Shown here: positions 1 through 64,000 of the stretch, in pieces
Position numbering within the stretch: the first letter of the stretch is position 1
Layout of the letters: the number at the start of each line of letters is the position of its first letter
Source: an uncultured Lutibacter sp.
Lineage (GTDB): Bacteria; Bacteroidota; Bacteroidia; Flavobacteriales; Flavobacteriaceae
Assembly: GCF_947493565.1 (NCBI RefSeq)
Contig: NZ_CANLRG010000004.1
Span: forward strand, 62,001-126,000
Direction of reading: 5' to 3'
DNA length: 64,000 bases
Translations under genes and position numbers: made by a program
The notes under the pieces: generated by a model
Databases searched by the model: none
The model's input: the letters and a program-made list of their open reading frames with translations, nothing else
Told to the model about the DNA's origin: nothing

Positions 1-1988
1 TTAACAACTTCATCTTTAGTTATAAAATCATAAATATTAATAGCTTTTCCATCTGAATATAATTTTGCTAAATGAGAAAAAATAGTGGTTGCCTTTAGGT
101 TTCTTTTTACAGAAATTTCATCGATTGATAACCCTTCTTTATACAATTCATAAGTTACTTTATAAGTGTCTTTCTTTTTATGAGTTTTTATTTTTTCGTT
201 AGAAAAAGCCACAATTTCTGCTATAAAATCTTCTCCATAAACTTCTAACTTTCGCTGCCCCACTCCACTAATTTCTAAAAAATCTGCTTCGCACATTGGA
301 CGAGCTCGTTCCATCTCTTTCAGCGTAGCATCGCTAAATACCAAATAAGCTGGAATATTTTCTGATAAGGCAATTTCTTGACGTAATTTACGTAGCCGTT
401 CAAATAACGAATCTTTTTTAGCTTTAGCCACTTTTGGTGCTGTTTGAACATTTTTTTGTTCTTGAACTTCAATTGGCTTCGTTAACTCTACAACCTCCTT
501 CTCAAACAATACTTTTTTAGAAAAATCGGTTAATTGTAGTGCATTATTTTTATGAAAAGCTATTTCACAATATCCCTGATTAATTAACTGAATAATGTAT
601 TGTTGCCAATCTCTCCATGAAATATCACTTCCAACTCCATGAGATTTTAGTTGATTGTATCCCTTCTCTAAAATAGTGGCATTATGTGCCCCTCTTAAAA
701 CATCTATAACCGTTCCAACTGCTTCAATCTCTTTTAGTCTAGATATTACTGAAAGTGCTTTTTGGGCAATAATCGTTCCATTAAAAAATTGAGGAGGATT
801 TTTACATACATCGCAATTTTCACAATTTTCAGAAAGTAATTCTCCAAAATAACTCAATAAAATTTTTCTTCTACAAGTGGTAGCTTCAGAGAATTGTTTC
901 ATGCGCTCTAATTTTGCTAATTGAACCTCTTCATTACTTGCACCATTCATAAATTTACGTAACTGAATTACGTCGGCGTAACTATGAAACAGTAATGCAT
1001 TTGCTGGTAAACCATCTCTACCACAACGTCCAATTTCTTGATAATAACCTTCAATATTTTTGGGCATATTGTAATGAATTACCCAACGAACATTAGATTT
1101 ATCAATACCCATTCCAAATGCAATGGTAGCACAAACCACTTGAATTTTATCGTAGATAAAATTTTCTTGAGCTTTGGTTCGTTCTTCAAAATTTAACCCT
1201 GCATGATACGCTACTGCAGAAATTCCATTTTGCTGTAACTTTGTTGCTAATTGCTCCGTTGATTTTCTACTTAAACAATAAATAATACCCGCTTCATGAG
1301 GCTTTTTACGAATAAATTTAATTATTTGCAACACTCTATCATTAGCTGGACGTACTTCTAACTCAATATTTTTTCTATCAAATGAAGAAAGAAACTGTGT
1401 TGCATTTGAAATATTTAATTGCTCTAAAATATCTGTTCTAGTAGCTTTATCTGCCGTTGCTGTAAGTGCTATTATTGGTGTATTTGGTAATACTTTTTTT
1501 AAAAACCCCAGTTGTTGATAAGAAGGTCTAAAATCATGTCCCCAAGAAGAAATACAGTGAGCTTCATCAATGGCAATACAACTTATATAATTTTCAGTTA
1601 GTATATTTTGAAGCAAGGATAAACTTTCTGGAGCTACATATAACAACTTGATTTGTTTATTGATTACTTTTTCAAAAATTTTGGTTTGTTCAAGACTTTC
1701 TTGACTGCTATTAAAAAAATTAGCTGAAATTCCATTTGCGTTTAAGCCATCTACTTGGTCTTTCATTAAAGCTATTAAAGGAGAAATTACCAAGGTTAAG
1801 CCCTCAAAAAGTAGCGCTGGTAGTTGAAAACAAATAGATTTTCCTCCACCTGTTGGCATAATTACTAGGTTATCATTTTTAGAAAGAACAGACTCAACTA
1901 TGGATTGTTGTTGATCTCTAAAACTGTCGTAACCAAAATATTTTTTTAACGTAGGAAATAATTTATCTTGTAGTTCTATATGCAACAT
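1..1988 (-). CDS. recQ: ATP-dependent DNA helicase RecQ (3' end beyond window)
   Basis: RecQ unwinds DNA 3' to 5' during recombination and fork repair. Reading leftward from the ATG at 1988, the frame stays open to base 3, so about 662 residues are visible and the C-terminus lies outside the window. Visible in order: Walker A (MPTGGGKS, near residue 45), the Walker B DEAH box (about 1558-1570), the helicase C-terminal half with a QEIGRCGRDG motif, a zinc-binding RQC part with C-x2-C-x2-C (about 800-840), a winged helix, an HRDC domain (about 260-420) and the start of a helix-turn-helix tail. That order is typical of Bacteroidota RecQ. The next gene upstream, asnB, is also leftward but separated by a repeat array, so recQ probably has its own promoter. 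Confidence 0.95.
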   Translation of the reverse strand, partial: MLHIELQDKLFPTLKKYFGYDSFRDQQQSIVESVLSKNDNLVIMPTGGGKSICFQLPALLFEGLTLVISPLIALMKDQVDGLNANGISANFFNSSQESLEQTKIFEKVINKQIKLLYVAPESLSLLQNILTENYISCIAIDEAHCISSWGHDFRPSYQQLGFLKKVLPNTPIIALTATADKATRTDILEQLNISNATQFLSSFDRKNIELEVRPANDRVLQIIKFIRKKPHEAGIIYCLSRKSTEQLATKLQQNGISAVAYHAGLNFEERTKAQENFIYDKIQVVCATIAFGMGIDKSNVRWVIHYNMPKNIEGYYQEIGRCGRDGLPANALLFHSYADVIQLRKFMNGASNEEVQLAKLERMKQFSEATTCRRKILLSYFGELLSENCENCDVCKNPPQFFNGTIIAQKALSVISRLKEIEAVGTVIDVLRGAHNATILEKGYNQLKSHGVGSDISWRDWQQYIIQLINQGYCEIAFHKNNALQLTDFSKKVLFEKEVVELTKPIEVQEQKNVQTAPKVAKAKKDSLFERLRKLRQEIALSENIPAYLVFSDATLKEMERARPMCEADFLEISGVGQRKLEVYGEDFIAEIVAFSNEKIKTHKKKDTYKVTYELYKEGLSIDEISVKRNLKATTIFSHLAKLYSDGKAINIYDFITKDEVV

Positions 1989-2006
1989 TCAACTTTTTCT
2001 TTTTTG

Positions 2007-2039
2007 CAAAGATAAATTTATACGCATACAAATTACAAA
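2007..2039 (-). promoter_or_regulatory. Predicted recQ promoter
   Basis: On the minus strand a perfect Bacteroidota -7 box TATCTTTG (2014-2007) follows a TTTG -33 element (2039-2036) with a 21-base spacer. The predicted start near 2003 gives a leader of about 15 nt. The -33 element lies inside the first unit of the 22-bp repeat array, so a protein bound there could block or modulate recQ. Motif match only. Confidence 0.55.
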
Positions 2040-2129
2040 GTATTAGCATGCAAATTAATAAGTATGCGCATATAAACTCCAAAACATGCGCATGTAAAAC
2101 AACTTATATGCGCATGTTTTAGGGTTATT
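2020..2129. repeat. Five 22-bp tandem (iteron-like) repeats upstream of recQ
   Basis: Units begin at 2020, 2042, 2064, 2086 and 2108, exactly 22 bp apart. Cores are ATACGCAT, ATTAGCAT and then three identical ATGCGCAT palindromes; units 1 and 2 also share most of their remaining 14 bases (CAAATTA then AAGT). A 22-bp step is about two helical turns, so bound proteins would line up on one face. The array fills the recQ-asnB gap and overlaps the recQ -33 element; the last unit touches the asnB stop codon. There are no spacers, so it is not CRISPR. Confidence 0.8.
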
Positions 2130-3798
2130 ATTTTATGTAAGCATCATCATGAACTTGTGCTACAGCTCTACCAGAAGGGTCGTTCATATTTTTAAAACTT
2201 TCATCCCATTCCAATGCTATTTTAGTACTGCAAGCAACTGAAGCTTCTTGAGGAACACTTAATGCTGCTGTATCACTAGGAAAATGTTCTGCAAAAATTG
2301 AGCGATAGTAAAACTCTTCCTTGTTAGTAGGTGTTTGAATTGGAAACTTATATTTTGCATTTGCCAATTGTTCATCAGTTACTTCTGCAGCAACAACTTC
2401 TTTTAAAGTATCAATCCAGCTATACCCTACTCCATCAGAAAATTGTTCTTTTTGCCTCCAGGCAACACTTTCAGGTAAATAGCTTTCAAAAGCTTTTCTA
2501 ATTACCCATTTTTCCATGCGCTCTCCATTAATCATTTTATCTTGTGGGTTTATACGCATTGCAACATCTATAAACTCTTTATCTAAAAATGGTACACGTC
2601 CCTCAATACCCCATGAAGCTAAACTTTTATTTGCTCTTAAACAATCGTACATATGTAGCTTGCTTAATTTTCTAACAGTTTCTTCGTGAAATTCTTCAGC
2701 ATTTGGAGCCTTATGAAAGTACAAATAGCCACCAAACAATTCATCCGCTCCTTCTCCAGAAAGTACCATTTTAATTCCCATAGATTTAATAACTCTTGCC
2801 ATTAAGTACATAGGTGTTGAAGCTCTAATTGTGGTGATATCATAAGTTTCAAGGTTGTAAATTACATCTCTAATAGCATCTAAACCTTCTTGTATGGTAA
2901 ATTTAATTTCATGATGCACCGTTCCTATATGATCTGCTACTTTTTGTGCTGCAGCCAAATCTGGAGACCCCTCCAGTCCAACAGAAAATGAATGTAACTG
3001 TGGCCACCAAGCGGCTTGTGTATCGTCAGATTCTATTCTTTTTGCAGCATATTTTTTAGCAATCGCTGAAGTTACTGAAGAATCTAGTCCTCCTGATAAT
3101 AGCACTCCATAAGGCACATCAGACATTAATTGGCGGTGCACTGCTGCTTCTAAAGCATCGTGTAACTCATCAATACTAGTTTGGTTTTCTTTAACTGCTT
3201 TATACTCCATCCAATCTCGACTGTACCATTTTGTTAATTCTCCATCTTTACTAGACAAGTAATGTCCTGGAGGAAATAATTCAATTTTAGTACAAACACC
3301 TTCCAAAGCCTTTAATTCTGAAGCAACATAAAATGTTCCGTTTTGATCCCATCCTATATACAAAGGAATAATTCCCATGTGGTCTCTAGCTACAAAGTAC
3401 TCATCATTTTCAACATCATACAAAGCAAAACCAAAAATACCATTCATTTCATCAATAAAACTTGCTCCTTTTTGTTGATATAAGGCTAAAATAACTTCAC
3501 AATCTGATTCTGTTTGAAAATTATAAGTTCCTTCAAACTGCTTACGCAATTCTCTATGATTATATATTTCACCATTAGCTGCTAATACTAATTTTTTATT
3601 TTCACTAAATAAAGGTTGTTTTCCAGAAGCTGGGTCAACAATTGCCAAGCGCTCATGCGCTAAAATGGCCTTTTCATCAGCATAAATCCCGCTCCAATCT
3701 GGTCCTCTATGACGAATTTTTTTAGACATTTCTAACAACTGCGGTCTTAATATTTCCGACTTCTCTTTTAAATCAAATGCACAAACTATTCCACACAT
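2128..3798 (-). CDS. asnB: Asparagine synthase B (glutamine-hydrolysing)
   Basis: Makes asparagine from aspartate, ATP and glutamine in the cytoplasm. I start at the ATG at 3798, not the upstream ATG at 3816, because removal of this Met exposes the nucleophilic Cys of MCGIVCAFD, as the class II amidotransferase mechanism needs. Product 556 residues, usual family length. Glutaminase motifs RLAIVD and NGEIYNH lie near residues 50-81; the synthetase half carries the ATP pyrophosphatase loop SGGLDSS (235-241) and SGEGADELFGGY (from 347). It stands alone: leftward, with a possible -7 box CACTTTTG at 3828-3835. Confidence 0.96.
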   Translation of the reverse strand: MCGIVCAFDLKEKSEILRPQLLEMSKKIRHRGPDWSGIYADEKAILAHERLAIVDPASGKQPLFSENKKLVLAANGEIYNHRELRKQFEGTYNFQTESDCEVILALYQQKGASFIDEMNGIFGFALYDVENDEYFVARDHMGIIPLYIGWDQNGTFYVASELKALEGVCTKIELFPPGHYLSSKDGELTKWYSRDWMEYKAVKENQTSIDELHDALEAAVHRQLMSDVPYGVLLSGGLDSSVTSAIAKKYAAKRIESDDTQAAWWPQLHSFSVGLEGSPDLAAAQKVADHIGTVHHEIKFTIQEGLDAIRDVIYNLETYDITTIRASTPMYLMARVIKSMGIKMVLSGEGADELFGGYLYFHKAPNAEEFHEETVRKLSKLHMYDCLRANKSLASWGIEGRVPFLDKEFIDVAMRINPQDKMINGERMEKWVIRKAFESYLPESVAWRQKEQFSDGVGYSWIDTLKEVVAAEVTDEQLANAKYKFPIQTPTNKEEFYYRSIFAEHFPSDTAALSVPQEASVACSTKIALEWDESFKNMNDPSGRAVAQVHDDAYIK

Positions 3799-3827
3799 GC
3801 TTTTACTATTTATCATTAATTACAATG

Positions 3828-3858
3828 CAAAAGTGACTTATATGTTTATTTTAACAAA
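3828..3858 (-). promoter_or_regulatory. Possible asnB promoter
   Basis: Minus-strand CACTTTTG (3835-3828; one mismatch to TAnnTTTG) with TTTG at 3858-3855 and a 19-base spacer. The predicted start near 3824 fits the chosen ATG at 3798. Confidence 0.4.
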
Positions 3859-3957
3859 CATAATTTAACAAATTAGTTACAAATAATAATAATAAATATT
3901 GTTTTTTGAATTTTATGTAAGTAATTATTACATTATCAACATCTTTTTATTTAATTT

Positions 3958-3983
3958 TGAAATTTAACATTGTTTTTTGCGTC
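3958..3983 (+). promoter_or_regulatory. Candidate ECF-type promoter (TGAAAT-N16-CGTC)
   Basis: TGAAAT (3958-3963), a 16-base spacer and CGTC (3980-3983) match the generic ECF sigma pattern TGAAAC-N16-CGTC with one mismatch. It lies about 50 bases upstream of the Cys-rich peptide gene and points at it and the following ECF sigma gene, so it could be autoregulatory. The generic pattern comes from other phyla, and Bacteroidota ECF promoters are poorly characterised, so this is a lead, not proof. Confidence 0.4.
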
Positions 3984-4032
3984 TTTTTATAAGGAATGCT
4001 GTCTAATATATAGAACTTAAAAATTTATAATT

Positions 4033-4134
4033 ATGAAAAATTCTGAATGCACTTGTACTTGTGAATCTTGCAAAAATGGAGAATGTGCTAATTGCACTTG
4101 TGAATCTTGTAACTGTACAAATTGTACTTGTTAA
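4033..4134 (+). CDS. 33-residue Cys-rich peptide (metallothionein-like)
   Basis: ATG at 4033, TAA at 4132-4134. Of 33 residues 11 are Cys (positions 6, 8, 10, 13, 18, 21, 23, 26, 28, 31, 33), arranged as C-x-C and C-x2-C with two similar halves sharing CTCESC. There are no aromatic residues and very few hydrophobic ones, so it is unlikely to fold without metal or disulfides; thiol-rich metal binding is the simplest reading. It sits between a candidate ECF promoter and, after a hairpin, an ECF sigma gene. I do not recognise a named family. A precursor peptide or zinc or copper buffer are alternatives. Coding is supported by the clean start and stop and a non-random Cys pattern. Confidence 0.7.
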   Translation: MKNSECTCTCESCKNGECANCTCESCNCTNCTC

Positions 4135-4140
4135 TAACTA

Positions 4141-4180
4141 AAACCCTATCTTTAATATAAAAATAGGGTTTAAACTTTTT
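4141..4180 (+). terminator. Hairpin between Cys-rich peptide and sigma gene (attenuator candidate)
   Basis: AAACCCTAT (4141-4149) pairs perfectly with ATAGGGTTT (4163-4171); after AAAC comes a run of five T (4176-4180) ending at the sigma ATG. It resembles a weak intrinsic terminator that would let the peptide be made in excess of the sigma factor by partial read-through. Confidence 0.55.
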
Positions 4181-4726
4181 ATGGAAACAACTGTTATTTG
4201 GAAAGAATTTTCTGCCTCTCTTAAATCTTTTATACGGAGTCGTATAAAAGATCGTGATGCTGTAGATGATATATTACAAGAAGTTTTTATTAAAATACAT
4301 TTAAACATCCATAGCCTTAAAAAACAACAAAGTATAAAGTCTTGGATTTTCACAATTGCCAACAACGTTATCATAGATTATTTCAAAAAAAGCAATAAAA
4401 GCTCCAACTTAGAAATTGAAATACCTGTGATAGCTGAAGCTGAAATACACGAAGAACACTCTGCTAAAGACTGTATTTTACCTTTAATTAAAAATTTGCC
4501 CCCTACTTATAAAAAAGCAATTTTTTTAAGTGAAATTAAAGGCTTCAAACAAGCTGAAGTTGCTCAACAATTGAACATTTCATTATCAGGAGCAAAATCT
4601 AAAATTCAACGTGGTAGAAAACTCTTACAACAAGGTTTTATAGATTGCTGTAATTATAAATTAAATGAATTTGGATATTTAATTGGTGAACATAAGAGTA
4701 AAAAAGAGTGTAAGATTTGCTCTTAA
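4181..4726 (+). CDS. ECF RNA polymerase sigma factor, SigZ-like, with Cys-rich tail
   Basis: Directs RNA polymerase to a dedicated promoter class. The 181 residues hold region 2 (about 10-70, with DAVDDILQEVFIKI and SIKSWIFTIANN) and region 4 (about 105-150, with LPPTYKKAIFLSEIKG and the recognition helix around SLSGAKSKIQRGR). After region 4 is a short tail with Cys156, Cys157, Cys177 and Cys180 (CC then C-x2-C), a layout seen in SigZ-annotated factors and able to bind metal or form disulfides. No anti-sigma gene is adjacent, so the tail may be the sensor. It follows the Cys-rich peptide by 46 bases across a hairpin. Confidence 0.85.
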   Translation: METTVIWKEFSASLKSFIRSRIKDRDAVDDILQEVFIKIHLNIHSLKKQQSIKSWIFTIANNVIIDYFKKSNKSSNLEIEIPVIAEAEIHEEHSAKDCILPLIKNLPPTYKKAIFLSEIKGFKQAEVAQQLNISLSGAKSKIQRGRKLLQQGFIDCCNYKLNEFGYLIGEHKSKKECKICS

Positions 4727-4777
4727 ACATTTTATATTTTATAGTTACTTTAGCAAAAAAATTAATTCATTATTCAA

Positions 4778-5161
4778 ATGATTCAATTTACCTTACTTAC
4801 TGCCACTCTATTTGGTGGTTTAGCTGTTGCTTTTGGTGCTTTTGGTGCACACGCACTTACTAAAATTTTAACAAAAGATCAACTTAAAAGTTTTGAAACT
4901 GGTGTAAAATACCAAATGTACCATGCCATTGTTTTACTTAGTATTGGCTTTAATTTTAATTTAGATACAACTTCAGAAAAATACATGGTGTATTGTTTTA
5001 TTGTCGGAATCATTTTATTTTCATTTAGTATTTATGGCTTGGTAGTATCAACTGCCAAAAACCATAAACTACGTTTTTTAGGTCCCATAACTCCTATCGG
5101 TGGCCTACTTTTAATTAGCGGTTGGGTGCTATTATTTTTAAATATATTAAAACTTAAATAA
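4778..5161 (+). CDS. DUF423 family small membrane protein
   Basis: A 127-residue inner-membrane protein with about four hydrophobic segments. The N-terminal GGLAVAFGAFGAHAL followed by a YQMYHA motif is the DUF423/YwdK signature; length is typical. The function of the family is unknown. It is 51 bases after the sigma gene, with a near-consensus -7 box TACTTTAG between, so it may be separately transcribed. Confidence 0.85.
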   Translation: MIQFTLLTATLFGGLAVAFGAFGAHALTKILTKDQLKSFETGVKYQMYHAIVLLSIGFNFNLDTTSEKYMVYCFIVGIILFSFSIYGLVVSTAKNHKLRFLGPITPIGGLLLISGWVLLFLNILKLK

Positions 5162-5252
5162 GTTCTTTATTTTGATATTGGTTTTAACAAAAATGTTAAC
5201 AAATTAAATTTACATTTTTTGTAGTTTTACCAACTAACTAATCAATTTTTAA

Positions 5253-7190
5253 ATGAAAAACTATGCTTTTAAAGCAATACTACTAGTATTAATAAGTATT
5301 GCGTTATTTTCTTGTGAAAAAAATAATCTACAAAACACTCCAAATGATAAAGAAAAAACCAATTATGTACAAGAAAATTACGATAAAATAGAAACCTCTA
5401 TTACCATGCGTGATGGCATAAAATTGTTTACTTCCATTTATACCCCAAAAGACAAAAGCAAAAAATACCCTATTTTATTACAACGTACGCCTTATAGTGT
5501 TAGGCCTTATGGTGCTGATAAATTTAAAACTAAGATTGCCCCTAACGAACATTTAATGAAAGAAGGAAACATTGTGGTATATCAAGATGTTAGAGGTAGA
5601 TGGATGAGCGAAGGAACTTATGATAATATGCGTGCTTACATTCCAAATAAAAAAGATAGCACCGATGTTGATGAAAGTTCCGATACTTATGATACTATTG
5701 ATTGGCTAGTAAAAAATGTTGAAAACAATAATGGCAACGTAGGAACTTGGGGAATCTCATATCCTGGATTTTATAGTACCTATTCAACTATTGATGCGCA
5801 CCCTGCTTTAAAAGCTGCATCTCCTCAAGCTTGTATTGGTGATTTCTTTTTTGATGATTTTCATCATAACGGTGCCTATCTACTAAGTTATTTTAGAGCA
5901 ACTCCTCTTTTTGGAACTCCAAAAGATACTCCCACAGATAAAGCTTGGTATAAAATTCCTGACCTTAAAACCAAAGACCAGTACCAGTTTTTTTTAGATG
6001 CAGGCCCTTTAAGTAACTTAGACCTCTATTTTGAATATAAAAAATTGGACAACCCAGCTTTAAAAAACAGTGACAATGCAAGTGACTTTTTTTGGAAAGA
6101 ATTAAAAGAACATCCTAATTACGATGAAGTTTGGCAAAGCAAAGGTATTATTCAACATTTAAAAAATATAAAATCTCACGTTGCTACTATGATTGTGGCT
6201 GGTGAGTTTGATGCTGAAGATTTATATGGACCATTAGAAACTTATAAAACCATTGAACACTATAATAAAGATAATTACAATACCATTGTTTTTGGTCCTT
6301 GGAGTCATGGACAATGGGCTAGCACAAAACCTAAAAACAGTGTTGGAAATTATTATTTTGGAGACTCCATATCTATTAAATATCAAAAAGAAATTGAAAC
6401 TAAATTTTTTAATCACTTCTTAAAAGGTACCGGTGATAAAAATACTGGTTTACCAGAAGCATATGTGTATGATACAGGAAAAAAAGAATGGAATACCTAC
6501 AATGTTTGGCCTCCAAAAAATTCTAAAAAACAAACCTTTTATTTAGCTGAAGATCAAAAATTAGCTATTGAAAAAGGAAATGAAAAAGGTATTCAGTTTA
6601 TAAGTAACATTAAAAAACCTGTTCCTTATACAGAAGATATTAAAACAGTATTTACTCCTCGAAAATATATGACCGATGACCAGCGTTTTGCCGCTAGAAG
6701 AAGCGACGTATTAGTTTTTGAAACCGAAGTTTTAGAAAAAGATATGACAATGTGTGGTGACATTTTAGCAAAATTACAAGTGGCAACTACTGGAACCGAT
6801 GCCGATTGGATAGTAAAAGTTATTGATGTGCACCCAGCTGATAGTGAAGAAAATAATAAGGACATGCAAAATCACCTAAAAATGAGTAATTATCATTTAA
6901 TGGTTAGAAGCGAAGTTATGCGAGGAAAATTTAGAAATAGTTTTACATATCCAGAACCTTTTATACCCAACAAAAAAACTGCTGTTGAAATTAAATTACA
7001 AGATGTGCATCATACGTTTAAAAAAGGACATAAATTACAAATACAAGTGCAAAGTACCTGGTTTCCGTTAATAGATTTGAATCCCCAAACCTATGTTGAC
7101 AATATTTTTAAAGCAAAAGCCGAAGATTTTAAAACACAAACACATACTGTTTTTACATCTTCAGCAATTGAATTTACGGTGTTAAAATAA
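5253..7190 (+). CDS. CocE/NonD (S15-type) serine hydrolase, lipoprotein
   Basis: Alpha/beta hydrolase of the X-Pro dipeptidyl-peptidase/alpha-amino-acid ester hydrolase group; it would cleave ester or amide bonds of acylated amino acids or peptides at the cell envelope. The N-terminus is a lipoprotein signal with Cys21 (ALFSC). Nucleophile Ser169 lies in GISYPG (167-172), the acid is around Asp321-Asp324 (GEFDAEDLYG) and the His is His353 (GPWSHGQW). The C-terminal third is the jelly-roll S15 domain. At 645 residues it has the usual length. The substrate cannot be read from sequence. TGTTAACAAATTAAA at 5194-5208 upstream recurs before the gene at the right window edge. Confidence 0.88.
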   Translation: MKNYAFKAILLVLISIALFSCEKNNLQNTPNDKEKTNYVQENYDKIETSITMRDGIKLFTSIYTPKDKSKKYPILLQRTPYSVRPYGADKFKTKIAPNEHLMKEGNIVVYQDVRGRWMSEGTYDNMRAYIPNKKDSTDVDESSDTYDTIDWLVKNVENNNGNVGTWGISYPGFYSTYSTIDAHPALKAASPQACIGDFFFDDFHHNGAYLLSYFRATPLFGTPKDTPTDKAWYKIPDLKTKDQYQFFLDAGPLSNLDLYFEYKKLDNPALKNSDNASDFFWKELKEHPNYDEVWQSKGIIQHLKNIKSHVATMIVAGEFDAEDLYGPLETYKTIEHYNKDNYNTIVFGPWSHGQWASTKPKNSVGNYYFGDSISIKYQKEIETKFFNHFLKGTGDKNTGLPEAYVYDTGKKEWNTYNVWPPKNSKKQTFYLAEDQKLAIEKGNEKGIQFISNIKKPVPYTEDIKTVFTPRKYMTDDQRFAARRSDVLVFETEVLEKDMTMCGDILAKLQVATTGTDADWIVKVIDVHPADSEENNKDMQNHLKMSNYHLMVRSEVMRGKFRNSFTYPEPFIPNKKTAVEIKLQDVHHTFKKGHKLQIQVQSTWFPLIDLNPQTYVDNIFKAKAEDFKTQTHTVFTSSAIEFTVLK

Positions 7191-7218
7191 AAAATAATTA
7201 TATTTGTTAATATCATAA

Positions 7219-7386
7219 TTAATGCTGCTATTCCAGAGTGATCACTGAGCGGATTCGAAGTGCAGGCAGGAATTCAATCGTTATAAAAATAGATTCCTAC
7301 AAAAGTTTATTTTGACCAAAGATGGAAGGTGAAAATAACAGCATTAACTTAATTCGATTAAACTATAATTGGCTTCGACCCCGCTC
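7219..7386. repeat. REP-like nested inverted repeats
   Basis: Two nested palindromic pairs lie between the hydrolase and sugar dehydrogenase genes. Outer: 7219-7232 against 7334-7347, one mismatch in 14. GAGCGGATTCGAAG (7247-7260) pairs with CTTCGACCCCGCTC (7373-7386), 12 of 14. AGGAAT/ATTCCT pairs lie inside. It is less AT-rich than neighbouring spacers and resembles the ACTGAGCGGA-TCGAAGT intergenic repeats common in Flavobacteriia. No ORF inside. Confidence 0.6.
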
Positions 7387-7419
7387 AACCGCCGATATTA
7401 TTAATGAAATTTATAACTT

Positions 7420-8553
7420 ATGAAATATTCAAATATATTTTTCAGTTTAATAACAGTTCTAATTATTTCTTGTAAAGAAAAACCTTCAGAAAAATTAGCA
7501 CTTCAAACCTTAAACAATAACAAATTTAAATTTGAAGTTGAAACTATTGTTAGTGATATGGATATTCCTTGGAGTATGGCATTTTTACCCGATAATTCTA
7601 TTTTAATTACAGAATTAAAGGGGGAGTTAATTCATTTTAAAAACGGAGTAAAAACCAATATTAAAAATGTACCAGAAGTATATTTTAGAGGCCAAGGTGG
7701 TTTATTAGATATAGAATTAGATCCAAATTATGCCGAAAATGGTTGGTTATATTTATCCTACGCTGCAAATATTGAAAATGATGGAAATGGAGGAAACACA
7801 ACTATAATGAGAGCTAAATTAAAAAACGATGCTTTGGTTGAAACTCAAGTTATCTATAAAGCAACTCCAAATACACAAAGCGGAACCCATTTTGGTTCTC
7901 GTATTGAATTTGATAAAAAAGGCTATTTATATTTTTCAATTGGAGATAGATACAACAGAGATGTTTTACCACAAGATATAACTAAAGAAGCTGGTAAAAT
8001 TTACAGAATAAATAGCGATGGAACAATACCAACAGATAATCCGTTTTACAACACTAAAAATGCTATAAAAGCAATTTATTCTTATGGTCATAGAAATCCG
8101 CAAGGAATGGCAATGCATCCCGAAACTGGAGAAATTTGGGCACACGAACACGGTCCTAAAGGTGGTGATGAAATAAATATTATAAAAGCTGGTAAAAATT
8201 TTGGATGGCCTAAAGCATCTTTTGGAGTTAATTATAGCGGTACAAAATTTACAGATAAGACCTCTATTAAAGGAATGGAAGATCCAATACACCACTGGAC
8301 ACCTTCTATTGCTCCAAGCGGAATGACATTTGTTACTAGTAATAAATACCCAGAATGGAAAGGAAATGTATTGGTAGGTTCGTTAAAATTTCAATATGTT
8401 ACACGATGTGTTATAGAAAACAACAAAGTAGTTAAAGAAGAAAAACTAATAGAAAATATTGGTCGCGTACGTTGTGTACGTCAAGCTCCAGATGGCTATA
8501 TTTATGTTGCTGTTCAAAATTTAGGGATTGTTAGATTAACGCCTTCATCTTAA
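7420..8553 (+). CDS. PQQ-dependent soluble sugar dehydrogenase family lipoprotein
   Basis: Six-bladed beta-propeller of the GDH-B/aldose sugar dehydrogenase (YliI/Asd) family, expected to oxidise sugars with pyrroloquinoline quinone at the envelope. Lipoprotein signal with Cys18 (LIISC). Family motifs: GGLLDIELDPNY, SGTHFGSRIEF, SIGDRYNRD, YSYGHRNPQGMAMHP, the EHGPKGGDEIN active-site loop, and RVRCVRQAPDGYIYV at the end. Length 377 is normal. No pqq biosynthesis genes are in the window, so the cofactor is made elsewhere, imported, or the protein acts differently. Confidence 0.9.
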   Translation: MKYSNIFFSLITVLIISCKEKPSEKLALQTLNNNKFKFEVETIVSDMDIPWSMAFLPDNSILITELKGELIHFKNGVKTNIKNVPEVYFRGQGGLLDIELDPNYAENGWLYLSYAANIENDGNGGNTTIMRAKLKNDALVETQVIYKATPNTQSGTHFGSRIEFDKKGYLYFSIGDRYNRDVLPQDITKEAGKIYRINSDGTIPTDNPFYNTKNAIKAIYSYGHRNPQGMAMHPETGEIWAHEHGPKGGDEINIIKAGKNFGWPKASFGVNYSGTKFTDKTSIKGMEDPIHHWTPSIAPSGMTFVTSNKYPEWKGNVLVGSLKFQYVTRCVIENNKVVKEEKLIENIGRVRCVRQAPDGYIYVAVQNLGIVRLTPSS

Positions 8554-8631
8554 AAATTGTTCTTGTGAATAATTCCAAAGTAAACAATTGAGTTTTACTT
8601 TCAAAGGAATGACACGTGTAAATTAGACTAG

Positions 8632-8673
8632 AAAAACCAGTACTTTGGATATAAAATCGAAGTACTGGTTTTA
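8632..8673. terminator. Bidirectional terminator
   Basis: A perfect 13-bp stem (8633-8645 with 8660-8672), flanked by A on the left and T on the right, between the convergent sugar dehydrogenase and outer-membrane barrel genes. A weaker imperfect hairpin lies just upstream (about 8579-8616). Confidence 0.8.
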
Positions 8674-8705
8674 AACTAAAACTACTAACTAAAGTTTTAA
8701 ATATT

Positions 8706-9956
8706 TTATTTTGAAGAAAATAACTTTGGTTTGAAAGTAAACATAATCCAAGCCCAAGAATTATTTTCATCTTTATCTCCTCCTTTAAGAACTTCCATCG
8801 CTTCTTTAGCAAACATTTTAGAATATCCAACATTAAACATTATATTGCTTGCTATTTTATATCCTAAATTTAAATCTATTTCAGTACCTAAATTATTATC
8901 AACTTTTGTTCCTCCATTGTAAACATCAGCAGCTGAAGAAAAGAAATGAGGTACTAATGTTGCTGAAAATTTATCTTTTTTGTAAGCAACAACCCCATTA
9001 ATATCAACTAAACCAACAGACCCTATGTGGTTACCAACATAAAAATAATCCATCCAACCATTAAACTTATGATTGGTTCCAAACAACGGATTGAAAGATT
9101 TTACATCAGAACTTGCATCATTCATATCTTTTCCTGATAAATATTCAGCGCCAATACCTAAAGTAAACTCTGTTGAAGCTTTGTATTTTAAATTTCCTGC
9201 AAAGTAGTTAGCACTAACATCGTTACCATTCAACTGCCCCGTTTGAAAGTAGATTGAAAAATCTGAGCTAAATTTTCCTTCATTATATTTAATATGAGAA
9301 CCTAATGTTTGAGAATAATCTACCTTTTGATTATTAGCTTCCATAAACTCTACTCCGTTATTTAACACTAAAAAGCTTAAACCTACTTTAGTTATTTTGG
9401 TATTAAACCAAGCGTACTGAAAAGTTTTATAACCCGCAACATTGCTATATAAATTATCTACTCCTGATTGGCTATCAGAATTTAAAGCAAAACCTACATC
9501 TAATTTACTGTTTTCAGAAACTTTAAATTTCGCCAACATCGCATCATGACTTCTTCCTTGTTGCGCCCAACCTACATTTCCAAATATTCTACTGTCATCA
9601 TACACAATTTCTTGACGACCAAATTTTAAAGAAATATTTTCAGATAATAATGCTTCAGCCCAAGCTTCGTGTAACATTGTTGCGTTATCATCAGTACCTA
9701 GGGTACTAATATCTCCCCAAACTCTTACATTTTGAAGAGAAATCCCCAATTTAATTTTATCTTGTTCAAAATTGAAATTTAAACGAGTACGTTGCGATAC
9801 AAAATTTGAACCGTCAGCATCTGTTTGTAATAGTTTCCCAAAACCATGTTTGTTCTCATAACGAGGACGTAATTCAGCTGATAAATCGAACTGTTGAGCT
9901 GTTAATGTTGTTACAGTTAATGTAGCTAAAATTGTTATAAATAAAATTTTTCTCAT
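8706..9956 (-). CDS. Outer-membrane beta-barrel porin (alginate-export-like), NO regulon member
   Basis: A 416-residue protein with a signal peptide ending near LTAQQ followed by alternating polar/hydrophobic strands. SAELRPRYENKHG and TRLNFNFEQDKIKLGISLQNVRVWGD resemble the start of alginate-export-family and related porins; it ends in Lys-Leu-Phe-Ser-Ser-Lys. A barrel channel for small solutes is likely, but the substrate is unknown. It lies 140 bases after norF in the same direction and its leader carries almost the same 29-bp site as norC, so it probably shares NO-responsive control while having its own promoter. Confidence 0.75.
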   Translation of the reverse strand: MRKILFITILATLTVTTLTAQQFDLSAELRPRYENKHGFGKLLQTDADGSNFVSQRTRLNFNFEQDKIKLGISLQNVRVWGDISTLGTDDNATMLHEAWAEALLSENISLKFGRQEIVYDDSRIFGNVGWAQQGRSHDAMLAKFKVSENSKLDVGFALNSDSQSGVDNLYSNVAGYKTFQYAWFNTKITKVGLSFLVLNNGVEFMEANNQKVDYSQTLGSHIKYNEGKFSSDFSIYFQTGQLNGNDVSANYFAGNLKYKASTEFTLGIGAEYLSGKDMNDASSDVKSFNPLFGTNHKFNGWMDYFYVGNHIGSVGLVDINGVVAYKKDKFSATLVPHFFSSAADVYNGGTKVDNNLGTEIDLNLGYKIASNIMFNVGYSKMFAKEAMEVLKGGDKDENNSWAWIMFTFKPKLFSSK

Positions 9957-9985
9957 TGTTATGTATTTTAATTGTATGCTTATTT

Positions 9986-10027
9986 TTAATATTTAAAGAC
10001 CTCTTTATCTTTTACAATGCGAAAATA
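9986..10027 (-). promoter_or_regulatory. Promoter and NO-type operator of the barrel gene
   Basis: Minus-strand TATTTTCG (10027-10020; one mismatch to TAnnTTTG) predicts a start near 10016. Directly downstream, 9986-10014 matches the norC site 15551-15579 at 27 of 29 positions; its centre is the partial dyad AAAGA-N8-TCTTT. The position at about +3 to +31 suits repression. Confidence 0.65.
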
Positions 10028-10096
10028 CAAGCATAAAAAAATTTAATTACTGACTTTTATCAACTTTCAAAAACTTTTTTTACAATTGAAACTGAC

Positions 10097-10342
10097 TTAA
10101 ATAAACAGCATAGTAATTACCATAAAAATTAAAACATAAACAATTAATGACACTTTCCACAAGGCATGTGCTTTACGTAATTCCATAAAATAAAATGAAA
10201 CTCCAATAAATTTTAAACTTGACAATCCTAAAATAAGTAGTGCAGAAATAGAAATACTTAAAACCGAATTTGAGATTAGTGCTGTACTCATAGTTAAAAG
10301 TATAAGTATTATCCAAACCCATAAAAATACGTTTTTTTTCAT
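10097..10342 (-). CDS. norF: NorF-like / cytochrome oxidase subunit IV-like small membrane protein
   Basis: 81 residues with three hydrophobic segments and a KFIGVSFYFMELRKAHALWK motif typical of the subunit IV-like proteins found with heme-copper oxidases and NO reductases. It starts one base after norE ends, completing the classical order norC-B-Q-D-E-F. NorF supports full activity or assembly of NO reductase in other bacteria; the mechanism is unclear. Confidence 0.8.
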   Translation of the reverse strand: MKKNVFLWVWIILILLTMSTALISNSVLSISISALLILGLSSLKFIGVSFYFMELRKAHALWKVSLIVYVLIFMVITMLFI

Positions 10343-10343
10343 C

Positions 10344-10925
10344 TTAAAATATTAAATAAATTATTGGGAATAACAGCAGCCAAATTAAATCGCACATATG
10401 CCAAAATGCAGCACTTGCCTCAAAATCTTCTAAATTTATTTTATCTTTCTTTTTCTGTAAACTTACAAGTGCTATAGCCAAAATTACCAACCCAACTATG
10501 ACATGAATTACATGAAATAAAGTTAACATCCAATAAAAAGAGAAAAATGTGTTATAACTAAGTGTAAGTCCAGCATCAATTTTTGTATAATATTCTACAC
10601 TTTTTAACAGTAAAAATAAGAAACCACCAAGCATAGTTAATTTTAAATAGGTTGATGCTTGATTGATTTTAAATGCTTTTAATTTTTTTACAGAATTCGC
10701 CATAAAAAAACCACTAGTTAATAAAAATACTGTATTTATTGCTCCAAAGGTGGTATTTAATAATAATCTAGAAGTATGAAATACTTGAGGTTCTTCTTTA
10801 CTGTACATAACCATAGCGATTAGTGCCATACCAAAAGTGATTAATTCTAAAAAAATTACGATCCATATTAAAATTCCTCCAGGAGGGTAATACAAATTTT
10901 TATAATTGACTTTTAAAGATTCCAT
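10344..10925 (-). CDS. norE: NorE, heme-copper oxidase subunit III-like protein
   Basis: 193 residues with five or more membrane helices; FYWMLTLFHVIHVIVG, near the middle, and the final SAAFWHMCDLIWLLLFPIIYL are hallmark helices of the subunit III fold. In nor operons this protein is an accessory to NO reductase. It starts two bases after norD ends. A plain cytochrome oxidase subunit III is excluded by the short length and operon context. Confidence 0.85.
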   Translation of the reverse strand: MESLKVNYKNLYYPPGGILIWIVIFLELITFGMALIAMVMYSKEEPQVFHTSRLLLNTTFGAINTVFLLTSGFFMANSVKKLKAFKINQASTYLKLTMLGGFLFLLLKSVEYYTKIDAGLTLSYNTFFSFYWMLTLFHVIHVIVGLVILAIALVSLQKKKDKINLEDFEASAAFWHMCDLIWLLLFPIIYLIF

Positions 10926-10927
10926 AT

Positions 10928-12694
10928 TTAACTTTGATGTTTAATTTTTTCATACAATTGCACCATTGCTTTAAGTAATTCTACAGGTGTTGTTAATATT
11001 TGATAATGGTTTTGTCCAAACATTTGAGGTAAGTAATACTTTGCTTGCGCTTCGATGGCTAAGGCATATGAATTTATTTGTTTTTCGTTTAATTCTCTTA
11101 AGGCTTGTTTTACATCATTTACTCCATACTTACCTTCGTATTTATCATAATCATTAGGTTTTCCGTCTGAAATTAAAATTACCCATTTATTTTTTGTGTC
11201 TCGTTTATCTAACAGAGCTCCTGAATGACGTAAAGCAGCCCCAATTCTTGTATAACCGCTGGGTTCAACAGAACCTACTTTAAATTTTGCTTTACTCCAT
11301 TCTTCATCAAAATCTTTAATAGTAATATAGGATGAATGATTTCTAGTTTTAGAATAAAAACAATCAATTGAAAAATCGATATGAAACTCATTCAAAATCT
11401 CTCCAAATAAAATTGAAACTTGCTTTTCAACATCAATTACTCTGTTTCCTGCCGCATAACTATCACTTGATAGGCTTACATCTAACAATAATAAAATAGA
11501 TAAATCTTTTTCTTTTTTCCGTTTGGACAAATATATTTTTTCTGAAGGTGTATGACCTGAGTTAACATCAACAAACAAATCGATAATAGCGTCAATATCA
11601 AATTCTTCACCTTGTGTTTGCCTGCGTTGTTGTTGAAATTTATTATTTACCGTAGTTAACATTTTTCTTAACCCAATTAATGTTGACTGGTTTTGATTTA
11701 ATGTTTTTTTATAATATTCAACATTATTTTTCAATAAAGTTTTTGGATATACTTTACAAAAGTCTTTTTTATAACAACGTTTAGAATAATCCCATTCATC
11801 ATATTTAATATGATATCCTTTATTATCAATTTCAGCACTTTCAGAAACTGTGGTGTTTTCAATAAAATCTGCTTGATATACTGAATGTGCTGTATCATCT
11901 ACACGTACTGTATATTTCATATTTATCTCATCCAATGCATTTGAGTGATCATCTAATTCATCATCTCCATCAAAATCTCTAAAATTACCAGCAAATTCTT
12001 CTGCGGTTTCCACTTTTTCAAATTGATGTTGTAAAACGGCATCTTCTTGCTGTTTTAAATCTACTTGAACTGAGATGATTTCTTCAACAGCATTAGACTT
12101 TAAAATGGTTTTCGGTTTTTCATCATCCGCTTTTTTAACCTTATCTGTAAAATTTTTTAATTGATCTTTAGAAGTTTCTTCAGGATTATTTTTCATCCAT
12201 TTTCCATATAAAAAAGAAAAATCCACATCGGTATTGTTTGCCTTTTCAATATAATACGTGTAAAATTTTTGATGATATTTTTTGGTAATTGGAAACTGTT
12301 CAAATAAAATTTCTAGTACTTTAGATGAAGTTTTTTGAGCTTTTTGTTGAGATTCCATCAATTCATGTTCCACCTCATCATTCCAATTTAAATTTAAGGT
12401 TTTTTGGACTGACAAATACAATATTCTAAACAAGTAATAAGAAATATTATCATCTACTGTAGTAAATTCTGAAAATTTTGAAGGTAAAAAGAAGTTGTTA
12501 TTTTTGTAGCCACCTTCTCTTTCCGCAGGGTACAATTCAATAGCTTGTCCAGTTATTGCTCTAGCAAAAATAGTTAAACGTGGTTTTAAATCGTTTAATA
12601 AAACTGCATGTGCAACAGCTTCCTCTTTCTTTAGTTTTCTCTTTTTAAAGTAATGAGCAAGTTTTGTAAATATATATTCATCTGGTTCAAACAC
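10928..12694 (-). CDS. norD: NorD, VWA-domain NO reductase activation protein
   Basis: 588 residues. The C-terminal third is a von Willebrand A domain with a complete MIDAS start (LLLLDVSLSSDS), the later threonine (GYTRIGAALRH) and ISDGKPNDYDKYEG. Together with the MoxR ATPase NorQ it is thought to insert the nonheme iron or otherwise activate NorB. The middle (about 190-300) is acidic and of low complexity. It lies 9 bases after norQ and is followed at once by norE. Confidence 0.9.
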   Translation of the reverse strand: MFEPDEYIFTKLAHYFKKRKLKKEEAVAHAVLLNDLKPRLTIFARAITGQAIELYPAEREGGYKNNNFFLPSKFSEFTTVDDNISYYLFRILYLSVQKTLNLNWNDEVEHELMESQQKAQKTSSKVLEILFEQFPITKKYHQKFYTYYIEKANNTDVDFSFLYGKWMKNNPEETSKDQLKNFTDKVKKADDEKPKTILKSNAVEEIISVQVDLKQQEDAVLQHQFEKVETAEEFAGNFRDFDGDDELDDHSNALDEINMKYTVRVDDTAHSVYQADFIENTTVSESAEIDNKGYHIKYDEWDYSKRCYKKDFCKVYPKTLLKNNVEYYKKTLNQNQSTLIGLRKMLTTVNNKFQQQRRQTQGEEFDIDAIIDLFVDVNSGHTPSEKIYLSKRKKEKDLSILLLLDVSLSSDSYAAGNRVIDVEKQVSILFGEILNEFHIDFSIDCFYSKTRNHSSYITIKDFDEEWSKAKFKVGSVEPSGYTRIGAALRHSGALLDKRDTKNKWVILISDGKPNDYDKYEGKYGVNDVKQALRELNEKQINSYALAIEAQAKYYLPQMFGQNHYQILTTPVELLKAMVQLYEKIKHQS

Positions 12695-12703
12695 AACTTA
12701 AAA

Positions 12704-13483
12704 TCAAATCATTAGGTTACATAAATCTTTTAAAGCTTCAATAACTTCTAAATCGTCAGTTAAAGGTTCAACAATAGCAACTTCAACGGATAGCCTTTTT
12801 GGCAACCCATTATGAATTAATTTGGCAGCATCTACCAATAAACGCGTTGAAACTGTTTCAGTTAAACCTAGTTCTGTTAAATTTCTAATTTTTGTAGCAA
12901 TATTGACCAATTTTTTAGCAGTATTGGCATCTATTCCAGTCTCATTTACCAATATTTCAGCTTCTAATGTAGCTTTTGGGTATGCAAATGAAACAGCTAT
13001 AAAACGTTGTCTAGTTGAAGGTTTTAATTCTTTAAATCCTTTTTGATAGCCAGGATTAAAAGAAGCAACCAGCATAAAATCTTCATGAGCCTTAATAGTT
13101 TCACCAAGCTTATCGATAAACAATTCACGTCGGTGATCAGTTAAAGAGTGTATGGCAACAATTACATCGGGTCTTGCTTCAGCTATTTCATCTAAATAAA
13201 TGATTGCGCCTTCTTTTACAGCAGTAGTTAATGGACCATCTAACCAAACCGTTTCTGCTCCTTTTATAATATATCTTCCTATTAAATCAGTTGAAGAGGT
13301 TTCTTCATGGCAACTAATAGTAATTAGTTTTTTATTTAATTTATGAGCAATAAACTCAATAAATCTAGATTTTCCAGTACCTGTTGGTCCTTTTAATAAA
13401 AAAGGAATTTTACTTGCATAGGTTAGTTCAAAAACTTCAACTTCTTTTCCTATGGCTTTATAATATGGTGATTGATTTTTCAT
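12704..13483 (-). CDS. norQ: NorQ, MoxR-family AAA+ ATPase
   Basis: 259 residues: Walker A GPTGTGKS (32-39), Walker B IIYLDEIAEA, and ASFNPGYQKGFKELKPSTRQRF with the sensor 1 Asn and an Arg-finger region. This is the NorQ/CbbQ subgroup, which works with a VWA partner (here NorD) to activate NO reductase. A 233-base gap separates it from norB, unusual within a nor operon and filled partly by an inverted repeat. Confidence 0.92.
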   Translation of the reverse strand: MKNQSPYYKAIGKEVEVFELTYASKIPFLLKGPTGTGKSRFIEFIAHKLNKKLITISCHEETSSTDLIGRYIIKGAETVWLDGPLTTAVKEGAIIYLDEIAEARPDVIVAIHSLTDHRRELFIDKLGETIKAHEDFMLVASFNPGYQKGFKELKPSTRQRFIAVSFAYPKATLEAEILVNETGIDANTAKKLVNIATKIRNLTELGLTETVSTRLLVDAAKLIHNGLPKRLSVEVAIVEPLTDDLEVIEALKDLCNLMI

Positions 13484-13512
13484 ACGAATGATTGATACTA
13501 TTAAATAGAAAA

Positions 13513-13570
13513 CCAGAGTTTCAGATTTTATTTGTTATATAGTATGGAAACTAATCATCTTCAACTCTGG
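13513..13570. other. Inverted repeat in the norB-norQ gap
   Basis: CCAGAGTT (13513-13520) and AACTCTGG (13563-13570) are perfect 8-bp arms 42 bases apart in the 233-base gap 13484-13716. It could fold in mRNA to adjust norB against norQD expression, or stabilise the norCB message. There is no T-run in the transcribed direction and no clear -7 box, so neither terminator nor promoter is supported. Confidence 0.4.
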
Positions 13571-13716
13571 AAATCAATCTAAAAAAACTACAATTAAAAT
13601 TTCAGTATCTTATTTATTATTAAATATTTTGTTGACAAATCAGATTTAAAACGTTTCAACTTTTATTATTTAATAAAATGGGGTTGATTAATTTAGATAC
13701 TTTTTACTTAATACTT

Positions 13717-15054
13717 TTATTGTTTAATTTCTAATGCTTCATCAGTTGGAGTCCCATGTTTGTAGAAGTCAATAATATACATTACAACACCTGTTGCAAA
13801 GAAAGATGCACAAATAACTAATACTACAAAATGAATACTAATTTCTTTTTGAACTTGCATAAATTCCATACCAAACTTTCGTTCTAAATAAACTTGTGCA
13901 ACACCTGCAACACCAAAAGCAACCGTCATCCCAATCATACCTATGTTTGAAAACCAATAGGCCATTCTACCTATAGAACTATCATATAATTTTCTACCTG
14001 TCATATTTGGTAAACTATAACTTATAATTGCTAAAACAATCATTGCATATGCTCCCCAAAATGCCAAGTGGCCATGCATTGCTGTAACTAAAGTACCATG
14101 TGTATATAAATTTGTTTGCGGTAGCGTATGAGCAAACCCTAATAATCCTGCGCCAATAAATGAAACAATAGCAGCACCTAAAGTCCAATATAAAGCTAAT
14201 TTATTCGGATGTTTTTTCTCTCCTTTTCTATACATATTTACCGCAAATAATGCCATTGCTAAAAATGCCAATGGTTCTAGTGCTGAGAAAATTCCTCCTA
14301 CAATCAACCAAATTTTATTTACACCTATATAGTAATAGTGGTGACCAGTTCCTAAAACTCCAGATAAGAACGTTAAACCTACAATTACATATAGCCACTT
14401 TTCAATAACTTCTCTATCAACACCTGTTAATTTAATTAATAAGAAAGATAAAATACCTCCCATAATTAATTCCCAAACACCTTCAACCCATAAATGAACT
14501 ACCCACCAACGGAAAAATGAATCTGTTACTTGACTATCAAAAGGAAGCATTCCAGGTAAATACAATAATGCAGCAAACAATAATCCCATAGAAAGTACTA
14601 AGGCTGTTGTTGTTTGCTTTTTACCTTTAAATAACGTCACTAAAATTAGGCCTAAAAATAGTAACACATTCACTACCACTAAGTAATCTAACGGACGTGG
14701 AATTTCTAAAAATTTTCTTCCTTCCCAATAGTTAAAATGATACCCAACTATGGCAACTACCCCTACAACTGCTAAGCTTATTAATTGTACATAAGCTAGT
14801 TTAACACTTACTAATTCGCGTTGTGCCTCTTCAGGAATGATATAATAGGCTGCTCCCATAAAACCAGACAATAACCAAACTACTAATAAATTGGTATGTA
14901 CTGCTCTTGCGGTATTAAAAGGAATAAATTCGTGTAAATTATCAAACCCAATGCGTGCAAATCCCATAATAAAACCATAGGTAATTTGTAAAACTAGTAA
15001 TAGCATTGAAAGTGCAAAAAACCAATATGCTACCTTTTGTGATTTATATTTCAT
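13717..15054 (-). CDS. norB: Nitric oxide reductase large subunit (cNOR)
   Basis: Reduces two NO to N2O at a heme b3/FeB centre in the inner membrane with electrons from NorC. 445 residues, about 12 helices. Ligand pattern: His53 and His329 (heme b), His327 (heme b3), and His187, His238, His239 for FeB, with Glu191 in HLWVEGVWE (the H-x3-E pair characteristic of NorB). There is no long N-terminal quinol-oxidase extension, so it is the cytochrome c-dependent type, in keeping with norC 10 bases upstream. Confidence 0.96.
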   Translation of the reverse strand: MKYKSQKVAYWFFALSMLLLVLQITYGFIMGFARIGFDNLHEFIPFNTARAVHTNLLVVWLLSGFMGAAYYIIPEEAQRELVSVKLAYVQLISLAVVGVVAIVGYHFNYWEGRKFLEIPRPLDYLVVVNVLLFLGLILVTLFKGKKQTTTALVLSMGLLFAALLYLPGMLPFDSQVTDSFFRWWVVHLWVEGVWELIMGGILSFLLIKLTGVDREVIEKWLYVIVGLTFLSGVLGTGHHYYYIGVNKIWLIVGGIFSALEPLAFLAMALFAVNMYRKGEKKHPNKLALYWTLGAAIVSFIGAGLLGFAHTLPQTNLYTHGTLVTAMHGHLAFWGAYAMIVLAIISYSLPNMTGRKLYDSSIGRMAYWFSNIGMIGMTVAFGVAGVAQVYLERKFGMEFMQVQKEISIHFVVLVICASFFATGVVMYIIDFYKHGTPTDEALEIKQ

Positions 15055-15064
15055 AATATGTTGT

Positions 15065-15526
15065 TTAGTTGTTAATTTTGTCTTTTGCTAAAGGAGAAAC
15101 TATTCTATCAAAACCATTTAAGTCTATCTCTCCAATCCACTTAAAAAATGCGACTACATCACTTGCTTCATCTTCTGTCATTCCATAAGCTACCATTTTT
15201 CTACCATTTGGTTGCCAAGGTCCTTTAGACATTAAAATTCCTTTTATTACTTCTTCTCCATTTCCATCATATTTTTGATTTAATCGATCAACAACTTTTG
15301 TCAATTCTGGAGCATAATAAGCACCTTCTCCTAAAATAGTATGACACCCCATACAATTATTAGATTCCCAGATTTCTTTACCTCTTACTACTTCTGCAGT
15401 TATATTCTCATGATTTGTTTGATCAGCTCCTTCAGATAAAGAGTATATAGTAAGTCCTATAAAAATTAAGAACGTTACCAAAGTACCTCCTAGGAAAAAA
15501 GCTCTTGCTTGTTTTTTAGATAACAT
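15065..15526 (-). CDS. norC: Nitric oxide reductase cytochrome c subunit
   Basis: 153 residues: an N-terminal membrane anchor (about 8-30) and a periplasmic cytochrome c domain with one heme site CMGCH (58-62) and the downstream Met region (NGRKMVAYGM). It passes electrons to NorB. First gene of the leftward nor operon. Its leader carries the predicted NsrR-type operator. Heme attachment would rely on a cytochrome c synthase such as the CcsBA encoded at 17.9-21.0 kb. Confidence 0.96.
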   Translation of the reverse strand: MLSKKQARAFFLGGTLVTFLIFIGLTIYSLSEGADQTNHENITAEVVRGKEIWESNNCMGCHTILGEGAYYAPELTKVVDRLNQKYDGNGEEVIKGILMSKGPWQPNGRKMVAYGMTEDEASDVVAFFKWIGEIDLNGFDRIVSPLAKDKINN

Positions 15527-15550
15527 GTTTTTCGAGTTTTGTTAGTTTTA

Positions 15551-15593
15551 TTAATATTAAAAGACCTTTTTATCTTTTATTTTGACAAATGTA
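15551..15593 (-). promoter_or_regulatory. norC promoter and NO-type operator
   Basis: Minus-strand -7 box TACATTTG (15593-15586) is a perfect TAnnTTTG and predicts a start near 15582. At 15551-15579, about +4 to +32, is the 29-bp site shared with the barrel gene (27 of 29 identical). Its core on the plus strand is AAAAGACCTTTTTATCTTTT, with arms AAAAGA and TCTTTT 8 bases apart, adjoining TTAATATT. The obvious candidate to bind it is the Rrf2 protein encoded just upstream. Confidence 0.7.
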
Positions 15594-15637
15594 TTTGATT
15601 ACATTTATATAATATATGATTTTTGTCATAAAAATTA

Positions 15638-16102
15638 TTATTTTTTAATAGGTTTTGGTTCTATATCTTTTAATGTAAGTACTCTACCTTTTTCAGCAAT
15701 TTCTTCTGCAAATTCCATAATAGTTTTATCTCTGAACTTTCCTAGAATACTATTTTTAAAAGGTTCTACAATAAAATGAACAGGACAAGGATTTACAGCG
15801 TCACATTTATGCAAGCCTAAAAAGCAGTCATTTAATTTAGTTAATCCATCAATATTTTCAATAATATCTATAACAGATTTTTTTTTGTTTTTTTCAGACA
15901 AATAAAACCCTCCGTTAGGACCTTTTGTAGAGGAAATGATTTTACCACGTACTAGTTGTTGAAATAATTTTGCTAAAAAAGGACTAGGAACCTCAATACT
16001 TTCTGAAATTTCTTTGACACTTATTTTTCTATTTTCATTCGAATGTTCAGCTAAGAACAACGTAGATAATATAGCATATTTACTAGCACGTGATAACATC
16101 AT
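15638..16102 (-). CDS. Rrf2 family Fe-S transcriptional regulator, NsrR-like
   Basis: 154 residues: N-terminal winged helix (SRASKYAILSTLFLAEHS...ISESIEVPSPFLAKLFQQL, wing around KGPNGGFYL) and three Cys at 93, 100 and 106 (C-x6-C-x5-C), where NsrR and IscR bind an Fe-S cluster. Next to nor genes, NO sensing through cluster nitrosylation is the likely role. It is leftward, 111 bases upstream of norC, and has a -7 box TATTTTTG (16133-16126). NsrR is inferred from context; an IscR-type role is less likely without isc/suf genes. Confidence 0.85.
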   Translation of the reverse strand: MMLSRASKYAILSTLFLAEHSNENRKISVKEISESIEVPSPFLAKLFQQLVRGKIISSTKGPNGGFYLSEKNKKKSVIDIIENIDGLTKLNDCFLGLHKCDAVNPCPVHFIVEPFKNSILGKFRDKTIMEFAEEIAEKGRVLTLKDIEPKPIKK

Positions 16103-16154
16103 AACTCATTAATTCATATTTTGAGCAAAAATATAAAAAAAAGAGTAGTTGGTA

Positions 16155-17531
16155 TTATATTTTTTCAAATTTAACAGTAAAGTGCCTCATAATAGGCGCT
16201 TCATCAATAATTCTGTATCCTGATTTTGCCCCTTCTCTTGAATCATAAATATTTTTAAGTGTTGCAGCAATATAATCCATATGATTATTTGTATAGGTTC
16301 TTCTAGGAATTGCTAAACGCACTAATTCTAGATCGGGATACCTATTTTTTCTTGTAAAAGGATCTCTATCAGCTAGCACCGTACCAATTTCAACTCCTCT
16401 AATTCCTCCAACTACATATAATTCAATTGCTAAGGCTTGTGCTCTATATTCTTCCCTTGGAATAGTTGGAACAAACTTATTGGCATCTAAAAAAATAGCA
16501 TGTCCTCCAAATGGTTGTTGTACTGGAACTCCATATTCTACTAATTTTTTTCCTAAATAAGCTATTTGCTCTACCCTACTCTCTAAGTAATTAAATTCAG
16601 TAGATTCATCTAAACCAATGGCTAAAGCTCCCATATCTCTACCATTCATACCTCCATAAGTTATAAAACCTTCGTACATAATGTTAAAAACAGTAGCTTT
16701 TTTAAATACTTCTTTGTTATTAAGCGCTATAAATCCTCCCATATTAACCAAGCCGTCTTTTTTAGCACTAATGGTCATACCATCTCCATAAGAAAAAACT
16801 TCTTTTACAATTTCTTTAATTGATTTATCTTCATATCCAGCTTCTCTTTTTTTGATAAAATAGGCGTTTTCTGCAAAACGAGCAGCATCAAAATATAATG
16901 GTACTCCATATTGTTTACATAATGCTGATACTTCTTTAGTATTTTGCACTGAAACAGGTTGACCTCCTGCACTATTACAAGTAATTGTTAATATTACAAA
17001 TGGTATTTTTTCTTTTGGATTTGACTTAAATACCTTTTCTAATTTATTTAAATCAATATTGCCTTTAAAAGGATGTATAATTGACGTATCAAACGCTTCA
17101 TCAATCGTACAATCTACAGCAGTTGCTTTTCTAAATTCAATATGACCTTTTGTTGTATCAAAATGAGAGTTTCCAGGAACTATATCTCCTTCTTTTACCA
17201 TAGCAGAAAACAAAACATTTTCCGCAGCTCTACCTTGGTGAGTAGGTAAAAAATATTTAAATCCTGTAATTTTTTTTACCGTTTTCTTTAATTTAGTAAA
17301 AGATTTAGACCCTGCGTAACTCTCATCTCCAATCATCATTTCTGCCCATTGTTTATCGCTCATAGCTCCAGTTCCAGAATCAGTTAATACGTCTATAAAA
17401 ACTTTATCTGAATCCAGATTAAATAAGTTATAATGCGCCTTTTTAATCCATTTTAATCGTTGTTCTTTTGTAGAGCGTTTTAACTGCTCTACCATTTTAA
17501 TTTTATATGGTTCTGCATATGGTAATTCCAT
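16155..17531 (-). CDS. tnaA: Tryptophanase (tryptophan indole-lyase)
   Basis: PLP enzyme splitting tryptophan to indole, pyruvate and ammonia. I start at the ATG at 17531 (MELPYAEPYKIK aligns with the E. coli start) instead of 17573, giving 458 residues. PLP lysine is in SAKKDGL (Lys258). Tryptophanase and tyrosine phenol-lyase are hard to separate; here the substrate-pocket positions read Asp (HFDTTKGH) and Ile (GIRGVEIG) as in tryptophanase, not Thr and Arg as in tyrosine phenol-lyase, and TCNSAGGQPVS is tryptophanase-like. It stands next to the Rrf2 gene and diverges from ccsBA. Some pocket uncertainty remains. Confidence 0.88.
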   Translation of the reverse strand: MELPYAEPYKIKMVEQLKRSTKEQRLKWIKKAHYNLFNLDSDKVFIDVLTDSGTGAMSDKQWAEMMIGDESYAGSKSFTKLKKTVKKITGFKYFLPTHQGRAAENVLFSAMVKEGDIVPGNSHFDTTKGHIEFRKATAVDCTIDEAFDTSIIHPFKGNIDLNKLEKVFKSNPKEKIPFVILTITCNSAGGQPVSVQNTKEVSALCKQYGVPLYFDAARFAENAYFIKKREAGYEDKSIKEIVKEVFSYGDGMTISAKKDGLVNMGGFIALNNKEVFKKATVFNIMYEGFITYGGMNGRDMGALAIGLDESTEFNYLESRVEQIAYLGKKLVEYGVPVQQPFGGHAIFLDANKFVPTIPREEYRAQALAIELYVVGGIRGVEIGTVLADRDPFTRKNRYPDLELVRLAIPRRTYTNNHMDYIAATLKNIYDSREGAKSGYRIIDEAPIMRHFTVKFEKI

Positions 17532-17922
17532 AATAATAAATTTAAATTGAAAAATTAGATGTAATTGTGACAAACCAATAGTTTGCCCATTTTAAAATAA
17601 GTTAAGGAGCTATTTAATATAGCATTCTGGGCGTTTAATATTTAGATAAATATTAAGATATATTTTATAAATGTTTAAAACTTTCATTCAATAATATACT
17701 TGCATACAAATTTACATTTTTTTCATTTTTATAAGTTAAATTTTTAAAAAAAGTGAACAAATTTTAATGACAATAGTCATTAATTGTGATAAAAGTTACA
17801 CTTATCTTTGGTGCAATGTTAAAATAGGAAGATAATTGTTTTAAATTCAAAATTATAAATGGCTAATATGACAATTATCATTATTTTTGCACAACATTAT
17901 TTTTAATAATAAAACATCTGTA
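17532..17922. promoter_or_regulatory. Divergent tnaA/ccsBA control region with several dyads
   Basis: No gene in these 391 bases. They hold: a 22-bp palindrome at 17635-17656 (10-base arms TTAATATTTA and TAAATATTAA, 2-base centre) on the tnaA side; a perfect dyad TTAATGACAATAGTCATTAA at 17764-17783; a CRP/FNR-like TGTGATAAAAGTTACA at 17785-17800; a perfect rightward -7 box TATCTTTG at 17803-17810; and ATGACAATTATCAT at 17868-17881 touching the -7 box TATTTTTG (17882-17889) that best fits ccsBA. The two ATGAC-N4-(G/A)TCAT dyads have Crp/Fnr-family architecture. Motif reading only. Confidence 0.5.
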
Positions 17923-20900
17923 ATGAACAAACTACTTTCACTTATTTATTCAACACGTTTAATGGCTATTTTGTTTCTTGTTTTTGCTGCTGCAATGGGA
18001 GTGGCAACATTTATTGAAAACGATTATGGCACTGAAACGGCCAAAGCTTTAGTATATAATGCTTGGTGGTTTGAAGGTATAATGATATTTTTTGCTATTA
18101 ACTTTTTTGGTAACATTTTTAAATACAAACTATTAAGAAAAGAAAAATTAGTAGTACTCGCTTTTCATTTAGCTTTCTTTTTAATAATTATTGGAGCTGG
18201 TATTACTCGCTATATTAGTTTTGAAGGAATAATGCCTATAAAAGAAGGGCAAGTAAGTAATACTTTCCTTTCCGAAAAAAATTATATAAGCATTGTTGTT
18301 AATGATGGTAAAGAACAAAAAACACCTGTACACCATCCTATTTTATTATCTGCCATAGGCTCAAACAATTATACTTATAATACAGATTTTAAAGGTACGG
18401 ATGTTTCTGTTAAATTAACTAACTACATTCCTAACGCACAAGAAGTTTTTGAAGAAAGTGAAACGGGCGATGAATATATGCTATTTGTTGAGTCTGGTGG
18501 TGGTGGAAGACACAATCATTACGTAAAAAAAGGAACTTCTGAACTTATTCATGGCGTTATGGTTGGTTATGACACTCCTAATAAAAATACCATTGATTTT
18601 AAAACCATTGATGGAAAAATTAAAATTCAATCTGCTGTAGAAGGTCAGTTTTTTAGAATGGCTGATAATTTTGAAGGAACTATTGTAAAAGATTCATTAC
18701 AAGATTTTTCAATTTTAGCTGTTCATTCAATCGCAGGGTTACAATTTGTTGTTCCCAATGCAGGTATTAAAGGAGAGTATAAAACAATCTCAGGTGATAA
18801 AGATCAAAATACCTTAGCCCAATTAACTTTTGACGTTACTGCTGGTGGTGAAACAAAACAGGTTAAAATGGTAGGAGGTAAATTTGCAATTCAACCTCCA
18901 ACCCAATTCTCTATTGGGAATTTAAACTTTAGAATGAGCTATGGAGCAATGCAAATGAAATTACCATTTAGTATTAAATTAAACGATTTTCAGCTTGATA
19001 AATACCCAGGTTCGGAAAGCGCAATGTCTTATGCTAGTGAGGTTACAGTAATAGCCCCTTCTGAAACATTTGATTTTAGAATTTTTATGAATAATATTTT
19101 AAATTATAAAGGGTATAAATTCTTTCAATCAAGTTACAATATTACCCCAGAATATGAAGAAACTCACTTATCTGTAAATCATGATTTTTGGGGCTCAACA
19201 ATTACTTACATAGGTTATTTCTTATTATATGCTGGATTGATTTTAATTTTATTTATGAAAAATACGCGTTTTGACTTCCTAAGAAAAAATTTACAAAAAA
19301 TTAGAACAAAAAAAGCTACTTTAACTACCATTGCTATTTTACTAATTTCAACCATATCTTTTGCTCAACAACACAATCATTCATTAACCGAAAAACAAAT
19401 TGATTCAGCTTTAGCGGTTAACAAAATTGATGTAAACCATGCTGAAAACTTTAGCAAAGTAATTATACAAGATGCTGGAGGTAGAATGAAACCAGTACAT
19501 ACCTATGCTTCTGAATTGTTGAGAAAAGTTAGTAAACATGATACTTATAAAGATATGAATGCGACTCAAGTATTTTTATCTATTCAACAAAATCCAAGAT
19601 TATGGTTCCAAATTCCAATTATTTATATTGAAAAAGGAAACACAAAATTACGTGATATTATAGGAATCCCTCACGATCAAAGAGATGCAACACTTGCTAA
19701 CTTTTTTGATTCAAAAGGAATGTATAAAATTTCTCAAATTCAACAAGAAGCTCAAAAAAGTAATATTAAAAGTAAATTTGAAAAAGATGTAATAAATGTA
19801 GACAGAAGAGTTAACTTACTCTATTCAGCTATTACTGGAGATATTTTAAGAATTTTCCCTATTCCAAACGATTCTAATAATACTTGGGTATCTCATAATA
19901 ACATACAATCTGCTCATTTTAAAGGTCAAGACTCAGTATTTGTTCGCCAAATACTCCCTATTTACCTTCAAACTTTGTCAGATTCTAACGTATCTAAAGA
20001 TTATTCAAAATCTGATGAAATTTTACAAGGCATTACTAATTTTCAAAAAAAATATGGAAGTGAAGTATATCCAAAAGAACATAAAATTGACTTAGAAATT
20101 GCTTACAACAAATACGATATATTTAAAACTATATATAGCTATTATATGTACATTGGAACATTAATGTTCTTTTTTGTAATCTTCCAAATTTTTAGAAATA
20201 ATAAAACCATCAACTTTTTAATTAAAGCAAGTATTGTTATAATTATTGGGCTTTTTCTATTACATACAGGAGGTTTAATCGCTCGCTGGATAGTAAGTGG
20301 AAATGCCCCTTGGAGTAACGCCTACGAATCTATGATTTACGTTGGATGGGCAACTATGCTGTTTGGATTAATTTTTGGAAAAAAATCATCAATGACTATT
20401 GCTGCAACGGCCTTTTTAACAGCATTTATTTTAATGGTTGCGCATTGGAATTGGATGGATCCAGAAATTGCAAATCTACAACCTGTACTAAATTCTTATT
20501 GGTTAATGATTCACGTATCAATAATAGTTGCAAGTTATGGCCCATTTGCTTTAGGAATGATATTAGGCTTAATTGCACTTTTATTAATGATATTGACAAC
20601 CAAAAAGAATAAACAAAAAATTGGTTTAATGATTAAAGAAATGACCATTATTAATGAAATGGCTTTAACTGTTGGTTTGGTGATGTTAACTATTGGAAAC
20701 TTTTTAGGCGGACAATGGGCAAATGAAAGTTGGGGACGTTATTGGGGCTGGGATCCAAAGGAAACTTGGGCTTTAATAAGTATTATGATTTACGCTTTTG
20801 TTTTACACTTACGATTAGTTCCAGGCTTAAGAAGTAGATTTGTTTTTAATTTATTTTCAGTAGCTGCGTTTGCTTCTATTTTAATGACCTATTTTGGAGT

Positions 20901-21042
20901 GAACTTCTACTTATCAGGTTTACATTCTTATGCAAGTGGAGATAAAGCTATTACACCTACATTTGTTTATTACTCCGTAGCTATTGTAGCTGTTATCTCT
21001 GTTTTAGCTTATATACAACATAAAAAACATTATAAAAAATAA
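17923..21042 (+). CDS. ccsBA: Cytochrome c biogenesis ResB-CcsA fusion (CcsBA)
   Basis: System II cytochrome c synthase that exports heme and ligates it to CxxCH apocytochromes. The ATG at 17923 (MNKLLSLIYSTRLM) is preferred to 17887, which lies inside the predicted -7 box. About 1039 residues: ResB-like N-terminus with helices and a long periplasmic domain (to about 440), a linker with a second signal-like segment (ISTISFAQQHNHS), and a CcsA part with the WWD heme motif (WGRYWGWDPKETW, about residue 945) and flanking helices. The fused form is usual in Bacteroidota. NorC is an obvious client. Confidence 0.93.
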   Translation: MNKLLSLIYSTRLMAILFLVFAAAMGVATFIENDYGTETAKALVYNAWWFEGIMIFFAINFFGNIFKYKLLRKEKLVVLAFHLAFFLIIIGAGITRYISFEGIMPIKEGQVSNTFLSEKNYISIVVNDGKEQKTPVHHPILLSAIGSNNYTYNTDFKGTDVSVKLTNYIPNAQEVFEESETGDEYMLFVESGGGGRHNHYVKKGTSELIHGVMVGYDTPNKNTIDFKTIDGKIKIQSAVEGQFFRMADNFEGTIVKDSLQDFSILAVHSIAGLQFVVPNAGIKGEYKTISGDKDQNTLAQLTFDVTAGGETKQVKMVGGKFAIQPPTQFSIGNLNFRMSYGAMQMKLPFSIKLNDFQLDKYPGSESAMSYASEVTVIAPSETFDFRIFMNNILNYKGYKFFQSSYNITPEYEETHLSVNHDFWGSTITYIGYFLLYAGLILILFMKNTRFDFLRKNLQKIRTKKATLTTIAILLISTISFAQQHNHSLTEKQIDSALAVNKIDVNHAENFSKVIIQDAGGRMKPVHTYASELLRKVSKHDTYKDMNATQVFLSIQQNPRLWFQIPIIYIEKGNTKLRDIIGIPHDQRDATLANFFDSKGMYKISQIQQEAQKSNIKSKFEKDVINVDRRVNLLYSAITGDILRIFPIPNDSNNTWVSHNNIQSAHFKGQDSVFVRQILPIYLQTLSDSNVSKDYSKSDEILQGITNFQKKYGSEVYPKEHKIDLEIAYNKYDIFKTIYSYYMYIGTLMFFFVIFQIFRNNKTINFLIKASIVIIIGLFLLHTGGLIARWIVSGNAPWSNAYESMIYVGWATMLFGLIFGKKSSMTIAATAFLTAFILMVAHWNWMDPEIANLQPVLNSYWLMIHVSIIVASYGPFALGMILGLIALLLMILTTKKNKQKIGLMIKEMTIINEMALTVGLVMLTIGNFLGGQWANESWGRYWGWDPKETWALISIMIYAFVLHLRLVPGLRSRFVFNLFSVAAFASILMTYFGVNFYLSGLHSYASGDKAITPTFVYYSVAIVAVISVLAYIQHKKHYKK

Positions 21043-21092
21043 CTAAAATCGTTGCAAAAATGTAACTTTGCAATCCATTAAAAAAATTATCA

Positions 21093-21608
21093 ATGTTTAA
21101 TAAGTATATAAAATTAGTAATTGCAGCAGGAATCTTAGTGTGGTCCGTATTTCAATTTGTTGATGAAAATATAATGAATGGCATTTCATTAATTTTATTA
21201 GCAGGTATTTTTGTACTGTTCTACTTTAAAAATGAATTTATATTACTTGCATTTTTACAATTAAGAAAACAAAATTTTGCGGGTGCAAGTAAATGGTTAT
21301 CCTATATTAAAAATCCAAGTTCTGCTTTAATAAAAAAACAGGAAGGATATTATAATTTTTTACAAGGAATTATGGTTTCTCAAACCAACCTAACTCAAGC
21401 TGAGAAATTTTTTAAAAAAGCATTAAGTTTAGGGTTAAATATGAAACATGATATTGCAATGGCAAAACTACAATTGGCTGGAATTGCTATGTCTAAAAGA
21501 CGTAAAAGAGAAGCTACCACCTTAGTAAATGAAGCTAAAAAATTAGATTCTCAAGGAGTTTTAACAGAGCAAATTAAAATGTTAAAACAACAATTGAAAA
21601 AAATATAA
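21093..21608 (+). CDS. Membrane-anchored protein with TPR-like helices
   Basis: 171 residues. Two hydrophobic segments at the N-terminus (about 7-22 and 30-48) are followed by a basic helical region with TPR-like spacing (GYYNFLQGIMVSQTNLTQAEKFFKKALSLG and then AMAKLQLAGIAMSKRRKREATTLVNEAKKL). It follows ccsBA by 50 bases and may be cotranscribed. No specific function can be assigned. Confidence 0.7.
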   Translation: MFNKYIKLVIAAGILVWSVFQFVDENIMNGISLILLAGIFVLFYFKNEFILLAFLQLRKQNFAGASKWLSYIKNPSSALIKKQEGYYNFLQGIMVSQTNLTQAEKFFKKALSLGLNMKHDIAMAKLQLAGIAMSKRRKREATTLVNEAKKLDSQGVLTEQIKMLKQQLKKI

Positions 21609-21616
21609 TTCATTAT

Positions 21617-21660
21617 TTATAATAAAAAAGGCAACCAAATGGTTGCCTTTTTTATTATAA
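21617..21660. terminator. Bidirectional terminator
   Basis: A perfect palindrome 44 bases long with GC core GGCAACC/GGTTGCC flanked by runs of A and T, between the convergent TPR-like and LysM genes; it would stop transcription from both sides. Confidence 0.9.
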
Positions 21661-21681
21661 ATAACAGAACAGTACGCGCTA

Positions 21682-23394
21682 TTACTTTATTATTATTGGT
21701 AATAACTCTTTAGTATATTGTATTAAATAAACCGCATGATTCTCAAAACTGCCAAAAAGTTTTTTATCATAATTAAATACAGATGACACCCTTTGTGATT
21801 TACCTGCTTTCAAACCTTCTTCAAGAGAACCTTCAGAAGCCAAACGAATAAGAATATCATAGGTTACATCAAAACCTCTTGTAGCATATTTAGATGGATA
21901 TGCAAAATATTTTGATTTATAAGATTTATAGAAATTCTTTGCAGTAGCATCCATATCTAAATATTCCATTGATGGAAATAAAAAGTTCAATCTTCCTAAT
22001 AAATTATTATCAATAGAATCAAAATTATCTCCTTTATTAAAAGCTATAAATTTAATATTAAATGTCTCAATATAAGTTTTTAAACTATTAATTGCTGAAG
22101 AAGTTATCACCGTATCATCACTAATTAAAACTACCCAGTTAATTGATTTTTCATTTAATTTTTCACCAACTTTTTCACTATCAATATATCCTTTTTCTGG
22201 TTTAATGACCGTAATATTTTGAATAGAGTCAAAAGTTTTAAACTTATTTACCGTTCTCCATAATTTAGTTTGAGTTTCAGCTTTTCCATCATTAATTATA
22301 ATAATGTCCTCTCCTTTATATTGGTCTTTTAAATAGTCCATTAATTTTTCATCTAACAATTCTGTATTTGGTGCAGATTTAATCAAGTTACCTGCCGATA
22401 AGCTTATTTGATTTTTAGAAAAAACAGGAGCCACTACTGGAGCGTTTACATGCTTTGCCAACCAATGTGCCTTCTCAAAAAATAATGGTCCTAAAATAAC
22501 ATCTACGTTGCTAAAATCATTTTTATTAACAAGATACTGTAATTTATAATTAGAATTTTCAGTATCATAATAATTTACCTGAATTGCTAAACCTTTATGT
22601 TTTAAAGAATCTATTGCCATTTGAACTCCTAAATGAACATCTGAAACTATTGTTAATAATGAATTGTTTTTTTTGAAATTTTGAATTCTTGTTGAATCTG
22701 TATATTTATTTATTTGATACGGAAGCATAACAGCTACATTCAACTTTTTTGAAATATCAATGTTTTCAACAAAATAACCAGCATCATTTTCTCCTTTTAT
22801 ATTTTCTACCGAAAGTGGTTTTATTTTTAAAACCATACCTAACTTTAATCCGTCTTTCAGTTCAGGATTTAATTGTTTTAATTGCGCTTCTGTAACTTCA
22901 TATAACCTTGTTAATTTAAAAAATGTATCATCCTTTACAACTGTATGAATTACATAATTTGATAGGTCTAATGGTTCAGACTTTTTTGATTCAGGAATTC
23001 TTAATCTCATCCCAATTTTTAACCCTCCTATTAAACCAAAATTAGCAGCTTTTAATTCTTCAATTGTAATTCCAAATTTTTTAGAAATTCCAAATACTGT
23101 TTCTTTAGGTTTTACGGTATAAAATTTTTCTACTTCCTTAGAACTTTCAGCTTCAGTTATTATTGTTTTTCCATAATTAAGATTCGGTACTACAATCACT
23201 GTCCCAGGTTTTGGTCTTCTACTTTCATCAGGATTTAAACGAAGTAAATCTCTTGTTGATAAATCATATCGCTTAGCAATACTCTTAATGGTTTCACCTT
23301 TTTTAACAGTATAAGAAACATACTTTTTTTGTTGTGCAATTGTTACAATTGAAAACAACAAAAAAAGAAATGTTATAAGCTTGAGTTTTTTCAT
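21682..23394 (-). CDS. LysM-domain protein with periplasmic-binding-like C-terminus
   Basis: 570 residues with a signal peptide (ends near IVTIAQ). Three LysM repeats follow (about 25-70, 90-133 and 147-192; for example SYTVKKGETIKSIAKRYDLS), which bind peptidoglycan. The rest (about 213-570) resembles a type 1 periplasmic-binding / ABC substrate-binding fold (LNVAVMLPYQ, DVILGPLFFEKAHWLAK, YATRGFDVTYDIL). This fusion is common downstream of guaA in Flavobacteriia. It lies 25 bases after guaA and is probably cotranscribed. The ligand is unknown. Confidence 0.85.
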   Translation of the reverse strand: MKKLKLITFLFLLFSIVTIAQQKKYVSYTVKKGETIKSIAKRYDLSTRDLLRLNPDESRRPKPGTVIVVPNLNYGKTIITEAESSKEVEKFYTVKPKETVFGISKKFGITIEELKAANFGLIGGLKIGMRLRIPESKKSEPLDLSNYVIHTVVKDDTFFKLTRLYEVTEAQLKQLNPELKDGLKLGMVLKIKPLSVENIKGENDAGYFVENIDISKKLNVAVMLPYQINKYTDSTRIQNFKKNNSLLTIVSDVHLGVQMAIDSLKHKGLAIQVNYYDTENSNYKLQYLVNKNDFSNVDVILGPLFFEKAHWLAKHVNAPVVAPVFSKNQISLSAGNLIKSAPNTELLDEKLMDYLKDQYKGEDIIIINDGKAETQTKLWRTVNKFKTFDSIQNITVIKPEKGYIDSEKVGEKLNEKSINWVVLISDDTVITSSAINSLKTYIETFNIKFIAFNKGDNFDSIDNNLLGRLNFLFPSMEYLDMDATAKNFYKSYKSKYFAYPSKYATRGFDVTYDILIRLASEGSLEEGLKAGKSQRVSSVFNYDKKLFGSFENHAVYLIQYTKELLPIIIK

Positions 23395-23419
23395 TTATAA
23401 ATTATATTTAAGGGTTATC

Positions 23420-24952
23420 CTATTCCCATTCAATAGTTGCTGGTGGCTTTGAACTAATATCATACACTACTCTATTAACGCCTTTTACTCCATTTATTAT
23501 TTGGTTGGATGTTTTTTGTAAAAATTCATACGGTAAATTTACCCAATCCGCAGTCATTCCATCTGTAGATTCTACAGCTCTTAAGGCCACTACTTTCTCA
23601 TAAGTTCTTTCATCACCCATAACACCAACTGAGTTTACTGGTAATAATATAGCTCCAGCTTGCCAAACATCATTATACAATCCCCATTCTTTCAATCCAT
23701 TAATAAAAATAGCATCTACTTCTTGTAAAATTCTCACTTTTTCAGCAGTAATATCACCTAAAATACGAATTGCCAAACCTGGTCCAGGAAATGGATGTCT
23801 GCCTAATAATTCTGAATCAATTCCCAAAGAAGCACCTACTCTTCTCACCTCATCTTTAAATAACATTTTTAAAGGTTCTACTATTTTTAGCTTCATAAAA
23901 TCTGGCAATCCTCCAACATTATGATGTGACTTGATAGTAGCTGAAGGGCCTCCTGTTGCTGAAACAGATTCAATAACATCAGGATAAATAGTTCCTTGTG
24001 CTAACCATTTTACATCTTCAATTAAATGAGCTTCATCATCAAATACTTCAATAAAAACACGACCAATTATTTTGCGTTTTCCTTCTGGATCTGCTTCTTC
24101 TGCAAGTTCTTTCAAAAAACGTGCCGAAGCATCAACACCTTTAACGTTTAATCCCATTCCTTTGTATTGGCTCAACACATTTTCAAACTCATTTTTACGA
24201 AGTAAGCCATTATTTACAAAAATACAGTATAAGTTATCTCCAATTGCTTTGCTTAATAATGTTGCTGCCACTGTAGAATCTACACCTCCAGACAAACCTA
24301 AAACAACTTTATCGTTTCCTAATTGTTCTTTTAATTTTTGAACCGTTGACTCTACAAATGAATCTGGTGTCCAATCTTGTTTAACTTTTGCAATATTTAC
24401 TAAGAAGTTACTTAAAATTTTTAATCCATCCTTGGAATGATAAACTTCTGGGTGAAACTGGATTCCAAAAGTAGTTTCATTGGTAAGTTTAAAAGCCGCG
24501 TTTTTAACATCATGAGTAGAAGCAATCAATTCGGCATTTTCAGGTAAATCAACAATGGTATCACTGTGACTCATCCATACTTGACTTCCTTCATTTACGC
24601 CTTCAAAAAAAGATTCATTACTTTTTACAAAAGAAAGATTTGCTCTTCCGTACTCTCTGGTATTAGACGCTGCTACTTTACCTCCATAATTATGAGCCAT
24701 ATATTGAGCACCAAAACAAACACCTAATAAAGGTAATTTCCCTTTTATCTTAGACAAATCAGGTTTAGGGGCCTCTTCTGTTCTAACGGAAGAAGGGCTT
24801 CCAGAAAGGATGACTGCTTTGTAATTAGTTAATTCGAAATTTTTACTATTAAAAGGAAAAATTTCACAAAAAATGTTAAGTTCTCTAACTCTTCGGGCAA
24901 TCAACTGCGTGTATTGCGAACCGAAATCTAATATAAGTACCTTTTGTTGCAT
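23420..24952 (-). CDS. guaA: GMP synthase (glutamine-hydrolysing)
   Basis: Converts XMP to GMP using glutamine and ATP. 510 residues from the ATG at 24952 ([16 protein letters not shown]); the frame extends two codons further to a TTG, but that TTG overlaps a -7-like box. Class I amidotransferase with nucleophile in [11 protein letters not shown] and His-Glu in [11 protein letters not shown] pyrophosphatase loop LSGGVDST; C-terminal dimerisation domain ending [18 protein letters not shown], as usual. The LysM gene follows. Confidence 0.97.
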
Positions 24953-25180
24953 CCGCAAAAATAATATTATTCTATATATGATGTATCATTTAATGTTATT
25001 TTTCTTTACAACATTTTTTAACATAAGAACTTAAATAACAATACTTAAATTGAATATTTTAGCACAATTTGAATTTATTAAACATAAAACTTAAATTATA
25101 ACAAACTAAATTCGGCCTTTATAAGGCATTTTCTTTATTTTTAAATTTTGCAAACGTCAATTAAAAACTTCATTTTAATT

Positions 25181-25210
25181 TTAAAAGCGTTTAGAAGCGT
25201 TTTAAAGCAT
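25181..25210. repeat. Three tandem 10-bp repeats upstream of gyrB
   Basis: Consecutive units TTAAAAGCGT, TTAGAAGCGT and TTTAAAGCAT, about 90-115 bases upstream of the predicted gyrB start. The exact 10-bp step suggests helical phasing (protein binding or bending), but three short AT-rich units could arise by chance. Confidence 0.4.
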
Positions 25211-25243
25211 TTTTAGACTTTTAGTAAATTGTTAATAACTTAA

Positions 25244-27262
<2,019 letters not shown>

Positions 27263-27284
27263 TTACTTTAATTCACAACATTTT

Positions 27285-27314
27285 AAAACCGTCATTTAGA
27301 CGGTTTTTTTTTTG
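27285..27314 (+). terminator. gyrB terminator
   Basis: Stem AAAACCGTC / GACGGTTTT with loop ATTTA and a run of about ten T, directly after gyrB. Confidence 0.9.
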
Positions 27315-27469
27315 AATAAATCAGAAAAATTAAATGTTTCAATTAGCTCAATTATAGTTACAAACTTATCTAAAAACGATTTCGTAGTTAATTAAAATTG
27401 TTACACTTAATTAATATAAAAATTCTTATTTTTACAGTAATATTAAATATTTAAATACAACACAAAAAT

Positions 27470-28393
27470 ATGAAAGTAACAGTAGTAGGAGCTGGTGCTG
27501 TAGGTGCAAGTTGCGCTGAGTACATAGCTATAAAAAATTTCGCATCTGAGGTAATGTTGATTGATATAAAAGAGGGTTTTGCTGAAGGTAAAGCTATGGA
27601 CTTAATGCAATGTGCCTCACTAAATGGTTTTGACACTAAAATAACAGGTGTAACAAACGATTATTCTAAAACAGCTGGTAGTGATGTAGCAGTAATTACA
27701 AGCGGTATTCCAAGAAAACCTGGAATGACTCGTGAGGAGTTAATTGGAATTAACGCTGGCATTGTTAAATCTGTTGCAACAAGTTTAATTGAACATTCAC
27801 CAAATGTTATAATAATTGTAGTAAGTAATCCAATGGATACAATGGCTTATTTAGCTCATAAAGCTACAGGTTTGCCTAAAAACAGAATTATAGGTATGGG
27901 AGGCGCTTTAGATAGTGCACGTTTTAAATTCCGTTTAGCAGAAGCTTTAGGTTGTCCTGCATCTGATGTTGATGGTATGGTAATTGGAGGTCATAGTGAT
28001 ACAGGTATGGTGCCTTTAATTGGAAAAGCAGCTCGTAACAGTGTTAAAGTATCTGAATTTTTATCAGAAGAAAGAATGCAACAAGTTGTTGAAGACACTA
28101 AAGTAGGTGGAGCTACTTTAACAAAATTACTAGGAACAAGTGCTTGGTATGCTCCAGGAGCAGCAGTTTCGGCTATGGTACAAGCTATTGCTTTAGATTC
28201 TAAAAAAATGTTTCCATGCTCAGCTTTATTAGATGGTGAATATGGTTTAACAGATATTTCAATAGGTGTCCCTTGTATTATTGGTAAAAACGGAATTGAA
28301 AAAATTGTTGAAATAGAATTATCTGAAGCTGAAAAAGCTAAAATTGAAGAAAGTGCTGAAGGTGTTAAAAAAACAAATGCTTTATTAAACTAG
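27470..28393 (+). CDS. mdh: Malate dehydrogenase (LDH-like type)
   Basis: Interconverts malate and oxaloacetate with NAD in the TCA cycle. 307 residues: Rossmann loop VVGAGAVGAS at the N-terminus, Asp of LIDIKEG for NAD, substrate loop IPRKPGMTREEL whose Arg residues favour malate over lactate, and catalytic His in GGHSDTGMVP. The length and the IPRKPGM loop place it in the LDH-like MDH group usual in Bacteroidota. Single gene between two terminators. Confidence 0.96.
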   Translation: MKVTVVGAGAVGASCAEYIAIKNFASEVMLIDIKEGFAEGKAMDLMQCASLNGFDTKITGVTNDYSKTAGSDVAVITSGIPRKPGMTREELIGINAGIVKSVATSLIEHSPNVIIIVVSNPMDTMAYLAHKATGLPKNRIIGMGGALDSARFKFRLAEALGCPASDVDGMVIGGHSDTGMVPLIGKAARNSVKVSEFLSEERMQQVVEDTKVGGATLTKLLGTSAWYAPGAAVSAMVQAIALDSKKMFPCSALLDGEYGLTDISIGVPCIIGKNGIEKIVEIELSEAEKAKIEESAEGVKKTNALLN

Positions 28394-28413
28394 TATTCTA
28401 AAAAAATTATACT

Positions 28414-28446
28414 AAAAAAGGCTGCTGTATAGCAGCCTTTTATTTT
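28414..28446 (+). terminator. mdh terminator
   Basis: Stem AAAAAGGCTGCT / AGCAGCCTTTT with loop GTAT and a T-rich tail, just after mdh. Confidence 0.9.
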
Positions 28447-28456
28447 AATAAATAAT

Positions 28457-28490
28457 AAAGGTCTTGTTAAAAATAAATAACAAGACCTTA
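28457..28490 (-). terminator. Hairpin downstream of fhs
   Basis: Perfect 12-bp stem AAGGTCTTGTTA (28458-28469) with TAACAAGACCTT (28478-28489), 30 bases past the fhs stop; in the minus direction a T-rich stretch follows. Confidence 0.7.
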
Positions 28491-28519
28491 AATTAAAGTT
28501 TGGTTAGATTCTATTTGTT

Positions 28520-30196
28520 TTAAGACAACCCTGAAATAACACCTTCATTATCAATTGTCATATTTTCAGATGCTGGTGTACCAGGTAATCCTGGCATACG
28601 CATCATTTGTCCTAAAATAGGAATAATAAATTTAGCCCCTGCGGCAATTTCTATTTCACGAACAGTAACTGTAAAATTTTCAGGTCTTCCTACTAAATTT
28701 TCGTTATCAGAAAAAGATTTTTGAGTTTTAGCCATACAAATAGCAAAATCATTAAAACCTAAACGGTCAATTCGTTTTAAATTTAATTTTGCTTTTTTGT
28801 CAAAGTCTACAGCGGTTGCGCCATAAATTTCTTTAGCAATTTTTTCTATTTTTTCTTTAACTGGAGAATTCCAGTCGTACAAAGGTTCAAAATTAGATTT
28901 ATTAGAATCCACTACTTTTACTACGGCTTCTGCTAATTTTTTGGTGCCGTTTCCACCTTTTGCCCATCCGTCTGAAACAACAGCTTGTACACCTAAAGCC
29001 GCGCATTTTTCAATAATAAAATCAATCTCTTCATACGAATCATTTGAAAAAGTATTAATTGCTACAACTGGCTCAATTTTAAATTTTCTAATATTTTCTA
29101 TATGCTTTTCTAAATTACAAAAACCATTTTGAACGAATTCTAAATTTGGAATATTGTATTCATCTTTTTGTGCACCTCCATGATGACGAAGCGCTCTAAT
29201 AGTAGCTACTAACACCACAGCTTTTGGGCTCAGCTCTCCTGAAACACATTTAATGTTTAAAAACTTTTCAGCACCTAAGTCTGCTCCAAAACCAGCTTCA
29301 GTTACCACATAATTTGACAATGACAATCCCATTTTAGTAGCAATAATTGTATTTGTTCCTTGAGCAATATTTGCAAATGGTCCACCATGAATAATTGCTG
29401 GATTTTTTTCTAAGGTTTGAACTAAATTAGGCTTTAAGGCATACTTTAATAAAATTGCCATTGCATTTTCTGCCTTTAAATCACGAGCAAAAATTGGCTT
29501 TTTATCAAAAGTAAAACCAATAAAAATATCTCCTAACCTCTTTTTTAAATCTTCAAAATCAGTAGCCATACAAAGTATTGCCATAACCTCAGAGGCCGGT
29601 GTAATATTAAAACCATCTTCTCTTGGAATACCATTTGCAGTTCCTCCTAGCCCTATAATAATATTTCTTAAGGATCTGTCATTCATATCAATAACACGCT
29701 TCCATAAAATAGTTCTTGGATCTAAATTAAAACTACAACATTTACTTTGTAGGTTATTATCAATTAAAGCCGATAATAAATTATTAGCTTTTTCAACCGC
29801 ATTAAAATCACCGGTAAAATGCAAGTTTATATCTTCCATAGGCACTACTTGAGAATAGCCTCCTCCTGCAGCTCCTCCTTTGATACCAAAAACAGGACCC
29901 AAAGATGGCTCTCTTAAAACAACTGTAGCTTGCTTACCTATTTTATTTAAACCTTCAGTTAAGCCAATTGATACTGTAGTTTTTCCTTCACCCGCAGGTG
30001 TTGGGGTAATTGCAGTAACTAAAATTAAGTTGTTTTGCTTAATTTTTTCTTCGTCTATAAATGATAAAGGAAGTTTTGCTTTGTATTTTCCAAACATCTC
30101 TATATCGTCTTCTTCTATACCAAGTTTGGCTGCTATTTCTCTAATATGTACAATATTGTTATTTTGAGCAATTTCTATATCTGATAAGTATTTCAT
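28520..30196 (-). CDS. fhs: Formate-tetrahydrofolate ligase
   Basis: Makes 10-formyl-THF from formate, THF and ATP, feeding one-carbon metabolism and purine synthesis. I start at the ATG at 30196 (MKYLSDIEIAQNNN) because the longer frame adds a non-conserved MNFIYLFLKFKN stretch in the spacer. 558 residues; P-loop TPTPAGEGKTTVSIGL near residue 65; GPVFGIKGGAAGGGYSQVVPMEDINLHFTGD; C-terminal GQMMRMPGLP. Full length, no breaks. Confidence 0.95.
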   Translation of the reverse strand: MKYLSDIEIAQNNNIVHIREIAAKLGIEEDDIEMFGKYKAKLPLSFIDEEKIKQNNLILVTAITPTPAGEGKTTVSIGLTEGLNKIGKQATVVLREPSLGPVFGIKGGAAGGGYSQVVPMEDINLHFTGDFNAVEKANNLLSALIDNNLQSKCCSFNLDPRTILWKRVIDMNDRSLRNIIIGLGGTANGIPREDGFNITPASEVMAILCMATDFEDLKKRLGDIFIGFTFDKKPIFARDLKAENAMAILLKYALKPNLVQTLEKNPAIIHGGPFANIAQGTNTIIATKMGLSLSNYVVTEAGFGADLGAEKFLNIKCVSGELSPKAVVLVATIRALRHHGGAQKDEYNIPNLEFVQNGFCNLEKHIENIRKFKIEPVVAINTFSNDSYEEIDFIIEKCAALGVQAVVSDGWAKGGNGTKKLAEAVVKVVDSNKSNFEPLYDWNSPVKEKIEKIAKEIYGATAVDFDKKAKLNLKRIDRLGFNDFAICMAKTQKSFSDNENLVGRPENFTVTVREIEIAAGAKFIIPILGQMMRMPGLPGTPASENMTIDNEGVISGLS

Positions 30197-30293
30197 ATTT
30201 TTAAATTTGAGAAACAAATATATAAAATTCATTATTGAGAATAAGTATAAATTTAAATCTCAAGTTGATTAATTACAAAAAGCCAAAAAAGAA

Positions 30294-30324
30294 TTGTCAG
30301 TTCCTATTTGAAATTATATATTTG
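30294..30324 (+). promoter_or_regulatory. secDF promoter
   Basis: TTG (30294-30296), 20-base spacer, TATATTTG (30317-30324); predicted start near 30328, leader about 38 nt. Confidence 0.6.
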
Positions 30325-30365
30325 CACGTTTATTACAAATGAATTATATATCAAATTAATTTAAA

Positions 30366-33359
30366 ATGCAAAACAAAGGACTTATAAAGTTATTCGCTAT
30401 TCTATTCGGATTAGTAAGTTTATACCAATTATCATTTACTTGGTTTACAAATGGTGTTGAAGATAAAGCAAAAATGTATGCAGAAGCCAGATCGAACGAT
30501 GGAAGAGAAATGGCTGATTTAGAAAGAGTTTATTTAGACTCTGTTGCAAACCAACCAATTATTGATTTAGGTTTTGCAAAATTTAGCTACAATGACATTA
30601 AAGATAAAGAACTTAACTTAGGTTTAGATTTAAAAGGTGGTATTAATGCAATTTTACAGGTTTCTGTAAAAGATATTTTAATTGGACTATCGAATGAATC
30701 AAAAAATCCAACTTTTAATGAAGCTTTAGCAAAAGCTACTGAAGCTCAAAAAAAGAGTGATGACACTTTTTTAAATTTATTTTTTAATGAATTTGAAAAA
30801 TTAAGTAATGGTGAAGTAAAATTAAGCGATCCAAGTATTTTTGGAAATAAGTCTTTACGTGAAAAAATTAACTTCAACCTAACTGATGAGGAAGTAATGC
30901 CTATCATTGAAAATGAAGTGACAGGTTCTGTAAATACCGCCTTTGAAGTTTTAAGAAGTCGTATTGATAAATTTGGAGTTACACAACCTAACATTCAAAG
31001 AATTGGAAAATCAGGTCGTATATTAATCGAATTACCTGGAGCCAAAGATATAGACCGTGTAAAAAAATTATTACAAAGTACTGCTGAATTACAATTTTGG
31101 GAAGTTTACTCTAACCAAGAAACTGCTAATTTCTTTTTTCAAGCAAATTCTGTAATTGAAAACTTATTAAAAAATGAAGCTGATAAAAAAGAAACAGCTG
31201 CTGATAAAGAAGATAATTTAGATGATTTATTAGGAGAAGTTTCTGATTCTATAGCAACAAAACAAGTTAATAACTTATTTACAGTTTTAACGCCGAGTGT
31301 TCCTCAAAGTCAAAATCAAGTTTCTTCAGTAATTGCCACAGCAAAATTAGCTGATACTGCTAAGGTAAATTCTTATTTAGCAATGAGAGAGGTTAGAGCA
31401 TTATTAAGTAATGACATGAAGTATGCAAAATTCTTATGGGACTCTAAATCATTTACTGCAAAAACTAATACCGGTGAAAATACTGAATTAATTTACTTGT
31501 ACGGTATTAAATCTAACCGTGAAGATGTTGCTCCTATTGAAGGTGATGTTATTGAAGACGCTAGTCAGGAATACGGTCAAACTGGTAAACCAGAAGTAAG
31601 TATGACCATGAATGCTACAGGAACTAGACAATGGGCTAAAATGACTACCGAAAATGTAGGTAAATTTGTAGCTGTAGTTTTAGATGATTATGTACATACT
31701 GCGCCATCTGTAAATGTTGCAATTACTACGGGTAGAACTTCAATCTCTGGTGGAAGTATGACTGTTAGTGAAGCACAAGATATTGCAAACGTATTAAAAG
31801 CTGGTAAACTTCCAGCAGCTGCTCATATTATTCAGTCTGAAGTTGTTGGTCCTTCACTAGGTCAAAAAGCAATTGATAGTAGTATGAGTTCTTTTGCATT
31901 AGCATTATTATTAGTTCTTTTATGGATGATTTTTTACTACGGTAAAGCAGGTGCTTTTGCAGATATTGCTTTATTAGTAAACTTATTATTCATTTTTGGT
32001 ATTTTAACTGCGTTTGGAGCTGTACTTACCTTACCAGGTATTGCTGGTATCATACTAACAATTGGTATGTCAGTAGATGCTAACGTAATTATTTTTGAAA
32101 GAATTAAAGAAGAACTTAACAAAGGTAAAGGCTTAAAAGCTTCTATAAATCATGGATTTAGTTTTAAAGGAGCCTTATCTGCTATTATTGATGCTAACAT
32201 TACTACCATGTTAACAGGTATTATTTTATATGTATTTGGTACTGGGCCTGTAAAAGGTTTTGCATATACTTTAATGGTGGGTATCGTTACTTCTTTATTC
32301 ACAGCTATATTTATCACTAGATTATTAATTGATTGGTATGCTGCAAAAGGGAAGTTATTTACTTTCAACACTAGTATGACCAAAAACTTATTTGCAAATA
32401 TTGATGTAGAATTTTTGAAAAAACGTAAAATTGCTTACATCATCTCTGGAGCTGTTATTATTTTAGGTGTTGCTTCGTTAGTAACAAATGGCTTAAATTA
32501 TGGGGTTGATTTTGTTGGAGGTAGAACATACGTAGTTAAATTTGAGAATCCAACTAGTGCATCAGACGTAGCTAATACCTTGAAAGATGCTTTTGGAAGT
32601 GCTCCAGAAGTAAAAACTTATGGTGAAGCTAGTCAATTAAAAATAACAACCAAATATAAAATTGAAGAAGAAGGAAATCATATTGATGATGAAGTTCAAG
32701 ATTTATTATTTAAAGGGTTAACAAGTTATTTACCAGAAGGTTTAACAATGGATGAATTTAAACCTGGATTTGATGGTGATAAAAAAGCAGGAATAATGAG
32801 TTCAATAAAAGTTGAACCAACCATAGCCGATGATATTAAAACTGCTGCAGGATGGGCAATATTAGGTTCTCTACTTGTAGTATTCTTATACATTTTATTC
32901 AGATTTAGAAAATGGCAATATAGTTTAGGTGCTGTATTAGCAGTATTCCACGATGTATTAATTGTATTATCATTATTTTCAATATTCTATAAAATATTAC
33001 CTTTTGATATGGAAATTGGACAATCGTTTATTGCAGCAATATTAACTGTAGTAGGTTACTCATTGAATGATACGGTGGTAATTTTTGATAGAATTCGTGA
33101 ATTTGCTGGAATACATACTTCTTGGAAATTCTCTACAGTGGTAGACAAAGCACTAAGTAGTACTTTAGGTAGAACGATTAATACTTCTTTAACTACATTA
33201 GTAGTATTATTAGCCATCTTCTTATTTGGTGGAGATTCTATTAAAGGATTTATGTTTGCACTTATAGTTGGTGTAGTAGTTGGTACTTACTCATCCCTAT
33301 TTATTGCATCACCATTAATGTATGATGCTATCAATAAATTAGATAAAAAGAAAAAATAA
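30366..33359 (+). CDS. secDF: Protein translocase SecDF fusion
   Basis: Uses the proton gradient to help pull secreted proteins through SecYEG. 997 residues: SecD half with an N-terminal helix, the conserved LNLGLDLKGGINAILQV, large periplasmic P1 domain (with a charged low-complexity insert near 275-300), and helices with TIGMSVDANVIIFERIKEEL; then SecF half beginning near residue 680 (FLKKRKIAYIISG, LNYGVDFVGGRTYVVKF, VVGYSLNDTVVIFDRIRE). The fused form is standard in Bacteroidota. Ends at a strong terminator. Confidence 0.96.
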   Translation: MQNKGLIKLFAILFGLVSLYQLSFTWFTNGVEDKAKMYAEARSNDGREMADLERVYLDSVANQPIIDLGFAKFSYNDIKDKELNLGLDLKGGINAILQVSVKDILIGLSNESKNPTFNEALAKATEAQKKSDDTFLNLFFNEFEKLSNGEVKLSDPSIFGNKSLREKINFNLTDEEVMPIIENEVTGSVNTAFEVLRSRIDKFGVTQPNIQRIGKSGRILIELPGAKDIDRVKKLLQSTAELQFWEVYSNQETANFFFQANSVIENLLKNEADKKETAADKEDNLDDLLGEVSDSIATKQVNNLFTVLTPSVPQSQNQVSSVIATAKLADTAKVNSYLAMREVRALLSNDMKYAKFLWDSKSFTAKTNTGENTELIYLYGIKSNREDVAPIEGDVIEDASQEYGQTGKPEVSMTMNATGTRQWAKMTTENVGKFVAVVLDDYVHTAPSVNVAITTGRTSISGGSMTVSEAQDIANVLKAGKLPAAAHIIQSEVVGPSLGQKAIDSSMSSFALALLLVLLWMIFYYGKAGAFADIALLVNLLFIFGILTAFGAVLTLPGIAGIILTIGMSVDANVIIFERIKEELNKGKGLKASINHGFSFKGALSAIIDANITTMLTGIILYVFGTGPVKGFAYTLMVGIVTSLFTAIFITRLLIDWYAAKGKLFTFNTSMTKNLFANIDVEFLKKRKIAYIISGAVIILGVASLVTNGLNYGVDFVGGRTYVVKFENPTSASDVANTLKDAFGSAPEVKTYGEASQLKITTKYKIEEEGNHIDDEVQDLLFKGLTSYLPEGLTMDEFKPGFDGDKKAGIMSSIKVEPTIADDIKTAAGWAILGSLLVVFLYILFRFRKWQYSLGAVLAVFHDVLIVLSLFSIFYKILPFDMEIGQSFIAAILTVVGYSLNDTVVIFDRIREFAGIHTSWKFSTVVDKALSSTLGRTINTSLTTLVVLLAIFLFGGDSIKGFMFALIVGVVVGTYSSLFIASPLMYDAINKLDKKKK

Positions 33360-33382
33360 GCTATTTTTAAAACACATATAGC

Positions 33383-33414
33383 AAAAACCGTTTTGAGAGG
33401 TCAAAACGGTTTTT
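33383..33414 (+). terminator. secDF terminator
   Basis: Perfect 14-bp stem (33383-33396 with 33401-33414) around GAGG, ending in five T. Confidence 0.9.
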
Positions 33415-33493
33415 GTATTTCAAATTAGCAAATATCTTTGAAATAAAAACCATTCTTATTTTTTGATTATTAAATTTGTAACAAAGTTGAATA

Positions 33494-34609
33494 ATGAGCA
33501 TTATTAAATTACACGATAAATATTTTAAAAAATATATATCTGAAGAACAGATTGAAGAAGCAATACAAAGTTTAGTAAAACAAGTAACTAACGACTGTCA
33601 AAATGAAACTCCAATTTTTATTGGAATTTTAAATGGATGTTTTATGTTTGTTGCAGATTTTGTAAGAAAATATAATGGTAATTGTGAAGTTTCTTTTGTA
33701 AAACTTGCTTCGTATGAAGGCACTAATTCAACTGGAAAAATTAAACAACTTGTTGGTTTAAATCAAAATCTTGAAGGTAGAACTGTCGTAATTTTAGAAG
33801 ACATTATTGATACTGGAAATACACTCCAAGAAATATATGATATTTTTAGAAACAAAAAGTTAAAACAACTTAAAGTAGCTACGCTGTTCTTTAAACCAGA
33901 TGTATTTAAAAAAGAATTACCTATAAATTATATTGGGTTGCCAATCCCAGACAAATTTATTGTAGGATATGGATTAGATTATGATAATTTAGGAAGAAAT
34001 TTGGCTGATATTTACCAACTAACTAAAAAACCAACAATGAAAAATATTGTTTTATTTGGACCTCCTGGTGCAGGAAAAGGCACGCAAGCAACCATCTTAA
34101 AAGAAAAATATGAACTTGTTCATATATCAACAGGAGATGTTTTTAGATATAATATTAAAAATGAAACCGAACTTGGTATCCTAGCAAAATCGTATATGGA
34201 TGATGGAGATTTAGTTCCCGACAATGTAACTATTGAAATGTTAAAATCTGAAGTGGAAAAACATCCTGAAGCAAAAGGATTTATCTTTGATGGATTCCCA
34301 AGAACCGAGTCTCAAGCAAAAGCATTAGACGAGTTTCTAAGTGATAAAGGAGAATCTATAAGCGGTATGGTAGCTTTAGAAGTTCCTGAAGATTTATTAG
34401 TTCAACGTATTTTAGGAAGAGGTAAAACAAGTGGTAGATCAGATGATACTGATGAAACCAAAATTCGTCACAGATTTCAAGAATATCATAACAAAACAGC
34501 TATTTTAAAAGATTATTATCAAGCTCAAAACAAATACTTTGGTATCAATGGTGTTGGTGAAATTAATGAAATCACAAACCGTTTAAGTAACGTTTTAGAT
34601 ACGCTTTAA
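33494..34609 (+). CDS. Hypoxanthine phosphoribosyltransferase-adenylate kinase fusion
   Basis: 371 residues in one frame. Residues 1 to about 178 are a type I PRTase with the PRPP loop VVILEDIIDTGNTL (98-111), which would salvage hypoxanthine/guanine to IMP/GMP. From Met182 a complete adenylate kinase follows: P-loop GPPGAGKGT (189-197), HISTGDVFR, GFIFDGFPRTESQA, and a short LID (GRGKTSGRSDDTDETKIRHR) without zinc Cys. Both halves keep their active-site motifs, so both activities are likely. An internal start at Met182 could yield free Adk. obg follows after 42 bases. Confidence 0.93.
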   Translation: MSIIKLHDKYFKKYISEEQIEEAIQSLVKQVTNDCQNETPIFIGILNGCFMFVADFVRKYNGNCEVSFVKLASYEGTNSTGKIKQLVGLNQNLEGRTVVILEDIIDTGNTLQEIYDIFRNKKLKQLKVATLFFKPDVFKKELPINYIGLPIPDKFIVGYGLDYDNLGRNLADIYQLTKKPTMKNIVLFGPPGAGKGTQATILKEKYELVHISTGDVFRYNIKNETELGILAKSYMDDGDLVPDNVTIEMLKSEVEKHPEAKGFIFDGFPRTESQAKALDEFLSDKGESISGMVALEVPEDLLVQRILGRGKTSGRSDDTDETKIRHRFQEYHNKTAILKDYYQAQNKYFGINGVGEINEITNRLSNVLDTL

Positions 34610-34651
34610 TTGAAACCTTAAAAAAACATCAACAATTAAAAAAAGAAAATA

Positions 34652-35644
34652 ATGACTGAAGGGAATTTTGTTGACTACATAAAAATATATGCTTCATCTG
34701 GTAAAGGAGGTAGAGGCTCTGCGCACTTGCATAGAGAAAAGTATATTGCTAAAGGTGGTCCTGATGGTGGAGATGGTGGTCGTGGAGGTCATGTAATTCT
34801 TCGTGGAAATAAAAACATGTGGACACTGTTCCCCCTTAAATTTAAAAGGCATTTTAAAGCTGAACATGGTGGTGATGGAAGTAAACAAAGAAGTACTGGA
34901 AAAGATGGGCAAGATGTTTACATTGATGTTCCTTTAGGTACCATTGTTAGAGATGGTGAAACACAAGAAATTCTTTTTGAAATTACTACTGAAAATACGC
35001 AACAAATTCTATTAGAAGGTGGTATGGGAGGTTTAGGTAACTGGAATTTTAAATCTTCAACAAATCAAACTCCACGTTATGCACAACCTGGCATTGATGG
35101 TAAAGAAGGCTGGTTTCAATTAGAATTAAAAGTATTAGCTGATGTAGGTTTAGTTGGTTTTCCAAATGCAGGAAAATCTACCTTACTTTCTGTCTTAACA
35201 GCTGCGAAACCTAAAATAGCAGATTATGCATTTACTACACTAAAACCAAATTTAGGAATTGTTGAATATAGAGATTTTCAAACATTTGTTATTGCAGACA
35301 TACCTGGTATTATTGAAGGTGCAGCAGAAGGAAAAGGCTTGGGACATCGATTTTTACGTCATATAGAAAGAAATTCAACTTTGTTATTTTTAATTCCAGC
35401 AGATACTAATGATATTAAAAAAGAATATGAAATTCTTTTAAATGAGTTAAAAAAACACAACCCCGAGCTATTAGACAAAAATAGATTATTAGCTATTTCA
35501 AAATCTGATTTACTTGATGATGAACTAAAAGAAGAAATAAAAAAAGAGTTGCCTAAAGGAATTAAAACACTTTTTATCTCTTCCGTTGCTCAACAAGGTC
35601 TTGTAGCGTTAAAAGATACTCTTTGGCAAATGCTTAACAACTAA
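34652..35644 (+). CDS. obg: GTPase Obg/CgtA
   Basis: Ribosome-associated GTPase in 50S maturation. 330 residues: glycine-rich Obg fold ([18 protein letters not shown], about 1-158), then the G domain with [21 protein letters not shown] and the NKxD-like region SKSDLL. It lacks the C-terminal OCT extension, as is common in Bacteroidota. Probably cotranscribed with the HPRT-Adk fusion. Confidence 0.95.
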
Positions 35645-35653
35645 TTTTTATAC

Positions 35654-36130
35654 CTAATTTTTTAAAATAATTGGTAGAATAAATTCTGTAGTAACTGGCA
35701 TATTCCTTTTTATAGCTGGTTGTAATGTTGGTAAATTTTCAACACTTACTTTTAAAATACTATCAAACTCCGGTAATAGTTGGCTAGTTTCTTCTGAAAT
35801 ATTGATATGAGAAAGACTCGTTTTTCCTAGTGCATTTACTTTTAATTTAACCAAAACAGTATCATTAACCATCTCTTTTGCATTTAGTTGATACTGTTTT
35901 AAAGAGCCATAAATGTGTTGTGCCATTTCTAATTGAAAACAAATTTGTTGTTTTTCTCTAGAAGGAATGTCTTTACACATAGGAAATAAAGGAAATGCAT
36001 CAACAGAGTTAAAATCAACAATGGTATCTACCTGTTGAATTAATACTCTATTTTTAGCTTGTTGTTCAAAAAAAGTACAAGAAACTAAAAATATTCCTAT
36101 AAACAATAACCTAAAAAAATGTTTCAACAT
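35654..36130 (-). CDS. Small lipoprotein with TonB-C-like domain
   Basis: 158 residues from the ATG at 36130 (MLKHFFRLLFIGIFLVSC, a lipoprotein signal with Cys18); the frame opens 11 codons further upstream but without a signal. The segment AFPLFPMCKDIPSREKQQICFQLEMAQHIYG and the following VLVKLKVNALGKTSLSHI resemble the Pro-x-x-Cys/Cys TonB C-terminal variant found in Bacteroidota, as in the M56 protein of the same operon. Last gene of the leftward blaI operon, 39 bases after the TPR gene. Role unknown. Confidence 0.7.
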   Translation of the reverse strand: MLKHFFRLLFIGIFLVSCTFFEQQAKNRVLIQQVDTIVDFNSVDAFPLFPMCKDIPSREKQQICFQLEMAQHIYGSLKQYQLNAKEMVNDTVLVKLKVNALGKTSLSHINISEETSQLLPEFDSILKVSVENLPTLQPAIKRNMPVTTEFILPIILKN

Positions 36131-36169
36131 TGGTTTTAAATTCACAATGTGAAAATACAACATTTTAGT

Positions 36170-37426
36170 TTAGTCAACAATTTCACCTTCAATAAAGTAT
36201 TGTTTTTTTATAACATCAATTCTTTGTTCTACAAATTCAGTCATTTTTGGATCTTTACTTTCAAAACGCGCTAAGTAATTTTTATAATGCTTAAGAGCTG
36301 TCTTTTTATCTTTATAATAAACATCAGATGTATTAGCAAGTTCAAACAATGCCTTATAATTATTATAATTATTTTGAAATGCTTTTTCAAAATTTATCAA
36401 AGCATTCTTTAAGTCATTTTCTTCTTTAAATATAACTGCTAGCAAAAAATGTTGTTTATCAATATCAGGTTTGGAATGAAAAATTGACATTGATGCATAC
36501 ATTTTAGCTTGTTTAGCATCGTTCTTTTCATAAGCTAAACTAGCCAATCTATATAGTATTTTAGGATTATTATATTCTATTTTCAAAGCTTTTTTAAAAC
36601 TAGCTTCCGCTAAATCAAACTTTTCTAAATTATAATAACACATTCCAAACATTTCATACGTATTTACAGACCTAAAATTTAAGCTATCTAATACCGTTAA
36701 GTAATTAATTGCTTCATCAAATTTTTTAGTAAAATATAATTCATTAGCTTTTAATTGAAGAAAGTTAAGATTAGTACTATCAATTTTTAATCCTTTATCA
36801 ATAAATAACATGGTAGAATCTTTAATTTTAAGTTTTTTAAAAAACTTAGCTAATTCATACATGCTTTTTATATGCAAAGTGTCTAAATTATAAGCATCTA
36901 AATAACTTTGCCCCATTTTAAATAGCTCGTTTTGTTTGGACAATGCTTCAGCTAATTGATATGGGTAATTTGGATTTAGCGAATCTTTCTTCTTCAAATA
37001 AATATATACTAGTGCTGCTTTTTTTGGTTTATTTAAGACTAAATACAACTTTCCTAAATTATTTAGAACTAATAAATTAGAAGAATCTTTTTTTATGATA
37101 TTTTCGTAAACTTCAATTGCTTTAGAGCTTAAACCAGCAGAATTATAAACCTGTCCCAATTTTATTTTTAAACTTTCACTATTATTAAAAGTAAGTGCTT
37201 TTTTATAGAGTTCTATAGCCTTTGTATCATTTCCAATAGTTTGGTTTATACTTGCTGCTTTTTCTAACAGTTCAAAAGTTTGGGGCTTGCTTTTAGTTAA
37301 CAGCTCTATGGCTAATTGATAATTTCCTTTTATTAATAAGCTATCTACAACTGTAAAAACCGAAGATTGCGCTTCGGTTTTTAAAACTACCAATAAAAAT
37401 AATAATGGTACTAAAATCTTTTTCAT
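36170..37426 (-). CDS. Secreted tetratricopeptide-repeat protein
   Basis: 418 residues with signal peptide (MKKILVPLLFLLVVLKTEAQ) followed by about ten TPR-type helix pairs to the end (for example NLLVLNNLGKLYLVLNKPKKAALVYIYL). TPRs act as protein-binding scaffolds; here probably periplasmic. It lies 11 bases after the M56-TonB gene and belongs to the same operon, so it may take part in envelope sensing. Confidence 0.8.
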   Translation of the reverse strand: MKKILVPLLFLLVVLKTEAQSSVFTVVDSLLIKGNYQLAIELLTKSKPQTFELLEKAASINQTIGNDTKAIELYKKALTFNNSESLKIKLGQVYNSAGLSSKAIEVYENIIKKDSSNLLVLNNLGKLYLVLNKPKKAALVYIYLKKKDSLNPNYPYQLAEALSKQNELFKMGQSYLDAYNLDTLHIKSMYELAKFFKKLKIKDSTMLFIDKGLKIDSTNLNFLQLKANELYFTKKFDEAINYLTVLDSLNFRSVNTYEMFGMCYYNLEKFDLAEASFKKALKIEYNNPKILYRLASLAYEKNDAKQAKMYASMSIFHSKPDIDKQHFLLAVIFKEENDLKNALINFEKAFQNNYNNYKALFELANTSDVYYKDKKTALKHYKNYLARFESKDPKMTEFVEQRIDVIKKQYFIEGEIVD

Positions 37427-37437
37427 AGAGATTATGA

Positions 37438-38946
37438 TTAATTAACCTTAAAAGCTATTGGTAAACTATATTTTACTCCAATACTTTTATTATTATAAGT
37501 ACCTGGTTTCATTTGTGGCAATAAATTTACAACCCTTTTAGCTTCATCAACTAATGCTTGATGTGGAGCTCTGGCTTTAACTTCTGCTATATTGCCTTCT
37601 TTATCAATTTTGAACATTACAAAAATCTTCTTAATACCTTCTGATAAACCTAACCCCTTTGCCAAAGATAAATTGAAATTTTTATTTACATGCTTTGTTA
37701 TTTTTTCTTGTAAACATTGTCTTAGTTCTTCTTCTGTTCCTTCACAACCTGGAAATACAGGCACATTTTGTACCACAGAAAATGGAACATCTTCTCCTTC
37801 TACATATTCCCAATTAGTTTTACGTTGCACAGCATTTTCATTAGTTTTAAAAAAATGAATACGTTCTCCATTTTCATCAATTACTACTAAAAAATCAAAA
37901 ATTGAATTTTCAATACTTTTAAACTTCGAGTGCATTTCTTGCTCCTTTTTAGTATACTCATCAAAAGGAATAATTTTACCTTTTAAATTTTTACCAACAA
38001 AAACTTTTCCTAACTCTAAATCCAAATATTTACCTTCAGTAACATCTTTATTATTATTTAAAACTTCTTCCATTTCTAATAACTCATCTTTTTCAGCATC
38101 TGAACAAGATGTATAAATTAGCATAGCAAATAGTAACGGAATAATTAATAAATACTTTAATTGTTTCATTTTTTGTGATTTTTCTTTAGCGATCATAACG
38201 ATTCTCTTTTTGATTAATGAATGTTTAAAAAATTGATTGACAAATGAAATATGTTCAACATTAAAAGTTTCTGATAATAACTTGTTGAAATATGTTTTTT
38301 TATCGGTTTCTTTTACTACCTCACTGTCAGAAATGTATTCATGTAAAAGCGTAATTCTATTTTGATATACATATATTATTGGATTAAACCAAAGCACAAT
38401 TTTTAGCAATTCAAATAGTAATAAGTCAACGGTGTGCTTTTCTCTACAATGAACTATTTCGTGTTTAATAATATCTAGCTCTTTGTTTTCTAAAAGATGT
38501 TTATTTATAAAAATATAGTTGAAAAATGAAAAAGCGGACTGCTTCTCATTCAGTATCACTAAATTATAATTTTCTCTTTTTATTACTTGGCTAGAAGCTA
38601 TTAGTTTACCAATTTTTAACAAACGAGTAAAAAATAAAATAGTAAAAACCGTGACCCCAATGTAAAAAGCTATGAGTATATAATTTACTGATGAATTATT
38701 TGTTACACTTTGTTCAATAACAATTTGTGGGTTTATAAATACCATTGGCAACTGTACAATATAGTCTTGAGGAATGGATTTTTGAATGCTTTGAAATTTT
38801 AAAAAAGGAATTAAAAAAGAGATTATTGGTGTTACTAATAAATACACTCTATTCCACTTAAAAAAGGTTTCTTTTTGCAAAAAGAAATCATAAACTGCCA
38901 AAAATAAGGCTTGAAAAAGTAGCACTTGAATTATATAATTTATCAT
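37438..38946 (-). CDS. BlaR1-like M56 metallopeptidase with TonB C-terminal domain
   Basis: 502 residues. N-terminal membrane helices (1-60 and about 87-110) frame an M56 peptidase with zinc motif HEIVH (162-166) and downstream DLLLFEL. A helix at about 262-285 precedes a periplasmic part ending in a TonB-like domain (VFPGCEGTEEELRQCLQEKITKHV then IKKIFVMFKIDKEGNI). In BlaR1/MecR1 the M56 domain cuts the cognate BlaI repressor after signal binding; here the penicillin-binding sensor is replaced by the TonB-like region, so the signal is probably not a beta-lactam. Overlaps blaI by 4 bases. Confidence 0.88.
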   Translation of the reverse strand: MINYIIQVLLFQALFLAVYDFFLQKETFFKWNRVYLLVTPIISFLIPFLKFQSIQKSIPQDYIVQLPMVFINPQIVIEQSVTNNSSVNYILIAFYIGVTVFTILFFTRLLKIGKLIASSQVIKRENYNLVILNEKQSAFSFFNYIFINKHLLENKELDIIKHEIVHCREKHTVDLLLFELLKIVLWFNPIIYVYQNRITLLHEYISDSEVVKETDKKTYFNKLLSETFNVEHISFVNQFFKHSLIKKRIVMIAKEKSQKMKQLKYLLIIPLLFAMLIYTSCSDAEKDELLEMEEVLNNNKDVTEGKYLDLELGKVFVGKNLKGKIIPFDEYTKKEQEMHSKFKSIENSIFDFLVVIDENGERIHFFKTNENAVQRKTNWEYVEGEDVPFSVVQNVPVFPGCEGTEEELRQCLQEKITKHVNKNFNLSLAKGLGLSEGIKKIFVMFKIDKEGNIAEVKARAPHQALVDEAKRVVNLLPQMKPGTYNNKSIGVKYSLPIAFKVN

Positions 38947-39314
38947 TTCTCTGTCTTTTTGTCATTAATTTTATCTAATATTGATTCTAGTTCTACAATA
39001 TCAATATCATTTTTTTTCACAAAAAAAGATACCATACTTTTAAAAGACCCTCCAAAATATCCATCCACAAGTTTATTTAAACTCTGATTACTGTAATCGG
39101 TTTTTTTAATTAAAGGATAGTATATATGCCCTCTTCCTTGGGCTTTATGAGCAACAAAATTTTTATTTTCCAATATTCTAATAATTGTTGAAACCGTGTT
39201 ATATGCCGGCTTTGGCGTTGGTAATTGTGTTATAATTTCTTTTACAGATGCTTCTTCCAAGTCCCATAAAACTTGCATTAATTGTTCTTCTGCTTTTGTT
39301 AATTGTTTCTCCAT
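38943..39314 (-). CDS. BlaI/MecI/CopY-type transcriptional repressor
   Basis: 123 residues: winged helix (LTKAEEQLMQVLWDLEEASVKEIITQL then PAYNTVSTIIRILENKNFVAHKAQGRGHIYYPL) and a C-terminal dimerisation helix region. First gene of the operon, with the M56 gene overlapping its stop. It should bind the AACTAA-TTAGTT palindromes upstream and be inactivated by the membrane peptidase. No Cys or His cluster suggestive of CopY copper binding. Confidence 0.92.
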   Translation of the reverse strand: MEKQLTKAEEQLMQVLWDLEEASVKEIITQLPTPKPAYNTVSTIIRILENKNFVAHKAQGRGHIYYPLIKKTDYSNQSLNKLVDGYFGGSFKSMVSFFVKKNDIDIVELESILDKINDKKTEK

Positions 39315-39319
39315 TTTTC

Positions 39320-39384
39320 AACTAAATTTTTAGTTCAACACAACAAATATAACTAAAAAATTAGTTTAAACTAATTTTTTAGTT
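39320..39384 (-). promoter_or_regulatory. blaI operon promoter and operators
   Basis: A perfect 34-bp palindrome spans 39351-39384, made of two 16-bp sites (AACTAAAAAATTAGTT and AACTAATTTTTTAGTT) two bases apart. A third site, AACTAAATTTTTAGTT, is at 39320-39335. Minus-strand -7 box TATATTTG (39351-39344) predicts a start near 39340, so the palindrome covers the -33 region and the third site lies at about +5 to +20. This is the layout expected for BlaI autorepression. Confidence 0.75.
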
Positions 39385-39447
39385 GAAAAATTTGCACAAT
39401 TATTGATAATTCAATTTCTTTTATATATTTGAAAACATAAATTTTAT

Positions 39448-39948
39448 ATGGACATATTTCTTTTAATCATAGGTTTTTTATTTGCTCTGTTAGGTATTAT
39501 TGGCTCCTTTTTACCAGTTTTGCCAGGCCCTTTTACCAGTTGGATTGGATTATTATTGCTTCATTTAACCAATGTAGTTCCATTAAATTGGACATTTTTG
39601 GGAATTACCCTTGCTATTGCTATATTAATTTGGCTAATTGATTACTTTATTCCTGCTATGGGAACTAAAAAGTTTGGAGGTACTCGCTATGGAGTTATTG
39701 GAACTATGGTTGGATTAATCATCGGAATTTTGTTTCTAGGCCCTTTTGGAATTATCATTGGTCCTTTTGCTGGCGCTTTTATAGGTGAACTAATAAAAGA
39801 TGCTAACAATACTAAAAAAGCTTTAAAAGCTGCCTTTGGTAGTTTTATTGGTTTTTTAACCTCAGCTTTTATAAAATTTGTAGCAGCAGTAGTATTTACC
39901 TCTTTCTATATTTCTATATTTTGGGAGTACAGAAGCTTATTTTTCTAG
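39448..39948 (+). CDS. DUF456 family membrane protein
   Basis: 166 residues, four or more glycine-rich hydrophobic segments (FLLIIGFLFALLGIIGSFLPVLPGP; GTMVGLIIGILFLGPFGIIIGPFAGAFIGEL), the DUF456 pattern. Function unknown. A -7 box TATATTTG at 39424-39431 serves it. Divergent from blaI and close enough that the 34-bp palindrome might also affect it. Confidence 0.85.
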   Translation: MDIFLLIIGFLFALLGIIGSFLPVLPGPFTSWIGLLLLHLTNVVPLNWTFLGITLAIAILIWLIDYFIPAMGTKKFGGTRYGVIGTMVGLIIGILFLGPFGIIIGPFAGAFIGELIKDANNTKKALKAAFGSFIGFLTSAFIKFVAAVVFTSFYISIFWEYRSLFF

Positions 39949-39965
39949 TTTAAAAAAGCTTTAAA

Positions 39966-40068
39966 AATAAAAAAAGCGTCCCGGTTTTTCGGGAAGCTTT
40001 CCATCGGTTTTAAAAACCATGACGCTTTTAAACGTCAAACAACACAACTAAATCGCTTTCGAAGCGAT
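39966..40068 (-). ncRNA. Candidate small structured RNA, own promoter and terminator
   Basis: Reading the minus strand from about 40068: a 5' hairpin ATCGCTT-CGA-AAGCGAT (40068-40052), a single-stranded GU-rich stretch (about 40051-40030), then an outer stem AAAAGCGTC (40029-40021) with GACGCTTTT (39980-39972) that encloses two hairpins (GGTTT/AAACC about 40018-40006; CCCG/CGGG 39993-39980) and runs into seven T on the RNA strand. A perfect promoter lies directly upstream. No ORF of note. It could be a known flavobacterial RNA such as Flavo-1, which I cannot verify; it is probably not a lysS leader because it reads away from lysS. Confidence 0.55.
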
Positions 40069-40071
40069 AGG

Positions 40072-40101
40072 CAAATATATAAATTTTTATTTGATTACAA
40101 A
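40072..40101 (-). promoter_or_regulatory. Promoter of the candidate small RNA
   Basis: Minus-strand TTTG (40101-40098), 18-base spacer, TATATTTG (40079-40072). The predicted +1 at about 40068 is exactly the first base of the 5' hairpin. Confidence 0.6.
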
Positions 40102-40149
40102 TTCTAAATACTTTTTCTTTCTAAATTACTGTTATTTCTGAATTGATTG

Positions 40150-40157
40150 TATCTTTG
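40150..40157 (+). promoter_or_regulatory. lysS -7 box
   Basis: TATCTTTG, a perfect match, 36 bases upstream of the lysS ATG; no clear -33 TTTG. Confidence 0.5.
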
Positions 40158-40192
40158 CAAACTGTTAATAAACGAATTATAAAAAGCAAGGT

Positions 40193-41896
40193 ATGCAATT
40201 AACACCACTTGAAATAGTTAGAAGAGAATCATTACAAAAACTTCGTGAATTAGGTATCAATCCTTATCCTGCAGAAGAATTTAAAACAACAGCTACCATA
40301 AATGACATTCTTACAAAGTTTGATGAATTTGAAGGTAAAGAAGTGATTTTAGCTGGAAGAATGATGAGTAGACGAATTATGGGAAAAGCCTCTTTTGCTG
40401 AATTGAAAGACTCTAGTGGAAGAATGCAAATTTATATCAATAGAGATGAAATTTGCAATGAGGATGATGCAACTTTATACAATACTGTATTCAAAAAATT
40501 ATTGGATATGGGAGATATTATTGGTATAAAAGGAGAAGTATTTAAAACTAAAGTAGGAGAAGAATCTGTAAATGTAAAAGAATTAACTATTCTTTCTAAA
40601 AGCTTAAAACCCTTACCTGTTGTTAAAACAGATGCCGATGGAAAAGTTCATGATGCTTTTTCAGATGCTGAACAAAGATATCGAAGACGTTATGTAGATT
40701 TAATTGTAAACGACCATGTAAAAGAAACGTTTATTAAACGTACAAAAATAACCAACTCAATGCGTGAGTTTTTTAACAACCGTGGTTATTTAGAAGTTGA
40801 AACTCCAATATTACAACCAATACCAGGTGGAGCTGCTGCAAGACCTTTTATAACTCACCATAACACGTTAGATATGCCTTTATACCTACGCATTGCTAAT
40901 GAGCTATATTTAAAGCGTTTAATTGTTGGTGGTTTTGATGCTGTTTATGAGTTTGCTAAAGACTTTAGAAATGAAGGAATGGACAGAACTCATAATCCAG
41001 AGTTTACTGTAATGGAATTGTATGTTGCATATAAAGACTACAACTGGATGATGAAAATGACGGAAGACTTATTAGAAAAAGTTGCCATTGACACTAACGG
41101 TACAACCGAAGTTCAAATTGGTGAAAATAAAGTAAGCTTTAAAGCTCCATATCCAAGAGTGCCTATTTTAGAGGCAATAAAGATCCATACAGGATATGAT
41201 GTTGCTGGAATGAATGAAGTAGAACTAAGAGAGGTATGTAAAAAAGTTGGTATTGAAGTTGATGAAACTATGGGTGTTGGAAAATTAATTGATGAATTAT
41301 TTGGAGAAAAATGTGAGCATCATTATATCCAACCAACTTTTATTACCGATTATCCTAAAGAAATGAGCCCTCTTACCAAAGAACATAGAACAAACCCTGC
41401 ATTAACTGAGCGCTTTGAATTAATGGTGAATGGTAAAGAATTAGCAAATGCATACTCTGAATTAAATGATCCTATTGATCAAAAAGAACGTTTTGAAGAT
41501 CAATTAAAATTATCTGAAAAAGGTGACGATGAAGCCATGTTTATTGATCAAGATTTTATACGTGCATTAGAATATGGTATGCCTCCTACCTCAGGAATTG
41601 GAATTGGAATAGACAGATTAACAATGTTTATGACCAACAATAGCTCTATTCAAGAAGTCCTATTTTTCCCACAAATGAAACCTGAAAAGAAAGCTCCTAC
41701 AGTTGAATTAAACGACGATGAAAAAGCCGTTTTTGAAATTCTTAAAAAAACAGAAAAAATTGAGTTATCAGAATTAAAAACTCAAAGTGGTTTAAGCAAC
41801 AAAAAGTGGGATAAAACAATGAAAGGTTTAACCAAACATAAATTAGCTAAGGTTAATAATACTGACGAAGGTTTATTTGTTGAAATAACATCTTAA
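40193..41896 (+). CDS. lysS: Lysine-tRNA ligase (class II) with C-terminal extension
   Basis: Charges tRNA-Lys. 567 residues: OB-fold anticodon domain (about 50-150, with [22 protein letters not shown]), class II core with motif 1 ([17 protein letters not shown]), motif 2 ([20 protein letters not shown]) and motif 3 ([17 protein letters not shown]). After the usual end at FFPQMKPE there are about 65 extra residues that look like a winged helix ([22 protein letters not shown] then LTKHKLAKV). Such tails occur in Bacteroidota LysRS. Terminator follows. Confidence 0.96.
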
Positions 41897-41922
41897 AATC
41901 TTTAGAGTTTCAAAATAAAAAT

Positions 41923-41956
41923 AAAAGGAATTACGTAACTGTAGTTCCTTTTTTTA
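41923..41956 (+). terminator. lysS terminator
   Basis: AAAAGGAATTAC pairs with GTAGTTCCTTTT (one G-U) around TAACT-type loop, followed by T-run. Confidence 0.85.
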
Positions 41957-42050
41957 TATTTTTTTATAATCAATCTAAACTACTGTAAACACAATAATAA
42001 TTATCCATAAATTCTTATCTTCGGCGACAGTTTATTAAAAATTAGAAAAA

Positions 42051-43430
42051 ATGTTTAAAAAATTAAAAGGATTTACGCGTGCCTTTTGGACAGCAAATAT
42101 TGTTGAACTTTTAGAAAGAGGTGCATATTATGGTGTTTTCATTGTAATCACTTTGTATTTATCAAGAATTTTAGGCTTTTCTGATGTAGAAGCCGCATTA
42201 ATTTCTGGTATATTTTCTGGAGGTTTATATTTATTACCAACTTTTACAGGTGCATTGGCAGATAAAATTGGGTTTAAATCTTCTTTAATAATAGCATTCA
42301 CATTATTAAGCATCGGATATTTTGGATTAGGGGTTTTACCAACTACTTTAGAAGCTATTGGATTAGTTGATTATTCTGACGGAATCAAATTTACAGGTTT
42401 ATTAGAATCAGCACAAAGATGGTCTATTGTACCAATAATGTTGGTAATTATGATTGGTGGATCCTTCATTAAATCTGTAATTACTGGAACAGTTGCAAAA
42501 GAAACTACAGAAAATAACAGAGCTTTAGGGTTTTCTATATTTTATATGATGGTAAATATTGGTGCTTTTTCTGGGAAGACCATTGTAAAACCATTACGAG
42601 TTTCTATGGGAGATATGGGATTAGTTTACCTAAATTATTTCTCTGCAGCTATGACATTTATTGCTTTAATTATGATTGTTTTTTTCTACAAATCTTCTAA
42701 AACCGAAGGAAAAGGAAAAACGCTTAAAGAAATTTGGACGGCATTAATTAAAGTAGTTACTAATGGTAGATTAATAACATTGATATTAATTATAACCGGC
42801 TTTTGGATGGTACAACATCAATTGTATGCAACTATGCCAAAATATGTGTTAAGAATGGCTGGAGAGGGTGCTTCTCCATCTTGGTACGCCAACGTTAACC
42901 CACTAGTTGTAGTACTTACCGTTACATTAGTAACAAGATTAATGGCTAGTAAAACTCCTTTATTTTCTATGACTGTTGGTATGTTTATTATGCCTCTTTC
43001 AGCACTTGTTATGGCTTCTGGAAATTTGATGAGTGGAGCTGATATTGATCTTGGAATAATTAGCATGCATCCAATTGCTCTTATGATGGTTTTAGGAATT
43101 GTTTTACAAGGTTTAGCAGAATCGTTTATTTCTCCTAGATTTTTACAATTTTTCTCTTTACAAGCTCCAAAAGGAGAAGAAGGATTGTACTTAGGTTTCA
43201 GCCATTTACATTCATTTATTTCTTCTGTTGTAGGTTTTGGTTTGTCTGGATATTTACTTTCAAAATATTGTCCAGAACCTAAATTATTTGAAACTCACGA
43301 AGCTTGGCAAGCAGCTTCTGTAAACGCACATTATATATGGTATTACTTTGCTGGAATTGCCTTATTTTCGGCAATTTCATTAATTGTTTATGGTAAAGTA
43401 ATTGAAAAATTAGATGCTAAAAAAGTATAA
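42051..43430 (+). CDS. POT/PTR-family peptide transporter (MFS)
   Basis: 459 residues, about 12-14 helices. The first helix holds VELLERGAYYG, the ExxERxxYY proton-coupling motif of POT transporters, so di- and tripeptide uptake with protons is likely. Other POT-like points: FYMMVNIGAFSG in helix 5 and the FSPRFLQ-like ISPRFLQFFS in the second half. Length matches. Flanked by terminators, so monocistronic. Other MFS substrates cannot be excluded. Confidence 0.82.
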   Translation: MFKKLKGFTRAFWTANIVELLERGAYYGVFIVITLYLSRILGFSDVEAALISGIFSGGLYLLPTFTGALADKIGFKSSLIIAFTLLSIGYFGLGVLPTTLEAIGLVDYSDGIKFTGLLESAQRWSIVPIMLVIMIGGSFIKSVITGTVAKETTENNRALGFSIFYMMVNIGAFSGKTIVKPLRVSMGDMGLVYLNYFSAAMTFIALIMIVFFYKSSKTEGKGKTLKEIWTALIKVVTNGRLITLILIITGFWMVQHQLYATMPKYVLRMAGEGASPSWYANVNPLVVVLTVTLVTRLMASKTPLFSMTVGMFIMPLSALVMASGNLMSGADIDLGIISMHPIALMMVLGIVLQGLAESFISPRFLQFFSLQAPKGEEGLYLGFSHLHSFISSVVGFGLSGYLLSKYCPEPKLFETHEAWQAASVNAHYIWYYFAGIALFSAISLIVYGKVIEKLDAKKV

Positions 43431-43440
43431 TTTATAATCT

Positions 43441-43475
43441 AAAAAGAGGAACTACAATTGTAATTCCTCTTTTAA
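43441..43475 (+). terminator. Terminator after peptide transporter
   Basis: AAAAGAGGAA-TACAATTGTA-TTCCTCTTTT hairpin with A and T flanks. Confidence 0.85.
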
Positions 43476-43482
43476 TATAAAG

Positions 43483-43650
43483 TTATTCCAAAATTTCATT
43501 TAAGATAATGATCTGGAGATTGTATAGCGCTATGACTGTCGATGAATTAAAATCGATTTTCGAATATCTAAACTCTACACCACCAATTGAAAATCTAGTA
43601 CCTAATCCATTACCTCCAATAAATCCATAACCTAATTTATTTAAAAGGAA
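43483..43650 (-). pseudogene. Possible coding remnant in a 366-base gap
   Basis: The gap 43431-43796 has no complete gene. On the minus strand 55 codons without stop run from 43650 to a TAA at 43485-43483, with no Met. The translation (LGYGFIGGNGLGTRFSIGG then VEFRYSKIDF) looks like outer-membrane barrel or repeat sequence, not random AT-rich DNA. It could be a gene tail left by deletion, or chance. The remaining gap holds the preceding terminator and a -7 box TAATTTTG (43752-43759) for the next gene. Confidence 0.3.
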
Positions 43651-43796
43651 TTACTTTTTAGCAGTTTCTTTTTTATTAAAAATTAACATTTCATTAACTA
43701 AAAATACGCACTAAAGTGGGGTTACTACTTAATTTTTAATGGCTAAATGGTTAATTTTGATGTTATTCAATCAATCTATTTAAACAAGTTATAATT

Positions 43797-45956
43797 ATGA
43801 TACAAAAAACAACAGCAACGCTGTTTAAAACAATTACCATTTTTAGTATGGTAACTGTTTTAATAAGCTGCAATCAAACCAAAGAAAAAGAAGAAAAAAT
43901 GCAAACTCAAAATGTTTTATTGCAAGAATGGACAGGACCTTACGGTGGAGTTCCTGCTTTTGATAAAATGAACATTGATGACATTAAGCCTGCGCTTGAA
44001 AAAGGAATGGAAGAAAATTTACAAGAAATTGATGACATCACTAGTAATGTAGAAACCCCAACTTTTGAAAACACTATTGTTCCTTTAGAAAAGGCTGGGG
44101 AAACCTTAGATAGAGTGTTTAGTTATTATGGTATTTGGAGCTCAAATACGTCTTCTGCAGAGTTTAGAAAAATTCAAGGTGAAATGGCACCTATTTTATC
44201 AGAATTCAACTCAAAAATATCGCAAAATAAGGCGCTTTTTAAACGTATAAAAACAGTGTATGACAATTCATTAAAAACTCCTTTAGAAGATGATCAACAA
44301 CGTGTAGTTCAGCTTACTTATGAAGGATTTGCCATGAATGGTGCTGAGCTTGATGATGAAAAAAAAGCTCGTTATGCTGAAATCAACAAAGAGCTTTCAA
44401 CACTATATACCAATTTTTCTAATAACATTTTAGCAGATGAAGAAAACTATGTAGTGTACTTAACTAAAGATCAACTTGGAGGCTTATCTGAAGGCATGAT
44501 AAAATCTATGGCTAAAATCGCTTCAGATAAAGGTCAAGAAGGTAAATATGCAGTTCCAAACACAAGATCTTATATGGATCCATTTTTAACCTATTCAACA
44601 GAAAGAGAATTACGCAAACAAGTTTGGACAAACTATTATTCTAGAGGCGACAATGGAGATGAATTTGATAATAATGAAAATATTGCTAAAATTTTAAAAT
44701 TAAGAAAAGAACGTGTAGGCTTATTGGGTTACGATAATTTTGGAGATTGGCGCTTACAAAACAGAATGGCTAAAACTCCTGAAAATGCTATGAATTTAAT
44801 GAATGCTGTTTGGCCAGCAGCTATTGCTAGAGTACATGAAGAAGTAAAAGATATGCAAAATGTTGCAAATGCTGCAGGAGATAATATTACTATTGAACCT
44901 TGGGATTATAGATTTTATGCTGAAAAAGTTAGAAAACAAAAATATGATTTAGACTCGGATGAAGTTAAACAATATTTACAATTAGATAAATTAACTCAAG
45001 CTTTATTTTTTGTAGCTGGAGAATTGTTTGATTATAATTTTACTCCTGTTGCTGAAGGAAGCGTTCCTGTTTTTCAGGAAGATGTTAAAGTTTGGGAAGT
45101 TACTGATAAATCAACTAACAAACATATTGGATTGTGGTATTTAGATCCATTTGCACGCCCTGGAAAAAGATCGGGAGCTTGGGCTACAACTTATAGAAGT
45201 CATACTACATTCGATGGAAAAAAGACAGTACTTGCTTCAAATAATTCAAACTTTGTAAAACCCGCTCCTGGTGAAGCTCTTTTAGTTTCTTGGGATGACG
45301 CGACTACTTTTTTACATGAATTTGGACATGCTTTACACTTCTTTTCATCTAATGTAAAATACCCAACTTTAAACAGTGGTGTTAGAGATTATACAGAATT
45401 CCAATCACAAGTATTAGAACGTTGGTTATCTACTGATAAAGTAATTAATCAGTTTTTAGTTCATTACAAAACTGGAGAAGTAATTCCTCAAAAATTGGTT
45501 GAAAAAATTAAGAAAGCTTCAACTTTTAATCAAGGATTTTCAACTACAGAATATTTAGCTTCTGCAATAATGGATATGAAATTTCACATGGCTGATCCAT
45601 CAAATATAGATGTTGATGCTTTTGAAAAAGAAACCTTAAACGAACTAAATATGCCAAAAGAATTGGTTATGCGACATAGAACACCTCATTTTGGGCATGT
45701 ATTTTCTGGAGAAGGATATGCAACCGCTTATTATGGTTATATGTGGGCAGATGTTTTAACAGCTGATGCCGCTGAAGCTTTTGCAGAAGCTCCTAGTGGT
45801 TTTTATGACAAAGAATTAGCTGCCAAAATGGTACAATATTTATTTGCTCCTAGAAACTCAATGGATCCAGCTGAAGCCTATAGAAAATTTAGAGGTCGTG
45901 ATGCTAAAATTGATGCCTTAATGCGTGACAGAGGCTTTCCAGTTCCTTCAAAATAG
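43797..45956 (+). CDS. M3 family metallopeptidase (Dcp-like), lipoprotein
   Basis: 719 residues. Lipoprotein signal (VTVLISC, Cys25), so it probably acts at the envelope. Zinc site HEFGHALHFF with the downstream Glu region (DYTEFQSQVLERW), and HFGHVFSGEGYATAYYGYMWADV of the M3A/Dcp group. It should trim dipeptides or oligopeptides from peptide ends, which fits beside a peptide transporter although terminators separate the two. Full length. Confidence 0.93.
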   Translation: MIQKTTATLFKTITIFSMVTVLISCNQTKEKEEKMQTQNVLLQEWTGPYGGVPAFDKMNIDDIKPALEKGMEENLQEIDDITSNVETPTFENTIVPLEKAGETLDRVFSYYGIWSSNTSSAEFRKIQGEMAPILSEFNSKISQNKALFKRIKTVYDNSLKTPLEDDQQRVVQLTYEGFAMNGAELDDEKKARYAEINKELSTLYTNFSNNILADEENYVVYLTKDQLGGLSEGMIKSMAKIASDKGQEGKYAVPNTRSYMDPFLTYSTERELRKQVWTNYYSRGDNGDEFDNNENIAKILKLRKERVGLLGYDNFGDWRLQNRMAKTPENAMNLMNAVWPAAIARVHEEVKDMQNVANAAGDNITIEPWDYRFYAEKVRKQKYDLDSDEVKQYLQLDKLTQALFFVAGELFDYNFTPVAEGSVPVFQEDVKVWEVTDKSTNKHIGLWYLDPFARPGKRSGAWATTYRSHTTFDGKKTVLASNNSNFVKPAPGEALLVSWDDATTFLHEFGHALHFFSSNVKYPTLNSGVRDYTEFQSQVLERWLSTDKVINQFLVHYKTGEVIPQKLVEKIKKASTFNQGFSTTEYLASAIMDMKFHMADPSNIDVDAFEKETLNELNMPKELVMRHRTPHFGHVFSGEGYATAYYGYMWADVLTADAAEAFAEAPSGFYDKELAAKMVQYLFAPRNSMDPAEAYRKFRGRDAKIDALMRDRGFPVPSK

Positions 45957-45976
45957 CCCAAATATTAAAGAGATTG

Positions 45977-46005
45977 AGGAGTTACAGTTATGTAGCTCCT
46001 TTTTT
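45977..46005 (+). terminator. Terminator after M3 peptidase
   Basis: AGGAGTTAC / GTAGCTCCT (9 bp with one G-U) and five T. Confidence 0.8.
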
Positions 46006-46065
46006 CTTTTACATTCATTTAAAAATTAGTAACTTAGATACTTATAATACTAAATTTAAAAAGCC

Positions 46066-47361
46066 ATGGTAACTAATACTATACCTTTTGTAAAAAAATT
46101 GGCTAAACCAATTCTTATATTTTTATTATTAATTGGTTGCTATCAATTCAGCTACGCATCTAAAACTTATATTGATACCGTAGGTGTTAACAGATATCGT
46201 GGTATTGTTTTGGATAGTAAACACAAAAAACCATTAATTTTTGCATCTATAACTGTTAATGGAACTAATATAAGCACAGTAACAAACTCACAAGGAAAGT
46301 TTTTATTGAAAATTCCTAAAAAAATTAATTCACAGCACATAACCGTTTCTTTTTTGGGCTATACTAGTAAAGTCATAAATCTAAAAAATCTTGAAAATAA
46401 AAATAATGTCATAAAATTAGACACCTATATTGAGGAGCTATCTGAAGTTAAAATTATCACTAAAGATGCCCTTTCCTTGGTTAAAGAAGCATTAAAACGT
46501 CGTGGTGAAAACTATTTTAATGATGATACTAATATGACAGCTTTCTATAGAGAAACCATCAAAAAAAGAAGAACTTATGTATCATTATCTGAAGCCGTTG
46601 TAGAAATACATAAACAACCATATAATACCTCTAGAAGTGATTTACTTAAACTATATAAATCTAGAAAAAGTACCGATTATAGAAAACTAGACACCATAGC
46701 TTTAAAATTAAGGGGAGGTCCCTTTAGTACTTTGCACTTGGATATTATGAAAAATCCACATTTAATTTTTACAGAAGATATGGGTCAAATTTATACATTC
46801 ACTTTTGATAAATCAACCAAAATAGATAACAGGCCTATTTATGTAATTAATTTTAAACAAAAATCATCTGTTTCAGAACCTTTTTTTTACGGAAAATTAT
46901 ATATTGATGCACAATCCTTAGCTCTAACAAGTGCTAAATTTAAAGTAAACTTAGACAATCCAGAAAAAGCTGGTAAGTTATTTATACTTAAAAAGCCTAG
47001 AAAGGCAAATGTAATACCTATTGAAGCTAGCTATCAGGTTAATTACAAAGTAACAAATAACAAATGGTATTATGGCTACAGTAGAATTCAACTTGGGTTT
47101 AAGGTTGATTATGATAAAAAATTATTTAACTCTGTTTATTACTCAACCATTGAAATGGCCATTACTAACTGGGAAAAAAATACAACTAATAGACCTATAA
47201 AATTAAAAGACCGATTAAAATCTTCGGTAATAATGAGCGATGAAGCATCTGGTTTTGAAGATGCTGAATTTTGGGGAGAATACAATGTAATAGAGCCCGA
47301 AAAACCTATTGAAGCTGCCATCAAAAAAATTCAAAAACAATTAAAAAGAAATAAAACTTAA
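46066..47361 (+). CDS. Carboxypeptidase-regulatory-like (CarboxypepD_reg) envelope protein
   Basis: 431 residues with a signal peptide (about 1-31). Residues about 40-120 form a CarboxypepD_reg-like beta sandwich (YRGIVLDSKHKKPLIFASITVNGTNISTVTNSQGKFLLKIP), the plug-like fold found before many TonB receptors but here without a barrel. The rest (about 140-410) is a beta-rich domain seen in uncharacterised Bacteroidota outer-membrane or periplasmic proteins. Between terminators, so monocistronic. Function unknown. Confidence 0.75.
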   Translation: MVTNTIPFVKKLAKPILIFLLLIGCYQFSYASKTYIDTVGVNRYRGIVLDSKHKKPLIFASITVNGTNISTVTNSQGKFLLKIPKKINSQHITVSFLGYTSKVINLKNLENKNNVIKLDTYIEELSEVKIITKDALSLVKEALKRRGENYFNDDTNMTAFYRETIKKRRTYVSLSEAVVEIHKQPYNTSRSDLLKLYKSRKSTDYRKLDTIALKLRGGPFSTLHLDIMKNPHLIFTEDMGQIYTFTFDKSTKIDNRPIYVINFKQKSSVSEPFFYGKLYIDAQSLALTSAKFKVNLDNPEKAGKLFILKKPRKANVIPIEASYQVNYKVTNNKWYYGYSRIQLGFKVDYDKKLFNSVYYSTIEMAITNWEKNTTNRPIKLKDRLKSSVIMSDEASGFEDAEFWGEYNVIEPEKPIEAAIKKIQKQLKRNKT

Positions 47362-47382
47362 TCTTCTATTTAAGTACTTAAT

Positions 47383-47415
47383 AAACCCATTAATAGCAAT
47401 ATTAATGGGTTTTTC
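47383..47415 (+). terminator. Terminator
   Basis: Perfect 12-bp stem AAACCCATTAAT / ATTAATGGGTTT and T-rich tail after the CarboxypepD_reg-like gene. Confidence 0.88.
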
Positions 47416-47498
47416 TTTAACATATATTTAAGAAGTTTTTTATTTGGGTTTGATATATTAGTCGAATTATTTTTACAAAACAAAAACTAATATTCAAA

Positions 47499-49994
47499 AT
47501 GACCAAAAAACTTCTTACTAGCCTATTAACAGTGCTGTTAATAGTTGGAGTATCTTCTAATGCAGAAGCACAAAAAAAGAAAAAAAAGAAAAATCAAACT
47601 GTTGCTCCTACTCCACCACCAAAACCAAAAAAGGGCGCCATTCAACCTTACAATAAGGTTGTAACAAAAGATGCAAAAACCGATGAAGGTTTGTTTAAAG
47701 TTCACTCTATTGATGATAAATATTTATTTGAAATTCCAGACTCATTATTAGAAAGAGAAATGCTTATGGTAACTCGTATTGCAAAAAACACTTCAAATAA
47801 TAGTGATTTTGGAGGTCAAAAAGCAAATACACAAGTTTTGCGTTGGCAAAAAAAAGGAAAACAAATTTTGTTAAGAGTTGTTTCTCATAATGTAGTTGCT
47901 GATGAAAAACTTCCAATTCATGAAGCCGTAGTAAACTCTAACTTTGAACCTGTACTCTTTGCTTTTCCAATAGCTGCATTTAATGATGATAAAACTTCAA
48001 CTGTAATTGATGTAACAGAATTATTTTCAACAGATGTTAAAGCCTTAGGTTTACCAAGCTATAAAAGAAAAGGTTATAAAATTACACGATTAGATACCAA
48101 AAAATCATTTATTGAAAGTGTAAAAAGCTACCCATTAAATATTGAAACAAGACACGTAAAAACTTATGCTGCAGGATCGCCTCCATCCAATTCAAGCACT
48201 GGAACTATTTCTGTTGAAATGAGTAATTCAATGATTCTATTACCTAAAGTTCCAATGAAACGAAGAATTTTTGATGAAAGAGTTGGTTGGTTTACAACCT
48301 CACAAGTTGATTATGGCTCTGAAGCTCAAAAAAGTGAAAAAGTAACATACTTAGATCGTTGGAGATTGGAAGTAAAAGATGAAGATATTGAGAAATTTAA
48401 ACGTGGTGAATTAGTTGAACCAAAAAAACCAATTATATATTACATTGATAGAGCAACTCCTGAAAAATGGAGACAATATATAAAAGATGGTATTGAAGAT
48501 TGGCAAGTGGCTTTTGAAGCTGCAGGATTTAAAAATGCCATCATTGCTAAAGACCCTCCTACAAAAGAAGAAGATCCAGATTGGAGTCCTGAAGATGTCC
48601 GCTATTCTGTTGTAAGATATTTAGCCTCTCCTATTCCAAATGCAAATGGTCCACACGTGAGCGATCCTCGATCTGGTGAAATTTTAGAATCTGATATCAA
48701 CTGGTATCATAATGTAATGAGTTTATTAAAAGGTTGGTACTTTGTTCAAACTGCAGCTATTAATCCTGAGGCTCAAACTACTGAATTTAAAGATGAAGTT
48801 ATGGGGCGTTTAATTCGTTTTGTTTCTTCTCATGAAGTTGGTCATACTTTAGGTTTACCTCATAATATGGGGAGTAGTGCTTCCTACCCCGTAGATTCTT
48901 TACGTTCAGCAACATTTACCCAAAAATATAGCACTGCTCCATCTATTATGGATTATGCACGTTTTAATTATGTTGCACAACCTGGAGACAAAGGAGTTGC
49001 AATGAATCCTAATATTGGGGTATATGACAAATATGCTATGAAATGGGGATATCGACCAATTTTAGATGCAGAAACACCAGAAGATGAAAAAGAAACTTTA
49101 GATAGCTGGATTTTAGAACATGCTGGAGATCCATTATATCGTTTTGGACATCAACAAGCTGGTGATGTTGTTGACCCAAGTTCTCAAACAGAAGATTTAG
49201 GAGACGATGCCATTAAAGCTAGCTCTTATGGAATTGCTAACCTAAAAAGAATTGTTCCAAATTTAATTAACTGGACTGCTGAAAAAGGTAAAAATTACGA
49301 TGATTTAGAAACTATGTATGGACATGTAGTTTCTCAGTTTAATAGATATATGGGACATGTTTCTTCTAATTTAGGTGGTGTTTATGAAAATTATAAAACC
49401 TATGACCAAGAAGGAAATGTATATACGCATGTAGATAAAGCACATCAAAAAAACTGTTTAAAATTTATCAATACAGAATTATTTGATACTCCAACCTGGC
49501 TTATCGATAAAAATATAATTGGCAGAACTGAATATTCTGGAGTTACTGAAAGAATTAGAAGTATTCAAGTTAGAACTTTAAACAATATTCTTTCTTTAGG
49601 AAGAATGATGCGTATGATTGAAAATGAAACTTTGAATGGTTCTGAAGCCTATTCGCTAATTTCAATGATGTCTGATTTACGAAATGGAATTTGGTCTGAG
49701 TTACGTACTGGAAAAAATATTGATACTTATAGAAGAAATCTTCAAAGAGCACATGTTGAAAGATTAGCGTATTTGATGAATGCTAAAGACTCAAAAAGTT
49801 TTAAAGGTTCAAGTTATATAAAAAGTACAGCAGTAACTGTAAAACAATCTGATATTATTCCTGTGGTTCGTGGAGAGCTTAACAGAATTAAAAGAGATGC
49901 ACAAAGAGCTGCAAATGCTACAACAAATACTATAAAAAAATACCACTTGCAAGATATTGCTAAACGTATAGATGGAATTTTAGATCCTAAGTAG
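47499..49994 (+). CDS. Secreted zinc metalloprotease (metzincin type, DUF5117/DUF5118-like)
   Basis: 831 residues with signal peptide (ends near SNAEAQ) and a basic run KKKKKK just after it. The zinc motif HEVGHTLGLPH (HExxHxxGxxH) lies around residue 445 with a following Met-turn candidate (SIMDYARFNYV). N-terminal DUF5117/5118-type domains (IPDSLLEREMLMVTRIAKNTSN; QVLRWQKKGKQILLRVVSHNV) and an alpha-helical C-terminal part are as in Bacteroidota zinc-dependent metalloproteases. Probably periplasmic or outer-membrane associated. Monocistronic. Confidence 0.9.
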   Translation: MTKKLLTSLLTVLLIVGVSSNAEAQKKKKKKNQTVAPTPPPKPKKGAIQPYNKVVTKDAKTDEGLFKVHSIDDKYLFEIPDSLLEREMLMVTRIAKNTSNNSDFGGQKANTQVLRWQKKGKQILLRVVSHNVVADEKLPIHEAVVNSNFEPVLFAFPIAAFNDDKTSTVIDVTELFSTDVKALGLPSYKRKGYKITRLDTKKSFIESVKSYPLNIETRHVKTYAAGSPPSNSSTGTISVEMSNSMILLPKVPMKRRIFDERVGWFTTSQVDYGSEAQKSEKVTYLDRWRLEVKDEDIEKFKRGELVEPKKPIIYYIDRATPEKWRQYIKDGIEDWQVAFEAAGFKNAIIAKDPPTKEEDPDWSPEDVRYSVVRYLASPIPNANGPHVSDPRSGEILESDINWYHNVMSLLKGWYFVQTAAINPEAQTTEFKDEVMGRLIRFVSSHEVGHTLGLPHNMGSSASYPVDSLRSATFTQKYSTAPSIMDYARFNYVAQPGDKGVAMNPNIGVYDKYAMKWGYRPILDAETPEDEKETLDSWILEHAGDPLYRFGHQQAGDVVDPSSQTEDLGDDAIKASSYGIANLKRIVPNLINWTAEKGKNYDDLETMYGHVVSQFNRYMGHVSSNLGGVYENYKTYDQEGNVYTHVDKAHQKNCLKFINTELFDTPTWLIDKNIIGRTEYSGVTERIRSIQVRTLNNILSLGRMMRMIENETLNGSEAYSLISMMSDLRNGIWSELRTGKNIDTYRRNLQRAHVERLAYLMNAKDSKSFKGSSYIKSTAVTVKQSDIIPVVRGELNRIKRDAQRAANATTNTIKKYHLQDIAKRIDGILDPK

Positions 49995-50020
49995 ATTATA
50001 ATTATATTATATTATTTCAC

Positions 50021-50054
50021 AAAAAAAGAGCCTCAAAATTGAGGCTCTTTTTTT
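50021..50054 (+). terminator. Terminator after metalloprotease
   Basis: AAAAAAAGAGCCTCAA pairs perfectly with TTGAGGCTCTTTTTTT. Confidence 0.92.
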
Positions 50055-50146
50055 AATCTTAAGCATCTAATTTATTAACACATTACTTTAAAAATCAATT
50101 ATTTATTAAATTTTTTTTTATATTAGCCAAACTAACTAAAAAAACT

Positions 50147-50698
50147 ATGGAATATTCTTCCCGAAGGAAGTTTTTGCAAAAAACTGTCTTAGCTTCTACA
50201 AGCATAGCGCTACTCTCAAACATTCAACTTGCAAATGCATTTTCTTTTTCTAATTGCCCTTTTGAAGGTTACAATTCATATGCTGAAGAAAAAAATGATT
50301 TAAGGAATCCTTTTTTATCTGGTAAACAAATTTCAATCAAAGGTCAAATTTTTGATAAAACTGGAACTAATTTGTTACCAAATGTTTGTATTGAAGTTTG
50401 GCATTTATCTCCAAACTCTAAAAGCTATAAGCATAGAGCTAAATTAAAAACAGATACTAAAGGCAATTATCATTTTATTACCGATTTTCCAAATAAAGAA
50501 TATGGAAAATCTTCTAGAATATATTTTAAAATTTCTAATAGTGAAACTTATTATTTCACAGAACTAGTCATAAATAGTACAGGAGCTCATATCACAGATA
50601 AACATTGGTATGACAACCAACTACTAGATGAACACCTTTTTCCCATAACTGAAGAATTTGAAAACTCTTCAACTATAACATTTAACATAACTCTTTAA
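50147..50698 (+). CDS. Intradiol-dioxygenase-like secreted protein lacking His ligands
   Basis: 183 residues with a Tat-like or Sec signal (SSRRKFLQKTVLASTSIALLS, Arg-Arg). The core (about 63-145) follows the protocatechuate 3,4-dioxygenase beta fold: LPNVCIEVWHLSPNSKSYKHR, TDTKGNYHF. Tyr94 matches the first iron Tyr, but where the family has His-x-His this protein has Arg124-Ile125-Tyr126, so iron binding and ring cleavage are doubtful. It opens a run of rightward genes (collar protein, adhesin, PorP). A structural or binding role is possible. Confidence 0.65.
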   Translation: MEYSSRRKFLQKTVLASTSIALLSNIQLANAFSFSNCPFEGYNSYAEEKNDLRNPFLSGKQISIKGQIFDKTGTNLLPNVCIEVWHLSPNSKSYKHRAKLKTDTKGNYHFITDFPNKEYGKSSRIYFKISNSETYYFTELVINSTGAHITDKHWYDNQLLDEHLFPITEEFENSSTITFNITL

Positions 50699-50759
50699 TT
50701 AAATTTTAAAAACTGTCATAAAAATTGACATTCATATTAACTATTTAAATAAATGATTT

Positions 50760-51116
50760 ATGTACACATTAAACATTAAAAACAACTATCCATGGGCAAT
50801 CACTGTTAATGGAAACAAAATTATTAACGATCAAGGAGATTCTGCTTGTTTAAAAAATCAAGGCAATTCTTATGTAACTATTCCTGGAATTGGTGAAATG
50901 GCGTTTATTGATCTTGGCGATAAAAAAATTGCTGGATACCCTTTTATTAAAGAAACTTGGGGTGTTTTGGTAAGAACCAGTACTGTTGAAGCTTATTACC
51001 GATATGAAGGAGGAGGAGAGTTAACAGCGGTAATTGACCAATATGGCACCTGTTCCCTTTCAACGTCTAATGGAACTCTTATATCTATTGCCATGCCAGA
51101 ACTTATTATTAAATAA
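50760..51116 (+). CDS. Unknown small beta-rich protein
   Basis: 118 residues, no signal peptide and no recognised motif. Gly- and Thr-rich with short alternating segments, suggesting a beta sandwich (MYTLNIKNNYPWAITVNG; GVLVRTSTVEAYYRYEGGGELTAVI). It lies 61 bases after the dioxygenase-like gene and 34 before the tail-collar gene, so cotranscription is likely. Possibly a partner of the collar protein; no function can be given. Confidence 0.65.
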   Translation: MYTLNIKNNYPWAITVNGNKIINDQGDSACLKNQGNSYVTIPGIGEMAFIDLGDKKIAGYPFIKETWGVLVRTSTVEAYYRYEGGGELTAVIDQYGTCSLSTSNGTLISIAMPELIIK

Positions 51117-51150
51117 AAATTACATTATTAACTATTAAAAAATTAAAATT

Positions 51151-51678
51151 ATGGAGCCATTTTTAGGACAAATTATGATGTTTGGAGGGAACTTTGCCCC
51201 AAGAGGTTGGGCTTTTTGTAACGGACAACTACTAGCTATCTCACAAAACAGCGCATTATTTTCAATTTTAGGGACTACCTATGGTGGAGATGGAATAACT
51301 ACTTTTGCCTTACCAGATTTACGTGGTAGAGTACCTATTAACTCTGGAGGTGGAAGTGCAGGTCCTGGCCTTTCACCTAGACCTCTGGGACAAAGAGGAG
51401 GCGTGCAAGACGTAACTTTAAACCAAACTCAAATGCCTAACCATAGTCATAATGGGCAAATTGCAGTTAGTACTAGCACAGGTGGTGAATCTAACCCTTC
51501 TGGTCAGTATATTGCTGCTCACTCTGGAGCATTTAGTGAAGAATCTTCTTCTGGAAGCAATTTAAATGGATTAACTATTGGTGCTACTGGGAGTAATCAA
51601 CCTCATACAAATATGCAACCTTATTTAGCTATTAATTTTGTAATAGCTCTTGTCGGAATTTTCCCTTCTAGAGATTAA
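51151..51678 (+). CDS. Phage tail collar domain protein (microcystin-dependent protein family)
   Basis: 175 residues. EPFLGQIMMFGGNFAPRGW then FCNGQLL, SILGTTYGGDGITTFALPDLRGRVPI, GQRGGV, QMPNHSH and QPYLAINFVIALVGIFPSR are the signature of the MdpB/tail-collar family, found in phage tail fibres and also in stand-alone bacterial clusters. No phage structural, packaging or integrase genes are near, so this is the bacterial type of unknown function, perhaps surface displayed. No signal peptide is seen. Confidence 0.88.
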   Translation: MEPFLGQIMMFGGNFAPRGWAFCNGQLLAISQNSALFSILGTTYGGDGITTFALPDLRGRVPINSGGGSAGPGLSPRPLGQRGGVQDVTLNQTQMPNHSHNGQIAVSTSTGGESNPSGQYIAAHSGAFSEESSSGSNLNGLTIGATGSNQPHTNMQPYLAINFVIALVGIFPSRD

Positions 51679-51685
51679 AAATTAT

Positions 51686-52090
51686 ATGAGTTTTAAAGTT
51701 GAAATATTACTACCTAAATCGGATATGTTTCCATCACTTGAGTTAAACTTTTTAAATGGTTTACAACAAGCTTTGAATCATCCTAATAATGGAAATAATA
51801 TTCCTACTTTAATTATTGAAAGTATTGGTAATACTTCAAATCATTTTCATATAAAAATTACTAAATATTTGCAATCTAAAATAATTTCAACAACTAGAGA
51901 TTCATTAATCTACAATAATTTTAATGAATCTCTAATAGTACAATTTAAACCCCTAAAATTTGAATATCATAAAACTACTTATCTAAATACAGTTATAAAA
52001 ACTCTAGATACTTTATTAAATAAAAGTTTGTATCAAAAACTTGAAAAGTCACCTCTAACAGGTTGGCAAAATCCTTATATCTGTACCTAA
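51686..52090 (+). CDS. Unknown small protein
   Basis: 134 residues from ATG 51686 ([13 protein letters not shown]); the frame is open 12 codons further back but only to a TTG overlapping the collar gene. No recognised domain; mixed alpha/beta with hydrophobic strands ([31 protein letters not shown]). It lies 7 bases after the collar gene and 10 before the giant adhesin, so it is almost surely cotranscribed with both. Confidence 0.7.
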
Positions 52091-52100
52091 AAAATTTATT

Positions 52101-55100
52101 ATGAAAAAAAATACTTTTATTACATTAATGGTTGTTCTTTTTATAGGAATAACTCATGGATTTTCTCAAAAAGTTGCAGTTATTGGTATCAATCATAACT
52201 CATCATCTCCAAATACTGATGGTTTTAGTTTTGTTGCTTTGGAAGATTTGCCTTCAGGAGAAGTAATTTATTTTACTTCAAATGAATACGATGCAACTGC
52301 AAACGTTTTTACCTTTAACGGAGCTGCAACAGGTGAAGGAGTAGTTGTTTTTACTACAACTTCAATTATTAGTAAAGGAACGGTCATTTTTGTTGATGAA
52401 ACAGGCACATCAACCGATGTATTTACTGTTAGTTGTTCCGGAGGAGGAGCTTGTGGAACTGCAACATTTCCTGCAGCAACTGAAAGTTTTCAATTGGCTA
52501 CTAATGGAGATAGCATTTATGCATATACTGATACTGATGACAATCCTATTAATGGAATTGGAGAAATTTATGCCGTACTATTTACAGGTTCAGGACAAGC
52601 TCCTGGTCAAAATGGAGGAACTATCCCAGCTAATGAAAATCCTACACAGGGAGGAGACCATCCTAATGCTATAGTAGTAGATGGATTTCCTGATGATGGA
52701 GATATTAATATTGGACCCGATAGAGTGGAATACAAATTCAATCCTGCTTCTTTAAGAGATGCTGTAAGTAAAACATCACTTGAAAACCCAACCAATTATT
52801 TATGGAACGTTTCTAGTCAAGATTTATCTATTGTACCTTTTACAAATTTAAATTTATCTGGAGCAAACCCAATAGCAACTATAACTGTTTCTCCAACTTC
52901 ATTAAATGAAAATAGTGGCTCATCATTTACTTACACTTTTTCTTTAAATACGAATGCAACTACAAATACAACTATAAATTTTTCAGTTAGTGGATCTGCA
53001 ATTTTAAATACTGATTATACTCAATCTGGAGCTACTACTTTTAATGCTTCAACTGGAACCGCTGTAATTGCTAGTGGAACCAACTCAAAAACAATAACAA
53101 TTACACCAACAGGTGATTCTACTTTAGAACCTGATGAAGATATCATAATTACTTTAACAGCTGGCAGTGGTTATGATGCTGGAAGCCCAAGCATTGCAAC
53201 TGCTACAATTGTAAATGATGACTCAATTACAATCACTCCTTCAATAGCTATTACTGGAGTCAATAACGATACTACTGAAGGATTCTCATTTGTAGCTTTA
53301 GAAGATATTACTGCAGGGACAATCTTTTATTTCACTGATAATGAGTTCAGTAATTCAACTCTTACTTTTAACTCTGGCGAATTTGTAGCTTCTTGGACAG
53401 CACCAGCCGGAGGTGTTTTAAGAGGAGAAGTTATTGTTGTAAAAGAAACCAGTACAAATTCATTCACAACCTATTGTAATAGTGGAAATTGCGGCTCTGT
53501 AATATTACAGGCAGGCAGCTTTTCTTTAGCCACTAATGGAGAAACGTTAAGTGCTTATACGGATACGGATAATGATCCCACCAATGAAATAACAAACATA
53601 CAAGCTGTTTTATATACAGGAAATACTAGTACTTCAGGAGGTACTATTCCTTCTATTGAAGACCCCACTAGTGTTTATGTTGGCTCAGTTTTAGTTGATG
53701 GATTTGCACCTGTAGCCCCAAATAGAACAGAATATGATCCGTCCAAAAGGAACATAACTGTTGATCATGCTAATTTTCAAAATACTTCAAACTGGTTGCA
53801 TGCCCAAACCAATCAAGATCTTTCAACTGTACCTTTTAATAATATTATTATTTCAACAGGTTCTCCTAACCCAGTACTAACTTTAACTAATTCCCCTTCA
53901 ACAGTAATTGAAGATTTAGGAACTGGAATGGTTTATACATTTTCTCTAAGTGCTAATGCAACAAGTGATATCGTTATCAATTTTGATGTTACAGGTACGG
54001 CTACCTTAACTTCAGATTATACAGTTGCAGGCGCTACAACATTTAACGCAACTAATGGAACAGCAACAATTGCAAACGGAACCAATTCAGTAGCTATAAC
54101 AATTACACCTGTAACAGATACTGATGTTGAAATCCAAGAGACTGTAAAATTAACAATAACTTCAGGTACAGGTTACGACGGAGGCTCTCCAAATGAAGCT
54201 ATAGGATATATTAATAACGACGACACTAGTAATTCAAATCCTCTTGTTGCCATAACTGGAATTAATCATACAGATCCTGATGGATTTTCTTTTGTTGCCG
54301 CTAAAGATATTCCAGCTAACACAACAATTTATTTTACTGAAAACTCATTTAACAAAAACACATTATTGTTTGATTCTGGAGATGCTGTTTTATCTTATAC
54401 ATCTCCTTCTACAGTAATTCCTAAAGGTGATGTAATTGTAATTAAAGAAACTTCTCCTGATACATTTTCAATTAATTGTGATGGAAATTCAGGAGCTGCT
54501 TGTGGAAGTATTTCTTTAATATCTGGAAATTTTTCACCCGCAACATCTGGAGAAACATTTTATGCATATGAAGATAATGACAATGACCCCACTAATGGTG
54601 TAATTGATATTTATGCAGTTATTTATACAGGAAATGGAAGCTCTGGGAGTTCAGGAGGAACAATACCAAGTTTAGAAGATCCTTCTGGAATTTATTTAAG
54701 TGCATTAGTAATTGATGGATTTCCTACTACACAACCAAACAGAACAGAGTTTGACCCTACAAAAAGAAATATACTTGTAGATCAAGCTAACTTTGAAGAC
54801 ATTACAAACTGGATTTATGCACAAACCAATCAGGATTTATCAACAGTACCATTTACTATTTTAAATATTGTAGATACCACTCCTCCTACTGCTGTTTGTA
54901 AAGCATTTACAGCTCAAATAGGAACTTCAGGAACAGTAACAATTACTGCTTCAGATGTAAACGACGGTTCATCTGATAATATTGGAATAGCATCAATGAG
55001 TGTTAGTCCTAATACTTTTACTTGTTCTGATGTTAGTGCAACTCCAATTAACGTTACATTAACTGTAACGGACGCTGCCGGAAATAGTGATACTTGTATT

Positions 55101-58100
55101 GCTCAAGTAACTATTGAAGATAATTTAGCTGCAAGCGTTACCTATACAGCTCCAACAGATTTATGCTTAAATACAAATATACAAACTGGATTAGGCGGTG
55201 GAAACCCTGTAGGTGGCATCTATTCAGGTCCTGGAGTAACCGATGATGGAAATGGATTAACATACAGTTTCAATCCTAATGCTGCTGGTGTTGGAACACA
55301 CTCAATAACTTATACTTATACCAATGCAAATAATTGTAGTTATGCAGCTTCAGATAATATCGAAGTTTTTGCCCTTCCAACCGTTACTTTTACAGCCCCA
55401 GGAGACCTGTGTGCCAATGTTGTAACACAAACAGGATTAGGTGGTGGAAGCCCAAGTGGCGGAGTATATTCAGGTGTTGGAGTAACCGATGATGGAAATG
55501 GATTAACTTATAGCTTTAATCCTGCTATTGCTGGTGTTGGAATAAATTTATTAACCTATACATATACAAATGCTAACGGATGTTCTGTAAGCACTTCTGA
55601 TGATATAGAAATCTTTGCTTTACCAACAGTGACTTTTACCGCTCCTTCCGATGTATGTATCAATGTTGGAACTCAAACTGGACTAGGTGGTGGAAGCCCA
55701 AGTGGTGGAATATATTCGGGAACTGGAGTGACAGATGATGGAAATGGATCAACTTATAGTTTTAACCCAAATATTGCTGGCGTAGGTACACATACTTTAA
55801 CATACACCTATACAAACTCAAACGGTTGTACTGTAAGCTCCTCTGATGATATAGAAGTTTTCGCTTTACCAACAGTTACTTTTACGGCTCCTTCAAGTCC
55901 TTTCTGCCCTAGCTCTTCACAAACTGGTCTTGGTGGTGGACTCCCTACTGGAGGAGTTTATAGTGGGACTGGAGTAACAGATGATGGAAATGGGTTAACT
56001 TATAGTTTTGTTGCTCCTGCAACAAATGGTACAATACCAATAACAATTACATATACGTATACTAACACAAATGGATGCACTAATTCTGCTTCAGATAATG
56101 TTAGTATTGAAGATAATATAGATCCTGTAATTACTTGTATTCCTAATAGTACACGAAATATTGATCCTAATACTTGTAGTTACACTATTGTTGGAACTGA
56201 ACTAGATGCTACATTTACAGACAATTGTACAAATGGAAGTATTACTAATGATTTAAACGGAACAGCAACCATAGCTGGAGAAGTATTACTAAAAGGAGAT
56301 ACAACAATCACTTGGACTGCTGACGACGGAAACGGACAAACAGCAACTTGTACCACAATTATTACTGTTAATGATAATGAGCCTCCAAAAATAAATTGTC
56401 CTACTAACATAGTTGTAACAAACGATACTGGAGAGTGTAGCTCAATAGTAAATTTTGAAATGCCTACCGCCACAGATAATTGTTACTTCTTAAATGAAAG
56501 TTTAGCTGAGTCCCCTCCTCAAACATCAAGTTTTTCTGGTAATGCTAGAGGTTATTGGTTTATTGCTCCAGTAGATTTTTATATAACAGCTTTAAATGTT
56601 CCAAATACTGCTTCAAATGACAATCAAAATATTCAGGTAATGAGGTTCTCACAACCACCTTCTACCTGGTCATCAACAAGTAGCTATAGTGAATTATTAC
56701 ATTGGTCTAATAACATTACTGGAAACGATTTTATAAATGTCAACATCGCTATCAATGCAGGTGATATTATTGGTGTCTTAGGTACACGTGGTAATTCTAA
56801 TATTAACTCATATGCTTCAAATTACTCAGACATTAATATTGATGGGAATTCCGTTGAGATAAAAAGATTTGGTACTCAAAACCCAATCAGTAATAGTCCA
56901 GCTCCGCAAGGAACATTTTGGACTGAAAATGGAGGTTCAATAAGTAGAGTTAATTTTAAATATTCATTAACACCCCCTGAAGCTATTGCTGTTCAGCAAA
57001 CAGCTGGATTACCAAGTGGTAGTAAATTTCCTATTGGAACTACTACAAATACTTTTAAAGCAACAGACAGCTCTGGAAATACTGCCTTTTGCAGTTTTAA
57101 TATTACTGTTAATGATACTGAAGCACCAATAGCACTTACTAAAGACATTACTATACAATTGGATGAAAACGGAACCGCTTCTATTTCAGCAGAAGCTATT
57201 GATAATGGTTCATATGATGCATGTGGCATTAAACTATTAAGCTTGTTTCCTACTAATCAATCATTCGATTGTTCCAATATTGGAGAAAATGAAGTTAAAC
57301 TTTTGGTAGTTGATCATAGTGATAACGTAACTGCTGCATATGCTACCGTAACTGTAGTTGACACCACTGCTCCAACTGTAATTACTCAAAATATTACTGT
57401 AGAACTAGACGAAAATGGAACAGCTTCTATTGTTGCTGAACAGATAGATAATGGTTCTTTTGATAATTGTGCTATTGAAAGTTTAACTATAGATACTACT
57501 ACTTTTGATTGTACTTCTGTTGGTGAAAACACCGTAACCTTAACTGCTACAGATGTAAATGGAAACACTGCTTCTGCTGAAGCTGTGATAACTGTGGTTG
57601 ACATTACTGCTCCAACTGTAATTACTCAAAATATTACTGTAGAACTAGACGAAAATGGAACAGCTTCTATTGTTGCTGAACAGATAGATAATGGTTCTTC
57701 TGATAATTGTGCTATTGAAAGTTTAACCATAGATACTACTTCTTTTGATTGTACTTCTGTTGGTGAAAACACCGTAACCTTAACTGCTACAGATGTAAAT
57801 GGAAACACTGCTTCTGCTGAAGCTGTGATAACTGTGGTTGACATTACTGCTCCAACTGTAATTACTCAAAATATTACTGTAGAACTAGACGAAAATGGAA
57901 CCGCTTCTATTGTTGCTAAACAGATAGATAATGGCTCTTTTGATAATTGTGCTATTGAAAGTTTAACTTTAGATACTACTACTTTTAATTGTACTTCTGT
58001 TGGTGAAAATACCGTAACCTTAACTGCTACAGATGTAAATGGAAACACTGCTTCTGCTGAAGCTGTGATAACTGTGGTTGACATTACTGCTCCAACTGTA

Positions 58101-59228
58101 ATTACTCAAAATATTACTGTAGAACTAGACGAAAATGGAACCGCTTCTATTGTTGCTGAACAGATAAATAATGGTTCTTCTGATAATTGTGCTATTGAAA
58201 GTTTAACCATAGATACTACTTCTTTTGATTGTACTTCTGTTGGTGAAAACTCCGTGACTTTAACCGTGGTTGATACTAATGGAAACAGTACCAATGGTTC
58301 GGCTACCGTAACTGTTGTAGATACTGTAGTTCCTATCGCTGTTTGTAAAACACCTTTTACTGTTGAATTGGATGAGACCGGAAATGCTTCTATTGCTGTA
58401 GAGGACATTGATAATGGTTCTTCTGATAATTGTGCCATTGAAAGTTTAACCATAGATACTACTTCTTTTGATTGTTCTAATATTGGTCAAAATAATGTAA
58501 CTCTTACGGTAACTGATGCTGCTGGTAATAGTTCCTCTTGTACTACTGTAGTTACCATTATTGATGTAACTGCCCCAATAGTAATCACTCAAAATATTTC
58601 TGTTGAACTAGATGATAATGGAAATGCAACCATTTCTGCTGAAGAAATAAACGATGGTAGTTTTGATGCTTGTGGGATTGCTTCTTTAAGTTTAGATCAA
58701 ACTTCTTTCTCTTGTCCTACTTTAACTGACTATACTGTTACCTTAACGGTGGTTGATACTAATGGAAATACTGCTTCAGAAATAGCAATGGTTACTTTTA
58801 CTGCTAATGATTTAGATAATGATGCTATTGCTGATAGTTGCGATGACGATATAGATGGAGATGGTGTGGAAAATACTGTTGATAATTGTCCTACGACTTC
58901 TAATGCAAATCAGGCCGATATAGATAGAAATGGCATTGGAGATGTTTGTGATACTAGCGAATTGGAAATTCCTCAAGGATTCTCTCCTAATGGTGATGGA
59001 GTCAACGATGAGTTTATCATTACGGGGCTTCATAAATATCCTAATAACAGTATCCAAATTTTTAACCGATGGGGGAATCTGGTCTATGAATCTAAAAACT
59101 ATCAAAATTATTGGGACGGTATTGCTTCTGGCAAAAAGAAAAAATTACCAGCGGCTCCTTACTTTTATGTATTGAGCATTAATGGAGGTAGTAAAGTTGT
59201 AAAAGGTTGGATATACATCAATTATTAA
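52101..59228 (+). CDS. Giant T9SS type B surface adhesin (Calx-beta, HYR-like repeats, gliding CTD)
   Basis: 2375 residues, signal peptide 1-22. Order: three copies of a module starting [30 protein letters not shown] (about 24-250, 380-590, 712-925), the first two followed by Calx-beta domains (about 255-375, 590-710); one HYR-like domain (930-1008); four 80-residue modules starting TAPxDLC with GLGGG (about 1013-1340); HYR domains, one with an insertion (1342-1640); seven modules of the [21 protein letters not shown] type (about 1670-2235); a thrombospondin type 3-like acidic Ca site (2236-2288); and the gliding-motility-associated C-terminal domain ([15 protein letters not shown]) for T9SS type B export. 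The PorP/SprF partner gene follows. Confidence 0.93.
55137..56105 (+). repeat. Four in-frame repeats of about 245 bp in the adhesin
   Basis: Units begin near 55137, 55378, 55621 and 55867, each encoding TAPx[30 protein letters not shown] and TYTYTN-NGC. They are more diverged in DNA than the 240-bp repeats further on, so older. Confidence 0.75.
57358..58317 (+). repeat. Four near-identical 240-bp in-frame repeats in the adhesin
   Basis: Unit starts at 57358, 57598, 57838 and 58078. Long identical stretches join neighbouring units (for example around 57601-57660 and 57841-57900); only the second half of the last unit diverges. Each encodes 80 residues with two Cys. More diverged copies flank the block on both sides. 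The near-identity implies recent duplication or ongoing homogenisation, so copy number may vary between strains and assemblies may collapse here. Confidence 0.92.
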
Positions 59229-59240
59229 GAAAAAAATCAA

Positions 59241-60221
59241 ATGAAAAATATAATAAAAAAACTCGTAATGGTAAGTGCTTTTTTAGTACTTCTAAAAAGT
59301 AATGCTCAGCAAGATCCTTTATATACCCAGTACTACAATAACTTTAGCTTAATCAATCCTGCCTACTCTGGTAGTCACGGATTGTTTACTGCTACAGCTA
59401 ACATCCGTAGTCAATGGGCAGGTGAAGCCGGAAGTCCTGAAACTCAATCCCTCTCTTTACACGGGCCTTCTGGTAAAAATGTAGGCCTTGGGCTCTCTAT
59501 TGTAAATGATAAAGTGTATGTATTGAGTGAAACTCATCTGTATGCTGATTTCTCATATGCTATTTACCCTACCGAATCCTCAACTTTAGCTTTTGGGTTA
59601 AAAGCAGGCGGAAGTTTTTTAGATGTAGACTTGCTAAAGCTTGGGATGGAAAATGATCCATTATTTACTGAAAATATCCACGAATTTAATCCTAATATTG
59701 GAGCCGGTGTTTTTTATTATACCGATAAATGGTATGCCAGTGTATCTACTGTGAATATTCTTCAATCTAAACATTATGATAAAAATAATGCTATCGTAAC
59801 AAGTGCTTCAGAAAAAATGATTTTTTACCTCTCTTCTGGCTATGTCTTTAATCTAAACGATGCTTTTAAATTAAGACCTTCTTTTATGATGAGAGCCGTA
59901 AATGGTAGCCCTCTTTCTACTGATATATCTGCCTCTATTTTATGGGAAAACAAACTAGAGTTTGGAATCTCGCATAGAATAGATGAATCCATCTCTGGGC
60001 TCTTTCAAATTAGACTTACCGATAATCTAAAAATTGGATATACGTATGATGCCACTACTTCTAAGCTATCCAACTACAATACTGGGGCGCACGAATTCTC
60101 TATCATACTCAACTTCGGAAATGATAACAACCAAAGAAAACCACCTTTCTATTGGATGAAAAATTCAAACTCTACAAATCAAACTTTGGAAAATATTGAA
60201 AGTGAGGAAAATGAAAATTAA
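59241..60221 (+). CDS. PorP/SprF family T9SS outer-membrane protein
   Basis: 326 residues: signal peptide (ends near LKSNAQ), then QDPLYTQYYNNFSLINPAYSGSHG, the PorP/SprF signature, and a beta barrel (RSQWAGEAGSPETQSLSLHGP; GLGLSIVNDKVYVLSET). In F. johnsoniae SprF is needed for secretion of the adhesin SprB, and genes for type B substrates usually precede a PorP/SprF gene, as here 12 bases after the adhesin. It is the likely dedicated export or anchoring partner. Confidence 0.93.
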   Translation: MKNIIKKLVMVSAFLVLLKSNAQQDPLYTQYYNNFSLINPAYSGSHGLFTATANIRSQWAGEAGSPETQSLSLHGPSGKNVGLGLSIVNDKVYVLSETHLYADFSYAIYPTESSTLAFGLKAGGSFLDVDLLKLGMENDPLFTENIHEFNPNIGAGVFYYTDKWYASVSTVNILQSKHYDKNNAIVTSASEKMIFYLSSGYVFNLNDAFKLRPSFMMRAVNGSPLSTDISASILWENKLEFGISHRIDESISGLFQIRLTDNLKIGYTYDATTSKLSNYNTGAHEFSIILNFGNDNNQRKPPFYWMKNSNSTNQTLENIESEENEN

Positions 60222-60225
60222 TCAT

Positions 60226-60259
60226 AAAAAAAGAGCTTCTTATAAGAAGCTCTTTTTTT
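60226..60259. terminator. Bidirectional terminator
   Basis: AAAAAAAGAGCTTCTTA pairs with TAAGAAGCTCTTTTTTT between the convergent PorP and MscS genes; it abuts the mscS stop. Confidence 0.9.
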
Positions 60260-61857
60260 TATTTTTCACCTAAATCATCTATCACTCTATTAATTCTATC
60301 ATTTTCAAGATTGTATGTAGTATTCAATCCTTTTTTTTCTGGAAATTGTTCTATCATAACAGTAGTTGATGGAAAAGCAAAATCAACCCCTAATTCACTT
60401 GCTAATTTTAAAATTTTAATGTGTAAGCTATGTTTTGATTCTTGTTCTTTATTCCAATCTAATTCAACAAAATATACATTTAAAAGAATTAATAATGCTG
60501 AGTCTCCAAATCCTGTAAATTCAACATTAAACGCATCGTTTCTGGTTGCTGGATGAAGATCTATAATTTTACGCACACCTTTTACAAAAGCTTCGATTAA
60601 TTCAGGTGGAGTATCATAACGCAATCCTAAATTTGTTGTATATCTTCTAAATGCTCTTAAACCTTTGTTATTTACTACCATTTCAGAAAGTCTACTATTT
60701 GGTATTTGATAAATTGAAGTATCTGCAGCTCTAACTCTAGTAGATCTGAAACCAACGGTTTCAACAGTGCCAACTACTTCGCCTGCTTCAATCCAATCAC
60801 CAATATGGAAAGGTTTATCAACAAAAATCATAACCGTTCCAATCAAATTTTTTACAGTGTCTTGTGAAGCCAAAGCAACCGCTAAGCCTCCAATAGAAGC
60901 TCCTGCAATAACTGTAAATGGTTCTACTCCAAATAAAGTTAATAACTTTAATATTCCAATAAAAACCACTATTCCAGACAAAAAATTATCTAAAATTGGT
61001 GCCAATTGATCATCTAATTTATAATGCGTTGATTCTGCATAATCTGCGTAAACACTCATTACTACTTGGACTAATTTTAAAAAAACATAAATCCAAAAAA
61101 CAGTAACCATTATATTTAAAACCAAAAATATAACTGTGTTTATGTCTAAATCAAGTTGCAATGATGGCAATAGTGCTTTAATAAACCAGCTCAATATTAA
61201 CAATACTATTGGTCTGGTTAATTTCTTTAACGAAGCATTAATTTTTTCATTTGATTTATGAACTATCCAATATTGAATTTTCCTCAAAGTAAAATAAACT
61301 ACTTTTTTCAATACATAAAACAACGCTGTACAAAGCAATGCTAAAATGATAATTCCTAAATATTGCCATAATTCAATTTTTAAAAATTTTTTATGACCAA
61401 ATTCAGGAATAATTTGCTGTATTGTTTCAGTAAACCAAGGATAAACACTTTTATAAAGCAAATCAACTTTCTCAACTGTATTAGGTGAATAATACCAACT
61501 TCCCTCAATTTTTTCAAGAAAAATTTCTGGCATTTGATAAGGAAATAACACATATCTATTTCCTGGTTTAAAACCTGTAGTATCTGAAAAAGTATTGGAT
61601 GTTGGAACTTTGGAGAAGTCAACTTTTAACCCTTTGCCATCCAATATTTTTTTTAATTTTATTGCAATTTTCTGTGCATCTTCACCTTCTTTATCATAAA
61701 TAACAGCTGCTGCTTTTTCAGGATGATAAGAATCTGGTTGTAAAAAATACAAATGCGTATAAATTGTTGCATTTGGATTACTTAAATCAACTTTCACTTT
61801 TTTTTGTGCTATAAGTGTAGCTGAAAGTAATAAAAAAAATAATGTTATTTTTTTCAT
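60259..61857 (-). CDS. MscS-family mechanosensitive channel with periplasmic N-domain
   Basis: 532 residues: signal peptide (ends near LIAQ), a periplasmic domain of about 140 residues, then about five helices (from 168) and the MscS core: pore helix region with GASIGGLAVALASQDTVKNLIG, then DKPFHIGDWIEAGEVVGTVETVGFRSTRVRAADTS and a C-terminal alpha/beta domain. It would release solutes on hypo-osmotic shock; the extra N-domain may sense envelope state. It is 24 bases after ygiQ and probably cotranscribed. Confidence 0.9.
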   Translation of the reverse strand: MKKITLFFLLLSATLIAQKKVKVDLSNPNATIYTHLYFLQPDSYHPEKAAAVIYDKEGEDAQKIAIKLKKILDGKGLKVDFSKVPTSNTFSDTTGFKPGNRYVLFPYQMPEIFLEKIEGSWYYSPNTVEKVDLLYKSVYPWFTETIQQIIPEFGHKKFLKIELWQYLGIIILALLCTALFYVLKKVVYFTLRKIQYWIVHKSNEKINASLKKLTRPIVLLILSWFIKALLPSLQLDLDINTVIFLVLNIMVTVFWIYVFLKLVQVVMSVYADYAESTHYKLDDQLAPILDNFLSGIVVFIGILKLLTLFGVEPFTVIAGASIGGLAVALASQDTVKNLIGTVMIFVDKPFHIGDWIEAGEVVGTVETVGFRSTRVRAADTSIYQIPNSRLSEMVVNNKGLRAFRRYTTNLGLRYDTPPELIEAFVKGVRKIIDLHPATRNDAFNVEFTGFGDSALLILLNVYFVELDWNKEQESKHSLHIKILKLASELGVDFAFPSTTVMIEQFPEKKGLNTTYNLENDRINRVIDDLGEK

Positions 61858-61881
61858 TTTCTAATACTCTTTAAGTTATCG

Positions 61882-63816
61882 TTATCTTTTTCTTTTTTTA
61901 TTAAACTTCTTCTTTTTTCTACTTGTAAAAGGTACTGCATCATTAAAAGTATCTTTAACTTCCTTATTTTTTTTCCAAGATACTGTAGAAGGAATTAATT
62001 TATTTAATAAATCTGTTCTGCCAACTTTGGTTAAGGTGTTTCTTATCCATTGTTGATTTTCCTTTTTATACCAAAAGAAAAATCGATGTTGATCGTCTTT
62101 TTCTTTTTTAGATTTTGGTGTTCTCGTTGGTTTTAACGTGTATGGATGATACCCACTATAATAAATCACAGTTGCAACCGTCATTGGAGTTGGTGTAAAC
62201 CCTTGAACTTGCTCTAATTGAAACCCCATATCTTTAGTTTCAGCGGCCAAATTAGCCATATCTTCAACTTCACAAGCTGGGTGGTTAGATATAAAGTAAG
62301 GTATTAATTGTAGATTAAGCTTTTTACGAATATTTATTTTGTCAAAGCGCTCTTTAAATTTATGAAAATAACTAAATGATGGTTTTCTCATTAACTTTAA
62401 AACAGGATCAGAAGTGTGTTCTGGTGCAACTTTTAACCTACCTGAAACATGCTTGGTCATAACTTCTTCTGTATAAGCATCTAACTCTTTTGGATCGGCT
62501 TTTTTATTAAATTCAGGAACCAACATATCATGTCTTATTCCACTACCAATAAACGATTTTTTTATTTTAGGATGCTTGTCTACAGCCTGATACAATTCTG
62601 TTAAAGGTTTGTGTGAAGTATCTAAATTATGACAAATAACAGGAGATATACAAGATGGTGAAACACATTTATCACAAATTTCTTGTACTTTTCCTTTCAT
62701 TTTATACATATTTGCCGAAGGCCCTCCAATATCAGACAAATACCCTTTAAAATCTGGCATATTTGCTACTTGATCAACTTCTTTTAAAATAGATTCCTGA
62801 CTTCTACTTGCAATAAATTTTCCTTGATGAGCAGAAATAGTACAAAAACTACATCCTCCAAAACAACCTCTATGTATATTTATTGAAAATTTGATCATTT
62901 CAAAAGCAGGAATTGCTCCTCTTTTATTATATTTTGGATGTGGTAAACGGGTAAATGGCAAATCAAACGAAGCATCTATTTCTGCTTCTGTCATAGTTTC
63001 AAAAGGTGGATTTATAACTAATGTTTTATCTCCTACCCCTTGAAAAATTCTATCAGCAAATAATTTATTTGACTCTTGTTCAATAACCTTAAAATTAGAC
63101 GCGAACAATTTTTTATCTTTTAAACAAACTTCGTGAGAATGAATTGTTACATCATTCCAATTTTTGTTTTTAGGAATATTTTCGCCTATATTTAATAGAA
63201 AAGCTGTTTGTTTAATTGTGGTTAAACTTGAAAATGGCACGCCTTTTTGAAGCAAAGTAACTATCTCTCGTAAAGGTTGTTCACCCATACCATACACTAA
63301 TAAATCTGCCTTAGAGTCTTCTAAAATTGTAGGTTTTAAAGTATCACTCCAATAATCATAATGTGTAACTCTTCTTAATGAAGCCTCAATCCCTCCAATT
63401 AAAACAGGGACATCTGGAAACTTTTGCTTTAAAATTTTTGTATAAACTGTGGTAGCGTAATCTGGTCTAAAGCCTTTATCTCCATTTGGTGTGTAAGCAT
63501 CTTTATCTCTCCTTCTTTTACTTGCTGTATAATTACTTACCATAGGATCCATACAACCTCCTGTAACAGCAAAAAACATCTTAGGCTTACCTAACTTTGT
63601 AAAATCTTGCAAATTATCGTGTACACTTGGTTGAGGAATAATCGCTACTTTTAAACCATAACTTTCCAATATTCTACCAACTACCGCATGGCCAAATGCC
63701 GGATGATCTACATAGGCATCTCCGCTAAAAAGAATTACATCTAATTCTTCCCAACCTCTTAACTTCACCTCTTTGCTAGTAGTAGGTAACCAATCTGAAA
63801 GTTTGTTCATCTTCAT
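61882..63816 (-). CDS. YgiQ family radical SAM protein
   Basis: About 644 residues from the ATG at 63816; the ATG at 63810 is also possible, while the longer frame starts at a TTG inside a -7-like box. The N-terminal UPF0313 domain has ELDVILFSGDAYVDHPAFG and GGIEASLRRVTHYDYW; the radical SAM site is GCFGGCSFC (C-x3-C-x2-C); further Cys pairs follow (CDKCVSPSC). The tail is very basic (KKKKFNKKRKR). Family members are Fe-S enzymes of unknown substrate. Upstream of the mscS-type gene. Confidence 0.92.
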   Translation of the reverse strand: MKMNKLSDWLPTTSKEVKLRGWEELDVILFSGDAYVDHPAFGHAVVGRILESYGLKVAIIPQPSVHDNLQDFTKLGKPKMFFAVTGGCMDPMVSNYTASKRRRDKDAYTPNGDKGFRPDYATTVYTKILKQKFPDVPVLIGGIEASLRRVTHYDYWSDTLKPTILEDSKADLLVYGMGEQPLREIVTLLQKGVPFSSLTTIKQTAFLLNIGENIPKNKNWNDVTIHSHEVCLKDKKLFASNFKVIEQESNKLFADRIFQGVGDKTLVINPPFETMTEAEIDASFDLPFTRLPHPKYNKRGAIPAFEMIKFSINIHRGCFGGCSFCTISAHQGKFIASRSQESILKEVDQVANMPDFKGYLSDIGGPSANMYKMKGKVQEICDKCVSPSCISPVICHNLDTSHKPLTELYQAVDKHPKIKKSFIGSGIRHDMLVPEFNKKADPKELDAYTEEVMTKHVSGRLKVAPEHTSDPVLKLMRKPSFSYFHKFKERFDKINIRKKLNLQLIPYFISNHPACEVEDMANLAAETKDMGFQLEQVQGFTPTPMTVATVIYYSGYHPYTLKPTRTPKSKKEKDDQHRFFFWYKKENQQWIRNTLTKVGRTDLLNKLIPSTVSWKKNKEVKDTFNDAVPFTSRKKKKFNKKRKR

Positions 63817-63973
63817 ATTTTGCAAAAGTACATTAAATAAAATGATTCTACTACAACTTTAAATTACCTAGTTTCTAAAGCTTTTGTTAACTAATGTTAA
63901 TGATTGTTAACAAATTAAACCTTTTAAATTTAATGTAGTCAAAAAGACATAAATAACAAAAAAATAATTTATC

Positions 63974-64000
63974 ATGAAAAAAATAATAGGATTTCTTACA
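63974..64000 (+). CDS. Start of a rightward gene cut by the window end
   Basis: ATG at 63974 followed by eight codons (MKKIIGFLT), a typical start of a signal peptide. The spacer before it (63817-63973) carries TGTTAACAAATTAAA at 63905-63919, identical to that upstream of the S15-type hydrolase, and TAAATTTA as a weak -7 box. Too little to name the product. Confidence 0.5.

Follow-up and report, generated by a model that had tools for sequence, protein, structure and literature searches.

The window analyzed here, the whole stretch of 64 kb, carries on the + strand a short gene coding for a Cys-rich peptide (4033-4134) followed by the gene of a SigZ-like ECF sigma factor (4181-4726). This gene pair is conserved among relatives, together with a promoter-like element before it, a hairpin between both genes, and a set of thiol-bearing residues in the sigma factor. 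The reading that we prefer, with a probability of roughly 0.6, is that both genes constitute a self-activating metal-buffer operon, in which the sigma factor would sense a metal, drive the expression of a small metallothionein, and be turned down again by feedback. That peptide and sigma gene form a real operon we regard as practically certain. The preliminary description of this DNA had reported an ORF of 33 residues and 11 Cys located 46 nt 5' of an ECF sigma gene with a Cys-bearing tail, and both the coordinates and the tail motifs were confirmed. The span that it gave, 3958-4726, does contain the gene pair, but its start is a loose boundary, as the promoter-like element is found at 3978-4005.

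The peptide gene and its sigma factor

The peptide gene has 33 codons and its translation is MKNSECTCTCESCKNGECANCTCESCNCTNCTC. It is the sole ATG-initiated ORF of 20 to 80 aa in the 64-kb window with at least 8 Cys and a Cys content of at least 20%, and we rejected a chance ORF, as 20 dinucleotide shuffles gave 0 ORFs of such Cys content. Among 103 distinct homologous sequences, both TGT and TGC are used at every Cys column, the pairwise differences at codon positions 1, 2, and 3 are 6.53, 6.39, and 14.17, respectively, and the non-Cys columns have a pN/pS of 0.26. Since these homologues were gathered by their Cys framework, the zero change at the Cys columns is built in, so the evidence for coding consists of codon use and the non-Cys columns only. 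The reading frame is conserved, and an alignment of 13 peptides shows no variation at the 11 Cys, the start Met, and one Gly.

Peptides of this family are 32 to 36 aa long and 33.1% Cys, dense in CxC and CxxC motifs, with His in 11/85 and an aromatic residue in 9/85. Small size, about one-third of Cys in CxC and CxxC arrangements, and few His or aromatic residues are the composition of metallothioneins, and the peptide shares it in size, Cys share, and scarcity of His and aromatics, while no curated metallothionein model of Pfam or NCBIfam recognizes it. The product of ORF 4033-4134 had 0 matches in both databases at an E value of ≤1, and the family is a previously unnamed one without Pfam or NCBIfam match. 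A PDB search with the peptide returned two matches only, a defensin (E value of 0.57) and another peptide (6.7). A metallothionein of the SmtA type was discarded, with PF02069 matches in 0/8 peptide-carrying genomes, and a known RNA element was rejected too, the window having 0 Rfam matches that reach the gathering scores. Going by composition only, the peptide is very probably metallothionein-like, and it is predicted, with good likelihood, to bind metal.

The sigma gene begins 46 nt after the peptide ORF and codes for a protein of 181 aa that belongs to the SigZ family, as its score with NCBIfam model TIGR02959 is 181.7 bits for a cut-off of 168.65; it falls short of the stricter SigZ model NF007215 (198.4 versus 212). 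ECF regions 2 and 4 are present (PF04542 and PF08281, both over cut-off), and a Foldseek search with the sigma model retrieved, at an E value of ≤0.001, 28 matches that were all ECF sigma factors. The C-terminal tail ends in DCCNYKLNEFGYLIGEHKSKKECKICS and has the spacing CC-x19-C-x2-C. Six residues are candidates for a metal site, H93 and C98 in the linker and C156, C157, C177, and C180 in the tail, and all six are invariant in seven module sigma proteins. Of 85 sigma relatives, 84 have the linker motif H-x3-[DE]-C, all 85 the CC that closes region 4, and 83 the terminal CxxC, which bears out the Cys-bearing tail as a conserved trait.

The AlphaFold model of the sigma factor has ordered domains (mean pLDDT of 82.1, pTM of 0.44). 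Its linker is poor (block means of 40 to 71) and its tail moderate (56 to 80), with short strands, so the proposed thiol site is not resolved in the predicted structure. The bridge residues of the model, 92 (beside H93) and 173, may hint at a contact between linker and tail. Control of the protein by metal through its own thiols seems somewhat more probable than the opposite.

The module is preceded by recQ-like and asnB-like genes on the opposite strand, as read from the sequence, and the first gene 3' of sigma is a DUF423 gene, not an anti-sigma factor. When the nearest genes 3' of the module were inspected in 10 relatives (no Pfam match in 3), we recognized no anti-sigma factor, in agreement with the absence of a neighboring anti-sigma gene noted at the outset. 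We also recognized no metal-transport gene adjoining the module in the window or in the relatives inspected. OsmC-like genes adjoin the module at three other loci (L170, positions 3129-3593, identified with Pfam; L180, 1782-2252, and L193, 1762-2232, both by eye). Farther along the window, an intergenic inverted repeat at 7219-7347, between ORFs 5253-7190 and 7420-8553, has 14-nt arms that are 93% complementary and 101 nt apart, and may be a repeat element.

Distribution of the pair and of other SigZ genes

A sigma search of 149 relatives yielded 30 loci, of which 13, the window included, have the peptide framework; small ORFs at the same 30 loci code for a 14-Cys peptide in L016 and L024 and for a 15-Cys peptide in L027. 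With a peptide profile we obtained 69 matches in 397 Flavobacteriaceae genomes, once per genome and in 47 of 237 genera. Phylum-wide, the same profile matched in only 5 of 395 genomes, all Flavobacteriaceae and the window genome among them, and the peptide was for this reason rejected as a general ECF companion. At 19 remote ECF loci (L219-L238 without L229), no Cys-rich small ORF was found within 1.8 kb.

A sigma profile, scored on up to 8 candidates per genome, detected 119 genes, spread over 109 of the 397 Flavobacteriaceae genomes, at an E value of ≤1e-24, counted from the listing. Their scores split into 52 genes of at least 184 bits and 67 of at most 158 bits, and the border of the sub-clade was chosen after seeing this gap (184 to 158 bits). 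All 52 sub-clade sigma genes found, which include a broken copy in G657 and a contig-split one in G016, have the peptide 6 to 252 nt upstream on the same strand. Conservation of the small ORF beside orthologous sigma genes was the test that the preliminary description had set for itself, and it was passed in 52/52 cases. Similarly, when the 80 best named loci were retrieved by similarity to sigma, 37 had the peptide framework; in these, the peptide starts 110 to 276 nt upstream of sigma, with the exception of L164 (810 nt). The genera involved are Lutibacter, Polaribacter, Tenacibaculum, Winogradskyella, Bizionia, Lacinutrix, Olleya, Mesoflavibacter, Seonamhaeicola, Oceanihabitans, and Arcticiflavibacter, among others. 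Two module loci are labeled Saprospiraceae (L166) and only Bacteroidia (L164), which may be signs of the module outside Flavobacteriaceae or may come from mis-binning.

In the same 397 genomes, we examined the surroundings of the remaining 67 SigZ-like genes for Cys-rich ORFs of ≥8 Cys. Such a mini-protein adjoins 25 of them and none adjoins the other 42. Its start is 101 to 252 nt upstream in 24 cases, of which 22 belong to the 14-Cys type and 2, with 14 and 15 Cys, to a different one; in the remaining case it is located 71 nt downstream. The 14-Cys peptides are a second family (L016, L024, and 20 loci within L239-L274), starting 101 to 164 nt upstream of the sigma genes of a related SigZ clade. 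Among the named loci, other Cys-rich peptides are found upstream in Pontibacter (L207) and Pseudoalteromonas (L213) and downstream in Flammeovirga (L212) and Crocinitomix (L214). Six Cys-rich peptides, including the 14-Cys one of L016 and one of the module type, had no Pfam or NCBIfam match at an E value of ≤10. A quick tree built from 122 SigZ proteins, with the module type sampled every third, places the 29 module rows on one side of a branch (SH-aLRT of 96) and the 21 rows labeled 14-Cys in one 24-row clade (99) together with L207, L270, and L243, the last of which has no peptide. An independent-pairs test on the SigZ tree, with 3 pairs on well-supported branches, gave no support for coevolution of the tail CxxC and the peptide. 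This outcome and the 42 SigZ-like genes without a mini-protein are at odds with a simple account and count against our preferred reading.

For SigZ loci without an upstream peptide, 10 proteins coded downstream were chosen by eye from 16 loci. Arsenite methyltransferase (arsM) was over the cut-off in 4 of the 10 (L013, L019, L248, and L252) and ArsI/CadI in L015, and L297 codes for a serine acetyltransferase EpsC and then a truncated cysteine synthase under the cut-off (cysE-cysK). The permease of L023 was under the cut-offs and one further small protein had no match. A partial arsM, cut by the locus end, is found 1 kb away in L014. The arsM, ArsI/CadI, and cysE-cysK genes, whose functions all concern thiols or metal(loid)s, are a lead from loci picked by eye, suggesting that SigZ may have a role in thiophilic metal(loid) stress more generally.

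A search of plasmids found remote SigZ relatives only, in 16 records, all of <60% identity. A mobilizable Hymenobacter plasmid (L327) has, by eye, a promoter of the SigZ type directly before its SigZ-like gene, with arsC at ca. 2 kb from this gene and Cus/Czc-type efflux genes at ca. 13 kb. A plasmid of Arenibacter algicola (L330, 3471-6160) carries a SigZ-similar gene of the sigma-70 family followed by genes whose annotated products are a thioredoxin family protein, a permease, and an NAD(P)H-dependent oxidoreductase, an order that, by eye, L023 resembles.

Some of these neighborhoods would also fit a redox stimulus, an electrophile or oxidant response in which thiols become disulfides and the peptide acts as a thiol buffer. 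Disulfides are possible in the CC and CxxC pairs, one of the other SigZ genes (L297) stands before cysE-cysK, and the OsmC-like genes mentioned above, whose family includes thiol peroxidases, adjoin the module in some genera. We consider a redox response unlikely in view of the metallothionein-like composition of the peptide, rich in Cys and poor in His and aromatics, and of the arsM and arsI/cadI genes among the other SigZ neighbors.

The peptide is also found on its own. No sub-clade sigma adjoins 17 of the 69 peptide genes (L105, L109, L110, L113, L115, L117, L118, L120-L127, L129, and L130), and 12 of the 17, L105 counted, come from genomes no larger than 2.2 Mb. The full Cys framework is kept by 12/17 of these sigma-less peptides and the promoter pattern described below by 0/17, so the peptide can serve under other control. 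Two genomes show copies in decay. G567 (L105) has no sigma gene left, a drifted promoter-like element, and a peptide lacking three of its Cys. In G657 (L128), sigma is interrupted by two stops and the peptide match begins only at position 12; both cases suggest that the peptide of the operon may not be maintained after sigma loss.

This joint decay is among the points in favor of the metal-buffer operon, and together with the strict genetic coupling of sigma to the peptide it also favors a peptide that regulates the sigma factor, as a mini anti-sigma or a metal-stripping partner in contact with it, and is a buffer only secondarily. The sigma-less copies with their framework and without the promoter pattern speak against such a regulator, as do the peptides of the SigZ relatives, which have other Cys frameworks, so no fixed sigma-peptide interface is conserved. 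Because 17/69 peptide genes have no sigma, an effector is likelier than a regulatory partner, and a primarily regulatory peptide appears quite improbable to us. The proposal of the preliminary description, a self-contained sensor or buffer in which metal or oxidant load on thiols would control sigma, is supported in part, the gene pair being conserved.

Promoter-like element, hairpin, and the proposed circuit

The predicted ECF-type promoter element (3978-4005, + strand) has the form TGCGTCTTTTT-N12-GTCTA and ends 27 nt before the ATG of the peptide, and the consensus upstream of the peptide is TGCRTCTTTTT-N12-GTCTW. A GTCT -10 element is typical of ECF promoters. A pattern in which several bases were fixed and the length could vary by several bases matched an element of exactly 28 nt in 85 of 88 module loci. 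It is also 28 nt, by eye, in the remaining three, as the first base differs in L078 and L086 and the pattern matched three bases too far in L187. For 80 of the 86 loci that were matched, the element ends 24 to 29 nt 5' of the ATG. The 14-Cys relatives have a similar element, TGTATCYTTTT...GTCT, and TGCGTCTTTTT...CGTCT starts 40 to 59 nt before sigma itself in 9 of 96 SigZ loci scanned. From this distribution of the element among loci, we infer that SigZ recognizes it.

The genome of the window (3.1 Mb) has a single pattern match with free spacing, the one at the module. In 14 genomes there were 34 pattern matches, of which 13 belong to the Cys-peptide operon and 21 to other places, with 24 in the reversed control. 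When the spacing was fixed and ≤2 mismatches were tolerated, the window genome gave 20 hits versus 15 in the reversed control, and four genomes gave 55 versus 51. As the hits of the relaxed scans are about as many as those of the reversed control, no further promoter target stands out. A promoter common to both genes under a sigma factor whose main regulon lies elsewhere, the peptide being one small target, has in its favor that diverged targets may escape scans with a fixed consensus and that the relative G027 has extra full matches, both around a second SigZ-like gene and farther away, and it is made very improbable by the single full match in the 3.1-Mb genome and by the near-control number of ≤2-mismatch hits in the four genomes.

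Between both genes (4141-4171, + strand) there is an inverted repeat, AAACCCTAT.../...ATAGGGTTT, followed by AAACTTTTT. Its folding z score against dinucleotide shuffles is -2.96, weaker than in most relatives, and a consensus terminator scan finds the window hairpin terminator-like on the - strand only. The relatives were studied in a set of 85 loci, defined by a stricter sigma-length rule than the promoter set of 88. The gap between the genes is at least 25 nt in 79 of the 85, the other 6 having no room for a hairpin. Among the 79 gaps, 75 have z < -3 against dinucleotide shuffles and 71 a stem of ≥8 pairs, 57 of these with a T-rich end, so that 22/79 are without the combination of such a stem and a T-rich end. 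The position of the hairpin is kept across loci while the sequences differ. It is a probable leaky terminator that would make peptide output larger than sigma output. The promoter before the peptide and the hairpin after it thus suggest self-activation with unequal output, and self-activation of the operon by its sigma factor is, on this arrangement, highly likely.

We can then propose how the two-gene metal-buffer operon would work. The SigZ-like sigma factor, without a partner anti-sigma, would use the thiols of its linker (H-x3-D-C) and tail (CC...CxxC) as a built-in binding site for thiophilic metals or metalloids. Metal loading would be activating, and the loaded sigma factor would take RNA polymerase to TGCRTCTTTTT-N12-GTCTW before its own operon. 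Most transcripts would end at the hairpin after the peptide gene, yielding much peptide and little sigma. The 11-Cys peptide, acting as a small metallothionein, would bind the same metal as the sigma factor and lower its free level, and sigma would fall silent. In a bolder version, the operon would be the smallest complete metal homeostat described so far: its sigma factor would be its own sensor with this operon as sole target, and the peptide, from a new metallothionein family, would reclaim the metal from sigma and thereby act as the anti-sigma. In the same version, the Cys-tailed SigZ clades would be general metal(loid) sigma factors, each driving its own mini-protein or arsenic gene; we offer this version tentatively, as a possibility that we would not favor.

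If the proposal is true, SigZ, whose function we did not find described in the open-licence literature searched, would gain a testable role, families of Cys-rich peptides that Pfam and NCBIfam lack would be added, and there would be a metallothionein driven by a sigma factor instead of being released from a repressor. The prediction of a single target and the fixed promoter make this a readily testable module.

Comparison with known systems

The sigma factor shares with the SigZ family (TIGR02959) a Cys-bearing tail and the CC that closes region 4. The sub-clade differs from the rest of the family in adding the linker motif H-x3-[DE]-C, the GE...DCKxC tail, and the upstream 11-Cys peptide. In the open-licence full-text literature we found no description of SigZ paired with such a peptide, which does not prove its absence.

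The peptide is comparable to SmtA/BmtA (PF02069) and MymT, which are also small Cys-dense metal-binding peptides, this property being a predicted one here; in contrast to them, its gene is paired with a sigma factor and not with a repressor. Bufferins (DUF2282) are small Cys metal-buffering peptides under ECF sigma control, alike in what is predicted for the peptide described here and different in being exported and modified and in their sigma/anti-sigma pair.

Closest in logic are sigma factors that carry their own Cys cluster. CorE and CorE2 of Myxococcus xanthus (ECF44, now ECF238) are described as metal-activated ECF factors with a Cys-rich C-terminal tail and no linked anti-sigma (PMC8999054, PMC3107203), with oxidase and ATPase genes as targets of CorE (PMC10141476) and C-x2-C-x1-C as the core of the tail (PMC9023288). 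The likeness covers a Cys motif in the linker, the Cys-rich tail, and the missing linked anti-sigma, as our sigma gene is flanked by the asnB-like gene and DUF423. Compared with CorE, the sigma factor described here has other Cys spacings, with CC-x19-C-x2-C in place of C-x2-C-x1-C in the tail, has H-x3-D-C in the linker and not CXC (H-x3-[DE]-C in 84/85 relatives), and has a metallothionein-like peptide as predicted target. Because of these spacings and the absence of CXC, we do not file it as CorE-like, which leaves the claim that it may work like CorE unaffected. In OrbS of Burkholderia cenocepacia (ECF243), a C-terminal Cys cluster replaces the anti-sigma factor, and the protein is inhibited by Fe(II) and has a siderophore regulon (PMC9023288). 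OrbS is alike in its on-board C-terminal cluster and different in Cys spacing. CorE/CorE2 and OrbS show that C-terminal Cys clusters can act without a linked anti-sigma factor, and by analogy the tail of the sigma factor described here may do the same.
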